From the NCBI RefSeq assembly GCF_019139535.1, contig NZ_CP077073.1, positions 2,570,501 through 2,634,500 on the forward strand: a DNA stretch of 64,000 bases, given 5' to 3'. Position 1 is the first letter of the stretch, and each line of letters begins with the position of its first letter. Positions 1 through 64,000 of this stretch are shown piece after piece. A model generated the notes under the pieces. The model was given only the letters and a program-made list of their open reading frames with translations. It was not told the origin of the DNA and ran no database searches. The stretch comes from Pseudomonas muyukensis. GTDB taxonomy: Bacteria; Pseudomonadota; Gammaproteobacteria; Pseudomonadales; Pseudomonadaceae. The position numbers and the translations under genes were made by a program.

Positions 1-207
1 CAAGGTGAAGTTGTAGGTGATTTGCATATAGTGATGCAACACCACTATCCATGCCGCGAGGGCCCGCAGGATTTGAATTGAATTCAGCATTTTTCATCGT
101 TTTCCAACCAAACCGCGATGCTATTAGCTTGGGCTTGAAAAATCCATTGGCTGGTGTCGATGACGCACCCTGCCTGTCGGCTCGGCCAAGGGTGCGGCGG
201 CGCAGGG

Positions 208-388
208 CTGCCGCTGTACAGCAAGGCCGGGGTTCTGCTGATGTCGATGGTGGACGAAATCAATGGCACGTACGGCCGAGGGACGATGCGTACGGCCAGC
301 GTCCCCGACGCCTGGCTGGGGGATGCGGCGCGGCATGAAGAGCCGCTCTTGCACCACACGGATCGACCCGCTGTGGCGGGTGCGGTAG
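208..388 (+). pseudogene. C-terminal remnant of a UmuC/RulB-type DNA polymerase V subunit
   Basis: Only the last ~60 codons of a Y-family polymerase of the UmuC/RulB type can be read. One frame gives LYSKAGVLLMSMVDEING then YGRGTMRTASVP, which resembles the conserved tail of UmuC (KAGVMLMDL.., GRGTVR.ASVP). Near 309-325 the similarity jumps by one frame and continues as GWGMRRGMKSRSCTTRIDP and LWRVR, ending at a TAG at 386-388, the usual UmuC ending (WGMRREMMSQSYTTR..DQLW.VR). The gene therefore has no N-terminal catalytic part here and carries a frameshift. Nothing recognisable precedes it in 1-207, and 389-535 holds no gene. rulAB genes in Pseudomonas are known integration targets, so this may be a leftover of an excised or decayed element. 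Confidence 0.7.
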
Positions 389-535
389 AAAGGACGAGCT
401 TGGCGGCAGATATTCGTTCATGCTGCGTTGAAAACAGCCTGGCCTGACTTTCGGTCCCAGGCGTTTGCGTACAGAGCCCAGGGGTAGCGTTGCGAACTTG
501 ATTACCCCCGCACATCTCGCCGAGGTCACCTGCCG

Positions 536-1156
536 ATGTCCATTGCTGACAACCTGATTGCGTTTACCTTCGCCGCAACGCTGCTAACCCTAACACCCGG
601 CCTGGACACGGCATTGATATTGAGAACCGCCACCCTCGAGGGAAAGGCGCAGGCGCTTCGCGCCGCATTGGGCATCAATACGGGTTGTTTGCTATGGGGC
701 GCCGCTGTCGCCTTTGGTCTTGGGGCGTTGCTTGCCGTCTCAGAGTTGGCGTACAACGCCTTGAAGTACTGTGGTGCCGCCTATTTAGCCTGGTTAGGGC
801 TAAACATGCTTTTGCGTCCGCGCAAGTCGTTAGCGCCCATCGACACGGCAACAAAGCACAACCAGAACTGGTTCCTGAAGGGCATGATGGGGAATCTCCT
901 GAATCCCAAGGTTGGTATTTTCTACGTCTCTTTTCTGCCTCAATTCATTCCCCAGGGCCAGCCGCTGGTTGCTTGGACGTTTGCCTTGGTAAGCATCCAT
1001 GTGGCAATTGGCTTGCTATGGTCGACGCTGCTGATCGCCGCGACCCAGTCGCTGGCCGGGATATTGCGGGGTGAGAAGGTAGTGGCGTGGATGGACCGTG
1101 CAACAGGCATGATCTTCGTGCTTTTTGCGGCACGTCTGGCCCTCAGTAAACGTTAA
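536..1156 (+). CDS. LysE family amino-acid exporter
   Basis: A 206-residue integral membrane protein of the LysE/RhtB translocator family, which exports amino acids or related small metabolites across the inner membrane. The N-terminus shows the family signature (TPGLDTALILRTA near residues 20-32), followed by hydrophobic segments and the conserved GNLLNPKVGIFYVSFLPQF stretch near 118-136. Length is normal for the family. The ATG follows a GAGG about 10 bases upstream. It stands alone: a polymerase remnant lies upstream and a convergent TonB receptor gene downstream beyond a REP pair. The substrate cannot be told from sequence. Confidence 0.9.
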   Translation: MSIADNLIAFTFAATLLTLTPGLDTALILRTATLEGKAQALRAALGINTGCLLWGAAVAFGLGALLAVSELAYNALKYCGAAYLAWLGLNMLLRPRKSLAPIDTATKHNQNWFLKGMMGNLLNPKVGIFYVSFLPQFIPQGQPLVAWTFALVSIHVAIGLLWSTLLIAATQSLAGILRGEKVVAWMDRATGMIFVLFAARLALSKR

Positions 1157-1231
1157 GTTCCTGCGCCAGTGAGCAAGCCGCTTATGACGCCTTGATCAAC
1201 ACCTGCAGCGTTGGAGGCTGGCCGCTGGCGC

Positions 1232-1294
1232 CCTGTTCGCCGCCAAGGCCGGCTCCTGCAGGCCTTTGTAGGAGCCGGCTTTGCCGGCGAACAG
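1232..1294. repeat. REP inverted pair
   Basis: Two REP units face each other (CTGTTCGCCGCCAAGGCC.. and ..CCGGCTTTGCCGGCGAACAG) in the space between two convergent genes. This is the usual place for Pseudomonas REP elements, where they may serve as transcription ends or gyrase/IHF sites. Confidence 0.8.
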
Positions 1295-1355
1295 CATCTC
1301 GACCAGGAAAAACCCTGACGCACCAGCGCCGCCTGGCAGTCGCCATGCCCTTGCC

Positions 1356-3404
1356 TCAGCGCAAGCTGTAGGAAACCCCCGCATACACCGCAAACCCTTC
1401 CCCCGGCGTCGAGCGCGCTTCATCGCGCCCGCCGTCGTCATACCCCGGCGTCACCGTGGCGGCATAGCGCTGGTTGGTCAGGTTGCGCAGGTCCAGCCAG
1501 GTTTGCCAGTCGCGCTTGGGTGAGTTCCAGCCCAGGCGCGCGCCCAGCAGCGCATAGGCGTCGGCGTGGTTGCTGTTGGCGTAGTCCACCTGCACCTTGG
1601 AGGCCATCTGCGTATTGACCCCGGCGTAGAAGCCGCTCGGCCAGTCGTAGCGTAGCTCGGCCTGGTAGTAGTGCATGGGAATGCCGGGCAGGCGGTTGTC
1701 GCCGAACCTGTCGTCGTCGCGGTAATGGAAGTCGCTGAAGGTATAGGCTTGGCGCAGGCTCAGCTTGCCGGTACCGGGGCGTTCCCAGAGCAGGCTGTCG
1801 AGGCCGGCCTCGATGCCCTGGTGCACGCTGGGGCTGGCGTTGAACTCCTTGAACGGCAGGCCTTGCACGACTTCCACGTTCAGCAGTTCATGACGCACCT
1901 GTGCGTAGTACCAGGCCAGGTCCCAACGCCCCACCGCCGAATCGCCACGGGCGCCCAGCTCCAGGGTGGTGGCGGTCTGGTTGTGCATCTTCATGGGCTG
2001 GTTGGCGACTGGCGCACTCCACACCAGCGACCACGGATGCGGCGGCTCCACCGAGCGGCTGAGGTTGCCGTACAGCTGCAGGTCCGGGCGGATGTCGTAG
2101 CGCAGGCCCAGCCGCGGCGCATAGTCCCAGTCATGCTGGCTGACCTTGCCGCCACTGGCCGGGTAGGTGACGTCGCTCTCGCGGCGGGTGTAGATCATCG
2201 CCAGGCCCGTGGTCAGCCACAGGTTCGGGACCAGCTCCAGGTCGTTACCCAGGTGCAGCACGGTGTCCGAGCCCTGGTAGCTGAAATCGCGGGTGCGTGC
2301 GCCGGTCAGGTCATTGACCCGGGAAAACTGCGAGGCGCCACTGTTGGGCAGGTGCTTGGTGGTGCGCCAGCCGAGGGTAGTCTTGCTCTCGTGCCCAAAC
2401 AGAGTGTCGCGGCGCAGGTAGTTGAGCGTGCCGCTGACATCGCTGTAGGCGACCTTCAGGCGCATCGGGCCTTCGCGCAGGTCCATGGGGTAGTCGTGAT
2501 AGACCAGGCCCGCCTCCAGCCGCGAATCGTCGTCGAGGAAGAAGGTGGTCTTGTTGCCGACCCAGGTGCTGCCAGGTTGCGGACGGCGATCGTTGCGGGC
2601 CAGGTAGGCTGGGTTGGCAGCCCGTGGATGATGCTTGATCTGGTCCTTGGTCAAGCGCCCGGCCAGGTCATTCTCGGTCTCCCGGTAGCGCAGGTAGAAG
2701 CGCGTTTCCAGGTTCGGGTTGAAACGGTAGCCGACGTTGGCGGCGATGCCCTTGGCGCTGCCGCTGCTGTGTTGCTGGTAGCCATCGTACTCGGCATCGG
2801 TCAGCGCCACGTAGTAGTCAAGGTTGCCCAGCACCTGGCCGGAGCTGATGTGCCGGCGCTGGTAGCCGCGGCTGCCGGCTTCATAGCGCACTTGCAGGGG
2901 CGCGGCATCGTAGCCGGTGTGGGTCAGGTAGTTGATCGCACCGCCCAGGGCCAGCGAGCCCTGGTCGAAGCCGTTGGCGCCGCGCAGCACTTCGGCGCGG
3001 TTCAGCCACAACGGCTCGAACAGCTCGTAGGGCGTGCCGCCGGGGCCGGTCAGCGGCAGGCCGTCGAACATCGTGTACACCCCCGAGCCGTGGGCGCCCG
3101 GTGCGCGGTTGATGCCCGAACCGCGGATCGACAGCTTGATGCCGTCATTGCCGGCTGACTGGGCGAATACCCCTGGCTGATAGGCCAGCACGTCCTGGTT
3201 GCTGGCCACCCGGCCCTGGCTCACCCGGCCCATGTCCACCAGGTTGCTGGCGCCGGGTACCTCGCGCAGGCGTTCGGCGGCGCTCTCGAGCTCGGACTGG
3301 GCCTGGCCCTGGATCAGTACCTGGTCGAGCTCGACGCGGTTGGCGGCCTGGGTGGTGCCAGCGACGAACAGCGCCAGCAGGGAGTAGGGGAGGGTGGGAC
3401 GCAT
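1356..3404 (-). CDS. TonB-dependent outer-membrane receptor
   Basis: 682 residues from the ATG at 3404, which starts a clear signal peptide (MRPTLPYSLLALFVAGTTQA). A TonB-box-like segment (LDQVLIQG) follows near residue 26, then a plug domain (DVLAYQPGVFAQ, IRGSGI, VLRGANGFDQGSLALGGAINY near 75-175) and a 22-strand-type barrel ending in a C-terminal aromatic-rich strand (YAGVSYSLR). There is no N-terminal signalling domain, so it is not a FecA-type transducer. Such receptors import ferric chelates or other scarce metals and cofactors; the ligand is not evident, and I saw no Fur box in the 200 bases upstream. It lies downstream of the nuo operon on the same strand but is separated from it by a terminator and REPs, so it probably has its own promoter. 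Confidence 0.9.
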   Translation of the reverse strand: MRPTLPYSLLALFVAGTTQAANRVELDQVLIQGQAQSELESAAERLREVPGASNLVDMGRVSQGRVASNQDVLAYQPGVFAQSAGNDGIKLSIRGSGINRAPGAHGSGVYTMFDGLPLTGPGGTPYELFEPLWLNRAEVLRGANGFDQGSLALGGAINYLTHTGYDAAPLQVRYEAGSRGYQRRHISSGQVLGNLDYYVALTDAEYDGYQQHSSGSAKGIAANVGYRFNPNLETRFYLRYRETENDLAGRLTKDQIKHHPRAANPAYLARNDRRPQPGSTWVGNKTTFFLDDDSRLEAGLVYHDYPMDLREGPMRLKVAYSDVSGTLNYLRRDTLFGHESKTTLGWRTTKHLPNSGASQFSRVNDLTGARTRDFSYQGSDTVLHLGNDLELVPNLWLTTGLAMIYTRRESDVTYPASGGKVSQHDWDYAPRLGLRYDIRPDLQLYGNLSRSVEPPHPWSLVWSAPVANQPMKMHNQTATTLELGARGDSAVGRWDLAWYYAQVRHELLNVEVVQGLPFKEFNASPSVHQGIEAGLDSLLWERPGTGKLSLRQAYTFSDFHYRDDDRFGDNRLPGIPMHYYQAELRYDWPSGFYAGVNTQMASKVQVDYANSNHADAYALLGARLGWNSPKRDWQTWLDLRNLTNQRYAATVTPGYDDGGRDEARSTPGEGFAVYAGVSYSLR

Positions 3405-3483
3405 GGGGACGGGGTTCCAGATCGGGTGCGGGAGTCTGACGCTGCAAAGGGCAGACGAAGCACAGTGGTCGATCTGTAATAGG

Positions 3484-3549
3484 TTCGCCGGCAAGCCGGC
3501 TCCTACGAGGGGCGGACGAAACCCAGCAGGCGCCGGCTTGCCGGCGAAC
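3484..3549. repeat. REP inverted pair
   Basis: TTCGCCGGCAAGCCGGCTCC and its inverted partner (GCCGGCTTGCCGGCGAA) flank about 25 bases. The pair sits between the nuo terminator and the TonB receptor gene. Confidence 0.85.
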
Positions 3550-3550
3550 C

Positions 3551-3584
3551 GCGCAAAAAAGAACACCCCGCCGAGGCGGGGTGT
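3551..3584 (-). terminator. Rho-independent terminator of the nuo operon
   Basis: On the minus strand ACACCCCGCC and GGCGGGGTGT form a GC-rich hairpin directly followed by a run of T (TTCTTTTTT). It starts 20 bases after the nuoN stop, so it ends the nuo transcript. Confidence 0.9.
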
Positions 3585-3604
3585 CTTTCACACCGTCGAA
3601 CCGA

Positions 3605-5074
3605 TCAACCGATCAGTTGCAGGCCGGCCTGCTGCACCATTTCCAGCAGCGGCTGCGGGTACACACCCAGTACGAAGGCGAGAATCGCGATGGCCAGCAG
3701 CATCACGCCACCGGTGCGCTGTTCCCACTTCAGCGGGGCGTCGTGGCGACGCAGGTTCGGCTCGACCAGGTACAGGGTGACCATGACGCGCAGGTAGTAG
3801 TACACGCCGATGGCGCTGCCGATCACCAGGGCGCCGACCAGCCACCACAGGTGCGACTCGACCCCGGTGGCGATGATGTAGAACTTGCCGATGAAGCCGG
3901 CGGTCAGCGGAATGCCCGCCAGCGACAGCATCATCACGGTCAGCACCGCGGTCAGGTAGGGACGGCGCCAGAACAGGCCGCGGTACTCGTACAGGGCGTC
4001 GGCGTCACGGCCGGCGTACGGTGAGGACATCAGGGTGATCACGCCGAAGGCGCCGAGGCTGGTGATCACGTAGGTGACCAGGTACACGCCCATGGCTTCC
4101 AGGGCCAGGCCCTTGCTGGCAACCAGGGCGATGACCAGGTAGCCGAAGTGGGCGATGGACGAGTAACCGAGCAGACGCTTGAGGTTGCTCTGGGTCAGCG
4201 CCAGCAGGTTGCCGATGATGATCGAGGCGACCGCGATCACTGCCAGCACGGTGCTCAGCACGCCGCTGCTGGCGGCAGGGGAGAGCATGAACAGGCGTAC
4301 CACCACGGCGAACACCGCGACCTTGCTGGCGGTGGCCAGGAACGCCGCGACCGGCGCCGGGGCGCCTTCGTACACGTCCGGGGTCCACAGGTGGAACGGC
4401 ACCAGCGACAGCTTGAAGGCCAGGCCCACCAGCATCATGCCCAGGCCCAGCTGGGCCAGCAGGCTTGGCATGTTGGTGGCGGCCAGGGCCTTGCCGATCT
4501 GGTCGAAGGTCAGGCTGCCGGCATCGGCGTACAGCAGGGCCATGCCGAACAGCAGGAAGGCGGAACCGGCGGCCGACAGCACCATGTACTTGATGCCGGC
4601 TTCCAGCGAGCGCTTGTTGAAGAACGCATACGCCACCAGGCCGTAGACCGGCACCGACAGCAGCTCCAGGCCGATGAACAGGCCGGCCAGGTGGTTGGCG
4701 CTGACCAGCACCAGGCCACCCAGTGCGGACATCAGCAGCAGCAGGTAGAGCTCTTCACGGTTGCCCGGGTAGCCCTTGGAGCCCTCGCCCAGGTAGGCGT
4801 GGGCGAGGGTGACGCAGGCCAGCGTCGCCACCAGGATGATCGCCATGTACAGGCAGGCGAACTTGTCGATGGTGACCAGCGAGGTCACCGCCAGCGGCGC
4901 GACCTTCAGCGCCGGGAGGATCGACAGCAGGGCCAGGTTCAGGCCCACGGTCGACAGCAGGAAGGTCTGCGAGTGGTTGCGCTTCCAGGCGATCGCCAGC
5001 ATCACCACCACCGTGGTGAGGGTGGTGATCAGCATCGGCGCCAATGCGATGAAGTGTTGAGTGGTGAATTCCAT
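3605..5074 (-). CDS. nuoN: NADH-quinone oxidoreductase subunit N
   Basis: 489 residues from the ATG at 5074 ([14 protein letters not shown]). This is one of the three antiporter-like proton-pumping subunits (with NuoL and NuoM) in the membrane arm of respiratory complex I. The sequence is almost wholly hydrophobic helices, with the family core [19 protein letters not shown] and the broken-helix region [18 protein letters not shown]. Upstream codons in the same frame overlap the nuoM end and have no family similarity, so the longer start is rejected. Last gene of the nuo operon, 7 bases after nuoM and followed by the terminator. Confidence 0.97.
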
Positions 5075-5081
5075 AGCGCTC

Positions 5082-6614
5082 TTACCGGGCCGAAGCGAGT
5101 TGAGTGAATGCGGAACCGAGCCACTGCTGCACACCGCTCATGGTGGCGGCAGAAGTGTCGAGGAACGGCTGCGGATACACGCCCAGCAGGATCAGCAGGC
5201 CGGCCAGGCCCAGCACCATGATCAGCTCGCGGCTGTCCATGCCGGCCAGCACGATGTCGGCCTTGGCCGGACCGAAGTAGGCGCGGTGGATCATGATCAG
5301 CGAGTACACCGAACCGAACACCAGGCCGGTGGTGGCGATCACGGTGATCCATGGTACATGGACGAAGCTGCCGATCAGGATCAGGAACTCGCCGACGAAG
5401 TTGCCGGTGCCCGGCAAGCCGAGCGAAGCGGCGGCGAAGAACAGGCTGATGGCCGGAAGATACGCGATGCGGTGCCACAGGCCGCCCATCTGGCGCATGT
5501 CACGGGTGTGCAGGCGCTCGTACAGCTGGCCGGACAGGATGAACAGCGCGGCGGCCGACAGGCCGTGGGCCAGCATCTGGATCACCGCGCCTTGCAGGGC
5601 CTGCTGGCTGCCGGAGTAGATACCGATCAGCACGAAGCCCATGTGCGAAACGCTGGAGAAGGCGATCAGGCGCTTGATGTCGGTTTGCGCGAAGGCCAGG
5701 AAGGCACCGTAGAAGATACCGATCAGGCCCAGGGTCATGGCGATCGGCGCGAACTCGGCCGAGGCGTTCGGGAACAGCGGCAGGGCGAAGCGCAGCAGGC
5801 CGTAGGCCGCGGTCTTCAGCAGGATACCGGCCAGGTCCACGGAACCTGCGGTCGGTGCCTGGGCGTGGGCGTCAGGCAGCCAGGAGTGGAACGGCACCAC
5901 CGGCAGCTTCACCGCGAAGGCGATGAAGAAGCCCAGCATCAGGATGTACTCGACGCCGGCCGGCAGTTCGGCCTTGAGCAGGTCGCTGTAGTTGAAGGTG
6001 ATCACCCCGGTGCTGTTGTAGTTGACCAGCACCAGGCCAAGGATCGCCACCAGCATGATCAGGCCGCTGGCCTGGGTGAAGATGAAGAACTTGGTGGCCG
6101 CGTAGATCCGCGTCTTCTTGCCATCGGCCGAGCTGTGACCCCAGAGCGCGATGAGGAAGTACATCGGCACCAGCATCATTTCCCAGAAGAAGAAGAACAG
6201 GAACAGGTCCAGGGCCAGGAACACACCGACCACGCCGCCGAGGATCCACATCAGGTTGAGGTGGAAGAAGCCGACGTGGCGCTGGATCTCTTTCCACGAG
6301 CACAGCACCGACAGCACGCCGAGCAGGCCGGTGAGCAGGATCATCAGCAGCGACAGGCCGTCCAGGGCCAGGTGGATGCTGATGCCGAAGCGCTTGATCC
6401 ACTCGACCTTGTATTCGAGGGCCCAGGCAGGTTCGGCGCCCGGGGTCGGGGCCAGGGTGTAGTTACCGGTCGCCCACAGCCACAGGCCGATGCCAAGCAG
6501 CAGGGACATGGTCAGCAGCGCGATCCAGCGCGGCAGGGTGGCGCCGAAGCGCTCACCCAGCCAGCACAGGAAGCCGCCGATGAAGGGGATCAGGATCAGC
6601 CAAGGCAAAATCAT
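5082..6614 (-). CDS. nuoM: NADH-quinone oxidoreductase subunit M
   Basis: 510 residues, antiporter-like membrane subunit of complex I. Family landmarks are the [20 protein letters not shown] segment with its conserved membrane glutamate near residue 144, [20 protein letters not shown], and the discontinuous helix around [21 protein letters not shown]. Length matches the usual 500-510. It lies 40 bases after nuoL and 7 before nuoN, inside the operon. Confidence 0.97.
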
Positions 6615-6654
6615 GACGGGTTGGTTTCCTTTGGCAAAGTCGCAAGATTCATAG

Positions 6655-8504
<1,850 letters not shown>

Positions 8505-8508
<4 letters not shown>

Positions 8509-8813
8509 CCGCGCATCTCACTGGCAGCATCGATGTCGAGAGTGTGGAAGCGGCGATACAACTGCAGCAGGATCGCCAGGCCAATGCTGGCCTCGGCGGC
8601 TGCCAGGCTGATCACCAGAATGAACATCACCTGGCCGTCGGGCTGGACCCAACGGGCACCGGCGACGATGAACGCCAGGGCTGCGGCGTTCATCATGACT
8701 TCCAGGCTCATGAGCACGAAGAGGATGTTGCGGCGGACCATCAGCCCGACCAGACCTAAGCAGAACAGGATGCCGGCGACCGCCAGACCATGCTCGAGAG
8801 GGATAGCACCCAT
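8505..8813 (-). CDS. nuoK: NADH-quinone oxidoreductase subunit K
   Basis: 102 residues with three transmembrane helices, homologous to MrpC/ND4L. The conserved membrane glutamates lie in [13 protein letters not shown] and [11 protein letters not shown]; they belong to the proton path linking the quinone site to the antiporter subunits. Normal length. It sits 3 bases after nuoJ and its stop overlaps the nuoL start. Confidence 0.97.
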
Positions 8814-8816
8814 GAT

Positions 8817-9317
8817 TTACTCCTTCGCCTCGTTGCGGCCCAGGTGGAAGGCGGTGACGGCTGCCGCGAGCAGCAGCATCGAGGCCAGTTCGACCACCAG
8901 CAGGTAAGGGCCGAACAGGCTGATGCCGACCTCTTTGGCGCTGACGGTGGTACCGCTGATGGCAGCGCCCGTCGGGGTGACGAACAGTACGTACAACAGC
9001 TCGAGCAGCAGCAGGGCGGCGAGCACGACCGGCCCGGCCCAGATGCCTGGCTTGAGCCAGCCGCGCTCCTGGGCGACCGAGGCCGGCCCGAGGTTGAGCA
9101 TCATCACCACGAAGACGAACAGCACCATGATGGCGCCGGCATAGGCGATCACTTCCAGGGCGCCGGCGAACGGCGCACCGAGGGAGAAGAAGATCATCGC
9201 CACGGAGATCAGCGAAATGATCAGGTAGAGCAGGGCGTGCACGGGGTTGGTGCCGGTCACCACGCGCAGCGTGGAGACAACGGCGACACCGGATGCGAAG
9301 TAGAAAGCGAATTCCAT
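8817..9317 (-). CDS. nuoJ: NADH-quinone oxidoreductase subunit J
   Basis: 166 residues with about five hydrophobic helices, the ND6-like membrane subunit of complex I. The start [20 protein letters not shown] and the glycine-rich helix [19 protein letters not shown] (the pi-bulge helix of the family, near residues 57-75) are clear. It lies 10 bases after nuoI and 3 before nuoK. Confidence 0.96.
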
Positions 9318-9327
9318 CTTTCTGTCC

Positions 9328-9876
9328 TTATGGGAGCAAGCTCTTCACGTTGATCGGCTCGGCTTCGTTCTGCGCAGCGCCTTTCGGCTTGCCAGCGATC
9401 GCCATGCCCGCAACACGGTAGAAGTTGTAGTCAGGGTTCTTGCCGGGGCCGGAGATCAGCAGATCTTCTTTCTCGTACACCAGGTCCTGACGCTTGAACT
9501 CGGCCATTTCGAAATCCGGAGTCAGCTGGATCGCGGTGGTCGGGCACGCCTCTTCGCACAGGCCGCAGAAGATGCAGCGCGAGAAGTTGATGCGGAAGAA
9601 CTCAGGGTACCAACGACCGTCCTCGGTCTCGGCCTTCTGCAACGAGATGCAGCCGACCGGGCAGGCCACCGCGCAGAGGTTGCACGCCACGCAGCGCTCC
9701 TCGCCGTCGGGGTCGCGGGTGAGGACGATGCGGCCGCGATAGCGCGGCGGCAGGTACACGGGTTCTTCGGGGTACTGCAGGGTGTCGCGCTTGCGGAACC
9801 CGTGGGAGAACACCATGGCCAGGCTGCGCAGCTGTGTGCCGGTGCCCTTAACGATGTCGCCGATATACTTGAACAT
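9328..9876 (-). CDS. nuoI: NADH-quinone oxidoreductase subunit I (two 4Fe-4S clusters)
   Basis: 182 residues, a peripheral ferredoxin-like subunit carrying clusters N6a and N6b close to the membrane. Both CxxCxxCxxxCP motifs are intact: [17 protein letters not shown] near residues 61-77 and [17 protein letters not shown] near 100-116. The N-terminus is amphipathic, as in membrane-associated family members. 11 bases after nuoH, 10 before nuoJ. Confidence 0.97.
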
Positions 9877-9887
9877 GGGTCAAATCC

Positions 9888-10895
9888 TCACTGGGCCGCG
9901 ACGGCTGGCGTGTTGTAGAGCACGATCGCAGCGGTCACCAGCAAATTGATCAGGGTCAGCGGCAGGCAGAACTTCCAGCTGAAGTCCATCACCTGGTCAT
10001 AGCGTGGGCGCGGGATCGAGGCGCGCAGCAGGATGAACAGCATGATGAAGAACGCGGTCTTCAGGGCGAACCACAGGAACGGCACCTGCGGCAGGATGCC
10101 GAACGGGCCGTGCCAGCCGCCGAAGAACAAGGTGACCAGCAGCGCCGAGATCAGGACGATGCCGATGTACTCGCCAACGAAGAACATGCCCCATTTCATG
10201 CCGGCATATTCGATGTGGTAGCCGTCGGCCAGTTCCTGTTCCGCTTCCGGCTGGTCGAACGGGTGACGGTGGGTCACGGCGACGCCAGCGATGAAGAAGG
10301 TGCAGAAGCCGAAGAACTGCGGAATGATGAACCACAGGTTGTTGGCCTGGTATTCAACGATGTCGCGCATGTTGAACGAGCCCACCTGCACCACCACGCC
10401 CATCAGCGCCAGGCCCAGGAACACCTCGTACGACACGGTCTGCGCCGAAGCACGCAAGCTGCCCAGCAGGGCGTACTTGTTGTTCGACGACCAGCCGGCG
10501 AACAGCACGGCGTACACCGACAGACCGGCCATGGCGAAGAAGAACAGCAGGCCGATGTTCAGGTCGGCGACGCCCCAGCTCGGGCTGATCGGGATGATCG
10601 AGAAGGCGATCAGCAGCGCGCTCATGGCCACCACTGGCGCCAGGGTGAAGATCATCTTGTCGACGAAGGGCGGGTTCCAGTCTTCCTTGAAGAACATCTT
10701 CAGCATGTCGGCGGCGATCTGGAACATGCCGTACGGGCCAACGCGGTTCGGACCGTAGCGGTCCTGCCACCAGCCCAGCAGGCGCCGTTCGACGAAGCTG
10801 AGCAGGGCGCCGCAGACCACCACGGCCAGCAGCACCACGATGGCCTTGACGACCTGAATGATCACGTCGATCACTTCGGGGGTGAACCAGCTCAT
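9888..10895 (-). CDS. nuoH: NADH-quinone oxidoreductase subunit H
   Basis: 335 residues, the ND1-like membrane subunit that forms much of the quinone tunnel. It has the [20 protein letters not shown] segment near residues 35-54, the conserved loop [19 protein letters not shown] near 215, and [19 protein letters not shown] near the C-terminus. The start overlaps the nuoG stop by 4 bases (ATGA). Confidence 0.97.
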
Positions 10896-13606
10896 TGTGC
10901 TGCCTCCTGCAGGCCTTCGACGGCTGCACCGAAGATGGCGGGCGGAATGCCGGCCAGGCCTTTGGGCAACGCAACCAGGCCAGCGCCCAGTTCTTCATTG
11001 ATACGCAGCGGCAGACGCAGGGCCACGCCAGCGACCTTCAGGCTCAGCAGCGCGCCGTCGTTGACGCCCAGGCGGTCGGCCTCGGACTTGGCCAGGGCCA
11101 CGTAGGCGGCCGGGATGCGCTCCTGCACCGGGGCGGCGCGCGAGGAGTTCTCTTCGCTGCCGAACAGGTGGAAGAACGGTACCGCGGTCCAGGTGCCACG
11201 GGCCGGGTTGAACGCGCCCGGAATGGCGCTGAACCAGCTCAGGCGGTCGCCTTGCGACTCGATCAGGCGCACGCCCGGGTCGCCGGCGCGCAGGTGGCCA
11301 CCGACTTCGTCCTGGAACTTGTTCCAGGCCTGCGGCGAGTTCCAGCCCGGCGACCAGGCGAACGGCACCTGCTGGCGCGGTTCGGCCGAGCCCGAGTAGC
11401 CTTCCATGGAGAAGGCGAACGCGGTGTCCTTGTCCTGCGGGGTACGTGGCTCGTGCACACTGATGTTGGCGCGCATGGCGGTACGGCCGGAGTAGCGCAG
11501 CGGCTCACGGGCCAGCTTCATGCCCTTGATGCGGAACGCGGCGCTTGGTGCTGCGTTGACGATGCCGGCCAGTTGCGGGGCGGCTTCGGCGCAGGCGCTG
11601 GTGACGTGGTCCAGCTGGGTCCAGTCCACCGGCTTGTTGAGCAGGGTGGCACGCAGGGCGTGCATCCAGCGCCAGCCTTCGTGGATCTGGATGCTGCTGT
11701 CCAGGTACTGCGGGTCGAACACCTGGAAGAAGCGCTGGGCGCGGCCTTCCTGGCTGACCAGGGTGCCGTCGCCTTCGGCGAACGAGGCGGCCGGCAGCAC
11801 CAGGTGGGCGCGGTCGCTGGTCGCGGTCTTGGAGTGGTCGGCGACGATCACCACCTTGGCCGCGGCCAGGGCAGCGTCGACCTTGGCGGCCGGCACGCGG
11901 GCGTACAGGTCGTTTTCCAGCACGACGATGGCGTCGGCCTTGCCGCTGATGACGGCGTCCAGTGCGGCATCGACCGAATCGCCACCCATCATGGCCATGC
12001 CGAGGCTGTTGGCCTCAGGCACCACCAGGCTCAACGAGCCGTTCTTCTCGCGCAGCTTCAGGGCCTTGGCGATGTTGGCGGCGGCTTCGATCAGGGCCGG
12101 CTCGGCCAGCGAAGCACCGGCGACCACCAGTGGGCGGTTGGCGGCGACCAGGGCATCGGCGATGCGCTGGGCCAGGGCCTTGGCCTCGCTGTCCAGGCCT
12201 TCGACGGCCGGGGCGCTCGGGTCGATGGCGTGGGCCACGGCGAAACCGATGCGGGCCAGGTCCGCGGGGGCGGCGTGCACGCATTCCTCGGCGACGTCGT
12301 CCAGCTTGGTCTCGGCCAGCGAGGCGATGAACAGCGGGTACAGCGCGTGCTGGCCGATGTTCTTCACCGCGGCGTCCAGCCAAGGCTGTACGCGCATGGC
12401 GTCGGCCATGGCCTCGGCCTTGCCCTTGGTCGCCTGGCGCACTGCCAGGGCGACGCGGGCGGCGGTCTGGGTCAGGTCTTCGCCGAGCACGAACACCGCG
12501 TCGTGGTCTTCGATGTCGCGCAGGGTCGGTACCGGCAGCGGGCTGTTGTTCAGCACCTCCAGCACCAGGCGCACGCGGGCCAGCTCACCGGCTTCCATGC
12601 CCGAGTAGAAGTACTCGGCGCCGACCAGCTCGCGCAGGCCGTAGTTGCTCTCGAGGCTGGCGCGCGGCGAGCCGATGCCGACGATGGTGCGGCCGCGCAG
12701 CAGGTCGGCGGCCTTGTCCAGGGCGGCGTCCAGGCCCAGCTTGGTGCCGTCGGCCAGCAGCGGCTGGCGTGGGCGGTCGCTGCGGTTGACGTAGCCATAG
12801 CCGAAGCGGCCACGGTCGCACAGGAAGTACTGGTTGACCGAGCCGTTGAAGCGGTTCTCGATGCGGCGCAGTTCGCCGTAGCGCTCGCCGGGGCTGATGT
12901 TGCAGCCGCTGGAGCAACCATGGCAGATGCTCGGGGCGAACTGCATGTCCCACTTGCGGTTGTAGCGCTCGGAGTGGGTCTTGTCGGTGAACACACCGGT
13001 CGGGCAGACCTCGGTGAGGTTGCCGGAGAATTCGCTTTCCAGCACGCCGTCTTCAACGCGACCGAAGTACACGTTGTCGTGGGCGCCATACACGCCCAGG
13101 TCGGTGCCGCCGGCGTAGTCCTTGTAGTAGCGCACGCAACGGTAGCAGGCGATGCAGCGGTTCATCTCGTGGGCGATGAACGGGCCGAGGTCCTGGTTCT
13201 GGTGGGTACGCTTGGTGAAACGGTAGCGGCGCTCGTTGTGGCCGGTCATTACCGTCATGTCCTGCAGGTGGCAGTGACCGCCTTCCTCGCACACCGGGCA
13301 GTCGTGCGGGTGGTTGGTCATCAGCCATTCGACGACGCTGGCGCGAAACGCCTTGGACTCGTCATCGTCGATGGAGATCCAGGTGCCGTCGGAGGCAGGG
13401 GTCATGCAGGACATGACGATACGACCACGGGTGTCGTTCTCGTCGGTGTACTGCTTGACCGCGCACTGCCGGCAGGCGCCGACGCTACCGAGCGCCGGGT
13501 GCCAGCAGAAATAAGGGATGTCGAGGCCGAGCGACAGACAGGCCTGTAACAGGTTGTCCGCACCGTTGACTTCGAGCGCTTTGCCGTCTACGTGGATAGT
13601 GGCCAT
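10892..13606 (-). CDS. nuoG: NADH-quinone oxidoreductase subunit G (iron-sulfur, molybdopterin-oxidoreductase fold)
   Basis: 904 residues, the largest hydrophilic subunit. N-terminal ligands for 2Fe-2S cluster N1b are seen at [20 protein letters not shown] and MSCMTP; the N3 ligands are in [19 protein letters not shown] (His plus three Cys); N4 ligands are [11 protein letters not shown] and the later CPTG. The [17 protein letters not shown] motif and the following YFLCDRG supply the extra cluster N7 found only in some bacteria. The rest is a degenerate molybdopterin-oxidoreductase domain. It lies 132 bases downstream of nuoF, a larger gap than elsewhere in the operon; that gap contains a GCCCGCGTGAGCGGGC hairpin and no ORF. 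Confidence 0.97.
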
Positions 13607-13738
13607 TGTTCAAAGTTCTTCGTTGGCCCGCGTGAGCGGGCGTGGCTAATGGAAATCGGTGAGCCTGCGGCACGCCACGCCTCATGCGGGCCGGCCGGCA
13701 GGCTGGCGGGTGGCACGGACCACCCGCGATCTATCTTG

Positions 13739-15100
13739 TTATGCGCCTACCACAATCGGTTTCGCCAGGTTCGGGCGCAGGGCGTCGGCGCTTTGCGGCG
13801 CGACACCGGCCTCGAACTCCGAGCGGAAGTACTTGATGGCACTGCCCAATGGCTCGACGGCACCGGGTGCGTGAGCACAGAAGGTGCGGCCTGGGCCGAG
13901 GAAGTTGACCAAGCCCAGCAGGGTCTCGATGTCTTCGGCACGGCCCTGGCCATTCTCCAGGGCGCGCAGCATCTTCACGCTCCATGGCAGGCCGTCGCGG
14001 CACGGAGTGCACCAGCCGCACGACTCGCGGGCGAAGAACTCTTCCATGTTGCGCAGCAAGGACACCATGTTGACGCTGTCGTCCACCGCCATCGCCAGGC
14101 CGGTACCCATGCGGGTGCCGACCTTGGCGATGCCACCGGCGTACATCTGCGCGTCGAGGTGCTCGGGCAGCAGGAAGCCGGTACCGGCACCGCCTGGCTG
14201 CCAGCACTTGAGCTTGAAGCCGTCGCGCATGCCACCGGCGTAGTCTTCGAACAGCTCGCGGGCAGTGACGCCGAACGGCAGTTCCCACAGGCCGGGGTTC
14301 TTCACCTTGCCGGAGAAGCCCATCAGCTTGGTGCCGTGGTCTTCGCTGCCTTCGCGGGCCAGCGACTTGTACCAGTCGTTGCCGTTGGCGACGATGGCCG
14401 GCACGTTGCACAGGGTCTCGACGTTGTTCACGCAGGTCGGCTTGCCCCACACGCCGACGGCGGCAGGGAAGGGCGGCTTGGAACGCGGGTTGGCGCGGCG
14501 GCCTTCGAGCGAGTTGATCAGCGCGGTTTCTTCACCGCAGATGTAGCGCCCGGCACCGGTGTGCACGAACAGCTCGAAGTCAAAGCCCGAACCGAGGATG
14601 TTCTTGCCCAAGAGGCCTGCGGCCTTGGCTTCGTCGATGGCGCGGTTGAGGTTCTTCGCCGCGGTGGTGTATTCGCCACGCAGGAAGATGTAGCCACGGT
14701 AGGCCTTCAGGGCGCGGGCGCTGATCAGCATGCCCTCGACCAGCAGATGGGGCTGTTGCTCCATCAGCATGCGGTCCTTCCAGGTGTTCGGTTCCATTTC
14801 GTCCGCGTTGCACAGCAGGTAGCGGATGTTCATGGATTCGTCTTTGGGCATCAGGCCCCACTTCACGCCAGTGGGGAAACCTGCGCCGCCACGGCCCTTG
14901 AGGCCGGAGTCCTTGACGCTTTGCACGATGTCGTCGGCGGACATGTCGGCCAGTGCCTTGCGCGCGGCGGCGTAGCCGTTTTTCGACTGGTACTCGGCCA
15001 GCCAGACCGGCTCGCCGTCGTCACGCAGGCGCCAGGTCAGCGGGTGGGTTTCGGCCGAGCGCGCAATGCGGTTGGCCGGGCCGAAGGAAGTGATGGTCAT
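13739..15100 (-). CDS. nuoF: NADH-quinone oxidoreductase subunit F (NADH and FMN binding)
   Basis: 453 residues, the NADH-oxidising subunit at the tip of the peripheral arm. The glycine-rich nucleotide/FMN motif [10 protein letters not shown] is at about residues 69-78, further FMN-site residues are in [14 protein letters not shown], and the N3-type 4Fe-4S ligands are [12 protein letters not shown] plus the downstream TFCAHAPG. Its ATG overlaps the nuoE stop by 4 bases, so the two partner subunits are coupled. Confidence 0.97.
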
Positions 15101-15594
15101 ACGTAACCCTCCAGCAGCTTGGAGACGCCAGCGGGCTGCACGTCGCCAAAGGTGTCGTCGTCGATCATCAGCGCCGGGGCCTTGTCGCAGTTACCCAGGC
15201 AGCACACCGGCAGCAGGGTGAAGCGCCCGTCCGCGGTGGTCTGGCCCAGGCCGATGCCCAGCTCGCTCTGGATCTGGCTGACCACCGACTCATGGCCGCC
15301 GATGTAGCAGACCATGCTGTCGCACACGCGGATGATGTGGCGGCCAACCGGCTGGCGGAAGATCTGGCTGTAGAAGGTGGCCACGCCCTCGACGTCGCTG
15401 GCGGGGATGCCCAGCACTTCGCCGATGGCGTAGATGGCGCCGTCCGGCACCCAGCCGCGTTCCTTCTGGACGATCTTCAGGGCTTCGATGGACGCCGCGC
15501 GCGGGTCCTCGTAGTGGTGCATCTCGTGCTCGATGGCCGAGCGCTCGGTTTCGCTCAGGGCGAAACGGTCGGTTTGGATAAGCGTGCTGTTCAT
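15097..15594 (-). CDS. nuoE: NADH-quinone oxidoreductase subunit E (2Fe-2S)
   Basis: 165 residues, a thioredoxin-like subunit holding 2Fe-2S cluster N1a. The ligands are CDSMVC and VCCLGNC in the C-terminal half. It pairs with NuoF in the NADH dehydrogenase module. It starts 2 bases after the nuoCD stop and overlaps nuoF by 4. Confidence 0.97.
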
Positions 15595-15596
15595 GC

Positions 15597-17396
<1,800 letters not shown>

Positions 17397-17418
17397 TCAA
17401 CGTTAAGAATGAAGCCAG

Positions 17419-17446
17419 GCCGCCGGCTCCTTCGGGAGCGGGCGGC
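17419..17446 (-). other. Intercistronic hairpin between nuoB and nuoCD
   Basis: GCCGCC(G)GCTCC and GGAGC(G)GGCGGC pair with one mismatch around a TTCG (CGAA on the transcribed strand). There is no T-run, so it is not a terminator by itself. It could be an RNA processing or stability element in the long nuo transcript. Confidence 0.5.
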
Positions 17447-17457
17447 AGGTCGCTGGA

Positions 17458-18135
17458 TCAGACTTCGTCGGGGCTGCGCAGGTTGGTTACCGCGATACGC
17501 TGTTCGCGACGCAGGTCTTTCTGGGCGGGCATCTCGGCACGGTAGATGCCTTGATCACCGACAACCCATGAGAGCGGGCGTCGCTCCTGGCCGATCGATT
17601 CCTGCAGCAGCATCAGGCCTTGCAGGAAGGCTTCTGGGCGCGGCGGGCAGCCAGGCACGTACACGTCCACGGGGAGGAACTTGTCGACCCCCTGAACGAC
17701 CGAGTAGATGTCGTACATGCCGCCGGAGTTGGCGCACGAACCCATGGAGATAACCCACTTCGGTTCGAGCATCTGCTCGTACAGGCGCTGGATGATCGGC
17801 GCCATCTTCACGAAGCAGGTACCGGCGATGACCATGAAGTCGGCCTGGCGCGGCGAGGCCCGGATGACTTCGGCGCCGAAGCGGGCGATGTCGTGGGGTG
17901 CCGTGAAGGCCGTGGTCATTTCCACGTAGCAGCAGGACAGGCCGAAGTTGTACGGCCAGAGGGAGTTCTTGCGACCCCAGTTGACCGCGCCACGCAGCAC
18001 ATCCTCGAGTTTCCCCATGTAGATGTTCTTGTGGACCTGGTCCTCTAGCAGTTGATCGGTGACGGTTTCCCGTTCACCGACCGGGTACTGCTCGTTGGGT
18101 GCATCCGGATCGATTCTGGTGAGATTGTATTGCAT
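17458..18135 (-). CDS. nuoB: NADH-quinone oxidoreductase subunit B (cluster N2)
   Basis: 225 residues, the subunit carrying the terminal 4Fe-4S cluster N2 that reduces quinone. Ligands are visible as the tandem cysteines in [12 protein letters not shown], the cysteine in [12 protein letters not shown] and the one in [16 protein letters not shown]. Normal length for Pseudomonas. It begins 9 bases after nuoA. Confidence 0.97.
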
Positions 18136-18144
18136 GCCAAAGCC

Positions 18145-18558
18145 TCATTGTTTCAGCTTCGCTTGCCGCTTGCGGCGACCTTCGGGAGCCCAATCGAGCG
18201 CCCCGACGCGCCATAGGTAGACAAGACCAGCCAACAGAATTGCAATGAAAATGAGTGCTTCGACGAATCCGGTCCAGCCGCTTTCGCGGACGGACACAGA
18301 CCATGCATACAGGAAGAGGGCTTCGATATCGAAGATCACGAACAGCATCGCGACCAGATAGAATTTGGCGGAGAGGCGCAGGCGAGCGCTGCCTACGGGC
18401 AGCATGCCGGATTCGAAGGGTTCGTTCTTGGCGCGACCCCAGGCCTTGCTACCGAGCAGGCTGGACAGGCCGAGCATGAAGGCACACAGGCCGACGACAC
18501 CCAGGAGGAAGATGGCAAAGCCCCAGTTGTGGGCGATGAGACCTACCGAATCGGACAT
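18145..18558 (-). CDS. nuoA: NADH-quinone oxidoreductase subunit A
   Basis: 137 residues with three transmembrane helices, first gene of the nuo operon. Conserved ND3 features are [19 protein letters not shown] (the surface loop that borders the quinone site) and [17 protein letters not shown] with its membrane acidic residues. The C-terminus is a basic tail. Upstream is a 381-base region with the operon's regulatory signals. Confidence 0.97.
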
Positions 18559-18833
18559 GCTTGAAATCCTTATACAGAGACCCAGCTCTGCAGTCTGTAA
18601 AAAGTAGAGCGGCGACGTGGTGTCGCAGACGCAGTGACCAAATGTCGCAGCTGAATCAATCGCGCTGATTTTATGGGTAAACCCTGAGCAAGTAAAATTT
18701 CCGTTGCAAATTTATTCGTAGGTTTAAGAACAAAAATCTTTCGTAACTGGCTGAAAGCCTTGAGTTTCGGGCATTGCGTGCGGTTTTGTTAATTATGTTT
18801 CTTGCATGGCGTAACGACTGGCTAATTGTGTAA

Positions 18834-18848
18834 TGATAATTAATATCA
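18834..18848. promoter_or_regulatory. Candidate Fur box upstream of nuoA
   Basis: The sequence TGATAATTAATATCA matches the Fur 7-1-7 consensus (TGATAAT-N-ATTATCA) at 13 of 14 specified positions and lies in a longer perfect inverted repeat (AATGATA..TATCATT, 18832-18850). It is 276 bases upstream of nuoA in the otherwise gene-free, AT-rich interval 18559-18939. On the minus strand a weak hairpin (GGCTTTCAGCC, about 18748-18758) with a T-run follows at about 18735, so a short Fur-controlled RNA or leader cannot be excluded. I saw no clear sigma-70 promoter. Confidence 0.5.
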
Positions 18849-18939
18849 TTTAACTTGAGCTGCATTGTTTTAGCCTTTCTGAGCCTTGCAAAGTTCGTCG
18901 GCCAATCGCGCCCCCTTGCCAATGGGAAAAACCCTCGTT

Positions 18940-19602
18940 CTAGCAGTTTGCGCTGCCCGGCGCACCGCTCTGGATCAATACTTTATCGTTTGAGCTACGG
19001 GTCACGGACGCGGCAATCAGCCACTGGCCAAGCCAGTAGGCGAGGATGATCAGGTACTCGGCGGCGGCGAACGGGCTGACGAAGCGGTCGATGCCGATCA
19101 GGCTGTCGGAGAATACGAAGGCGCACGCGCCCAGCGCCGCGAGCCCGCCACAGGCCAGGGCGCGCCAGAGCATGGCGCCGATGGCCAGGGCATAGAGGGC
19201 CACCGGTATCAGCAATGGGCCCAGGCCATGGCTGGCGAGCAGGCCGAACAGCGCGCCGCCGACCAATACGGCGAAGGCCAGGGCGGGGTAGGCCGGGCGC
19301 CGGGTGAGGCGGCAGTAGCCACGCAGGTAGGCCAGGTGGGCGCAGAGAAAGGCCGCGAGACCGAAGACGAACAGGTCCTTGGGGATGGCCAGCAGGATGT
19401 CGCCGAGTACCGAGAAAGCCAGGCCGAGCATGATCCAGCGGCGGTAGGGCGTATTGCGGGAGGTGCTCAGCCAGGCAATCAGGGCGAGCACCGGAATGGG
19501 TTTGAGCAGCAGGCCGAGCAGGGCGTTGTCGCTGGCCAGAGCATATAGATAGAAGGCCGCGGCTGCGACGGCGAGGGTGAGCAGGTGGCCAGGGCGGGGC
19601 AT
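18940..19602 (-). CDS. YhhN family membrane protein (lysoplasmalogenase-like)
   Basis: 220 residues with about eight hydrophobic helices, of the YhhN/TMEM86 family. Some members hydrolyse lysoplasmalogen; bacterial roles are mostly unknown. Family landmarks are the acidic helix residues in GLAFSVLGDILLAIP and ALGACAFVFSDSLIGIDRF. The gene stands alone, ending 381 bases upstream of nuoA on the same strand. Confidence 0.8.
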   Translation of the reverse strand: MPRPGHLLTLAVAAAAFYLYALASDNALLGLLLKPIPVLALIAWLSTSRNTPYRRWIMLGLAFSVLGDILLAIPKDLFVFGLAAFLCAHLAYLRGYCRLTRRPAYPALAFAVLVGGALFGLLASHGLGPLLIPVALYALAIGAMLWRALACGGLAALGACAFVFSDSLIGIDRFVSPFAAAEYLIILAYWLGQWLIAASVTRSSNDKVLIQSGAPGSANC

Positions 19603-19670
19603 GGGCAGTCCTTGCTATGGGGTAGCCACAAGCTTAGACCTGATCCTGGTTTTTGCCGGTAATACGATCC

Positions 19671-19790
19671 CTGTAGGAGCGGCCTTGTGTCGCGAAAGGG
19701 CTGCGCAGCAGGCCCAGGATCTCAGCCTGAATGCCAAGATCGCCGGGGCCGCTTTGCGGCCCTTTCGCGACACGAGGCCGCTCCTACAGG
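19671..19790. repeat. REP inverted pair
   Basis: CTGTAGGAGCGGCCTTGTGT at the left and its near-perfect inverted copy ending CCGCTCCTACAGG at the right flank about 55 bases that contain a further GGGCCGC..GCGGCCC hairpin. It lies between yhhN and the aceA terminator. Confidence 0.85.
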
Positions 19791-19812
19791 AGGCAGCGTT
19801 TGGCCTGGAAAT

Positions 19813-19852
19813 GAACAAGGCCCGGGATCCTCGCGGATCCCGGGCCTTGTTC
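19813..19852 (-). terminator. Hairpin terminator downstream of aceA
   Basis: A perfect 18-base-pair stem (arm GAACAAGGCCCGGGATCC) with a TCGC loop starts 16 bases after the aceA stop. The T-run after it is poor (TTCATTTCC), so it may act more as a 3' stabiliser than as a strong intrinsic terminator. Confidence 0.75.
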
Positions 19853-19867
19853 AACAGCTCACCACAC

Positions 19868-21193
<1,326 letters not shown>

Positions 21194-21558
21194 GGAAATA
21201 AACCTCGTCGCATCGATCTTGAGTGTAATTGTGCTGATGCTCGGATACGCGGGTCAGAGGGCCTGGCGGCTGTCCTGTCCGGAGGGGCTGCGGCGGCGAA
21301 CGCAGAAGTGCGAGGGGGAAGGGGAGGCAGGCCAGGCGAAGGTGTGCCCTGCAGGTTGGCTCGTGGTTGCCGTGCTGCGGTGCGACGCGATTGCCAGAAC
21401 TGCGGTGATGCGCTTCCGTCCCTCGGGACAACTTCTTCGTTGCAGTCGCAATCCCGTCGAACCGCCTTGTGGGCCGTATGGACACGAGGCGCCTCCACGG
21501 TGGGAGGAGCGCGCCTCGAAGACCCTTGCCAGGGCCTCTGATTAGCGGGAGCGAGGCC

Positions 21559-21588
21559 ATCATGCCCTTGCCAAAAAGAGCCTGTCAA
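21559..21588 (-). promoter_or_regulatory. Candidate sigma-70 promoter for aceA
   Basis: On the minus strand TTGACA (21588-21583) is followed after 18 bases by CATGAT. It would give a 5' leader of roughly 350 bases before the aceA ATG. The rest of 21194-21687 holds no convincing gene; an AT-rich patch lies at 21570-21630. Confidence 0.35.
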
Positions 21589-21687
21589 ATGTTTTGTAGT
21601 GCTTTTTTTGAGTTACTACATCTTTGGTCTAATGCGACTTGGCGGTCAGTTTCAAGGCCCTTGGTCGAGGGCTTGATTTGCCTGGGC

Positions 21688-22422
21688 TCAGTCGACCAGG
21701 TCGACTTTTACCCGCAAAGTCATGTTTTCCCCGCGCTGGGTGCTGTAGCTGAGGCTTGACGCACTGCGTTCGGCTTGGCTCTGCTGGTTGTACCCGGCCA
21801 GGGTGATCCACTCGCCGAGCTTGCCGGTGACGGTCGTGTCGGTGCTTTGCACCTTCACTACATCGGGACGTTCCTGGCTCATTCGGTCGTTATTGGTGCT
21901 TATTTGCAACCGAACCGTGTCGCCGCTCAGGCGCGGGGTGACGTAGAAACCCTGGGTGACATTGCGGTATTCGGTGTTGCTCTGCAGGCGCCCGTAGCCA
22001 TCGGTGGCGGTGCTGGTGACCGGGATGCTCTGGCCCACCTGAATAAGCGCGGGCTGGCCTTCGCTGGCCTGTACCTGTTGCAGGCCGCCTTCGCGGTTGG
22101 CGGTGCCATAGCGGATGACCCGCGCGTTGCCGCGGTTGTCCTGGAAGTTGCTGTCGTTGTTGTCGACGCTGATCAGCAGGCGCTTGGGCGCGGTGTCCAG
22201 TTGTTGCAGCAGGGCGCGCAGGTCGTCGATGCGCTGCTGCGCTGCGTTGACGATCAGCTTGTCCTCGAAGGTGCTGACCGTACCGTCCTTGCCAAGAAAC
22301 GACTGGGCGGCAGGCAGCAGTTCGGCGCTGCTGCGGTGCTGCAGCGGGATGACCTCGGTGGCGGCCTGGGCGGTCAGGCTGGCGGCCAGCAGCAAGGAGG
22401 CGATGAGGGGGCGTAGCGGCAT
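21688..22422 (-). CDS. Exported protein with a short secretin-type domain
   Basis: 244 residues from the ATG at 22422, chosen because GGAG lies 9 bases upstream and a signal peptide (MPLRPLIASLLLAASLTAQA) begins there. Next comes an N0/N1-like segment (VIPLQHRSSAELLPAAQSFLG..LIVNAAQQRIDDLRALLQQLD) as in GspD/PilQ secretins, then a beta-rich part (GQSIPVTSTA, YRNVTQGFYVTPRLSGDTV) resembling the start of the secretin domain. It is too short to form a secretin channel and no secretion genes are nearby. The role is unknown; it may be a periplasmic or outer-membrane accessory protein. Confidence 0.75.
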   Translation of the reverse strand: MPLRPLIASLLLAASLTAQAATEVIPLQHRSSAELLPAAQSFLGKDGTVSTFEDKLIVNAAQQRIDDLRALLQQLDTAPKRLLISVDNNDSNFQDNRGNARVIRYGTANREGGLQQVQASEGQPALIQVGQSIPVTSTATDGYGRLQSNTEYRNVTQGFYVTPRLSGDTVRLQISTNNDRMSQERPDVVKVQSTDTTVTGKLGEWITLAGYNQQSQAERSASSLSYSTQRGENMTLRVKVDLVD

Positions 22423-22625
22423 GTCCATGATCTCCGCGGGTGGAGTGAACATGATGGCAAATTTGTCGGCATCTTGCCGGGTATGGATCACAGCGGGATG
22501 AATTAATGCGCGGTGGCTGCTGTCAGACAAATTCCGTAACATCCCGATCCTCGATTTCACGCTCATTCCCCCGGCATTTCCCTGCGCCCACGCAGGGTCA
22601 TGCCAGGGTCGTTTACAGGATCTTC

Positions 22626-24068
22626 ATGAAACCCGCACGTCTACGCGCCGACTTGCTCGCCGGCCTCACCACTTCGTTCGCCTTGGTGCCGGAGTGCATC
22701 GCCTTCGCCCTGGTGGCTCACCTCAACCCGCTGATGGGCCTGTACGGCGCCTTTATCATCTGCACGCTCACTGCGCTGTTCGGCGGCCGTCCGGGCATGA
22801 TTTCCGGCGCTGCCGGGTCCATGGCGGTGGTGATCGTCGCCCTGGTGGTGCAGCACGGCGCCCAGTACCTGCTGGCCACGGTGCTGCTCGGCGGGGTGGT
22901 GATGATCCTGTTCGGCGCGCTGCGCCTGGGCAAGCTGGTGCGCCTGGTGCCGTACCCGGTGATGCTTGGTTTCGTCAATGGCCTGGCCATCGTCATCGCC
23001 CTGGCTCAGCTGGAGCACTTCAAGGACGGTGAACACTGGCTCGGCGGCGCGCCGCTGTACCTGATGATTGGCCTGGTGGCGCTGACCATGGCGGTGGTCT
23101 ACGTACTGCCCAAGCTGACCCGCGCGGTGCCGCCGGCGTTGGTGGCGATCCTCGGCGTTGGCCTGCTGGTGTACCTGCTGGGGCTGCCCACGCGCACCCT
23201 CGGCGACATGGCGCACATTGCCGGCGGCCTGCCGTCGCTGGCCCTGCCGGATATCCCGTGGAACCTCCAGACCCTGAAGATCATCGCCCCCTACGCGGTG
23301 TTGATGGCCATGGTCGGCCTGCTGGAAACCCTGCTGACCCTCAACCTCACCGACGAAATCACCGAGAGCCGTGGTTTTCCGGATCGCGAGTGCGTGGCCC
23401 TGGGCGCGGCCAACATGGTGTCGGGGCTGTGCGGCGGCATGGGCGGCTGCGCGATGATCGGCCAGACGGTGATCAACCTCAGCTCCAATGGCCGGGGCCG
23501 GCTGTCGGGTGTGGTGGCGGGGGTGATGATCCTGCTGTTCGTGCTGTTCCTGTCACCGCTGATCGAACGCATTCCGCTGGCGGCGCTGGTGGGGGTGATG
23601 TTCGTGGTCGCCCAGCAGACCTTCGCCTGGGCCTCCTTGCGGGTGCTGCACAAGGTGCCGGCCAGCGATGTGCTGGCGATCGTCGCGGTGACCGTGGTCA
23701 CGGTGTTCACCGACCTGGCCATGGCGGTGATGTTCGGCATCGTTATCGCCGCGGTCAACTTTGCCTGGCAGCATGCCCGCGAATTGTATGCCAACAGCCA
23801 TGAGGACGCTGAAGGGAGCAAGCATTACCAGGTGCATGGCACGTTGTTCTTCGCCTCGACCACGCCGTTTCTCAACCAGTTCGACCCGGCGGGCGACCCG
23901 GCCAAGGTCACCCTGGACTGCCAGCACCTGAGCTTTGTCGATTACTCGGCGATCGCGGCGTTGAAGACCCTGCGCGAGCGCTATGCCAAGGCCGGCAAGC
24001 AATTGCGCGTGGTGCACCTGTCGGAGCGCTGCAAGAAGCTGCTCAAGCGGGCGGGCGAGCAGCACTGA
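22626..24068 (+). CDS. SulP family anion transporter with STAS domain
   Basis: 480 residues from the ATG at 22626 (MKPARLRADLLAGLTTSFAL). About the first 380 residues are the SulP membrane domain, with the family start ADLLAGLTTSFALVPECIAFAL and the GMGGCAMIGQTVINLSSNGRGRLSG motif near 275-300. The last ~90 are a cytosolic STAS domain (VTLDCQHLSFVDYSAIAALKTL). SulP proteins move sulfate, bicarbonate or dicarboxylates; the substrate cannot be chosen here. It is divergent from the secretin-like gene; the longer frame opening upstream at 22506 is not supported. Confidence 0.9.
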   Translation: MKPARLRADLLAGLTTSFALVPECIAFALVAHLNPLMGLYGAFIICTLTALFGGRPGMISGAAGSMAVVIVALVVQHGAQYLLATVLLGGVVMILFGALRLGKLVRLVPYPVMLGFVNGLAIVIALAQLEHFKDGEHWLGGAPLYLMIGLVALTMAVVYVLPKLTRAVPPALVAILGVGLLVYLLGLPTRTLGDMAHIAGGLPSLALPDIPWNLQTLKIIAPYAVLMAMVGLLETLLTLNLTDEITESRGFPDRECVALGAANMVSGLCGGMGGCAMIGQTVINLSSNGRGRLSGVVAGVMILLFVLFLSPLIERIPLAALVGVMFVVAQQTFAWASLRVLHKVPASDVLAIVAVTVVTVFTDLAMAVMFGIVIAAVNFAWQHARELYANSHEDAEGSKHYQVHGTLFFASTTPFLNQFDPAGDPAKVTLDCQHLSFVDYSAIAALKTLRERYAKAGKQLRVVHLSERCKKLLKRAGEQH

Positions 24069-24089
24069 GTTTGCGCTGGCGAGCATGAT

Positions 24090-24109
24090 TGTAGGAGCGG
24101 CCTTGTGTC
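24090..24109. repeat. Half REP element abutting the fusA2 stop
   Basis: TGTAGGAGCGGCCTTGTGTC, the same unit as at 19671, is cut off exactly where the fusA2 stop codon begins (24110-24112 on the minus strand). Confidence 0.7.
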
Positions 24110-26224
24110 TTATGACTCCCCGCGGTTCTTCTTGACGATGGCATCGGCAATACTCGCCGGTGCCTCGGCATAGCGGGTGAACTCCATGGTGTAGCTGGCC
24201 CGGCCCTGGGTCATCGAGCGCATCGAGGTGGCGTAGCCGAACATTTCGGCCAATGGCACCTCGGCGCGGATCACCTTGCCGGCCGGTGTTTCGTCGCCGT
24301 CCTGGATCATCCCGCGGCGCCGGCTCAGGTCGCCCATGATGTCGCCCTGGTACTCCTCGGGGGTCACCACCTCGACCTTCATCACCGGCTCCAGCAACAC
24401 CGCGCCGCCTTTCTGTGACAGCTGCTTGGTGGCCATGGAGGCGGCGATCTTGTAGGCCATCTCGTTGGAATCGACGTCGTGGTACGAACCGTCGTACACC
24501 GCCGCCTTCAGGTTGATCAGCGGATAGCCGGCGAGCACGCCGTTCTTCATCTGCTCCTCGATGCCTTTCTGGATGGCCGGGATGTACTCGCGGGGGACCA
24601 CGCCGCCGACGATCTCGTTGACGAACTCCAGCCCTTCCTTGCCCTCGTCGCCCGGGGCGAAGCGGATCCAGCAATGGCCGTACTGGCCGCGCCCGCCGGA
24701 CTGGCGGACGAAGCGGCCCTCGATCTCGCAGGTGTTGCGGATTTTCTCGCGGTAGGCCACCTGCGGCTTGCCGATGTTGGCCTCGACGTTGAATTCGCGG
24801 CGCATGCGGTCGACGATGATGTCCAGGTGCAGCTCGCCCATGCCGGAGATGATGGTCTGGCCGGTCTCCTCGTCGGTCTTGACCCGGAACGACGGATCTT
24901 CCTGCGCCAGCTTGCCCAGGGCGATGCCCATCTTCTCCTGGTCGCCCTTGGTCTTGGGCTCCACGGCCACCGAGATCACCGGGTCGGGGAAGTCCATGCG
25001 CTCGAGGATGATTGGCTTGTCGATGTCGCACAGGGTGTCGCCGGTGGTGACGTCCTTCATGCCGATCAGCGCGGCGATGTCGCCGGCGCACACGTCCTTG
25101 ATCTCGGCGCGCTGGTTGGCGTGCATCTGCACCATGCGGCCGATGCGTTCCTTCTTGCCCTTGACCGAATTGAGCACCGCGTTGCCGGAGCTGAGCACGC
25201 CGGAATAGACGCGAGCGAAGGTCAGGGTGCCGACGAACGGGTCGGTGGCGATCTTGAAGGCCAGGGCCGAGAACGGTTCCTTGTCGTCGGCGTGGCGTTC
25301 CAGGTGCTTGTCTTCGTGGTCCGGGTCGGTGCCCTTGATCGCCGGGATTTCGGAGGGGGCGGGGAGGTAGTCGATCACCGCGTCGAGCATCAGTGGCACG
25401 CCCTTGTTCTTGAACGACGAGCCGAGGATGGTCGGCACGATTTCGTTGGCGATGGTGCGCTGGCGCAGCGCCGCCTTGATTTCGTCGATGGTCAGTTCCT
25501 CGCCGTCGAGGAATTTCATGGTCAGCTCGTCGTTGGCTTCGGCCGCAGCTTCCAGCATATGCGCGCGCCACTCGTCCGCCAGGGCCTGCAGCTCAGCGGG
25601 GATGGGTTCTTCGCGGTAGCTGGTGCCGTTGTCGGCGTCGTTCCAGTAGATGGCCTTCATCTTCACCAGGTCGATCTGGCCGATGAAGTTTTCCTCGCTG
25701 CCGATGGCCAGCTGGATGGGCACGGGGTGGTGCCCCAGACGCTTGTCGATCTGCTTGACCACGCGCAGGAAGTCGGCGCCCTGGCGGTCCATCTTGTTGA
25801 TGTAGGCCAGGCGCGGCACGTGGTACTTGTTGGCCTGGCGCCACACCGTCTCGGACTGCGGCTCGACGCCATCGGCGCCGCTGAACACCACCACCGCGCC
25901 ATCGAGCACGCGCAGCGAGCGCTCCACCTCGATGGTGAAGTCGACGTGACCGGGGGTGTCGATGATGTTGAAACGGTACTTGTGCGCGAACTGTTGGGTC
26001 GAGCCCTGCCAGAACGCGGTGGTGGCCGCCGAGGTGATGGTGATGCCGCGCTCCTGCTCCTGGGCCATCCAGTCCATGGTCGCGGCGCCGTCGTGCACCT
26101 CGCCCATCTTGTGGTTGACCCCGGTGTAGAACAGGATGCGTTCGGTGGTAGTGGTCTTGCCGGCGTCCACGTGGGCGACGATACCAATGTTGCGGTACAG
26201 CTCGATGGGCGTTGTGCGGGCCAT
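24110..26224 (-). CDS. fusA2: Elongation factor G, second copy type
   Basis: 704 residues from the ATG at 26224 ([20 protein letters not shown]). A translational GTPase that drives translocation and, with RRF, ribosome recycling. G motifs are AHVDAGKT (G1), DTPGH (G3) and NKMD (G4); all EF-G domains follow. It is not in the str operon (no rpsL, rpsG or tuf nearby), so it is the accessory EF-G many pseudomonads carry besides the str-operon copy. Genes of this type are often called fusB or fusA2. A REP fragment touches its stop codon. Confidence 0.9.
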
Positions 26225-26292
26225 GGCGGGATCACCTGTGGGCAAGGATTCTCCCAAGGTAGCAGAGCGGGAGAATCCTGCCGGGGCGACCG

Positions 26293-26721
26293 TCAGTCGG
26301 CGAGCACCTGCAATTGCAATTGGCCATCGACTTCGCGCGCCAGGCCGCTGGCGGGCAGCAGGGCGAGCAGGCGTGGGTGCAGGGCGGCTTCGGTGAAGGC
26401 CTTCAGGGTGGTCATGTCCAGCACGCCGACGGTGATCAGCTCGGCCTTGGTGTAGGACAGCCAGGCCTTTTTCAGGGCCATCAGCACGTCGCTGCCAGCG
26501 GTGCTGGCGAAGCGGCGGTGCAGGGTGCGGCCTTCCAGTTCGAAGCTGTGGCGGTGTGTATAGGCGCTTTCGTCGCCGTCACCCTCGACACAGCGGTGGC
26601 AGCGGCAGGGGCCTTCGCCGAAGGCGTTGCGCAGGTAGTTGTTGAAGTCCACGACGGGCTTGAGGGTCAGGCGTTTGTCGACCTCGAACAGGTCGGCGAT
26701 CAGGGGTTGTTCGGCGCTCAC
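26293..26721 (-). CDS. Conserved hypothetical protein with CRCHRC motif
   Basis: 142 residues from a GTG at 26721, chosen because GAGG lies 7 bases upstream. No signal peptide or membrane segment is seen. A compact cysteine/histidine cluster CRCHRC near residues 38-43 could bind a metal. The remainder mixes helix-forming stretches ([39 protein letters not shown]). I do not recognise the family. It lies 68 bases upstream of fusA2 on the same strand and could be cotranscribed. Confidence 0.65.
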
Positions 26722-26809
26722 TCGGTATCCTCGCGTGGTGGGGCGTGCATCGGCGGGCACCCTAACAGATCGGGGCGGGGGAGGCCATGTGCATCGGCGG
26801 CGCCTGCCG

Positions 26810-26876
26810 TTCGCCGGCAAGCCGGCGTCTATGGGCAATGCGCCTTTCGGTAGGCGCCGGTTTGCCGGCGAACAGG
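26810..26876. repeat. REP inverted pair
   Basis: TTCGCCGGCAAGCCGGCGTC faces the inverted GGCGCCGGTTTGCCGGCGAAC unit across about 20 bases. It sits in the divergent space between two small hypothetical genes. Confidence 0.85.
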
Positions 26877-26952
26877 TCGATGCAGACAACGAGGTGTTGC
26901 TGCCGTACCCTAGGCGCCGTTCTGCCATCCACTCCACCCGAGGTAACCCCGC

Positions 26953-27255
26953 TTGAGCACCAAGTACCCGTACATCGCCACCGTGACCGTCAGCGCCGAA
27001 GACCGTGGGGGCGATACCGAGGCTTCGGAAAACACCAACATGCGTGTCGGCCTCGAGGCGGTGACCGAAGTCCTGAAGAAGGTGCATTTCGTCGGTACGC
27101 TCGCAGCACCGGAAAAAGGCGCCACGCACATCTGTGTCACGCTGGAGAACGGCCTGACCTACTACGGCCTGATCGTCAACGGTCACGCCGAACTCGAAGG
27201 CGGCTGGATTGCCTTCGAATGCGACATGCCCACCCCTGAAGAACTGGGCCTGTAA
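26953..27255 (+). CDS. Conserved hypothetical protein
   Basis: 100 residues from a TTG with GAGG 9 bases upstream (MSTKYPYIATVTVSAEDRGG). Soluble, acidic, with an alpha/beta pattern and no cysteine cluster beyond two isolated residues; it ends ECDMPTPEELGL. I do not recognise the family. It runs convergently into the aminotransferase gene, the two stops being 3 bases apart. Confidence 0.7.
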   Translation: MSTKYPYIATVTVSAEDRGGDTEASENTNMRVGLEAVTEVLKKVHFVGTLAAPEKGATHICVTLENGLTYYGLIVNGHAELEGGWIAFECDMPTPEELGL

Positions 27256-27258
27256 CCC

Positions 27259-28509
27259 TTACTTCAGCTCGGCCAGGCACTGCTCGAGGATATCCAGCCC
27301 CTCTTCGAGCACCTCGCCCTCGATGGTTAGCGGTGCCAGCAGGCGAATGATGTGCCGGGCCTTGCCGCTGGGCATCAGCAGCAGCCCCTTGCCACGCGCC
27401 GCTTCCAGCACCTTGGCCAGTTGCGCCGGCGCCGGGCTGCCATCGGCATTGACCAGTTCCAGCCCGCGCATGGCGCCGAGCCCGGTCAGGCGTCCGAGTG
27501 CGGCGCACAACCCCGAAGCCTTCCAGCGTGCATGGCGCGCGACGATCGCCTGTTCCTGGCGTTCGCCCCAGGTGGCGAGGTTCTCGTCGCTCATCTGCGC
27601 CAGGCTGGCCAGTGCGGCCGCGCAGGCGATCGGGTTGCCCGAATAGGTGCCGCCCAGGCCGCCCTTGGGCAGCGAGGCCATGATGTCCCGGCGGCCGACC
27701 AGCGCGCCCAATGGCATGCCGCCGGCAATGCTCTTGGCCAGCAGCAGCAGGTCCGGCTCGATGCCCAGGCGGGTGAAGGCGAAGCGCTGGCCGGTGCGGC
27801 CGAAGCCGGACTGGATCTCGTCGACGATGACCAGGATCCCATGCTCGTCACAGAAGCGGCGCAGGGCTTGGGCGAAGGCGGGGTCGAGGGCGAGGAAGCC
27901 GCCTTCGCCCTGCACCGGCTCGAAGATGAACGCGGCCACGTCCTCCACTGCCAGCTCGACGCTGAACAGCCGCTCCATGGCCTTGAGTGCCTGTTCGCAG
28001 GTCACCCCGGTGTCGGCGCTGGGGTAGGGCAGGTGGTACACCGGGCCGGGCAGTTCGCCAACCCGCTGCTTGTACGGGGCGACCTTGCCGTTGAGGTTGA
28101 GGGTGGCCAAGGTGCGGCCATGGAAAGCGCCGTCGAAGGCGACGATGGCCCGCTTGCCGGTGGCGCCGCGGGCAACTTTCAAGGCGTTCTCGGCCGCCTC
28201 CGCGCCGCTGTTGGTGAGCATGCCGGCCAGCGGGTAGCTGAGCGGCACGAACGTGCTCAGGCGCGCCATCAGTTCCAGGTAGGGACCATGGGGGGCGGCG
28301 TTGAAGGCGTAGTGGGTCAGGCGCGTGGCTTGTTGCTGGATGGCCGCGACCACCGCCGGGTTGCAATGGCCCAGGTTGAGTACGCCGATGCCGCCGACGA
28401 AGTCGATATAACGTTTGCCGTTGGTATCCCAGACTTCGGCATTTCGGCCATGGGAAAGTGTGATCGGATGAACGATGGCAATGGATTGGCTGATACTTTC
28501 CTGGTTCAT
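27259..28509 (-). CDS. Class III PLP aminotransferase (4-aminobutyrate aminotransferase type)
   Basis: 416 residues. Transfers the amino group of an omega-amino acid such as GABA to 2-oxoglutarate. Landmarks are the aromatic and glycine-rich N-terminus (DFVGGIGVLNLGHCNP), the cofactor phosphate site LTNSGAEAAENALK, the FDGAFHGRT segment, the aspartate in IVDEIQSGFGRTG, and the Schiff-base lysine in LLLAKSIAGGMPLGA near residue 260. The neighbouring LysR regulator and APC permease suggest a small catabolic unit for GABA or a related amine. gabT is the nearest name, but paralogues are common, so the substrate is inferred. Confidence 0.85.
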   Translation of the reverse strand: MNQESISQSIAIVHPITLSHGRNAEVWDTNGKRYIDFVGGIGVLNLGHCNPAVVAAIQQQATRLTHYAFNAAPHGPYLELMARLSTFVPLSYPLAGMLTNSGAEAAENALKVARGATGKRAIVAFDGAFHGRTLATLNLNGKVAPYKQRVGELPGPVYHLPYPSADTGVTCEQALKAMERLFSVELAVEDVAAFIFEPVQGEGGFLALDPAFAQALRRFCDEHGILVIVDEIQSGFGRTGQRFAFTRLGIEPDLLLLAKSIAGGMPLGALVGRRDIMASLPKGGLGGTYSGNPIACAAALASLAQMSDENLATWGERQEQAIVARHARWKASGLCAALGRLTGLGAMRGLELVNADGSPAPAQLAKVLEAARGKGLLLMPSGKARHIIRLLAPLTIEGEVLEEGLDILEQCLAELK

Positions 28510-28627
28510 GCGCGGGTGGCCTGTTGTTCGAATTGATTAATATCCAAGCGTGCCGCGGATATATTGCGCAAACGAATTATTGGATTGCGATCATTCCGTG
28601 AATTCGTGACCTACCCCGCAACGGCGT

Positions 28628-29524
28628 TCAATCGGCCTGCGCCACTCGCTCGCGAATCCACTCGACGAACGCCCGCACCTTGGGCACCTCGGCGGCATGC
28701 TCGGCATGGGCCATGAAATGCCGGCCGTTGCTCGCCAGCGGGTGGTCCCAGGCCACCACCAGCTTGCCCTCGGCCAGTTCCTCGGCCACCAGGTAGCGCG
28801 GGATCAGGGCGATGCCGCAACCGGCGATGGCGGCGCGAATGCACAGGTAGAAGGTGTCGAAGCGCGGTCCGTGGTAGCTGTTCTGGCTATGCAGCCCCAG
28901 GCCGAGGAACCATTCGTGCCAGGCCTCCGGGCGCGATGCGCATTGCAGCAGGCGGTGTTCGGCCAGCTCGCCTGCGCTGGCAAAGCGCTGCTGCGCCAGC
29001 AGCGTCGGAGCGCACACCGGCACCACCGCCTCGCTGAACAGCTCGATGCAGGTCGCTCCCGGCCAGGTGCCCTGGCCGAAGAAGAATGCGACATCGGCCT
29101 TGGCCTGCACCAGGTCGAAAGGTTCCAGTTCGTTGCGGATGTCCAGGTGGATGCGCGGGTGGCGGTCGCCGAAACCCTTGAGCCTGGGTACCAGCCAGCG
29201 CGCACCGAAGGTCGGCTGGGTGGCGATGCGCAGCACCTCGGTCTCGTCGCCGTAGCTGAGGATGTAGCGGCTGGAGATGTCGATCTGGGTGAGGATCTTG
29301 TGCACCTCGGTGAGGTACAGCGCGCCTGCCGGGGTCAGTTGCAGGCGTCGGCGAATGCGCTGGAACAACGGGTGGGCGAGCATGTCCTCGAGCTGCGCCA
29401 CCTGCTTGCTGACGGCGCTCTGGGTCAGGTGCAACTCCTGCGCCGCACGGGTGAAACTCAGGTGGCGGGCGGCCGCCTCGAAGCATTGCAGGGCGGTGGT
29501 CGAAGGCATCAGGCGTTTGGACAT
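28628..29524 (-). CDS. LysR family transcriptional regulator (GcvA-like)
   Basis: 298 residues. An N-terminal winged helix-turn-helix occupies about residues 8-66 (ALQCFEAAARHLSFTRAAQELHLTQSAVSKQVAQLE, close to the GcvA subgroup). A periplasmic-binding-like effector domain follows from about 95 (VLRIATQPTFGARWLVPRL). It sits between the aminotransferase (same strand, 118 bases downstream) and the divergent permease, and so probably controls both. A dyad lies 35 bases before its start. Confidence 0.9.
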   Translation of the reverse strand: MSKRLMPSTTALQCFEAAARHLSFTRAAQELHLTQSAVSKQVAQLEDMLAHPLFQRIRRRLQLTPAGALYLTEVHKILTQIDISSRYILSYGDETEVLRIATQPTFGARWLVPRLKGFGDRHPRIHLDIRNELEPFDLVQAKADVAFFFGQGTWPGATCIELFSEAVVPVCAPTLLAQQRFASAGELAEHRLLQCASRPEAWHEWFLGLGLHSQNSYHGPRFDTFYLCIRAAIAGCGIALIPRYLVAEELAEGKLVVAWDHPLASNGRHFMAHAEHAAEVPKVRAFVEWIRERVAQAD

Positions 29525-29558
29525 GACAAGGCGTTACCCTGCAAAAATGGAAGAAATT

Positions 29559-29575
29559 CATTCTTTAAGGGAATG
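29559..29575. promoter_or_regulatory. Candidate LysR operator
   Basis: CATTC-N7-GAATG (within ATTC-N11-GAAT) is a symmetric site of the T-N11-A type that LysR proteins bind. It lies in the 253-base divergent region between the regulator and the permease. Confidence 0.4.
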
Positions 29576-29777
29576 ATGTGCTTCGAAAAGGTCGTTTGTT
29601 GGCGCGTGCCTATAGATTAATACTGACCTGCATCAACGCTGACAACTGGTTATTTGCAAAGGCGCCTTGGCCCATTGCCGGCGTTTGACAAGAACAACAA
29701 CCTGCAACTCAAACCGTCTTGAATGTTGCTCCAACTTCAGTCGCCCCCGCGGCGGCCGACCCACTCGAGGGTTCCCC

Positions 29778-31163
29778 ATGGCATCGCCAGACAACAAGAA
29801 ACAGCGCGCCCTGCAACACGGCCTGACCTCGCGCCAGGTGTCGATGATCTCGATTGCCGGCATCATCGGCGCGGGGCTGTTCATCGGTTCCTCCAACGCC
29901 ATTGCCACCGCAGGCCCTGCCATCCTCATTTCCTACGCCATGACCGGCCTCTTGGTGCTGCTGGTGATGCGCATGCTGGGTGAAATGGCCATCGCCAACC
30001 CCAACAGCGGCTCGTTCTCCACCTACGCCTCGCAGGCCATCGGGCCCTGGGCGGGCTTTACCATCGGCTGGCTGTACTGGTGGTTCTGGGTGCTGATCAT
30101 CCCGGTCGAGGCGATTGCCGGCGCGGATATCCTGCATGCCTACTTCCCTGGCGTGCCGTCCTGGTTGTTTGCCTTTCTGATCATGCTGCTGCTGTCGGCG
30201 ACCAACCTGGTCAGCGTGAAGAACTTCGGCGCCTTCGAATACTGGTTCGCCCTGGTCAAGGTGGTGGCGATCATCGCCTTCATCGTGGTCTGCAGCCTGG
30301 CGGTGTTCGGTGCCTGGCCGTTGGCCGAGGTGTCCGGGGTCAGCCGCCTGTGGGACAACGGCGGCTTCATGCCCAACGGCTTCGGCACTGTGCTGGGCGG
30401 TGTGCTGATCACCATCTTCTCGTTCTTCGGCGCCGAGATCGTCACCATCGCTGCCGACGAGACCGCCAACCCCAAGGACAAGATCCGTCGCGCCACCAAC
30501 CTGGTGGTGTACCGCATCGCCATCTTCTACCTGGCGTCGATCTTCCTGGTGGTGTCGCTGGTGGCGTGGAACGATCCTGGGCTCAAGGCGGTGGGGTCGT
30601 TCCAGCGGGTGCTGGAAGTGCTCAACGTGCCCGGCGCCAAGCTGCTGGTCGACCTGGTGGTGCTGGTGGCGGTCACCAGTTGCATGAACTCCGGCTTGTA
30701 CACGGCCTCGCGGATGCTCTATTCGCTGGGCGCGCGGGGCCAGGCGCTGCAAATGACCAAGCGCATTTCCGGCGCCGGCGTACCGACCGTGGCGGTGATC
30801 CTCTCGACCCTCGCCGGTTTTGCCGGGTGCCTGGTCAACTATGTGTTCCCCGGCAAGGTGTTCGGCTTCTTGCTGTCCACCACCGGTGCCATCGCCTTGC
30901 TGGTATACCTGGTGATCGCCGTATCGCAGTTGCGCATGCGTGCCCGCGCCGAACGTGAAGGGCGCACGCTGGAGTTGCAGATGTGGTTGTTCCCGTGGCT
31001 GACCTGGTTGGTGATCGGCACCATCCTGATGGTGCTGGGCTACATGCTGTTCAGCGATGCCTATCGCTACGAAACCTTGATGACGGCCGGGGTTACCCTG
31101 TTCATCTTGCTGGTGTCGCTGACCCAACGGCGCAACCGGGTCGGCGTGCTGCTCAACACCTGA
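29778..31163 (+). CDS. APC family amino-acid permease (GabP-like)
   Basis: 461 residues from the ATG at 29778 (MASPDNKKQRALQHGLTSRQ). Twelve-helix inner-membrane symporter of the AAT subgroup. The signature SMISIAGIIGAGLFIGSSNAIATAGPAILISY is in helix 1; IFSFFGAEIVTIAADETANPKD near 218-239 is typical of GabP/AnsP/LysP types. The context (GABA-type aminotransferase and LysR) favours GABA or a related omega-amino acid as substrate. Upstream codons in frame have no family similarity. Confidence 0.9.
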   Translation: MASPDNKKQRALQHGLTSRQVSMISIAGIIGAGLFIGSSNAIATAGPAILISYAMTGLLVLLVMRMLGEMAIANPNSGSFSTYASQAIGPWAGFTIGWLYWWFWVLIIPVEAIAGADILHAYFPGVPSWLFAFLIMLLLSATNLVSVKNFGAFEYWFALVKVVAIIAFIVVCSLAVFGAWPLAEVSGVSRLWDNGGFMPNGFGTVLGGVLITIFSFFGAEIVTIAADETANPKDKIRRATNLVVYRIAIFYLASIFLVVSLVAWNDPGLKAVGSFQRVLEVLNVPGAKLLVDLVVLVAVTSCMNSGLYTASRMLYSLGARGQALQMTKRISGAGVPTVAVILSTLAGFAGCLVNYVFPGKVFGFLLSTTGAIALLVYLVIAVSQLRMRARAEREGRTLELQMWLFPWLTWLVIGTILMVLGYMLFSDAYRYETLMTAGVTLFILLVSLTQRRNRVGVLLNT

Positions 31164-31188
31164 GCGCCCGCCATGCACCGGGTTGCAG

Positions 31189-31307
31189 GGTTCGCCAGCA
31201 AGCTGGCGCCTACAGGGCAGGGGCGGGATAACGTGTAGGAGCCGGCTTGCCGGCGAACGCTGGCAGGCACCGCGTTGGCGGGTTCGCCAGCAAGGCTGGC
31301 TCCTACC
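31189..31307. repeat. Cluster of three REP units
   Basis: Three units (TTCGCCAGCAAGCTGGCGCC, GTAGGAGCCGGCTTGCCGGC, TTCGCCAGCAAGGCTGGCTC) in alternating orientation lie between the permease stop and the thioesterase gene. Confidence 0.85.
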
Positions 31308-31387
31308 TTGCTCATTGGCGTAAGGGGGGCGGGGCGCTACCATCGGTCTGCGCTGCCTGCCCAACGCCAACCAATACAAGGACGCCC

Positions 31388-31882
31388 ATGAACGACTCCC
31401 TGCAACACCGCGCCGCCCCCGACGGTATCTGCTACGGCTGCGGCTGTGCCCACCCCAGCGGCCTGCATGTGCAGAGCCACTGGGACGCCGACGGTATCCA
31501 CCTATTGTGCCGGCATACTCCGGACGCGACCTTCACCGGCTGGCCCGGGTTGGTCTACGGCGGCCTGCTGGCGATGCTGGTCGACTGCCACTCCAACTGG
31601 GCCGCCATGGCCTACCACTACCGCGCCGAAGGCCGCGAGCCGGGCAGCCTGCCGCGCATCGACTGCGTCACCGGTCAACTCGGGCTGACCTACCTCAAGC
31701 CCACGCCGATGGGCGTCGAGCTGCTGCTCAAGGCGCGCGTCGAGGGCGAACTCGGGCGCAAGAGCCGGGTGATCTGCGAGGTCTGGGCTGGCGATGTGCT
31801 GACCGTGCGCGCCGACTCGGTATTCGTGCGGGTCGACACCGAACAACTCAAGCTTCAGGCCCATCGACAGGGCCAGCACTGA
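31388..31882 (+). CDS. PaaI-type hotdog-fold thioesterase
   Basis: 164 residues from the ATG at 31388. A single hotdog domain; the central helix region GLVYGGLLAMLVDCHSNWAAM carries the G-x-x-x-x-DC motif of acyl-CoA thioesterases. An N-terminal CYGCGCAHPSGLHV resembles the CFGCG start found in many PaaI-like proteins. It probably hydrolyses an acyl-CoA; the substrate is unknown. It stands alone after a REP cluster. Confidence 0.8.
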   Translation: MNDSLQHRAAPDGICYGCGCAHPSGLHVQSHWDADGIHLLCRHTPDATFTGWPGLVYGGLLAMLVDCHSNWAAMAYHYRAEGREPGSLPRIDCVTGQLGLTYLKPTPMGVELLLKARVEGELGRKSRVICEVWAGDVLTVRADSVFVRVDTEQLKLQAHRQGQH

Positions 31883-31946
31883 GCATCAGGTCATCTCCAG
31901 GGCCGCCCCCTTGTTGAAAACCCCTACAGCCTACTGTTGAAAAGTC

Positions 31947-32082
31947 CTATTCGGCTGCCTGTTCGCTGGGAATAGTCTTACCCAGCTTTTGCAACAGTCT
32001 GTCATTGGCGCTCTCGATTTCCTTACTGCGAACCCATTCGACATACGAGTGCGGTCGCTTTCTTGATGAGCCGCTCAGACAT
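31947..32082 (-). pseudogene. Possible frameshifted small gene
   Basis: On the minus strand an ATG at 32082 begins MSERLIKKATALV, and a +1 frame continues as protein-like sequence (HSYVEWVRSKEIESAND, RLLQKLGKTIPSEQAAE) to a TAG at 31947. Joined by a single one-base shift they would make a charged helical protein of about 45 residues. I do not recognise it. No clear ribosome site was checked beyond a weak GGGAAATG context. The stretch 31883-32153 is otherwise empty, apart from a direct repeat of TTGTTGAAAA/CTGTTGAAAA and a hairpin at about 32099-32121. Confidence 0.3.
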
Positions 32083-32153
32083 TTCCCGCGCTTTGCCGTG
32101 ATCAGCGATGTTCGCCGATCACCCCAGCGCGAGCGCAGCCAAGGAGCTTTTCC

Positions 32154-32549
32154 ATGCGTGTCCGTTTCAATCGCAAGACGTTGCCGCTGGTCGGCATGCT
32201 CATGATCATGGGCGGCTGTGCCAGCGTGGTGGTGCCCACCGAACAGGTCGAGCTCACCCGCAGCGCCGTCCACCGCGCCGTCGCCGCCGATGCTACCCAG
32301 TACGCGCCGCTCGAGATGCGCGCTGCCCAGGACAAGCTCGGTGCCATGGACCGTGCCCTGGGCGAAAAACAGTACGAACAGGTACGTACCCTGGCCCAGC
32401 AGGCCGAGGCCGATGCCCGCCTGGCGGAAACCAAGGCCCGGGCGTCGCGTACCGAAGAGCAGTTGAACACGGCGGAAAAAGGCATCGATGTGCTCAAGCA
32501 TGAACTGCTGAGCGAGCCGAATGCCGTGCCGACCCAGCCTGGCCAATAA
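32154..32549 (+). CDS. DUF4398 lipoprotein
   Basis: 131 residues with a lipoprotein signal (MLMIMGGCAS, lipobox GGC near residue 22) and a DUF4398-type helical domain (TRSAVHRAVAADATQYAPLE, then alanine/glutamate-rich coiled coil to about 115). These proteins are found beside OmpA-like lipoproteins and are probably attached to the outer membrane. It is separated by 10 bases from the OmpA-like gene, so the two form an operon. The molecular role is unknown. Confidence 0.85.
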   Translation: MRVRFNRKTLPLVGMLMIMGGCASVVVPTEQVELTRSAVHRAVAADATQYAPLEMRAAQDKLGAMDRALGEKQYEQVRTLAQQAEADARLAETKARASRTEEQLNTAEKGIDVLKHELLSEPNAVPTQPGQ

Positions 32550-32559
32550 GGAGCCGAAC

Positions 32560-33330
32560 ATGTCGAAACGTTATCTGTTGCCGGCCATGACCGTGCTCGC
32601 CCTGGCGATCGGCGGTTGCGCCGCCACCCCGGAACATCCAGGCCTGGTGCAGGCCCGTGAGGCCTTCACGGCGTTGCAGGGCAAGCCGCAGGCGCACCGC
32701 ATGGCCGCCCTCGAGACCCAGCAGGCGCAAGCCGCGCTGGGCAAGGCCGAGGCGCTGTCGCTGAGCGATCGCAAGGCGCCCGAGGTCGAGCAGTTGGCCT
32801 ACCTGGCCAAACGCCAGGTCGAGACGGCCGAAGCCACCATCCGCCTGCGCCAGGCCGAGGCCGGCATGCGCGGGATCGAGGCCCGTCGCGCCGAGGCACG
32901 CCTGCAGGTGCGTACCGCCCAGCTCAATGCGCTCAAGGCCCTCAAGGGCCAGCAGAGCGAACGCGGCACGGTGGTGACCTTCGGCGATGTGCTGTTCGAC
33001 ACCGGGCGTGCCGAGCTGCGTGGCCGCAGCCATGACGATATCCAGCGCTTGGCGCAGTTCCTGCGCGACAACCCCGAGCGCCAGGTGCGGATCGAAGGCT
33101 TCACCGATTCCACCGGCGGCGACGCGCTGAACCTGCGCTTGTCGGAGAACCGTGCAGTCGCCGTGGCCCGCGCGTTGCAGCGCCAGGGGGTGGCGCCTGG
33201 GCGTATCGCCACCGCCGGCTATGGCAAGGCGCACCCGGTGGCAAGCAACAGCGATGCCCATTCGCGCCAGCTCAACCGGCGGGTGGAAGTGATCATCTCG
33301 CAAGGGGCGCAGGCAGTGCGGGCCCGTTGA
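32560..33330 (+). CDS. OmpA family peptidoglycan-binding lipoprotein
   Basis: 256 residues from the ATG at 32560. Lipobox IGGC near residue 20, a DUF4398-like alanine-rich helical part (to about 130), then an OmpA C-terminal domain (GDVLFDTGRAELRGRSHDDIQRLAQFL..VRIEGFTDSTGG..LSENRAVAVARAL..GYGKAHPVASN..NRRVEVII). The domain binds diaminopimelate in peptidoglycan, tethering the outer membrane. It is translationally close to the DUF4398 gene and followed by a strong terminator. Confidence 0.9.
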   Translation: MSKRYLLPAMTVLALAIGGCAATPEHPGLVQAREAFTALQGKPQAHRMAALETQQAQAALGKAEALSLSDRKAPEVEQLAYLAKRQVETAEATIRLRQAEAGMRGIEARRAEARLQVRTAQLNALKALKGQQSERGTVVTFGDVLFDTGRAELRGRSHDDIQRLAQFLRDNPERQVRIEGFTDSTGGDALNLRLSENRAVAVARALQRQGVAPGRIATAGYGKAHPVASNSDAHSRQLNRRVEVIISQGAQAVRAR

Positions 33331-33340
33331 GGTCCGCCGA

Positions 33341-33370
33341 GGCGACCCGGCGCGTGCCGGGTCGCCTTTT
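33341..33370 (+). terminator. Rho-independent terminator
   Basis: GGCGACCCGGC and GCCGGGTCGCC pair around GCGT and are followed by TTTTC, 10 bases after the OmpA-like gene. Confidence 0.9.
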
Positions 33371-33436
33371 CATTTGCAGCGCCCGGGCTGGGCTGGCATT
33401 GTCGCAGGCAATCCGGCTGCTCGACAGGATGTTGCC

Positions 33437-33952
33437 ATGCCCTACCAGATTCGTCCGGCCCGCAGTGCCGACTGTGTGGCCCTGAGCCAGGTCGGCCAGG
33501 CCACCTTCGCCTTGGCCAGCCCCCCCGACAGCGCGCCCGCGGCGCAGCGACACTACATCGCGCACAACCTGCAGCCCGAGCATTTTCAGGCTCACCTGCG
33601 CGACCCGCACAAGCGCCTGCTGGTGGTCGAGCAACTGGGCCAGGTGCTGGGCTACAGCATGCTCGACCTGGCGCCCGGTACGCTGGGTATCGCCGACGCC
33701 GACCCACTGGTCGAGATCTCCCGCTGCTATGTCGTGCCCTGTGCCCACGGGCTGGGCGCGGCGCAGCAGCTGCTCGAGGCGACCCTGGCCCAGGCGCCCG
33801 GCGCGGTGCGCCTGACCGTCAACGAAGGCAATGCCCGGGCGATCCGCTTCTACCAGCGCAACGGTTTTCGCAAGGTGGGGGAGGCGATCTTTCCCTGCGG
33901 CGATGAGCGCCACCGTGACTGGGTGATGGTCAGGACGCCTGCGGCCGATTAG
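33437..33952 (+). CDS. GNAT family N-acetyltransferase
   Basis: 171 residues from the ATG at 33437 (MPYQIRPARSADCVAL). GNAT fold: the beta4/alpha3 acetyl-CoA region is CYVVPCAHGLGAAQQLLEATL (a variant of the R/Q-x-x-G-x-G/A loop), then LTVNEGNARAIRFYQRNGFRKVGE with the typical NxxAixFYxxxGF motif. The acceptor is unknown. 31 bases separate it from the GST gene, so the two may be cotranscribed. Confidence 0.85.
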   Translation: MPYQIRPARSADCVALSQVGQATFALASPPDSAPAAQRHYIAHNLQPEHFQAHLRDPHKRLLVVEQLGQVLGYSMLDLAPGTLGIADADPLVEISRCYVVPCAHGLGAAQQLLEATLAQAPGAVRLTVNEGNARAIRFYQRNGFRKVGEAIFPCGDERHRDWVMVRTPAAD

Positions 33953-33983
33953 ATTGAACCCTTCCCATTGCCAAGGCGCGACC

Positions 33984-34679
33984 ATGTCTGAGCTCAACGC
34001 ATTCCCCATCACCGGCAAATGGCCGGCCCGCCACCCGCAGCGCCTGCAACTGTATTCGCTGGCCACGCCCAACGGCGTCAAGGTGTCGATCATGCTCGAG
34101 GAGATCGGCCTGCCCTACGAGGTGCACAAGATCAGCTTCGACAGCGAGGAACAGCTGAGCCCCGAGTTCATCTCGCTCAGCGCCAACAACAAGATTCCGG
34201 CGATCCTCGACCCTGCGGGGCCGGGCGGGCAGCCGCTGGCGCTGTTCGAGTCGGGCGCGATCCTGCAATATCTGGCGGAAAAGAGCGGCCAGTTGCTCAG
34301 CCACGACCCGGCCCAGCGCTACCTGACCCTGCAGTGGCTGATGTTCCAGATGGGCGGCATCGGGCCGATGTTCGGCCAGGTGGGGTTCTTCCATTTCTTC
34401 GCTGGCAAGGCCTACGAGGACAAGCGCCCGCGCGATCGCTACGTCAACGAGTCCAAGCGCTTGCTGGGCGTGCTCGACCGTCATCTGCAAGGCCGCCAGT
34501 GGATGGTCGATGACTACAGCATCGCCGACATCGCCATCTTCCCCTGGGTGCGTAACCTGGTGGAGCGCTACAACGCCCGGGACCTGGTGGAGTTCGAGCG
34601 CTTCAAGGACGTGCAGCGCGTGCTGGCAGCCTTCCTCGAGCGTCCAGCCGTGCAGCGCGGCCTGAAGATTCCGGCCTAA
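33984..34679 (+). CDS. Glutathione S-transferase (YghU/YfcG-like)
   Basis: 231 residues from the ATG at 33984. Thioredoxin-like N-terminal domain with LYSLATPNGVKVSIMLEEIGLPYEVHKI, cis-proline segment NNKIPAILDP and the glutathione gamma-glutamyl contact FESGAILQYLAEK; all-helical C-terminal domain with WMVDDYSIADIAIFPWVRN. The TPNG start is the hallmark of the nu-class disulfide-bond reductases YghU/YfcG rather than a classical conjugating GST. Confidence 0.88.
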   Translation: MSELNAFPITGKWPARHPQRLQLYSLATPNGVKVSIMLEEIGLPYEVHKISFDSEEQLSPEFISLSANNKIPAILDPAGPGGQPLALFESGAILQYLAEKSGQLLSHDPAQRYLTLQWLMFQMGGIGPMFGQVGFFHFFAGKAYEDKRPRDRYVNESKRLLGVLDRHLQGRQWMVDDYSIADIAIFPWVRNLVERYNARDLVEFERFKDVQRVLAAFLERPAVQRGLKIPA

Positions 34680-34698
34680 GGGGTTGGGTTGGGCCTGT

Positions 34699-34785
34699 CG
34701 GGGCCGCTTCGCGGCCCTTTCCGACCGGTCCGACGCCTCGGCACGGCCGCTCCTGCAAGAGGCCCAGGCTGCCTGTAGGAGCGGC
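34699..34785. repeat. Degenerate REP pair
   Basis: GGGCCGCTTCGCGGCCC hairpin, CGGCCGCTCCTGCAAGAGG and a further CTGTAGGAGCGGC unit fill the space between the convergent GST and phosphate-transporter genes. Confidence 0.7.
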
Positions 34786-34791
34786 AAGCCC

Positions 34792-36408
34792 TCAAAGGAT
34801 TTGGTTCAACAGCCAGTACAAGCCTCCTGCCAGCAACATCGCCGCCGGCAGCGTCAGTACCCAGGCCATCAGCAGGTTTACCAGCGTGCGCCGCTGGATC
34901 CCCGAACCATTGGCGACCATGCTCCCGGCCACGCCCGAACTCAGCACATGGGTAGTCGACACTGGCAGGCCGAACAGGTCCGCCGCGCCGATGGTGCACA
35001 TCGCCACCACCTCCGCCGAAGCCCCCTGGGCATAGCTCAGGTGGGTCTTGCCGATCTTCTCGCCCACCGTCACCACGATGCGCCGCCAGCCGACCATGGT
35101 GCCCAGGCCCAGGGCGATGGCCACCGCCACCTTGACCCACAGCGGGATATAGCGGGTGGCGTCGTCCAGCTGGCGCTTGAACAGCTGCACATGGCGCTGG
35201 GTGTCGGCGTCGAAGGCCAGCAACTGCTGCTTGTCGAGCAGGCGGATCGCTTCGCTGGTCAGGTACATGTCGTTGCGCACGTTGGCCATGGCCTCGGCCG
35301 GGACGCGATTCAACGAGCCATAGCCCTTGACCTCCTCGCCGATCATGCCGGTCAGCGCGGCCAGGGCCGGGACCAGTTCGGCGCTGGCCCGGCCCTGGCC
35401 GATGAACGCGGTGAGGACCTGGCGCGGATCGGCCGGGGCCGGCTCCGGCGCCGCGCGCACCAGCGCCTGGCGGGTGACTTCGGCCACGGCCGAGAACTGC
35501 AGGGCCTGCTCGCTGGGCATGGTCTTGTTCAGGGCGTAGGCCATCGGCAAGGTGCCGACCAGGATCAGCATGATCAGCCCCATGCCCTTTTGCCCATCGT
35601 TGGAGCCATGGGCGAACGACACGCCGGTACAGGTGAGGATCAGCACGCCGCGGATCCACCACGGCGGCGGGGTCTGCCCCTGCGGCGCCTGGTACAGCTC
35701 GCGGCGCTTGACCAGCGCGCGCAGGGCCAGCAACAGCAGGGCGGCGCAGGCGAAACCGATCAGCGGCGAGAACAGCAGGGCATAGCCGACCTTGCTGGCC
35801 TGGCTCCAGTCCACGCCGCTGCTGCCGTCACGCCCGTGCATCAGCGCGTTGGCCACGCCCACGCCGATGATCGAGCCGATCAGGGTATGTGAGGACGACG
35901 CTGGCAGCCCCAGCCACCAGGTGCCGAGGTTCCAGATGATCGCCGCCAGCAGCAGGGCGAAGACCATGGCGAAACCGGCCGAGGAGCCGACCTGCAGGAT
36001 CAGTTCCACCGGCAGCAGGGCGATGATGCCGAAGGCCACCGCGCCGCTGGAAAGCAGCACGCCAAGGAAATTGCACAGGCCCGACCAGACCACCGCCACC
36101 GGCGCCGGCAGCGAGTGGGTGTAGATCACCGTGGCCACGGCGTTGGCGGTGTCGTGGAAGCCGTTGACGAACTCGAAGCCCAGGGCAATCAGCAGCGCCA
36201 GGCCAAGCAGCAGGAAGGGCGTAAGGGTGGTGACCGTGGTGCCGCTGGCGCTGACGTCCTGCTTGAGGCTCCAGAAGGTGTAGGCCAGGCCGGCCAGCAG
36301 CAGGCCGAAGAACAGCACCAGGGTGGCACGGCCAGGCGTGTGCTTGAGTTGCGGGCGCGGGTGGCGCTGGACCAGGCCTGGTGGGTGGGCCAGGGAGGGG
36401 GTAGCCAT
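34792..36408 (-). CDS. Inorganic phosphate transporter, Pit family
   Basis: 538 residues from the ATG at 36408. Membrane symporter with the duplicated Pit signature: FEFVNGFHDTANAVATVIYT in the N-terminal half and SFAHGSNDGQKGMGLIML plus GLPVSTTHVLSSGVAGSM in the C-terminal half. A hydrophilic loop of roughly 150 residues splits the halves (about 300-440). It imports metal-phosphate with protons at low affinity. The cysteine-rich upstream frame extension is not part of the gene. Divergent from the DUF488 gene. Confidence 0.9.
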   Translation of the reverse strand: MATPSLAHPPGLVQRHPRPQLKHTPGRATLVLFFGLLLAGLAYTFWSLKQDVSASGTTVTTLTPFLLLGLALLIALGFEFVNGFHDTANAVATVIYTHSLPAPVAVVWSGLCNFLGVLLSSGAVAFGIIALLPVELILQVGSSAGFAMVFALLLAAIIWNLGTWWLGLPASSSHTLIGSIIGVGVANALMHGRDGSSGVDWSQASKVGYALLFSPLIGFACAALLLLALRALVKRRELYQAPQGQTPPPWWIRGVLILTCTGVSFAHGSNDGQKGMGLIMLILVGTLPMAYALNKTMPSEQALQFSAVAEVTRQALVRAAPEPAPADPRQVLTAFIGQGRASAELVPALAALTGMIGEEVKGYGSLNRVPAEAMANVRNDMYLTSEAIRLLDKQQLLAFDADTQRHVQLFKRQLDDATRYIPLWVKVAVAIALGLGTMVGWRRIVVTVGEKIGKTHLSYAQGASAEVVAMCTIGAADLFGLPVSTTHVLSSGVAGSMVANGSGIQRRTLVNLLMAWVLTLPAAMLLAGGLYWLLNQIL

Positions 36409-36535
36409 GGGGGCTCCGGTGAGGCGGGCGTTGATGCCGAAGGCAGAAGCATAGAAACAATTCGTGACCAGGGCGTGACCTCCGTCAATGAAGGTCTTAG
36501 GCTTGCAGGGTAACGATGTCGCAGGAGCCCCCCCG

Positions 36536-36922
36536 ATGATTCGCTGCAAACGTGTCTACGAGGCCATCGAGGATCAGGACGGCCAGCGCGTGCTGGTCGA
36601 CCGCTTGTGGCCGCGCAACAAGCGCAAGACCGACCTGCACGGCCAATGGCTGCGCGAGGTGGCGCCGTCCGATGAGCTGCGCAAGGCCTTGCATGCCGGC
36701 GCGCTGGACTTTGCCGGTTTCACTCGGCGTTACCAGCAGGAGCTGGCCGCCCATCCCGAACATTGGTACCCCTTGCTGGATTTGGCCGGCAAAGGCGACC
36801 TGACCTTGCTCTACGCTGGCAAGGACACTGTCCACAACAATGCCCAGGTGCTGGCCGAGTGGCTGGAGGCCGAGCTGGACCGCCGAGGGCCGGGGAGTTC
36901 CCCGGTCTGTTATGGCCAATGA
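36536..36922 (+). CDS. DUF488 family protein
   Basis: 128 residues from the ATG at 36536 (MIRCKRVYEAIED). The family pattern VLVDRLWPRNKRK and LREVAPSDELRK near 20-50 and LLYAGKDTVHNNAQVLAEWLE near the end is clear. Soluble; function unknown. The adjacent GNAT gene begins within about 25 bases and is probably cotranscribed. Confidence 0.85.
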   Translation: MIRCKRVYEAIEDQDGQRVLVDRLWPRNKRKTDLHGQWLREVAPSDELRKALHAGALDFAGFTRRYQQELAAHPEHWYPLLDLAGKGDLTLLYAGKDTVHNNAQVLAEWLEAELDRRGPGSSPVCYGQ

Positions 36923-36947
36923 GCGGCGTGCCCAGCCTTGGAGCATC

Positions 36948-37382
36948 ATGCCCCTGCAACTGACCCCGGCCAATGACAGCCACCGCACATTCGCCCGCGA
37001 CCTGACCCGCCGCGCGATGCTGGCGTACTACCGTGAATTCGACTTGCTGTGGATCGAGGAGGCTTTCGACCAGGCCTGGGGCTGGCGCGAGCAGTGGCTG
37101 GTGGAGGAGGACGGCGAGGTCCTGGGTTTTTGCAGCCTCAGCCAGGACCGCCAGGCGCTGTTCATCCGCGAGCTGCACCTGTTGCCCGAGCATCGCGGAC
37201 GGGGGGTGGGCAGCTGGGTGCTGGAGACGCTCGCCGGCTGGGCAGTGCAGCGTCGCTTGCCGCTGCTGCGGCTGATGGTGTTCAGCAGCAACCCGGCGCG
37301 GCAGCTTTACCTGCGCCATGGTTTCGTGGAAATGGGCGCGGATGCGTGTTTTGTCCGCATGCAGCGCGCGGTTGCAGGGTAG
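36948..37382 (+). CDS. GNAT family N-acetyltransferase
   Basis: 144 residues from the ATG at 36948, preferred because GGAG lies 4 bases upstream; an alternative ATG at 36912 overlaps the DUF488 gene. The GNAT core is RELHLLPEHRGRGVGSWVLETL (RGxGVG acetyl-CoA loop) followed by LMVFSSNPARQLYLRHGFVEMG. The acceptor is unknown. It is the last plus-strand gene before the convergent polysaccharide operon; the 41 bases between hold no signal. Confidence 0.85.
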   Translation: MPLQLTPANDSHRTFARDLTRRAMLAYYREFDLLWIEEAFDQAWGWREQWLVEEDGEVLGFCSLSQDRQALFIRELHLLPEHRGRGVGSWVLETLAGWAVQRRLPLLRLMVFSSNPARQLYLRHGFVEMGADACFVRMQRAVAG

Positions 37383-37423
37383 GCCTACCGTGAAAGGCCA
37401 AGCCCGCACCCACACGTTTCAGG

Positions 37424-38857
37424 CTATTGCTGGCGCACCCGCGCCATCCGCCCCTGCGCCACCGTCGCCTCCAGCACCTGCCCCTGCACCGGCAACAGAT
37501 CACCGATCAGCAGGTTCTGCAGCAGCGCCTTGCCAGCGAAGGTGTTGCCGCCCAGCCACACCTCGTCCACCCCTTCGACCCGCACCAGGGCCTTGCCCAC
37601 CTGGCCCAGGCGATTGCCGCTGACCAGCAGCGGCCCAGGTTGGCGCGTGCTGTTGCGCAGGCTCAGGGCATATTCGGGGGTATTGCCGATGCGGTTATCC
37701 ACCAGGGCCATGCCGGTCACCTCGGCGGCATCTATCGCGCTGCCCTGGCTGCTGGCCAGTAGATTGGCGTCGATCAGCAAGGGGGCTGCCGCGCTGGGGG
37801 CCAGGTTGCGCAACTGGATGCCGTTGCCACGGCTGTCGCCGATCCGGTTGCCGGCCAGCAGCACCGCGCCGCGCTGGTCGCTGATCTCGATGGCGGCCTT
37901 GGCCGCGCCGAGGATCAGGTTGCCCTCGAGCAAGGCGCGGGTCTGGCCGCGCAGGCGCACCCCGCTGTTGTTGTCGATGCCGCGCAACTGGTTGTCGCGC
38001 AGGCTCAGCTGGCTGTCACGGGCGTCGATGGCGTACTGCTGGGACTGCTCGAAGCGGCTGGCGCTGATGAGCGCCTGGCTGTGCTGCAACTCCACCGCGC
38101 TGGACAGTTCGCTGAACTGGCTGGCGTCCACCCGCAACGTGGCCGGGCGGGTGCTGGCGGGTTGCTGGGTGCTGAGCGCGGTCGTCAGGCCGCGGGACAG
38201 GTTGGCGTTGTAGCCCAGGCGCAGCAGGCGTGCGTCGATCAGTTGGGTGTGGCTGCCAGCCCAGGCCACCACGAACGGTCGCCAGGCCCGCTGGGTGGCG
38301 CCGGGCAGGTCGCCGCGCTTGCTGGTCAAGGTTGCGCGCTGCACGCCCAGCCAGCCCTGATTGATCAGCGCGGTGCCGGAGAAGCTGTAGAGGTAGAGGT
38401 GGGTGTCCTCGATCAGCAACCCGGCGTCGGCACCGATCAGCAACGGATAGCTGAGCAGGTAGCCGTCCTTGTAGCGCTTGAGGATGCGCGGGTCGTGCAG
38501 GGCGTCATGCAACTGCGCCAGGGTGATGCTGCCGCCACGCAGCACCACGGCCTGCGGGTGGTGCGCCTGGTAACCGGCGATGGCTCGGAACAGGCCGTTG
38601 TTGACGAAGGGCTCGAACGGCCAACTGCCGGCCTGGGCCGAGAACATCGGCTGCAGGCTGATGCTGGCGCGGCCGGTGGGTTGCGCGCGCGTGACCGGCG
38701 CCAGGGCCACTGCGGCGCGGGCCTGCTGGCGCAGCTGGGCGATGTATTGCTGGTGCTGGGCCGGGTCGATGGGCTCGACGCTGGGGCTGGCTTGCGCGGT
38801 GCCGGCCAGCAGCAGGGCGGCCAGGCAGGTGAGGGCGAAGCGGCTGAGCGGTGCCAT
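37424..38857 (-). CDS. algG: AlgG-like mannuronan epimerase homologue with altered active site
   Basis: 477 residues from the ATG at 38857 (signal peptide MAPLSRFALTCLAALLLAGT), shorter than the ~530 of classical AlgG. A right-handed parallel beta-helix is visible as repeated NxL/I turns from about residue 240 on. Segments parallel AlgG: GYLLSYPLLIGADAGLLIED, WRPFVVAWAGSHTQLIDARL. At the catalytic site AlgG has YGIDPHD; here residues 275-281 read YAIDARD, so the catalytic histidine is arginine. The aromatic stretch before it (WYGFYCYE in AlgG, from memory) is SSAVELQH. It probably does not epimerise but may still shield the polymer in the periplasm, a role known for AlgG. Last gene of the operon. 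Confidence 0.75.
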   Translation of the reverse strand: MAPLSRFALTCLAALLLAGTAQASPSVEPIDPAQHQQYIAQLRQQARAAVALAPVTRAQPTGRASISLQPMFSAQAGSWPFEPFVNNGLFRAIAGYQAHHPQAVVLRGGSITLAQLHDALHDPRILKRYKDGYLLSYPLLIGADAGLLIEDTHLYLYSFSGTALINQGWLGVQRATLTSKRGDLPGATQRAWRPFVVAWAGSHTQLIDARLLRLGYNANLSRGLTTALSTQQPASTRPATLRVDASQFSELSSAVELQHSQALISASRFEQSQQYAIDARDSQLSLRDNQLRGIDNNSGVRLRGQTRALLEGNLILGAAKAAIEISDQRGAVLLAGNRIGDSRGNGIQLRNLAPSAAAPLLIDANLLASSQGSAIDAAEVTGMALVDNRIGNTPEYALSLRNSTRQPGPLLVSGNRLGQVGKALVRVEGVDEVWLGGNTFAGKALLQNLLIGDLLPVQGQVLEATVAQGRMARVRQQ

Positions 38858-38871
38858 GGGGGCATCCTTGT

Positions 38872-40032
38872 TCAAGGCAGGTGGGGGTAGGCCGGCTTCA
38901 ATGGGCCGCCAACCTGGCTGTAGTTGTCGACCTCGCCCTGTTCGCTGTCGTACAGCTGGCGGGCCAGGCGGTGCTGGGGCTGGCGGGCAAGAAACGGGAT
39001 CAGCCAGGCCAGCTTGTAGGGGGCGACAGTGGCCTGGCTCCGGCCCTTGAGCTCGGCCAGGGTGTCCGGTTCGAGCACACTGCGGGCGGCGAAGCTGGCC
39101 AGTTGCTCGAGGGTGCGCTGGTCGGCCTCGGTCCAGGCCAGGCCGTTGGCCCGGGCCGATTCGCTGAGCAGCACCAGCGGCACCAGGGCGTACTGGCTGT
39201 AGTTGGCGGCCAGCTTGCCGCGCGCCACTTCCAAGGGCAGGTAGGCATAGTCGTCGTGGCGCACGGCCTGGGCCAGGCCGCGGCGCAGGTTGCCATCGGC
39301 CCACTGGATGAAGTCGTCGCGGCCCACCAGCATGCCGGCGGCGGCCACGGCCCAGGCGGCCCAGTAGTCGTGGTTGTTGAAATACACCGTGCTGGCGTGG
39401 CGGCGTGGCGCGTACTCGGCAATGACCTGTTCGCCCAGGCGGGTGAACCAGCGCTGCTGCGCCGGGCTGAGCGGGCGCTTGCCATCGGCCGCCGCCTGGG
39501 TCAGCAGCACCGCGCCGGCCATGGCCGCCAGCGCCCATTTGCGCGCGGCCATGCCGCTGGCCGAGGCGTCGGGGTCGAGCAGGGCATCGGCTTGCGCCCA
39601 GCGTTCCAGCCACTGGTCCTGGCAGGCCAGGGCCAGGTTGGCCTCCTGGGGTTTTTTCGCCCGCTGGAAACGCTTGCCGGCGTAGATCAGGCCGCCGATG
39701 TATTGCTTGACCTGCTTGGCGATGCGTTCGCTGTCGGCGTCGCGGCTGGCGCGCAGGGTCGACTTGCTGGCGTCGCGCTGGTCGTACTTGCTTTGCAGGC
39801 GCAGGCTGCCGGTGTAGGGCGCGGGTGCTGCTTTGTTGCAGGCAAGGCTGCGGTAGTCGTCGATCATTGCCGATTGCGCGGTGGCGCGGGGCGGCCAGAT
39901 CGACTGGGCGGCGTGGGCCTGGGGCGTGAGCGGCGCCAGGGCGAGGGTCAGCAGCCAGGGGGCCGCCCTGCGGCCCATCGCCGCCAAGCCCGCTCCTGCA
40001 GGGATAGCAGCGGCTACGCTCAGGGGCTTCAC
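38872..40032 (-). CDS. algL: Alginate lyase (AlgL-like, PL5)
   Basis: 386 residues if started at the GTG at 40032, which overlaps the algX stop as GTGA; alternatives are ATG at 40038 or 39978. Periplasmic (beta/elimination) lyase that clears stray polymannuronate. Residues matching the AlgL active site are SKY (K82), the NNHDYWAAWAV segment (N220, H221), R271 and Y281 in ANYSQYALVPL. The N-terminal region is unusual: residues 11-25 are encoded by a REP element, ahead of a normal signal peptide core (PWLLTLALAPLTPQAHA). 14 bases before algG. Confidence 0.8.
   Translation of the reverse strand: MKPLSVAAAIPAGAGLAAMGRRAAPWLLTLALAPLTPQAHAAQSIWPPRATAQSAMIDDYRSLACNKAAPAPYTGSLRLQSKYDQRDASKSTLRASRDADSERIAKQVKQYIGGLIYAGKRFQRAKKPQEANLALACQDQWLERWAQADALLDPDASASGMAARKWALAAMAGAVLLTQAAADGKRPLSPAQQRWFTRLGEQVIAEYAPRRHASTVYFNNHDYWAAWAVAAAGMLVGRDDFIQWADGNLRRGLAQAVRHDDYAYLPLEVARGKLAANYSQYALVPLVLLSESARANGLAWTEADQRTLEQLASFAARSVLEPDTLAELKGRSQATVAPYKLAWLIPFLARQPQHRLARQLYDSEQGEVDNYSQVGGPLKPAYPHLP
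39957..40002 (-). repeat. REP element inside the algL 5' end
   Basis: The minus strand carries CCTGCAGGAGCGGGCTTG.. followed by GCGATGGGCCGCAGGGCGGC, a typical P. putida REP unit. It lies in frame within the start of algL. Confidence 0.75.
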
Positions 40033-41426
40033 AGGCATAGCCGCGTCTGCACTTCGGTGGCCGCGGTGCCGGCCTTGGTCGGCTCGAGGAACACCGACAG
40101 CAGGTTGGCCCCGGCGAACTCGGGCGCCGTGCTCAGCTCCAGGTAATACTGGCCGCCGCTTACCGCCGCTTCGCGGCGAAACCACACCTTGTCACGGGCT
40201 CCGTTGTCGTAATAGACGATGATGTAGAAGTCGCGCACGTTCTTGTCGCTCAGGCGGATATCGAGAAAGCCCGCGTGCAGCGACTGCCGGGCGCTGCCGG
40301 CATTGCTCAGCAGTTCGATGCGCTCGCCCACCTTCAGTGCCGGGTGTTGCAGCCTGGACCCCAACACCTCGCGCGACGCCTTGCAGCCGCCCTGGATCGC
40401 CGGCACCAGTTGCCGGTACATCAACGGCGAGTCCAGCCGGTAGTTGGCCGGCAGCTCCCAGATCAGCAGCTTGGGCGGCGCCTCGGGCTTGTAGTCGGCC
40501 GACAGCAGGTACTCCAGCAGCGAGCCGTCCTCGCCGACCCCGGGCAGGGCATAGTTGAGGATGTCCACGCCCAGGTACTGCTTGAGGTAACCGTCGAAAT
40601 TGAACTGCTTGCTCTCGTCCTCCCGGGCCGCGGCGTTACTGTCGCCGACCAGGATCACCTCGGGGTCGGGTGCCTCGTCGAACAGCGCCTCGCTGCTGTC
40701 GGCCACCGGAATGGTCTGGTAGCCGCGTACATACTGGAAACCGTAGTTGTTGCCGCAGATATAGCTCAGCGCCAGGTTCAGGGTGCCGTCCTTGGGCACC
40801 ATCACCCCCGGCTCGGTGCGGTACTGCTTCTTGCTCAGCCCGGCGTAGAACGGCTGGCGGCGGACTTCCTCGGCCAGCAACTGCGCCGTGGCCTCGGCGC
40901 CGGTGGGGGTCCAGTGGTGGTCGCGGCGGAAGAAATACTCGCCCTTGGGCGGCGTGCGCACCAGTTGCATCATTGGCGCGACCAGCGCGCCACCCTGGCG
41001 CAGCTGGCCCAGGTAGGCGTCGAAGTTGCGGCTGGCACTGGCATGGTCGAAGCCATGCAGCTGGTCGGGGTAGAGCTTGTCGCGATGCATCAGCCCGCGG
41101 GTCGGCTGGATGGCCATGGCCACCTGGATGCCCTGGCGGTGGAAGGCGGCCATCAGGCGGGCGAACTCGGGGCGCATGGGCGCGGGGATACCGAAGTCGT
41201 TGGTCAGGTCGACCATCGAGCGGAACAGCCAGCGCTCCTTGCCCGGGACGATCTGGCGCATCAGCTTCATGCGCCCTTCGGCGTAGCGCTGCGGCTCGGC
41301 CAGCGCCGGGCAGACCATGCATTGCAGGTTCGCGCAGGCGCCGCTTGCGGCGGCCTCGGCCGCCTGGGCCGGCAGGCTCGACAGCGCCAGGGCGCTCGCC
41401 AGGCCGAATCGAAGGAGGGGACTCAT
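40029..41426 (-). CDS. algX: AlgX-like alginate O-acetyltransferase
   Basis: 465 residues with signal peptide (MSPLLRFGLASALALSSLPA). SGNH-hydrolase-like domain followed by a C-terminal carbohydrate-binding module, as in AlgX, which transfers acetyl to mannuronate in the periplasm. Catalytic residues are present: RDHHWTP gives D169 and H171, and VGDSN gives nucleophile S263 (AlgX has VGTSNS). The paired-cysteine N-terminus (CANLQCMVCPAL) matches AlgX. In the classical operon algX follows algG; here it lies between algF and algL. Confidence 0.88.
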   Translation of the reverse strand: MSPLLRFGLASALALSSLPAQAAEAAASGACANLQCMVCPALAEPQRYAEGRMKLMRQIVPGKERWLFRSMVDLTNDFGIPAPMRPEFARLMAAFHRQGIQVAMAIQPTRGLMHRDKLYPDQLHGFDHASASRNFDAYLGQLRQGGALVAPMMQLVRTPPKGEYFFRRDHHWTPTGAEATAQLLAEEVRRQPFYAGLSKKQYRTEPGVMVPKDGTLNLALSYICGNNYGFQYVRGYQTIPVADSSEALFDEAPDPEVILVGDSNAAAREDESKQFNFDGYLKQYLGVDILNYALPGVGEDGSLLEYLLSADYKPEAPPKLLIWELPANYRLDSPLMYRQLVPAIQGGCKASREVLGSRLQHPALKVGERIELLSNAGSARQSLHAGFLDIRLSDKNVRDFYIIVYYDNGARDKVWFRREAAVSGGQYYLELSTAPEFAGANLLSVFLEPTKAGTAATEVQTRLCL

Positions 41427-41433
41427 GGGCGGC

Positions 41434-42063
41434 TCACTCGGTCGGGTCGATGCTGTTGGGCAGGCTCAGGCTGCGGTTGCCCGGCAGCAGCACGTAGCTG
41501 TAGGAACGGCCCTTCTTGAGGAACAACTCGTCGAAGCTGGCCACCTCCTGGTTGCCGACGTAAGCGGCGAAGTCGATCTTGATCTCGTTGACCATGCGCG
41601 CGCCGGTCTGGCCGTTGGCCAGGGCCTTGACCACCTCGTGCTTGCCATCGGCGGTGCGCAGCGTGGCCTGGGCGGGGGTGAGGTTGTAGAAGGCGACCTG
41701 GGCCTTTTTCGGCTCATTGACGTACTGGTCGGCGATCAGCCGCAACTGCTGGCCGTCGTAGACCACGGTGCTGGCGGCGTTGGCTGCCAGGTTCGGTTCG
41801 ATGGCCTTGGCGCCGATGCCGATACGGTGCGTGCCGGCGGGGACGAAGCGGTAGCCGCTGAGCTGGCCTGGGGCGACCTTCTGCGGGTTGAGCTTGCCGC
41901 TGAGGCTGACGTCGACGCTGGCCGCGGACAGGTTGAGCACGCGCACGAATGCCGAGTCGGCCGGGGCCACGGCGTCGTACAGGTCGGCGTTGCCGTCGGC
42001 GGCCGCGGCGGTATGGCTGGCGACGGCCAGGGCGAGGGCGGCGAACAGGGGCGAGATTTTCAT
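41434..42063 (-). CDS. algF: AlgF-like alginate O-acetylation protein
   Basis: 209 residues from the ATG at 42063 (signal peptide ending SHTAAAADG). Two beta-rich domains; required for O-acetylation with AlgI and AlgJ, acting as a periplasmic adaptor without known catalytic motif. Recognised from the start DLYDAVAPADSAFVRVLNLS and the end YSYVLLPGNRSLSLPNSID. The longer ORF start at 42135 lies in the algJ end and is rejected. 19 bases after algJ, 7 before algX. Confidence 0.85.
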   Translation of the reverse strand: MKISPLFAALALAVASHTAAAADGNADLYDAVAPADSAFVRVLNLSAASVDVSLSGKLNPQKVAPGQLSGYRFVPAGTHRIGIGAKAIEPNLAANAASTVVYDGQQLRLIADQYVNEPKKAQVAFYNLTPAQATLRTADGKHEVVKALANGQTGARMVNEIKIDFAAYVGNQEVASFDELFLKKGRSYSYVLLPGNRSLSLPNSIDPTE

Positions 42064-42082
42064 CGGGTTTCTCCTTGAAACG

Positions 42083-43177
42083 TCAGAAATGCGCGGGCTG
42101 GGTAGGGCCTGCGAGGGTGCCGGGACGGTGGGCAAGCAGGGTGCGTAGCGGGAACTCCCAGATCACGGTGTCTATCTGCGGGTTGCGCGACTGCTCGCTG
42201 GCGAGGAACTGCTGCATCGCCTCGAACGGCCCACGGGCTTCGACGGCGATGCTCAGCAGGTCGCGGTTGAGCGCTTCCTTGAGGAAGCCGACGAAGTTCC
42301 AGTCGTCGATCTTGCTGTAGCTGGTGCCCACCAGCAGCAGGCTCTGACGCTGCTCGGCGAACAGGTCGTCGCTGCTTTGCGCGGCCTTGAGGGTTTCGTA
42401 CAGCTCGATGGTGCTGGCGCCGAATTGCGGGGCGAGGCGGGCATGGTCGAATTGCAGGTAGTTCATCAGGTCGCCCTTGACCTGCTTGGTGCCGGCCGGG
42501 CGCGACACGTACACCTGATCACCCAGCAACTGCGGGCGCTGGCGCGCCAGCTCGTAGGCCGACAGGCGCGCGCCGTCCGGGCTCCAGTGGGTATCGGACT
42601 TGAGGAACAGGCGCGGGCCGGCCAGGTTGCGCAGGTACGCCTCGCGCAGCGGCACCACATCCAGCTGGCGGGCCCGCAGGTCGGCGACGAAGCGGTCATA
42701 GAGGCTCTGCACCCGTGGGTCGAAGGCGCGTGCGGCGTGGGCGGCGTAGACATCCAGCTTCATCGGCAACGGCAGCAGCAGCAGATGCTTGCCGCGCGCG
42801 GCCAGTTGCCGTTCGATGTCGGCGATCTGCGCCAGCTGGCTGTCGAGGTTGGCGTCCAGGTCGTTGGGCACGCGGTATTCCTGGTTGCTGTAGAGCCAAC
42901 CCTCGTTGCCCAGCACCACGCCCTGGGTGCCCTCGCCGAACAGCTGGAACTGCGCATCGGCCCACAGCGTGACCGAGGGTTCGCGCAGGAAGAACCGCTT
43001 GTCGTAGGCCTGCTCGAACCTGCGCAGCAGCTTGCCGTCGACGAACAGGTGCCAGGCGTCGCTCTGGGTGCGGGCGAAGCTGAACACCGGCGGCAGCGAG
43101 TAGACGAACATCGCTGCTAGCACCAGGGCGAAGATCACACCATTGGCCTTGCTGGCCGAATTCATCACCGGATACAC
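42083..43177 (-). CDS. algJ: AlgJ-like alginate O-acetyltransferase
   Basis: 364 residues from a GTG at 43177 with GGAG 6 bases upstream (an ATG four codons later lacks a ribosome site). Single N-terminal membrane anchor (VIFALVLAAMFVYSLPP), then a periplasmic SGNH-like domain. The catalytic set is intact: LKSDTHWSP (D195, H197) and VGTSYS (S286). Acts with the MBOAT protein AlgI to move acetyl groups to the polymer. Classical AlgJ is about 390 residues. Confidence 0.9.
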   Translation of the reverse strand: MYPVMNSASKANGVIFALVLAAMFVYSLPPVFSFARTQSDAWHLFVDGKLLRRFEQAYDKRFFLREPSVTLWADAQFQLFGEGTQGVVLGNEGWLYSNQEYRVPNDLDANLDSQLAQIADIERQLAARGKHLLLLPLPMKLDVYAAHAARAFDPRVQSLYDRFVADLRARQLDVVPLREAYLRNLAGPRLFLKSDTHWSPDGARLSAYELARQRPQLLGDQVYVSRPAGTKQVKGDLMNYLQFDHARLAPQFGASTIELYETLKAAQSSDDLFAEQRQSLLLVGTSYSKIDDWNFVGFLKEALNRDLLSIAVEARGPFEAMQQFLASEQSRNPQIDTVIWEFPLRTLLAHRPGTLAGPTQPAHF

Positions 43178-43186
43178 GGTGTTCTC

Positions 43187-44614
43187 CTAGAACTGGAAAT
43201 ACAGGAACGGCGAGAACGAACTGGCCGCCAGGCTGCTCAGGGCCAGCAGGAAGCCACCCCACAGCAGCAGGCTGTGCAGCACGCCCACGTGACGCATGAA
43301 GTAGCCCTGCTGGTTGCCGGCGTAGAAGCGCACGTTGTTGAGCCCGGCCAGCAGCAGCCAGGCGACTGCCACCAGGGCGAAGGCCATGGCCATCTTCGAG
43401 GCGCCGAGCACGTACAGCTCCAGCGAGCCGAGGCCGTTGAAGCCGAACAGCGCCTGGTAGATGGCCAGGCTGTGGCGCAGGTCCATGGTGAAGAACAGCG
43501 GCATGCTGAGGATGACCAGCAGCGCGGTGCGCAGGTTGCGCCCCAGGTGGTAGGGGGTGTTGACCTTGGTGGCCAGGCCGAACTTGCGCTCCAGCACCAT
43601 GCCCAGGCCGAAGAACAGCCCCCAGCAGATGAAGGCGAAGCTTGCGCCGTGCCACAGGCCCGACAGCAGCATGGTCCAGACCAGCGCCGGCAGGGCGCCG
43701 GCCACGCGCTTGCGCACCAGCGGCATGTACACGTAGTCGCGCAGGAAGTGCGCCAGGGTCATGTGCCAGCGCGACCAGAACTCGGTGATGCTCTGCGACA
43801 CATAGGGCTGGTTGAAGTTTTCCGGGAAGCGAAAGCCCATCATCAGTGCCAGGCCCAGCGCCATGTGGCTGTAGCCGGCGAAGTCGAAGTACAGCTGCAG
43901 GGTCGAGACCAGCAGGCCGAACCAGGCATCGCTGAACTGCAAGCTGCCCTCGCCGATGAACAGCAGGTTGATCGGCGCCAGGCGGTCGGCGATCAGCACC
44001 TTCATGATGAACCCGAGCATGAAGCGACAGGCGCCCAGGGAGAACAGCTCCAGCGAGTGGCTGCGCTGGCGCAGCTGCGGCGCCAGCTGGCTGTAGCGCA
44101 GGATCGGCCCGGCCACCAGGTGCGGGAACAGCGCGACGAAGGCGGCGAAGTCGATGAAGCTGCGGGTGGGCGTGGCGTCCTTGCGGTAGATGTCGACGAT
44201 GTAGCTCAGCGCATGGAACACGTAGAACGAGATACCCAGCGGCAGGAAGATGGTCTCCAGGGTCCAGGTGTTGATGCCCAGCGGCGCCAGCAGCACGGCC
44301 AGCATCTCGGCGCCGAAGTTGGCGTACTTGAAGTAGCCGAGGGTGGCCAGGTTGCCGGCCACGCCAAGCCACAGCAGGCGTAGGGCCCCGCGCTTGTCGC
44401 CAGCGTCCAGGCGCGCCTTGATGGCCAGGCCGAAGCCGTAGTTCCAGGCGGTGATGGCGACGAACAGCAGCAGGAAGTCCGGCCGCCACCAGGCATAGAA
44501 GATATAGCTGGCAGCGACGATCACCAGCGAGCGCCAGCGTGGCCGGGCCAGGTAGTAGAGGGCCAGGAACAGCGGCAGGTAGAGGAACAGGAACACGTTG
44601 GAGGCGAAGATCAT
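43187..44614 (-). CDS. algI: AlgI-like MBOAT O-acyltransferase
   Basis: 475 residues (classical AlgI 520). Multi-helix membrane protein that passes acetyl groups across the inner membrane. Starts MIFASNVFLFLYLPLFLALY; MBOAT landmarks are LPLGISFYVFHALSYIVDIY, FPHLVAGPILR, the NQPYVSQSITEFWSRWHMTL segment and the catalytic histidine in LLSGLWHGASFAF near residue 315. The end SSFSPFLYFQF matches AlgI. Directly after algE, unlike the classical order. Confidence 0.93.
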   Translation of the reverse strand: MIFASNVFLFLYLPLFLALYYLARPRWRSLVIVAASYIFYAWWRPDFLLLFVAITAWNYGFGLAIKARLDAGDKRGALRLLWLGVAGNLATLGYFKYANFGAEMLAVLLAPLGINTWTLETIFLPLGISFYVFHALSYIVDIYRKDATPTRSFIDFAAFVALFPHLVAGPILRYSQLAPQLRQRSHSLELFSLGACRFMLGFIMKVLIADRLAPINLLFIGEGSLQFSDAWFGLLVSTLQLYFDFAGYSHMALGLALMMGFRFPENFNQPYVSQSITEFWSRWHMTLAHFLRDYVYMPLVRKRVAGALPALVWTMLLSGLWHGASFAFICWGLFFGLGMVLERKFGLATKVNTPYHLGRNLRTALLVILSMPLFFTMDLRHSLAIYQALFGFNGLGSLELYVLGASKMAMAFALVAVAWLLLAGLNNVRFYAGNQQGYFMRHVGVLHSLLLWGGFLLALSSLAASSFSPFLYFQF

Positions 44615-44626
44615 GCTGGGCGGCCC

Positions 44627-46069
44627 TCAATAACTGATCACGATGCCGACGCTCACCTGGTAGTCGTCACCGCTGTTCAGCGCGCTGCCGGCGTTGAGGT
44701 AGCTGGCGCTGACCAGGGTGTTGACGTCCAGGCGCTTGCCGTCGAGGGCTACCGGGAACATCTTCCAGTAGTAGTTGAGGTCGATCATCTGGCCGACGTT
44801 GTCGCCCTTGCCCTGGCCGGCGGCCAGCGCGTCCTGGCGGCGCGCGCGGTAGTCGGCGCCCATGCGGATCGGCAGGGTACCCTGGGCGTCGCGCAGGTTG
44901 AGCTGGGTGACCCGCAGGTCCAGCGCGCTGCGCGGGGTTGGCTGGGTCTGCAGGGCCAGGCCGTAGTAGCTCAGGTTGCGCAGGTCGAGGGCCACGAACG
45001 AACTGGTCAGGCGCGTGCTGTACGAGCCCTGGCGGGTGATGCGGTCGGACTGGATCGGGTTGAGCCGGAAGCCATCGTTGTCGTCGCCGGGCTTGTCGGT
45101 CAGGCCGCCGCGCAGGGCGAGGCGCGGCGTCCACGGCAGGGTGTCGAAGCGCTTGCCGACCTCGCCGAGGGCCGCCCAGCCACGGCTGGAATGGCCGGTG
45201 CTGGTGACGCCGTTGCCGGCAGTGTTGTCCATCGTGCCGTCGAGCGCCGCCAGTTCCAGGTGATAGTCGCTGTCCAGCGGCAGGTGCTCGCCCTTGAAGA
45301 ACAGGCCGTAGCGCCAGCCCTTGAAGTCGTAGCGATCGTCGCTGTCGTGGTCGCTGCGGTCGTTCTCGTGCATCAGGCGCACGCCGACCTGGTTGTTGCT
45401 GCTCCAGCGGTAGGCGTACTGGCCCATCAGGTAGAGGGTGCGCGCTTCGCTGGCCGGCAGCGAATTGACGTCGGTGTTGTAGTTGTGGAATTTCTGGCCG
45501 ACGGCAATGAACGCGTCGCTGAAGCTGTCCTGGTAGTTGAAACGCAGCGATTCCAGGCTGTCGTCCCACCAGATGCCGTAGTCGTCGTTGAAGCGCTGGC
45601 GGCCGAACGACAGCGAGAAGCGTGGGTCGTCGCCGATCAGGTTGCGCTTGACGTACAGCTCGCGCAGCTCGGCATACCAGCCTTCGGCTTGTTCGCGGGC
45701 ATTCTGGTTGGTCGCTTCGTTGCTCAGGTTGCTCGACTGGCTGGAGTCGTAGTTCAGCCACAGGCGGCCATAGACCATCCACTTGGCCCAGCGTTTTTCC
45801 GGCGCGTACCAGGCGAACGACGGCTCATAACGCAGGCTGTAGAAGCTTTCGCGGTTGCGACCGACCTGCGAGTCCGCAGGGCCGTAGCCGCCCTGCACGG
45901 TGAGCTTGTTGAACAGCTCCGAGGTGATCACTGGCTCGCCACCGTCGCCGGGCAGGCGCATCGGGGCCTGGCTGTCGGCCTCGGGGCCGGTGACTTCCTC
46001 CAGTGCCAGTGCCGCCGGCAGTGGCGCCAGGGCGAGCAGGGCGCCGAGCAGGGGATGGTGCGCTTTCAC
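44627..46069 (-). CDS. algE: AlgE-like outer-membrane polysaccharide porin
   Basis: 480 residues, signal peptide (LLALAPLPAALA). 18-stranded barrel type: VGRNRESFYSLRYEPSFAWY, LRELYVKRNLIGDDPRFSLS, FGRQRFNDDYGIWWDDSLES, then alternating strands to the terminal QVSVGIVISY. Exports the anionic polymer. Start overlaps the algK stop (ATGA). Slightly shorter than classical AlgE (490). Confidence 0.9.
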   Translation of the reverse strand: MKAHHPLLGALLALAPLPAALALEEVTGPEADSQAPMRLPGDGGEPVITSELFNKLTVQGGYGPADSQVGRNRESFYSLRYEPSFAWYAPEKRWAKWMVYGRLWLNYDSSQSSNLSNEATNQNAREQAEGWYAELRELYVKRNLIGDDPRFSLSFGRQRFNDDYGIWWDDSLESLRFNYQDSFSDAFIAVGQKFHNYNTDVNSLPASEARTLYLMGQYAYRWSSNNQVGVRLMHENDRSDHDSDDRYDFKGWRYGLFFKGEHLPLDSDYHLELAALDGTMDNTAGNGVTSTGHSSRGWAALGEVGKRFDTLPWTPRLALRGGLTDKPGDDNDGFRLNPIQSDRITRQGSYSTRLTSSFVALDLRNLSYYGLALQTQPTPRSALDLRVTQLNLRDAQGTLPIRMGADYRARRQDALAAGQGKGDNVGQMIDLNYYWKMFPVALDGKRLDVNTLVSASYLNAGSALNSGDDYQVSVGIVISY

Positions 46070-47514
46070 AGGGAGGCCTCCTTCAACAGATCGCCGCGCG
46101 CGGCCAGGGCGCGCTCGATGTCATCCTTGGGCAGGGTCTTGTCCAGCCGTTTGAGCAGGCCGCGGGCGCGGGTTTCGCCCAGGTCCAGGGCGATGCGGGC
46201 ATAGGTGTAGGCCTTGACCGGGTCGTGGCAGATCGCCCGGCCGCGCAGGTGCACGGTGGCCATGCGGTACCAGGCCGCGGTCGAGCCTTGCTCGGCCTGC
46301 TGCTGCCAGATACCCAGGGCGCGCGCCTGGTCGGGCTGGTCGAGGCCGCCCTTGCTGTACAGGTCGCCCAGCAGCAACTGGGCGTCGGGGTAGTGGGCCG
46401 CGATCAGTTCGTCGATCAGCCCCTGGGCCTTCTCCGGGTCCAGGGTCAGCCAGTTGTTGACCATGTAGAACGACGCCTCCAGCGCCTTGGCCCGGATCGG
46501 TTCCTTGGCCCGTACCTGGGCGATCAGCGCCTGGGTCTGCTCGGCGTTGTGCTCGGTGGGGTTGGAGATCATGAAGTTGGCCTTGGACACCAGTGCCGGC
46601 AGGTAGCCCCGGGCCACGGCATGGTCCAGCCAACGCTGGGCCTCGGCGATGCCGTCGGCGCGCAGCTTGTCGTTGGCCTGGTCGCGGGCCTGTTGCTCAG
46701 GCGTCGGCGCGACCTTGGGGCCCATGGCCTGGGCCAGGCGCTGCTCGCGCTCGGCGTCCAGTTCGGCGCGGGTGACGCTGTGGATGTTGTCCACCAGCGC
46801 GCCGATGCGTTGCACGATCTCCACCGACAGGCTGGCCATTTCCGGTTCCAGGCGCCGGGCGAAGGCGAGGAACGCGCTGTCCTGCTGCGCGCCGAGGAAG
46901 CGGTAGTAGCGGTCGACCGCCCGTGGGTCGATGCGCGCGGCCTGCTGGTACCAGCGTTCGGCCGCGCCGCGCTCGCCCTGGCGCTCGGCGAGCACGGCGT
47001 GGTACAGCGCGGGGCGGCAGTTGAGCAGGCAGCTGCGCTCATACAGCGCCAGCAGTTCGGCGGCGCGCTCGCCAGAGAACAGATGCGGGTAGACCAGGAA
47101 CACCTCCAGGCTGGTGCTGGTGCTGCGCGGGTCGAGGTCGTTGGGGTAACGGCCCAGCGCCTGGCGCACCCAGGCCTGGTGGCGGCGTTGCAGGTTCGGC
47201 GTGCGATCGAGCAGGCGTGCCAGCGCAGCCAGGGCCGGGACCTGCCCATGGCCGTCGGCGAAGGCTTGCTGGTACAGGCGGATGATCGCTGGCCGGCTGG
47301 CGCTGTCACTGGCGGCCAGCACATCGCCGAGCAACTGCTTGGCGGCCAGGTCGCCACGGTCGGCGAGCACGCGCAGGTCGGCGCTGACGTTGGCGCTGGG
47401 GTCCTTGTACAGGGCGTAGCGCACCTGCTCCAGGCTCAGCCCGGCGCAGGCGTTGCCGGCCCAGGCCAGGCCCAGGCCGGCCAGCAGCAGACGCGGGGCG
47501 TTCTTGGCGTTCAT
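46066..47514 (-). CDS. algK: AlgK-like TPR/Sel1 scaffold protein
   Basis: 482 residues of helical TPR/Sel1-like repeats (e.g. AAELLALYERSCLLNCRPAL, DAQLLLGDLYSKGGLDQPDQ, TAAWYRMATVHLRGRAICHD). AlgK bridges the inner-membrane synthase and the AlgE pore and is normally a lipoprotein. Here the signal end is WAGNACAGLS: residues before the cysteine (GNA) do not fit a lipobox, whereas ACA-G fits signal peptidase I. It may therefore be a soluble periplasmic protein. 9 bases after alg44. Confidence 0.85.
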   Translation of the reverse strand: MNAKNAPRLLLAGLGLAWAGNACAGLSLEQVRYALYKDPSANVSADLRVLADRGDLAAKQLLGDVLAASDSASRPAIIRLYQQAFADGHGQVPALAALARLLDRTPNLQRRHQAWVRQALGRYPNDLDPRSTSTSLEVFLVYPHLFSGERAAELLALYERSCLLNCRPALYHAVLAERQGERGAAERWYQQAARIDPRAVDRYYRFLGAQQDSAFLAFARRLEPEMASLSVEIVQRIGALVDNIHSVTRAELDAEREQRLAQAMGPKVAPTPEQQARDQANDKLRADGIAEAQRWLDHAVARGYLPALVSKANFMISNPTEHNAEQTQALIAQVRAKEPIRAKALEASFYMVNNWLTLDPEKAQGLIDELIAAHYPDAQLLLGDLYSKGGLDQPDQARALGIWQQQAEQGSTAAWYRMATVHLRGRAICHDPVKAYTYARIALDLGETRARGLLKRLDKTLPKDDIERALAARGDLLKEASL

Positions 47515-47523
47515 GGCCGGCCC

Positions 47524-48687
47524 TCAGTTGCCGCTGCCGAACGGCAGGCCCAGGTACAGGTCGACGGCCACCGCCTTCTGGTAGGCCGCCGCCGGCAGGG
47601 GCTGGTCCGGGGCAATGGTCAGGGCCAGGTTGCGGTTCAGCTCATCGGAGCGGGCGTCCACCACCTTGCCGCTGAAGTGCTGGTCCAGGCCGAACACCTG
47701 CAGGTCCACCGAGCGCACGCGGTCGATATCGGCGAGCTTGTCGAACGGCACGTTGGCACGCACGAACAGGCCCTGGTCCTTGGGCAGCAGGTGCATCAGC
47801 GGCGCGCCCTTGTAGCCGAAACCATCGAGGGCTGGCGCTGGGTAGTAGACCTGGCAATCGCATGGGCTGTTGATCACCGTCTCGACCGTGGCGCGCCCGA
47901 GCAGCGCCTGCACATCGCTGGGGGCCAGGTCGGCCAGGGCCTTGATGTCCGCCGGGGTGGTGAGCTGGGTGGCCAGCTGGGTGGAGACGCTCGCCAGCGG
48001 CTGGCCGGCCTGTACCTCGGTGGCGCCGGCGGGCAGCAGGTATTTCACGTAGCCGTTGTCCGGCATGCTGATCACCTGGGCGTTGGTCGCCACGGTGGCC
48101 TGCAGCGCCGGGATGCGGAAGAACAGCAGGTAGCCCTTGTAGCCGACGAAGCCTAGCGCGGCGAGGCCCGCGGCGGTGTAGAGCGCGGTACCGGCCAGGG
48201 CCTTGAAGCGCTCGCCCGGGGTGCGCGCGTGGGCCTGCTTGTGCTTGCGCTCCTTGATGTAGTTCTCGCGCTGCATCACGTTGAACAGGCCGTTGATATC
48301 GGCGATCTCGCCAGACAGGTAGGCGCTGATCAGGTAGCGCAGGATGTCGCGCTTCTGCGCGTCGAGGTCGACGAACTGGGCACCGACCTCCTGGCCGCGC
48401 TGGGAGACGATGCGCACCTTGGCGTCGATCGACAGGTCGACCTGGTTCAGGCGCAGCTGGATCGAGGCGTCGTACAGCGCGCCGATGGTCAGCGGCGCGC
48501 CGTGCAGCAGGCCGATGCCGCCCAGCGAGATATCCTGCAGGTCGGCCGCGAACGGCTCGCGGCCGTTGCCGGACAGACTTACCCGGGCGTTCATCCGGGT
48601 GCGCACGTACTGCCGCTCGTCGATGGCTTCGTGGACGATGTTGGCCGCCGTCTTGCCCGGGGCCGATGGGGTGTTCGAAGTACTCAT
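47524..48687 (-). CDS. alg44: Alg44-like c-di-GMP receptor and synthase partner
   Basis: 387 residues. N-terminal cytosolic PilZ domain with the c-di-GMP motifs RQYVR (R25, R29) and DISLGG (D52, S54, G57); one membrane helix near 165-190 (ALYTAAGLAALGFVGYKGYL); periplasmic membrane-fusion-like part with NGYVKYLLPAGATEVQAGQPLASV and the SPCDCQV cysteines also present in Alg44. It should gate polymerisation by c-di-GMP. 15 bases after alg8. Confidence 0.92.
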   Translation of the reverse strand: MSTSNTPSAPGKTAANIVHEAIDERQYVRTRMNARVSLSGNGREPFAADLQDISLGGIGLLHGAPLTIGALYDASIQLRLNQVDLSIDAKVRIVSQRGQEVGAQFVDLDAQKRDILRYLISAYLSGEIADINGLFNVMQRENYIKERKHKQAHARTPGERFKALAGTALYTAAGLAALGFVGYKGYLLFFRIPALQATVATNAQVISMPDNGYVKYLLPAGATEVQAGQPLASVSTQLATQLTTPADIKALADLAPSDVQALLGRATVETVINSPCDCQVYYPAPALDGFGYKGAPLMHLLPKDQGLFVRANVPFDKLADIDRVRSVDLQVFGLDQHFSGKVVDARSDELNRNLALTIAPDQPLPAAAYQKAVAVDLYLGLPFGSGN

Positions 48688-48702
48688 GGCAGGCGCCTTT
48701 CC

Positions 48703-50235
48703 TTAACGTTGCGTGAGTTCCAGCAGGACGGTGATGACCCCGAAGAAGATCGCGATCGACGCGCACAGCATCGCCTTCGAGGACCAGCGGTTCAGGCGCG
48801 CGTCGAAGTCGACGCTGCCGTTGGCCAGGGTGGTCTGCTGGCGCGTCCAGCGTTGCTGGTCCATGTGGAACAGCGCGTAGACCTTCATCAGCGAGCCGAC
48901 GATCTGGTTGTAATAGAGAACGAACGGGTACATCGGGCTGACCGGGTGCCCGGCGAAGACGAACAGCACCGTCACCAGGCTGCGCGAGACCAGCACCCAG
49001 AACAGGTACACCAGCAGGTACTGGATGCCGAACACCAGGCCGGCCACCAGCGAGGCGGTCAGGCCCATCAGGCAGGTCCACATCGACACCCGCTGGTCGA
49101 GCAGCACGTACAGGGTGAACAAGCCCAGGCGGGCGCGGCCGAGCAGGGCGGTGGCGCGAAAGTTCTGCCGCAGCGAGTTGCCGTACCAGCGGAACATCAG
49201 CTGGCGGGTGGCCACCCAGAAGCTGTCGCTGGGGGGATGCTCCACGGTCAGGGTGTGGCTGTCGGGCACGTAGAAGGTGTCCCAGCCAGCGCGCATCAGG
49301 CTCAGCCAGCTCGACTTGTCGTCGCCGGTGAGGAACTGGAAGCGGCCCAGGCGCCAGTGCTCGAGAAAGTCCGCCTCGACATCGCGGATGAAGGCCGGGT
49401 CGGTCATCACCCCGGCACGGAAGAACGACAACCGCCCGGTGAGGGTCAGCACCCGGTGCGACAGGGCCATCGAGCACATGTTGATGTGCCGCTGGACGAA
49501 GCGCATCGAGTGCCACTGACGCATCCAGCGGCTGCCCTCGACTTCACAGAACTCGTTGGTGGTCAGGCCGCCGACCCTGGGCAGCACGGCGAACAGCTTG
49601 ACCGCGCGCTCGACGCAGCCGGGCAGCATCATGGTGTCGCCGTCGACCACGCCGACCACCGCGTCGTCCAGCGGCATCTGCCGCGACAGCGCGCGGAAGG
49701 CGTGGGCCAGGCCATCGCGCTTGCCGGTGCCGCGGGCGCGGACGATCACCAGGTCGATGTCGTCGCGCTCGCGCACTTCGTTGCGCAGGATGTCCTTGAT
49801 GAACTGCTCGTCGCCTTTCTCGACGATCGAGGCGATCACCGTGCACGGCACCTTCAGCCGCTGCACCTCCTGGAACACCGACTGGTAGACCTTGAAGGTG
49901 GTGTGGGTGGGGATGCGGAAGCTGGTCACCACCATGAACAGGTGCGCCGGCAGCGCCGCGTCGCCCAGGCGTTCGACCTGGCGGCGCAGGCGCGGGAAAC
50001 GCCAGTGCAGGAAGTACATGCCGCGCAGGTAGTGGACGATGGCATTGCCATAGCGCCACAGGCCCAGGGTGCCGATGATGAAGATGAACAGGTGGTGGTT
50101 GGGGTCCAGGTACTGTGGCGCGACCATCTGCGAGGCCAGCGCGATCAGCCCGGCGAGCAGCGCCCAGGCGCAGAAGCGGGCGGCCGCGCGCAGGTGGGCC
50201 GGGGCCGCGAAGGGCCGCTGTTGCTGTCGATCCAT
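48703..50235 (-). CDS. alg8: Alg8-like family 2 glycosyltransferase (polymannuronate synthase)
   Basis: 510 residues. Two N-terminal membrane segments, a GT-A cytosolic domain and C-terminal helices. GT2 motifs: DGD at 198-200, TNEFCE at 226-231, GDD at 304-306 and RWYGN (QxxRW-like) after VATRQLMF. Many short blocks are identical to Alg8 (GTGKRDGLA, INMCSMALS, FLTGDDKSSW, WYGN.LRQN) but overall identity looks only moderate. Polymerises GDP-mannuronate with Alg44. Confidence 0.92.
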   Translation of the reverse strand: MDRQQQRPFAAPAHLRAAARFCAWALLAGLIALASQMVAPQYLDPNHHLFIFIIGTLGLWRYGNAIVHYLRGMYFLHWRFPRLRRQVERLGDAALPAHLFMVVTSFRIPTHTTFKVYQSVFQEVQRLKVPCTVIASIVEKGDEQFIKDILRNEVRERDDIDLVIVRARGTGKRDGLAHAFRALSRQMPLDDAVVGVVDGDTMMLPGCVERAVKLFAVLPRVGGLTTNEFCEVEGSRWMRQWHSMRFVQRHINMCSMALSHRVLTLTGRLSFFRAGVMTDPAFIRDVEADFLEHWRLGRFQFLTGDDKSSWLSLMRAGWDTFYVPDSHTLTVEHPPSDSFWVATRQLMFRWYGNSLRQNFRATALLGRARLGLFTLYVLLDQRVSMWTCLMGLTASLVAGLVFGIQYLLVYLFWVLVSRSLVTVLFVFAGHPVSPMYPFVLYYNQIVGSLMKVYALFHMDQQRWTRQQTTLANGSVDFDARLNRWSSKAMLCASIAIFFGVITVLLELTQR

Positions 50236-50261
50236 GGCGCTGTAGCTCCTGTTGTCGGGTA

Positions 50262-50281
50262 CCCGCCACGGCCGTGGCGGG
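50262..50281 (-). other. Perfect hairpin between algD and alg8
   Basis: CCCGCCACGG/CCGTGGCGGG is a perfect 20-base palindrome in the 58-base gap, just after the algD stop and before alg8. No T-run, so rather a processing or stability element that could set algD above downstream genes. Confidence 0.6.
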
Positions 50282-50293
50282 GGGCGGCGTGGT

Positions 50294-51601
50294 TTACCAG
50301 CAGATGCCCTGGTGACGGGTGTCGCTGGTGCCGTTCATGAACCCGACCAGGTCGACCACCTGCTTGCCGCTGCCGGCATCCAGGGCGCGGGCGAAGCGCT
50401 CGTCGTTGTTGCCCAGCACGATCACCTCGGCGTCGTCGATCACCTGTTGCAGGTCGCTGCGCAGCAGCGCGCTGACGTGGGGAATCTGCTGTTCGATGTA
50501 CTGGCGGTTGGCGCCATGGCGGCGGGCGTGCTCGACGTTGGCGTCGTAGATGCGCAGCTCGTAGCCCTTGCCGATCAGTTGCTCGGCCAGGGTCAGCAGC
50601 GGGCTTTCGCGCAGGTCGTCGCTGCCGGCCTTGAAGGCCAGGCCGAGCAGGGCGATGCGCCGCTTGCCGGGGCGGGTCACCAGCTCGAAGGCCTGGCGTA
50701 CCTGGTGGCGGTTGCTGTCCATCAGCGAGGCCAGCAGCGGGTGGGCGACATCCAGCTGGCCGGCGCGGTAGGTGAGGGCGCGCACGTCCTTGGGCAGGCA
50801 CGAGCCGCCGAAGGCGAAGCCTGGGCGCAGGTAGTAGCGTGACAGGTTGAGCTTGTGGTCCTGGCAGACCACGTCCATCACCTCGCGGCCATCGACGCCC
50901 GAGGCCTTGGCGATGTTGCCGATTTCGTTGGCGAAGCTGACCTTGGTGGCGTGCCAGACGTTGCAGGTGTACTTGATCAGTTCGGCGACCTCGACCGACT
51001 TGCGGATCACCGGCGCGTCCAGGCCCTGGTACAGCGCCTCGAGCAGGTCGCCCGAGGCGCTGTCGAGTTCGCCGATCACGGTCATGGCCGGGAAGTCGTA
51101 GTCCTGGATCGCGGTGCTTTCGCGCAGGAACTCGGGGTTGACCGCCACGCCGAAGTCGATGCCGGCCTTCTTGCCCGAGGCGCGTTCCAGGGTCGGGATC
51201 ACCAGGTTGTTCAGCGTGCCCGGCAGCACCGTGCTGCGCACCACCACCGTGTGGCGGCTGGCCTTGTCGCGCAGGGCGGCGCCGATCTCGCGGCACGCGG
51301 CCTGCATGTACGTCAGGTCCAGGTCACCGTTGGGCTTGCTCGGCGTGCCGACGCACAGCAGCGACAGTTCGCTGGCCAGGATCGCCGCCTGCACGTCGGT
51401 GGTGCCGCGCAGGCGGCCCTGGCGCACGCCGTCGAGCAGCAGTTGCTCCAGGCCTGGTTCGACGATGGGGGAGCGTCCCTGGTTGATCATGTCGATCTTC
51501 GCCTGGTCGATGTCCACGCCCAGCACCTGGTGCCCCCGTGCCGACAGACACCCGGCGCAGACTGCGCCCACATAGCCAAGTCCGAAGATACTGATGTTCA
51601 T
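50294..51601 (-). CDS. algD: GDP-mannose 6-dehydrogenase (AlgD-like)
   Basis: 435 residues from the ATG at 51601 with GAGAGGGA upstream. Oxidises GDP-mannose to GDP-mannuronate with two NAD+. N-terminal Rossmann motif ISIFGLGYVGAVCAGCLSAR, nucleotide-sugar dehydrogenase core FGVAVNPEFLRESTAIQDYD, the catalytic cysteine in FAFGGSCLPKDVRAL near residue 268, and LLGLAFKAGSDDLRESP. It ends QGICW as in AlgD. Mostly the AlgD pattern, but many substitutions indicate a diverged copy. First gene of the operon. Confidence 0.93.
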   Translation of the reverse strand: MNISIFGLGYVGAVCAGCLSARGHQVLGVDIDQAKIDMINQGRSPIVEPGLEQLLLDGVRQGRLRGTTDVQAAILASELSLLCVGTPSKPNGDLDLTYMQAACREIGAALRDKASRHTVVVRSTVLPGTLNNLVIPTLERASGKKAGIDFGVAVNPEFLRESTAIQDYDFPAMTVIGELDSASGDLLEALYQGLDAPVIRKSVEVAELIKYTCNVWHATKVSFANEIGNIAKASGVDGREVMDVVCQDHKLNLSRYYLRPGFAFGGSCLPKDVRALTYRAGQLDVAHPLLASLMDSNRHQVRQAFELVTRPGKRRIALLGLAFKAGSDDLRESPLLTLAEQLIGKGYELRIYDANVEHARRHGANRQYIEQQIPHVSALLRSDLQQVIDDAEVIVLGNNDERFARALDAGSGKQVVDLVGFMNGTSDTRHQGICW

Positions 51602-51830
51602 AGGTCCCTCTCCCCAGGCGCAGCACAAGGCCGGCCGAGATATGCCGTTCATGGAAGTTGGTTAAGACAGACGCGCAGGATCAAGCCGCGCTTGGATATG
51701 GCGAAGCAGGCTGGTTCTTGGTGGTCTTTTTACATCCTAATGAGGTTTTTCTTAGTTGGGCAAGTGTTGTTTGGTTATTGTTTTAGTTATTTGTTTTTTC
51801 TTGGTTGTTTAGTTTAAAAATCGTTATAAA

Positions 51831-51858
51831 TCAATTAGTTAAAGTTTGTGAAAAGTTC
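51831..51858 (-). promoter_or_regulatory. Candidate AlgU (sigma-22) promoter upstream of algD
   Basis: On the minus strand a perfect GAACTT -35 box (51858-51853) is followed after 17 bases by ATTGA, a partial match to the AlgU -10 (TCNNA). It lies 230 bases before algD in a strongly AT-rich stretch (about 51725-51980) unlike the surrounding sequence, a pattern often bound by MvaT/TurA-type silencers. A weak AlgR-like CTGTTCGTG occurs at about 51880. No gene is seen in 51602-52053. Confidence 0.35.
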
Positions 51859-52053
51859 GACGTCAAAAAAATGATTACCCTGTTCGTGTCGGTATATTGG
51901 CGTCAAAGTCGGGTTGGGTGGCTTGTTCAAGGGGTTGCTGGCTTTTTGCGATTATTCTTTTTTAGCGATGTTTTTAGGGGTTCTATGTGGGCGCTGATTG
52001 CGTAAGTTGTGATGTTGTTGAGGGGGATTCGATCGCGTGAGGGCGGCGAGGGG

Positions 52054-52360
52054 GTTGACGAAAGTCTTGCAGCGCCTGTGAGACCGAGCGCCGCCCGCGC
52101 GGCGCATCGCGGATGAATCCGCTCCTACATTTGTTGCAACGTACCGAACCTGACAGGCCATGGTTGCTAGCCTGGGCGCAGGGCTTGAGACGGGTGGGGC
52201 GGCGGCAGCGCCCACGCAAAAAACGGCTCGAGCGCACAAGGCTGACAACCATGGCCTACCAGGCATGGCCACGTTGCAACAAATGTGGGAGCGGATTCAT
52301 CCGCGATGCGCCGCGCGGGCGGCGCTCGATCTCATAGGCGCTGCACTACTTTCGGCGAAC
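52054..52360. repeat. Large inverted-repeat element (REP-bearing, MITE-like)
   Basis: Two arms of about 125 bases (52054-52178 and 52233-52360) are inverted near-copies of each other. Each contains a REP-like core (GCGGATTCATCCGCGATGCG and its complement) plus non-REP flanks (TTTGTTGCAACGT, GGCCATGGTTG, TGCAGCGCCT). A spacer of about 55 bases has no ORF of note. Confidence 0.75.
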
Positions 52361-52377
52361 CTCCCTCGATCCCACCT

Positions 52378-52418
52378 CCCAATCCAATCCAATCCAATCC
52401 CAACCCCAACCCCAACCC
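52378..52418. repeat. Simple-sequence tract (CCAAT)n then (CCCCAA)n
   Basis: About four CCAAT units run into three CCCCAA/CCCAA units, 115 bases upstream of the XRE regulator start. Confidence 0.9.
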
Positions 52419-52533
52419 AAAACCATGACTTGCATCGATTGGATCCAAAAGGCATAGTGCCCAGCGACCAAGCAAGCATTCACACGGGTGCCGGATGCGC
52501 CCGTGTTCCACTCATGCAAAGGAGGCAATGCAG

Positions 52534-52923
52534 ATGAACGGATTCGGTCCGCGACTCAGAGAAGAACGCGAACGCCTGGGCCTGACCCAGCGCATTTTCG
52601 GCGACATCGGCGGCGTCGAGCCCAACGCCCAGGGCAAGTACGAAAGCGGCGAGCGCACGCCGCGCATGGACTACCTCGCGGCCGTGGCCAACCGCGGTGT
52701 CGATGCCCTCTATGTGCTCAGCGGCGTGCACACCCCCGCGCCCCTGGACAGCCTCACCGCCGACGAAGACCGCCTGCTCGGCGCTTTTCGCCGTTTGCCC
52801 GAGGCCGACCAAGCCGCCGTCTGGCACCTGCTCAACCGCCTGGCCGGCGAAACCGCTGGCCAGGATGCCCTGCGGATCCGCCGCCCCGACCGTCAGGCAT
52901 ATTTCCATGACGCTTTGCGCTAG
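52534..52923 (+). CDS. XRE family transcriptional regulator
   Basis: 129 residues from the ATG at 52534, preferred over one two codons earlier because GGAGG is then 8 bases away. N-terminal Cro/CI helix-turn-helix (RLREERERLGLTQRIFGDIGGVEPNAQGKYESGERTPRMDYL, about residues 7-48); the rest is a short helical tail (DEDRLLGAFRRLPEADQAAVWHLLNRLAG). The target is unknown. It is placed directly upstream of gacA on the same strand. Confidence 0.88.
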   Translation: MNGFGPRLREERERLGLTQRIFGDIGGVEPNAQGKYESGERTPRMDYLAAVANRGVDALYVLSGVHTPAPLDSLTADEDRLLGAFRRLPEADQAAVWHLLNRLAGETAGQDALRIRRPDRQAYFHDALR

Positions 52924-52986
52924 GTTGGTTGTGAAAAATTTTGTTAAGGTGGCGGGATCCAATCGCCCCACTGACGAGGTGTCTGC

Positions 52987-53625
52987 TTGATTAGGGTCCT
53001 GGTGGTCGACGATCACGATCTGGTGCGTACAGGCATCACCCGCATGCTGGCCGACATCGATGGCCTGCAGGTGGTGGGGGAGGCGGACTCAGGCGAGGCC
53101 GCCCTCAAGCTTGCCCGTGAGCTCAAGCCCGACGTGGTCCTGATGGACGTGAAGATGCCCGGCATCGGCGGCCTGGAGGCCACGCGCAAACTGCTGCGTA
53201 GCCACCCGGACACCAAGGTGGTCGCGGTGACCGTCTGCGAGGAGGATCCGTTCCCCACCCGGCTGCTGCAAGCCGGTGCCGCCGGCTACCTGACCAAGGG
53301 CGCGGGCCTGGACGAAATGGTCCAGGCCATCCGCCTGGCGTTCGCCGGCCAGCGCTACATCAGCCCGCAGATTGCCCAGCAGCTGGCGCTCAAGTCGTTC
53401 CAGCCGCAGGGGTCGCCGTTCGATGCGCTGTCCGAGCGGGAAATCCAGATTGCGCTGATGATCGTCGGCTGCCAGAAGGTGCAGATCATCTCTGACAAGT
53501 TGTGTCTGTCGCCCAAGACCGTCAATACTTACCGTTATCGAATCTTCGAGAAACTCTCGGTCACCAGCGACGTCGAACTGACCTTGCTGGCTGTCCGTCA
53601 CGGTATGGTCGACGCCAGTCTGTAA
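52987..53625 (+). CDS. gacA: Response regulator GacA
   Basis: 212 residues from a TTG start, the usual start of gacA in fluorescent pseudomonads. Receiver domain with acidic pocket VVDDHD, phosphoacceptor D54 (VVLMDVKMP) and conserved K near 104; LuxR-type helix-turn-helix at the end ([39 protein letters not shown]). With sensor GacS it activates the RsmY/RsmZ small RNAs and so secondary metabolism, T6SS and exopolysaccharide genes. 11 bases before uvrC. Confidence 0.97.
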
Positions 53626-53636
53626 AAGCACACCTC

Positions 53637-55460
53637 ATGTCTCAAACCTTTGACGCAAGCGCGTTCCTGGCGACCTGCAGCGGTCGCCCGGGCGTGTACC
53701 GGATGTTCGACGGCGAAGCCCGCCTGTTGTACGTGGGCAAGGCCAAGAACCTCAAGAAACGCCTGGCCAGCTACTTTCGCAAGGCCGGCCTGGCGCCGAA
53801 GACGGCTGCCCTGGTGGCGCGCATCGCCCAGGTCGAAACCACCATCACCGCCAACGAAACCGAGGCGCTGCTGCTTGAGCAGACGCTGATCAAGGAATGG
53901 CGGCCGCCTTACAACATCCTGCTGCGCGACGATAAGTCCTACCCCTACGTGTTCCTCTCCGACGGCCAGTTCCCGCGCCTGGGCATCCACCGTGGCGCGA
54001 AAAAGGCCAAGGGCCGCTATTTTGGCCCGTACCCCAGCGCCGGCGCCATTCGCGAGAGCCTGAGCCTGTTACAGAAGGCTTTCTCGGTGCGCCAGTGCGA
54101 GGACAGCTACTACGCCAACCGCACCCGCCCGTGCCTGCAGTACCAGATCAAGCGCTGCAAGGGCCCCTGCGTGGGCCTGGTGGAACCGGCCGAGTACGCC
54201 GAGGACGTGCGCCATTCGGTGATGTTCCTCGAAGGCCGCAGCCAGCAGTTGGGCAATGAGCTCAACGCCGAGATGGAAACGGCGGCCATGGCCCTGAACT
54301 TCGAGAAGGCCGCCGAGCTGCGCGACCAGATCGCCTTGCTGCGCCGGGTCCAGGACCAGCAGTACATGGAAGGCGGTTCGGGCGATGTCGATGTGGTAGC
54401 CGCCTTCGTCAACCCAGGCGGCGCCTGCGTGCACCTGATCAGCGTGCGCGGCGGGCGGGTGCTGGGCAGCAAGAACTTCTTCCCCCAGGTGGGCATCGAG
54501 GAGGACGTGTCCGAGGTCATGGCCGCGTTCCTCGCCCAGTACTACCTGGGCAATGCCGAGCGCGAGCTGCCCGGCGAGCTGATCGTCAACGTGCTGCACG
54601 AAGACTTCGCGACCCTCACCGAAGCCGTGCAGACCCTGCGCGGCCGCGAGCTGAGCATCAGCCACCGGGTGCGCGGCACCCGCGCGCGCTGGCAGCAACT
54701 GGCGGTGACCAACGCCGAGCAGGCGCTCAACGCCCGCCTGGCCAACCGCCAGCACATGGCCGCGCGCTTCGAGGCCCTGGCCCAGGTGCTGGGCCTGGAT
54801 GAGGTGCCGCAGCGCCTGGAGTGCTACGACATCAGCCATTCCAGCGGCGAGGCCACGGTGGCCAGCTGCGTGGTGTTCGGCCCCGAGGGCCCGCTCAAGT
54901 CCGACTACCGCCGCTTCAATATCGAAGGCGTCACCGCCGGCGATGACTACGCCGCCATGCATCAGGCGCTGATGCGCCGTTACGGGCGCATCAAGGAGGG
55001 CGAGGGCAAGTTGCCCGACGTACTGCTGGTGGACGGCGGCAAGGGCCAGTTGAACATGGCCCGGGACGTGATGCAGGCGCTCGGCCTGAGCGATCTCACC
55101 CTGCTCGGCGTGGCCAAGGGCGTGACCCGCAAGGCCGGTTTCGAAACCCTGTACCTCAACGACGTGGCCCACGAGTTCACCCTCAAGGGCGATTCCCCGG
55201 CGTTGCACCTGATCCAGCAGATTCGTGACGAAGCCCACCGTTTCGCCATCACCGGCCACCGCGCGCGGCGCGGCAAGGCCCGGCGCACCTCGAGCCTGGA
55301 AGACGTGGCCGGGGTAGGGCCCAAGCGCCGCCGCGACCTGCTGAAACATTTCGGCGGCCTGCAGGAGCTCAACCGCGCCAGTGTCGACGAGATCGCCAAG
55401 GCCCCTGGCATCAGTAAAAAGCTTGCTGAGTCGATTTATGCCAGCCTGCATAGCGAGTAG
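53637..55460 (+). CDS. uvrC: UvrABC excinuclease subunit C
   Basis: 607 residues from the ATG at 53637. Makes both incisions in nucleotide excision repair. N-terminal GIY-YIG nuclease ([29 protein letters not shown]), central UvrB-binding UVR motif ([26 protein letters not shown]), RNase-H-like endonuclease region ([30 protein letters not shown]) and C-terminal tandem helix-hairpin-helix ([20 protein letters not shown]). The gacA-uvrC pairing is classic. Confidence 0.98.
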
Positions 55461-55493
55461 AATGCCGGGTTCAACCCGCAGCCAGTCGTACCG

Positions 55494-56054
55494 ATGAATA
55501 TTCCAAACCTGCTCACCGTTCTACGCGTCCTGCTCATCCCGATCTTCATCCTGCTGTTCTATGTGCCCTATCACTGGAGCTACATGGCCGCCAGCACGGT
55601 GTTCGCCATCGCCGCCGCCACCGACTGGCTCGACGGCTACCTGGCGCGTCGGCTGCAGCAGAGCACGCCGTTTGGCGCCTTCCTCGACCCGGTGGCCGAC
55701 AAGTTGATGGTGGCCGTGGCCCTGGTGTTGTTGGTGCAGGTACACGCCAACTTCTGGCTGACGCTGCCGGCGGCGGTGATCATCGGCCGCGAGATCGTCG
55801 TCTCGGCGCTGCGTGAGTGGATGGCCGAGCTGGGCGCTCGCGCCCATGTGGCGGTGTCGAACCTGGGCAAGTGGAAGACCGCGGCGCAGATGCTGGCGCT
55901 GGTGATCCTGCTGGCCAACCCGCCGCTGCTGACCTTCTGGGTGGTGCTGGGCTACGGCCTGCTGCTGGTGGCGGCGGGGCTGACCCTGGTGTCGATGGTG
56001 CATTACCTGCTGGCCGCCTGGCCGCACCTGCGCGAAGGTTCGGAGCAGAAGTAA
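55494..56054 (+). CDS. pgsA: CDP-diacylglycerol--glycerol-3-phosphate 3-phosphatidyltransferase
   Basis: 186 residues, inner-membrane enzyme making phosphatidylglycerol phosphate. The CDP-alcohol phosphotransferase motif (DG-x2-AR-x8-G-x3-D-x3-D) is complete: [20 protein letters not shown] then LDPVADKL, residues about 40-66. Four or more membrane helices. It follows uvrC by 33 bases, the usual gacA-uvrC-pgsA chain. Confidence 0.97.
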
Positions 56055-56075
56055 AAGTTTTTTTGAATCAAGGGG

Positions 56076-56103
56076 TTGACGCCATTCTGTAAATCGCTAG
56101 AAT
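56076..56103 (+). promoter_or_regulatory. Sigma-70 promoter of tRNA-Gly
   Basis: TTGACG and TAGAAT are 16 bases apart; the start point would be about 8-9 bases before the tRNA. Confidence 0.75.
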
Positions 56104-56118
56104 GGCACCCATCACGAC

Positions 56119-56194
<76 letters not shown>

Positions 56195-56201
56195 AATATT
56201 G

Positions 56202-56231
56202 GCTCAAAGAATTCCATGGAATTCTTTGAGC
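56202..56231. repeat. Perfect 30-base palindrome after tRNA-Gly
   Basis: The half-site GCTCAAAGAATTCCA is followed at once by its exact complement. No loop; as RNA it would fold with a small loop. It precedes the terminator by 5 bases. Confidence 0.9.
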
Positions 56232-56236
56232 TCTCG

Positions 56237-56262
56237 AAAAAAGACGCTTCGGCGTCTTTTTT
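56237..56262 (+). terminator. Bidirectional rho-independent terminator after tRNA-Gly
   Basis: AAAAAAGACGC-TTCG-GCGTCTTTTTT: stable UUCG-capped hairpin with A-run before and T-run after. Confidence 0.93.
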
Positions 56263-56428
56263 CGTTTCAGTCAAAGCCACTCCGATCTATGGGCATTCGG
56301 GCTTTTTTAGTCCAGAAATTAGTCCATGAAATCCGGGCTGCTACCGTGGCGGTTTGTTGCTGGAGAGGAGCGTTGAGCGTCACGAGCCCTAGCCCTGAAT
56401 TTCATGTTCAGGAGTTCGTACGTGGCAC

Positions 56429-56645
56429 GTCTCAGACGTTCGCCAGGCCAAGACCACCAGCAAGGACTACACCCTCAGCGATAGTGGCGGCCTGTCACTC
56501 GGCGTGAGCGGGGCTGGCGGAAAATCGTGGCATTTCCGCTACTCATGGGTCAGCAAGCAAAATCGCATGCCTCGGCACCTATCCCGAATTCGGCTTGTGT
56601 CAGGCGCGCCCACTGCGCTCTAAAGCGCGGCGGCTGATCGCCTAA
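56429..56645 (+). pseudogene. Tyrosine integrase fragment (Arm/DUF4102 N-terminal domain)
   Basis: One frame reads VSDVRQAKTTSKDYTLSDSG, GLSLGVSGAGGKSWHFRYSW and VSKQNRM, the arm-binding domain at the start of P4-type integrases (L-S-D--V--AK...KDYKLSDGGGLYL.V...G.K.W..RY). After a frameshift at about 56570 it continues GTYPEFGLCQARPLRSKARR then LIA and a TAA at 56643. The catalytic domain is missing. It begins about 235 bases after the tRNA 3' end. Tandem TTAGTCCA repeats at about 56307-56325 resemble integrase arm sites; 56263-56428 holds no gene. It marks this junction as a former island insertion point. Confidence 0.7.
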
Positions 56646-56659
56646 GGCACCAATCCCTG

Positions 56660-56693
56660 AAAAAAAACGCCCGAGCCGGTGCATCGGGCGCTC
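56660..56693 (-). terminator. Rho-independent terminator of the T6SS cargo operon
   Basis: On the minus strand CGCCCGA..TCGGGCG hairpin with TTTTTTTT directly after, about 20-50 bases past the PAAR stop. Confidence 0.88.
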
Positions 56694-56710
56694 TTCTGCC
56701 GGCTTTGCTG

Positions 56711-56968
56711 TCAATCAATCAGCCAGCCCGGATCACCCTCGACCAAGGTTCCGCCATGGCTGGTGGTGTCTCCCTCCCTTGCCGCCGGTTGGCCCTCGAT
56801 GATCGTGCTGCCAGCACCGGTTTCGATGATAGCGCCACAACTGATTCGGTCGCCGACGCGCGCTATTGCCCTGCCATCGAGGAATGCTGCGCTTGCGCCT
56901 GTTTCTACGGTGCCTTCGCCATGGATAGGGCAACTATGACGATGGCCTACGAGTACGATGGGTTTCAT
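56711..56968 (-). CDS. PAAR domain protein (T6SS spike tip)
   Basis: 85 residues, a lone PAAR domain: starts MKPIVLVGHRHSCPIHGEGT and shows the repeated beta turns DGRAIARVGDRISCG, IEGQPAAREGDTTSHGG with the His/Cys residues that bind zinc at the tip. It sharpens the VgrG trimer for type VI secretion. Last gene of the operon; its ATG overlaps the stop of the preceding DUF6708 gene (ATGA). Confidence 0.92.
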   Translation of the reverse strand: MKPIVLVGHRHSCPIHGEGTVETGASAAFLDGRAIARVGDRISCGAIIETGAGSTIIEGQPAAREGDTTSHGGTLVEGDPGWLID

Positions 56969-57846
56969 TTACGCTTTCCTTTTTTTAGTTGAACAGGGGC
57001 TTGGTCGAAGGCCTCAGGCGGAGGCGGTGCTGCCCGGACATTGAACAGGCGGCACACGCCATACCAGCAGAGGGCGAGGCCGAGGTTGTAGGGGAACAAC
57101 ACGGCCCAGAACGGCAGTTGCCAGTTCTTCTTGCCCTGCATTTCTCCGGGCTCGCCGGTTCGCCAGGGGGCGTAATGGCGCCAGGCTTCTGCCGGGGTCA
57201 GGCAGATGGCATGAAGCGGCCGGTGCCACCAGTTGGGTTCGCCGGGAGGAGGGAGTTTGGCTGGGCCGTGGTTCATGAAATGGCGCAGGTATTCCCAGAC
57301 TTCGGCGACGTGTTTGATGTCGGATTCAGTGGGTTCGTTGCTGTCGACCCATAAGCAATCTTTTTGGTGCAGGCTGCCATCCTCCCGAGGTGGGGCGAAG
57401 GCGAGTGCATAACTGGTGCTGAAGGATGAGCCGCCGAATTCGGTGCGTTTGAATACGCCCCCATGGGTTTTGTTCCAGTCAAAAGTGATAAGTTTTCTGC
57501 CACGCTGGTAGTAAATTTTTTTGGTTAATCGGCTGAAGTGGAAGTTTGAAAGGTTTTTTATAAAATAGATTCTATAGGTGAGAAAAGGTGTGAATATTAG
57601 TGGTGCAAAAATATATTGCATCACGGACTGGGTGCGCTCTAGTAGGATGGGTCTGTATTCGGGGTCTGCAATGTCGGGGTAGAAGAAAAGAGCCAGGGCT
57701 AGTGTCATGGCGGTGTATAGTTTTGCCATGAATACAGAGTCGGATACCCACGGGTTTCGCAAGGTTAATGTGTCTGTGGACAAATTTTCTAGCTGTCCAG
57801 TAATTGCTGGTTTGTATCCAGAGTTTGAGTTTTTTTGAATATCCAT
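56965..57846 (-). CDS. DUF6708-type membrane protein, copy 1 (probable immunity or accessory protein)
   Basis: 293 residues from an ATG at 57846. Two or three membrane segments: LYTAMTLALALFFYPDIA and YIFAPLIFTPFLTYRIYFI in the N-terminal half and [20 protein letters not shown] near the end. Nearly identical to copy 2 from DSNEPTE onward (about residue 168 to the end) but very different before. A second ATG (57855) would give MAVIWIF, like the MATIWLF start of copy 2, but a run of seven A puts it out of frame. The position after an effector remnant suggests immunity; function unproven. Confidence 0.7.
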   Translation of the reverse strand: MDIQKNSNSGYKPAITGQLENLSTDTLTLRNPWVSDSVFMAKLYTAMTLALALFFYPDIADPEYRPILLERTQSVMQYIFAPLIFTPFLTYRIYFIKNLSNFHFSRLTKKIYYQRGRKLITFDWNKTHGGVFKRTEFGGSSFSTSYALAFAPPREDGSLHQKDCLWVDSNEPTESDIKHVAEVWEYLRHFMNHGPAKLPPPGEPNWWHRPLHAICLTPAEAWRHYAPWRTGEPGEMQGKKNWQLPFWAVLFPYNLGLALCWYGVCRLFNVRAAPPPPEAFDQAPVQLKKGKRK

Positions 57847-57859
57847 ATGACTGCCATGG

Positions 57860-58009
57860 TTAGCGCTCGAGACGAAAGCCTGCGCTTGCGTAGCGGCAGG
57901 CCGGGGCATCGCCCGCGCGCGGCACGATGGCATAGCGCACTGGCAGGATGGGCACGCGTGGGCTGCAGGCAGGGCCGGAGGTGGTGCTGTTGGCAGAAAC
58001 GTCGGTCAT
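57860..58009 (-). pseudogene. Collapsed copy of the VasX-like effector (49 codons)
   Basis: Open reading frame of 49 codons: [44 protein letters not shown] then FRLER and stop. The first ~44 residues match the start of the 996-residue effector next to it; the last five equal that effector's C-terminus (FRLER). About 950 codons have been deleted in frame. The ATG overlaps the stop of DUF6708 copy 2 (ATGA) exactly as a full effector gene would, and copy 1 follows after 13 bases. Confidence 0.8.
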
Positions 58010-58899
58010 TTACGCTGCCTTTTGGTTAAGCGTACTGGGGCTTGCTCGAAGGCCTCTGGTGGAGGCGGTGCTGCCCGGACATTGAACAGGCGACACACGC
58101 CATACCAGCAGAGGGCGAGGCCGAAGTTGTAAGGGAACAACACGGCCCAGAACGGCAGTTGCCAGTTTTTCTTGCCCTGCATTTCTCCGGGCTCGCCGGT
58201 TCGCCAGGGGGCGTAGTGGCGCCAGGCTTCTGCCGGGGTTAAGCAGATGGCGTGAAGTGGCCGGTGCCACCAGTTGGGTTCGCCGGGAGGTGGGAGTTTG
58301 GCCGGGCCGTGGTTCATGAAATGGCGCAGGTATTCCCAGACTTCGGCGACGTGCTTGATGCCGGGTTCGGTGGGTTCGTTGCTGTCGGTCCAGAGGCAAT
58401 CTTTTTGATGGAGACTTCCGTCTTTTCGACGGGGTGCGAATGCGAGTGCATAGGAGGTGGTGAAAGATGATCCACCAGACTCTGTGCGCCTGAAAAGACC
58501 ACCTCCAGTATTGCTCCACTCGAAGACGAATACCTTCTTAAAACGTTGGTAGTAGATTTTTTTTGTTGAGCGGTTGAAGCAAACGCTTGATAAGCCTTTG
58601 ATGAACCATATTCGGTAAAATAGAAATGGAAGGAAGGTGAAAGGCATAAGCACTATTCCGGTCATTAGTATGGGGTCAAGTAAAAAATCCTTCCAGCTGA
58701 CGCTAGAAAATAGAAATGGGTAGAAACCGATCATTAATCCAATAATCATTGCGCAGTAAAGTTTTCCCATGAATACAGAGTCTGTTACCCATGGGTTGCG
58801 TAGGCATAAAGAGTTTTTGGATATGTTTAATAGCTGTCCACCAATGGCGGGTTCGTACCCTGAGCATGAGGTTGAGTTAAATAGCCATATAGTTGCCAT
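58006..58899 (-). CDS. DUF6708-type membrane protein, copy 2 (probable immunity protein)
   Basis: 297 residues, [20 protein letters not shown]. Membrane segments [38 protein letters not shown] and a C-terminal [20 protein letters not shown]. Begins 2 bases after the effector stop, so it is coupled to the toxin gene. Its N-terminal half differs from copy 1 while the C-terminal ~130 residues are almost the same, and the N-terminal DNA is AT-richer. Membrane location fits immunity to a membrane-acting toxin; this is inferred from context. Confidence 0.72.
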
Positions 58900-58901
58900 G
58901 A

Positions 58902-61892
58902 TCAGCGCTCGAGACGGAAGTTCGAATGAATCTCAGTGCCTTCGTCCAGCCCTTGATTGGCGCTGTAGGCGAGATGCAGTGAGACGTGGTTTTGGTGGGT
59001 CAGCGTGTGCTTGAAATGCAGAATCAAGCCGGCGCCCACAACGTAGGCGGCGGGAGTGATCGGAAATACGTCCATTCCTCCATCGTTACGAAGGCTGCTC
59101 GAAATTCCTGACCACTCGCTTGTTCCTATTGCGAAGCCCGGTAAAAGAACTGTGAATTCAGCGCTTGGTTGAGGCGTGACTACTTCGTTATGCGTGATAG
59201 CGGTCCAGTTTGGCGGTGCCCAATGGTTGTTATGATGCCACTTGGTGTCCACATTGGTTACACCAAATGATAGGGCCTGCTCGGCTGATATGAGCTTTGG
59301 TCCGTAGTGCTCGTTGTGCCAAGCTTTGATTTCTGCGTGCAGTGAGGAGAATCTCGGAAGTTTCTTTTCAAGGTCCAGGATAATTTCAGAACGGGCCTCT
59401 CCATCGTTGATGCGATTGCCAAAGATGCTGCGTGCTGCCCAAAGCTCAATCGGCCTGTGAACGCGTTCATGTGCTTTGGCGTGAAGATACAGGCCTCCAG
59501 CAATGATTGCTGCTCCCGCGAGCACCAATGCAACTGCGGCCCATCCGGCGAAGGGCACAAACACCGTGGGCCCTGCTATTGCAAGCCCGGCCTCAAGGAC
59601 GATGACAGAGCCAATAGCCATGCTTACTCCACCGGCTGACGTATAGCTGGCTGCAGTTGAATCACCATTATCGAGTTGGCGTTTCGTCTTGAGTCCATCA
59701 GAGAGCAAGCCAAATGCTATTGCAGGGTATCCCGCTAAACGCGCAAAGAGATTACTGCTCAAGAACTTGATCACGCCGTTACCAAACGCCATCCCCGGCG
59801 CCGTCGAGCTCAATCTCAGCATCACGGCCTTCTGCGTTGCCCGTACGCTGACCAATGTCGCCGCAGCCGCACCGATCACACCGAAAATCGATGCCGCAAA
59901 CCCAAAGGTGTATTCCAGCGCATTGCTTTTTTGCAGGCTGTTATAAGCCGTCTTCAGCGAGATCACGTTGAACCACAGCATCCCGGCGTTCAGACCACCG
60001 CCCCCGCCCGATGTAAGCAACCCGAGAAAGTTGGGTTTAACCCGCGCAGTGGTGGTCAACTCAACCGCCACCGTCCGATTGCCCGAAATACGCAGCTGCT
60101 TCATTTCCTCAACCTGCGCCATGCCGCTCTTCAAATACCGCTCCACCTCCTGGCTGAACGGGTTTCCCCGGATGGCCTGGTCGGTGATCTGGTAACGCGC
60201 CGCCAACAGCCCCAGCGCTTTCTCGGCATTGGCCTCACGTGCCGCCAGCAATACTTGCTGACGCAGGGTATGGCTGGCATCCCAGCGGGTGTGACCACGC
60301 AGGCGTTTGAGCACCACGGCGTTGACGGACTGGGCAGTGAGATCGGTGATGTCGGCAATGGCCGGAAAACGCCCGGCCAGCCCTTCGATGACATTGTCGC
60401 CGCCACCCAGCACACTGCCGACCGCGTCGGCTTTGTCCTTGAAGGGGTTGAACGGCGCCAGGGCGGTGTAGAGCGGGCTGTCGTGCTGGTCCAGCCACTG
60501 TTCCAGGCGTTTGAAGCGCCGGTCGCGGTCCTCGGTACCGGGTGTCGGCTGGCCCATCGGGTAAATCAGCAGGGCCAGGGAGATTTCCAGGCCACGGGCC
60601 GAGATGCGTTCGTCGCGGTCATAGCACGCCAGTGCGGCGGCCAGGCTGTAGGGGTCATCGATATGCGCGGCTTCGGCCGTGGCCAGCCACGCGTCGTGAT
60701 CATGACTGGCTTGCAGGGCAAGGTTGCGCAGGCCTGCAATGCGCTGCTCCAGCTCATCGCGTTCGGCAAGGAACTGCAGGTATTTGTCGGTATCGATGCG
60801 CAGCGCCAAACGTGCACCGTTCGGGGAATAGTCCTCGTGAGTGAGCGCCCGATAACGTGCCTCGGCCGGGGGGAGAGGGCGTCCGGTGCGGGTGGACTGC
60901 AGCCTTGTCTCGACCACTTCTGTAGAGGGCATATCCGCCGGGTACATCGTCTCCAGTGTTTTGTTCAGCAACAGGGCGACCAGGTTGCGATGGTGAAAAT
61001 CGCGGCTCTGCTGGCTGAGCCGTTCGGCATCGAGCTGGTAGCACGCCGGGACGCCTGCCTGCTCGGCGCCTTGCGCGGGCTTGGTGTGTTCGAGCTGCTC
61101 GGCGGGCAGCAGGTCGCGCAGTTGGTGCTGGTAGGCCGAGACCGACAGGCTCAGGTCCAGGGCCATGCCTTCAGCATCAGCCAGCGCCATCACCACCGGT
61201 ATTTTCGGCTGGGTGCTGGGATAGTCACGGGCAATGGCGTTGAGCCTGCCGACGGACAAGGTGGTTGTGGACGCGTGGCTGCTCCAGGTCAGGGACATAC
61301 GCCGGCTTGCCGGTTTGTAGTCTTCGACCCAGTTTTGCAGCGCACTGAGCGGCAGTACATGGGGCTGGGTAGAGGGGGCCGGGTTGCCGGCAATCAGCTC
61401 GGCCATGTCCAGCTGGCGCATATGCCGTTTGCGCAGGGCTGCTGAAGCGGTGATGCGGGCAGTCGTGGCGTTGGTCCACAGGTGCGGGCTGTAGCCGATC
61501 CACACTTCCTTGGCGGTGTCCGGGCTGGTGTCGGCCCATACCCAGCCCATGCTCTGGCTGGACAGGTAGCGCTCGCGCAGGTGGTAGTCTTTCAGGCCCT
61601 GGTAGTGCAGCTCCCGGTAATGTCCTTCGCCGTCGTACTCATGAATGACCAGTTTTTCGCCCTGGGGGCCTTTCATGAACACGTAGATGTAGCCTGGGCG
61701 CAGCGCGCGCAGGGTGTAGGACGAGTGCTGCAGCGGGGCGAAGCCTTGTTCCAGGTTCAAGCCTGCGCTTGCGTAGCGACAGGCCGGGGTATCGCCCGTG
61801 CGCGGCACGATGGCATAGCGCACCGGCAGGATGGGTACGCGTGGGCTGCAGGCAGGGCCGGAGGTGGCGCTGCCGGCGGCAGTATCAGTCAT
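58902..61892 (-). CDS. T6SS effector with VasX-like N-terminal region
   Basis: 996 residues from the ATG at 61892, which overlaps the adaptor gene by 8 bases. The N-terminus ([50 protein letters not shown]) matches the VasX / BTH_I2691 effector type. A long helical middle follows. Hydrophobic segments cluster at about 690-860 ([60 protein letters not shown]), as in pore-forming VasX proteins. It probably damages target-cell membranes. It is flanked by its DUF4123 adaptor and a DUF6708 partner. Confidence 0.82.
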
Positions 61893-62805
61893 GGTTGGAT
61901 TCCTTGAGTTGGACCAGTGCGTGCAGCTCGCGAAGACGGGCCTGGGGCGACTCGTTGAGGTTGGTGTAGATCTTCGTAGCCTGGTCACTGCTCATCAGCC
62001 ACATGTGCCCGGCCATCAGCCGAATGAACTGACCTGCACTTTCCTCGTCGCGAAAGTTGAGGGGCTTCAGCTGCGGCAATAGGGCTTCAATCCATTCCCT
62101 GATGGCGGCTAACGTTTGGGCGGCATGGGGTGGCATGGCCAAGACTTCGTGCGCCAGCGTGAGGATGAAGTGCTCGCGTATACCTGCGTGCAGCCGGTCC
62201 AGTTCATGTACGCGAAGGCGCAGCGGTGCTTGCGATATCAGGCGGGCAGTAGTCGGGGGGCGTTCGAGGGTTTTCCATTCGTGGACCGGCCCCCAGTTGA
62301 CTCGCCAGGCTAGTGACGACACAGGCCCAAGCCAGGTGGCGCGATGATCGTCGTCCAATGCATCGAGCCAGGCTGCAAGATGATCCGGCTTGAAGTAAAA
62401 ATTGGCTGCTCCCTGATCCGGGAGCGTGACCTGAGTAAGGCTGGTGAAATGGTCCGCTAGCACTGCGAGGCAAGCTTCGCTATCCAGTGCTATGGCCCCT
62501 CCAACGGGCATCCAGGTGGTGATTGCATGGGCAAGCAGTTCGGGCGCTTCTGAAACGTCGACCAGCAAAGGGCCAAATTCGTGGCGGTCGTCCAGCGCGC
62601 TGCGCTTCCATAGCCATGCATGTTGAGTATTTCGGCTGACGTTATGGATAAGGTCGAGTATTGATGGGGCATAGGCCGGCACCAATTCGCCTTCTTGCGG
62701 TATGGGCCGGTAGGCCCAGTACTCGAGCTCGCGGGTCATGAGCAGCATGAAGCGAAAGGGATGTCCGAGAGGTTCGCCGGACAGCTGCGAGGGTGTTGTA
62801 TTCAT
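61885..62805 (-). CDS. DUF4123 adaptor/chaperone for the T6SS effector
   Basis: 306 residues from the ATG at 62805, overlapping the vgrG stop (ATGA). DUF4123 region near 25-150 ([66 protein letters not shown]). Such proteins (Tap/Tec) load a specific effector onto VgrG and are not secreted themselves. The gene order vgrG-DUF4123-effector is typical. Confidence 0.88.
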
Positions 62806-64000
62806 TGGACTGGCCCTTTGATACAGCGGCAGTCGGGCAACGGGCAGGTGCCATCGGGGCGCCGCCCGCATAGCCGCTCCAGAGGTTTGCCAGTGATGGG
62901 TGCGCTGCTGATGGAAAAGGGGTTGGTGCTACCGCTTGGAGATTGGAGCAGGACGCCGTTGATGTGTATGGTCGGGCTGTCAAGGGTGATGCCCTTGTCA
63001 TCAATCCGGATGGAGCCTCCAGGCCCTTGGATGATCACAGCTTCCGCTGTTCGGAGGTCGTAGCGTCGGGTGCGCCTGCGGATTTCCAGTCCCGCCTCCA
63101 GCTCTGCATGGCCCTCGACCTGCTGCTCAAGATTGCCGCCGACGCTGATGTGGTGATTGGCGGTGATCCGGTCGTGGCGATGATTGCCGACGGCCTCTAT
63201 ACGGTCTTTGGCGATGTTTATTTTCTGATTTCGGCCTATATCGACAAACGTATCCTGGCCAATCCGGACCCGCTCATCATTGCCCACCGTTTGGCTGCGG
63301 TCATGCCCGATACTGAGTGTCTCGTCATGATCGACCTGTTCACTGCGGTCATTGCCGACGAAAGTGGTTTCGTTGTGTTTGACGACGTTGTTCTGGTCCT
63401 TTTGCGCATGGATAAACACCTCCTGGCGGCCCAGCTCATCCTCGAACCGCAGCTCGTTGAAGCCATCGCCCTTGTGGGTCTGGCTCTTGATGGTCATGCG
63501 GGTCTTGTGGTCGGGCAGGTCGTAGGGCGGCAACTGGTTACCGCAATAGGTGCGCCCGGTGATCATCGGCTGGTCGGGGTCACCGTTGACGTACTGGATG
63601 ATCACGTCCTGGCCGATACGCGGGATGGCCATCGACCCCCAACTGCCACCTGCCCATCCCTGGGATACCCGCACCCAGCAGGAGCTGAACTCGTTGTTGT
63701 TGCTCTCCCGGTCCCAGGGAAAGCTGACCTTGACCCGACCCCATTCGTCGCAATAGATCTCCTCACCGGACGGCCCGACCACGGTGGCCATGTGAGGACC
63801 GTCGACGCGGGGCTTTTTGAGCGGAGCAGGGCGCCACTCGGTTCTGCCGGGCACAAGCTGCGCGGTTTGCTCGTAACGTGTGCTCTGATCGAGGCCGGCG
63901 GCTTCTTCCTGCAGGCTGGTGAACTGGCTGCCCTTGTGAACCACGCGGTTCACCCGCCAATGCGCATTCAGATCATCACGTGGGTGGCCTGTGAGCGTGA
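62802..64000 (-). CDS. vgrG: VgrG (type VI secretion spike protein), 5' end outside window
   Basis: The frame stays open to the window edge and reads [20 protein letters not shown] upstream of the first internal ATG-like codon, so the gene is partial. Visible parts: gp5/OB-fold ([40 protein letters not shown]), then the beta-prism repeats ([20 protein letters not shown]..), DUF2345-like core and a cysteine-rich end [16 protein letters not shown]. It carries the effector during T6SS firing. Confidence 0.93.

Follow-up and report, generated by a model that had tools for sequence, protein, structure and literature searches.

The genome of Pseudomonas muyukensis consists of a single contig of 5.53 Mb, and the window analysed here, a stretch of 64,000 nucleotides of that contig, carries eleven genes of the alginate family in an arrangement unlike that of the alginate operon. 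The locus raises the question of how it is related to that operon, whether it belongs to a kind already described, and which polymer its products would make.

Gene content and surroundings of the locus

All eleven open reading frames (11/11) are free of internal stops and lie on the minus strand between positions 37424 and 51601, in the order D-8-44-K-E-I-J-F-X-L-G. The gaps between them range from -10 to +58 bases, and we therefore read the eleven as one operon, as did the initial annotation, whose coordinates were exact and whose sizes for AlgI, AlgJ and AlgG (475, 364 and 477 residues) were correct. We use the epm gene names of the cluster type to which the locus belongs (see below).

Pfam models back nine of the products (D, 8, 44, E, I, J, F, X and L). 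The first gene, epmD (algD-type; 50294-51601), encodes a predicted GDP-mannose 6-dehydrogenase with the N-terminal, central and C-terminal UDPG_MGDP_dh domains. It is followed by epm8 (alg8-type; 48703-50235), encoding a putative membrane-bound mannuronan synthase that matches the GT2 model, and by epm44 (alg44-type; 47524-48687), whose product is a putative c-di-GMP receptor with a PilZ domain (Pfam PilZ, 2.5e-14; Alg44 PilZ in the PDB, 1.4e-12) and a weak HlyD-like match downstream of that domain. The predicted export proteins are encoded by epmK (algK-type; 46066-47514) and epmE (algE-type; 44627-46069). EpmK is a Sel1/TPR protein that matches the AlgK model weakly (65 bits; cut-off 700) and the AlgK structure (PDB 3e4b) at 6e-9, ranked behind another TPR protein at 6.7e-10, and EpmE is a predicted outer-membrane pore (Pfam Alginate_exp, 2.5e-8; AlgE in the PDB, 1.1e-14, over residues 94-238). 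Acetylation-type proteins are specified by epmI (algI-type; 43187-44614; an MBOAT acyl transfer protein by Pfam MBOAT), epmJ (algJ-type; 42083-43177; an SGNH-like O-acetyltransferase, Pfam ALGX, 3.6e-68), epmF (algF-type; 41434-42063; an acetylation partner, Pfam AlgF, 6.5e-38) and epmX (algX-type; 40029-41426; a terminal O-acetyltransferase with a C-terminal CBM, Pfam ALGX and CBM_26, matching AlgX in the PDB at 8.6e-76). The operon ends with epmL (algL-type; 38872-40038), whose product is a PL5 lyase scoring above the cut-off of the NCBIfam 'polysaccharide lyase' model and matching AlgL in the PDB at 1.9e-37, and epmG (algG-type; 37424-38857), which encodes a beta-helix protein lacking the DPHD epimerase motif and matching AlgG in the PDB (4nk6, 7.8e-7; by profile, 2.1e-26) and, weakly, the AlgG model (40 bits; cut-off 700). 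The K and G products are the most remote family matches in the cluster.

One flank holds PHO4/Pit, DUF488 and GNAT genes; on the other, a GerE-domain response regulator accompanies an HTH protein that scores slightly below the Pfam cut-off. The annotated neighbours were Pit/GNAT genes and gacA; Pfam bears out the former, and on the latter side gacA and uvrC are putative names given by eye. Between epmD and the HTH gene, at 52080-52340, lies a pair of GC-rich stretches, alike but oppositely oriented, that resemble REP elements of P. putida. A simple scan of 36900-37500 for a minus-strand terminator-like site after epmG found none.

The region before epmD on the minus strand (51602-52000) is AT-rich, its 400 bases having a GC content of 43% versus 68% in the cluster, and contains a pair of similar TTGAC-type elements, which precede the epmD start by about 305 and 265 bases. 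Across the 33 loci L065-L097, of which all but L097 had sequence for this region, TTGRCGYCA occurs at -297 to -307 in 26, and 29 have TTGACRYM at -257 to -271. No factor could be assigned to these elements. An AlgU-like GAACTT was considered and set aside, being present in the window and absent from several aligned relatives. Judging from its PilZ motifs, Epm44 may place the system under c-di-GMP control.

Relation to the classical alginate operon and to known epm clusters

A classical alginate operon is present elsewhere in the genome, at approximately 1.636-1.652 Mb of the contig, with the order D-8-44-K-E-G-X-L-I-J-F followed by algA. The window cluster has every functional class of this operon except algA, with common pathway, synthase, PilZ, acetylation, lyase and export parts. 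Features of the classical type found in the window thus include predicted GDP-mannuronate synthesis, an Alg8 synthase, a PilZ Alg44, AlgI/J/F/X acetylation and the AlgL lyase residues, whereas the gene order with algA and an AlgG C5-epimerase with DPHD are missing: in the window G stands last, I-J-F lies ahead of X-L, and the synthase falls into a separate clade. Local identity to the classical proteins of the same genome is 73% for D, 55% for 8, 47% for I, 35% for F, 33% for J and 31% each for 44, X and L; for E (31%, 127 residues), K (27%, 134 residues) and G (25%, 288 residues) it covers only part of the length.

In order to place the synthase, we built a tree of 62 Alg8 rows, 35 of them Epm, using 30 of the 64 named epm loci and dropping 13 close classical rows. 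The 35 Epm rows form one clade (support 100/99) that includes the window and the P. alkylphenolica loci L085 and L086; the classical rows lie outside it and as one group have a support of only 57/17. Could the locus be the ordinary alginate operon in rearranged form, lately duplicated in this lineage? Each of its eleven genes does have a classical counterpart in the same genome, but the Epm Alg8 clade is deep, taking in Pseudomonas and Marinobacterium as well as loci from further families, two of them probably from Alcanivorax, and if the tree is right it leaves a recent duplication next to no chance. The initial annotation had proposed an additional, accessory locus, to be read as an ordinary operon if it were the only alg locus of the genome and lay inside the classical clade. 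As a classical operon exists elsewhere and the synthase groups outside the classical clade, the accessory reading holds: the window locus, anciently related to the classical alginate operon, is retained alongside it.

The locus is also of a kind already described, the 'epm' cluster type. According to an excerpt of PMC5890197, Lee et al. (2014) described in Pseudomonas alkylphenolia an epm cluster that specifies an alginate-like EPS; that paper is cited in an excerpt of PMC8745256 as well, and the literature search on this subject also brought up PMC6271200. Two P. alkylphenolica loci, L085 and L086, carry the same 11 genes in identical order, with gene-by-gene identities of 67-89%; in these two loci we found no difference in make-up from the window cluster beyond the species. 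The idea of an undescribed system therefore falls. The 2014 cluster, from strain KL28 (Appl Microbiol Biotechnol 98:4137), reportedly comprised 11 ORFs, its product is said to be a substituted polymannuronic acid that served as the scaffold of multicellular structures, in which epmJ and epmG were reportedly required, and relatives are said to occur in Pseudomonas, Alcanivorax and Marinobacter.

By scanning named genomes with an EpmE alignment we collected 64 named epm loci, of which 56 have the complete order (counting L095, where epm8 is split across two ORFs); in five more no D adjoins the cluster, and contig ends truncate the other three. In some complete loci D is slightly closer to classical AlgD than to EpmD. 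Two loci probably from Alcanivorax (L150 and L151) and one from Marinobacterium (L127) are consistent with the list of relatives ascribed to the 2014 paper. Our genome samples were drawn from larger groups, and in a genus sample of 199 Pseudomonas genomes, the window genome included, an epm-type G was found in 25 at E <=1.6e-109, the next match below these being at 1.7e-13; 23 of the 25 have a further AlgG-like match. In each of three other Pseudomonas genomes (G027, G046 and G058) there are two Alg8 genes of the classical type, with identities of 75-76% and 79-85% to that of the window genome, which suggests that an alg locus has been duplicated or that a third kind exists. An epm locus with Pseudomonas-like flanks also occurs in L066, whose record title, Pantoea sp. 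Cy-639, is probably wrong. In L149, a second gene resembling PL5 lyases lies on the other strand outside the epm operon (L149:1331-2368).

Gene order bears on the suggestion that the I-J-F block had moved. The observed order D-8-44-K-E-I-J-F-X-L-G is correct, and it is the usual one of the epm type. L148, from another family, reads D-A-8-44-K-E-I-J-F-X-L-G, L149 has the same order with A absent from the stretch covered, and in L150 and L151 epmG and algA lie on the opposite strand at the cluster end, convergent with the rest. Classical-type loci place G after E with a variable order behind it: X-I-J-F-L-A follows G in L153 and X-L-I-J-F-A in L154, and the classical-type locus L152:337-16365, again from another family, reads D-8-44-K-E-G-I-J-F-X-L-A, between the epm and Pseudomonas orders. 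Since I-J-F precedes X-L in L152 too, that feature is not special to epm, as the terminal G is. A move within this operon is thus not borne out, and I-J-F ahead of X-L may be the older arrangement.

The absence of algA from the operon was noted correctly, no AlgA-type (GMP-PMI) gene occurring within the window, but it does not mark the type: of the 59 named loci that have a D gene, 26 carry a GMP-PMI gene between D and 8, and the 33 without one are L065-L097. In 32 of these 33, the window's flank genes are matched on at least one side; L096, from P. costantinii, matches none. Together with the tree, the pattern fits a single putative loss of algA before P. costantinii and the window-like loci split. 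The absence may thus be lineage-specific, algA being common in the epm type and lost in the window's branch, and this point may be new. The genome has three GMP-PMI genes, all outside the window and one of them the classical algA, so the supply of GDP-mannose need not stop. A relocated epmA was considered and rejected: on a quick tree with several long branches the two non-classical genes fall outside the EpmAs of clusters, giving no sign that epmA had merely moved. Five named epm loci (L108, L118, L119, L124 and L125) show neither algD nor algA beside epm8 in the stretch covered, so that their GDP-mannuronate must have another source; in L119 a GMP-PMI gene does lie beyond the opposite end of the locus.

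Motifs lost and kept in the Epm proteins

In EpmG, the window protein has DARD opposite the DPHD of AlgG, a placement made independently by an hhalign profile alignment (99.8%). Our EpmG alignment has 186 rows: 66 from loci (the window, 61 of the 64 named loci and four others, the three cut loci giving none) and 120 from databases (the best 120 of 135 clusters), the two sets overlapping (P0002 is the window protein). DPHD occurs in 0/120 EpmG homologues (the best 120 of 135) and in 0/16 homologues of an Alcanivorax EpmG. In 119 of 120 classical AlgG homologues (the best 120 of 1476) it is present, these controls being close kin of the window genome's AlgG (78-94% identical to it), as it is in 5/5 further classical loci and 4/4 classical alignment rows; the exception among the classical AlgGs listed is P0131, with DLHD. 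The motif histidine is absent from 63 of the 66 locus-derived EpmGs and kept in three (L108, L120 and L122, with DLH[DG]) and in three of the 120 database rows (the best 120 of 135), again overlapping sets; on the EpmG tree, by a quick method, the six rows that bear it need two changes. The proteins with DLH[DG] in these three loci may be active, as may P0131. This clade-wide loss of DPHD is possibly a new point.

In AlgG, proton abstraction is probably the task of the histidine in DPHD, according to part of PMC4444821. The title of Gimmestad et al. (2003) indicates that the AlgG protein is needed for polymer formation and its epimerase activity is not; according to an excerpt of PMC9734138, P. 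aeruginosa AlgG does not pull down AlgK, and its tie to the export complex is unclear. As EpmG keeps the beta-helix and not the motif histidine, it is most likely a non-catalytic part in export or protection that does not epimerise. Some EpmG-type proteins are named 'poly(beta-D-mannuronate) C5 epimerase' in databases, a name that appears doubtful.

Motifs of the other proteins were counted in the window and in the loci of one genus sample. Epm8 keeps DGDT, TGDDK and RWYGN, and Epm44 keeps RxxxR and DxSxG, in 24/24 rows; the WHG histidine of EpmI, DTHW and VG[TS]S of EpmJ, and RDxHW and VG[DT]SN of EpmX are kept in 25/25. These motifs are taken to have the roles that they have in proteins of the Alg8, Alg44 and AlgI/J/X types. 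All 25 EpmX rows also have a 6-residue insertion directly behind the serine motif, which could alter the acyl step. In EpmL, the columns K66, H202, R249 and Y256 are kept in 66/66 rows, and AlgL variants H202A, R249A, R249E and Y256F had no activity in vitro, according to an excerpt of PMC8829089. An apparent loss of the catalytic arginine was discarded because K248/R250 in that excerpt put R249 three residues earlier, where it is kept. The lyase, acetylation, synthase and c-di-GMP activities of the epm products look intact by these motifs.

The predicted polymer and its possible natural producers

Gene content, clade membership and the loss and retention of motifs were computed directly; from them we infer the chemistry of the polymer, the role of EpmG and the regulation. 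We consider it quite probable that, with an EpmG that lacks the motif histidine and does not epimerise, the epm operon of the window makes O-acetylated polymannuronate lacking guluronate. AlgA-type enzymes with genes outside the operon would supply the GDP-mannose that EpmD converts to GDP-mannuronate, and Epm8 with the c-di-GMP receptor Epm44 would polymerise polymannuronate and move it out. EpmI, J, F and X would O-acetylate the chain, EpmK and EpmE would export it, EpmL would clear stray polymer, and EpmG would serve export or protection. The classical AlgG shares this periplasm, however, and could act on the polymer that the Epm proteins make.

EpmG might instead still epimerise by means of another base, for example His259, giving acetylated alginate with some guluronate. 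His259 precedes the motif by 21 residues, a distance that may amount to one turn of the beta-helix, and is present in 46 of the 66 locus rows, the window included; the tyrosine and first aspartate near the motif are nearly fixed, Arg301 stands in 65 of the 66 where four classical rows have Ile, another arginine column holds Arg in 46/66 locus rows and 92/120 database rows (the best 120 of 135), and the motif histidine survives in the three locus rows named above. His259 or Arg301 might each have a part in an altered active site. However, 17 of the 66, Marinobacterium lutimaris among them, have neither histidine, and across the 186 rows the motif-histidine column holds 13 different residues, His included, none of them fixed, so that we regard an active EpmG as unlikely.

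Far less probable still is a product other than polymannuronate, made by a repurposed alginate machine. The high divergence of K, E and G (25-31% over parts) and the insertion beside the EpmX active site would suit such a polymer, but EpmD and classical AlgD share 73% identity, Epm8 retains the Alg8 motifs, EpmL retains the mannuronate-lyase residues, the 26 loci noted above have a GMP-PMI gene between D and 8, and the 2014 study reportedly gives substituted polymannuronic acid. The acetylated cellulose (wss) operon, a system mentioned in part of PMC4444821, offers a further comparison. It has alginate-type acetylation proteins in common with the epm cluster, but its backbone is cellulose, and it is not the window locus.

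Acetylated polymannuronate would be expected most directly where epm stands alone. Classical AlgG was used to search ten genomes, some of which may be incomplete, and four of them gave only a weak, epm-type match: Pseudomonas sp. URMO17WK12:I2 (L102), P. guryensis (L108), P. neustonica (L117) and Marinobacterium lutimaris (L127). The absence of classical AlgG from these genomes is provisional. The EpmG of P. guryensis keeps DLHD, that of P. neustonica has His259, and that of M. lutimaris has neither histidine. PF12708, presumably the Pfam family carried by secreted AlgE-type epimerases, was searched for in six genomes and not found in the window genome or those of L085, L108, L117 and L127; L102 gave one partial match. 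As no other AlgG was found in some epm species, guluronate-free acetylated mannuronan would be expected there, and in strains without a detected classical AlgG the prediction is directly testable.

According to part of a 2015 review, guluronate-free acetylated mannuronan has not been found in nature, and pure mannuronan is described as obtained from AlgG mutants. In a literature search largely confined to open-access papers, none stood out as reporting an organism that naturally makes a guluronate-free polymer, and PMC5851621 makes no mention of alginate. On balance we lean slightly towards epm as a widespread natural polymannuronan system, in which a clade spanning Pseudomonas, Marinobacterium and Alcanivorax has a catalytically dead, export-only AlgG and some species are naturally guluronate-free. 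If this is true, M. lutimaris, the best case, and P. neustonica would naturally make guluronate-free acetylated mannuronan; the epm clade may then be a natural set of AlgG 'mutants', and may separate the role of AlgG in export from its role as an epimerase.
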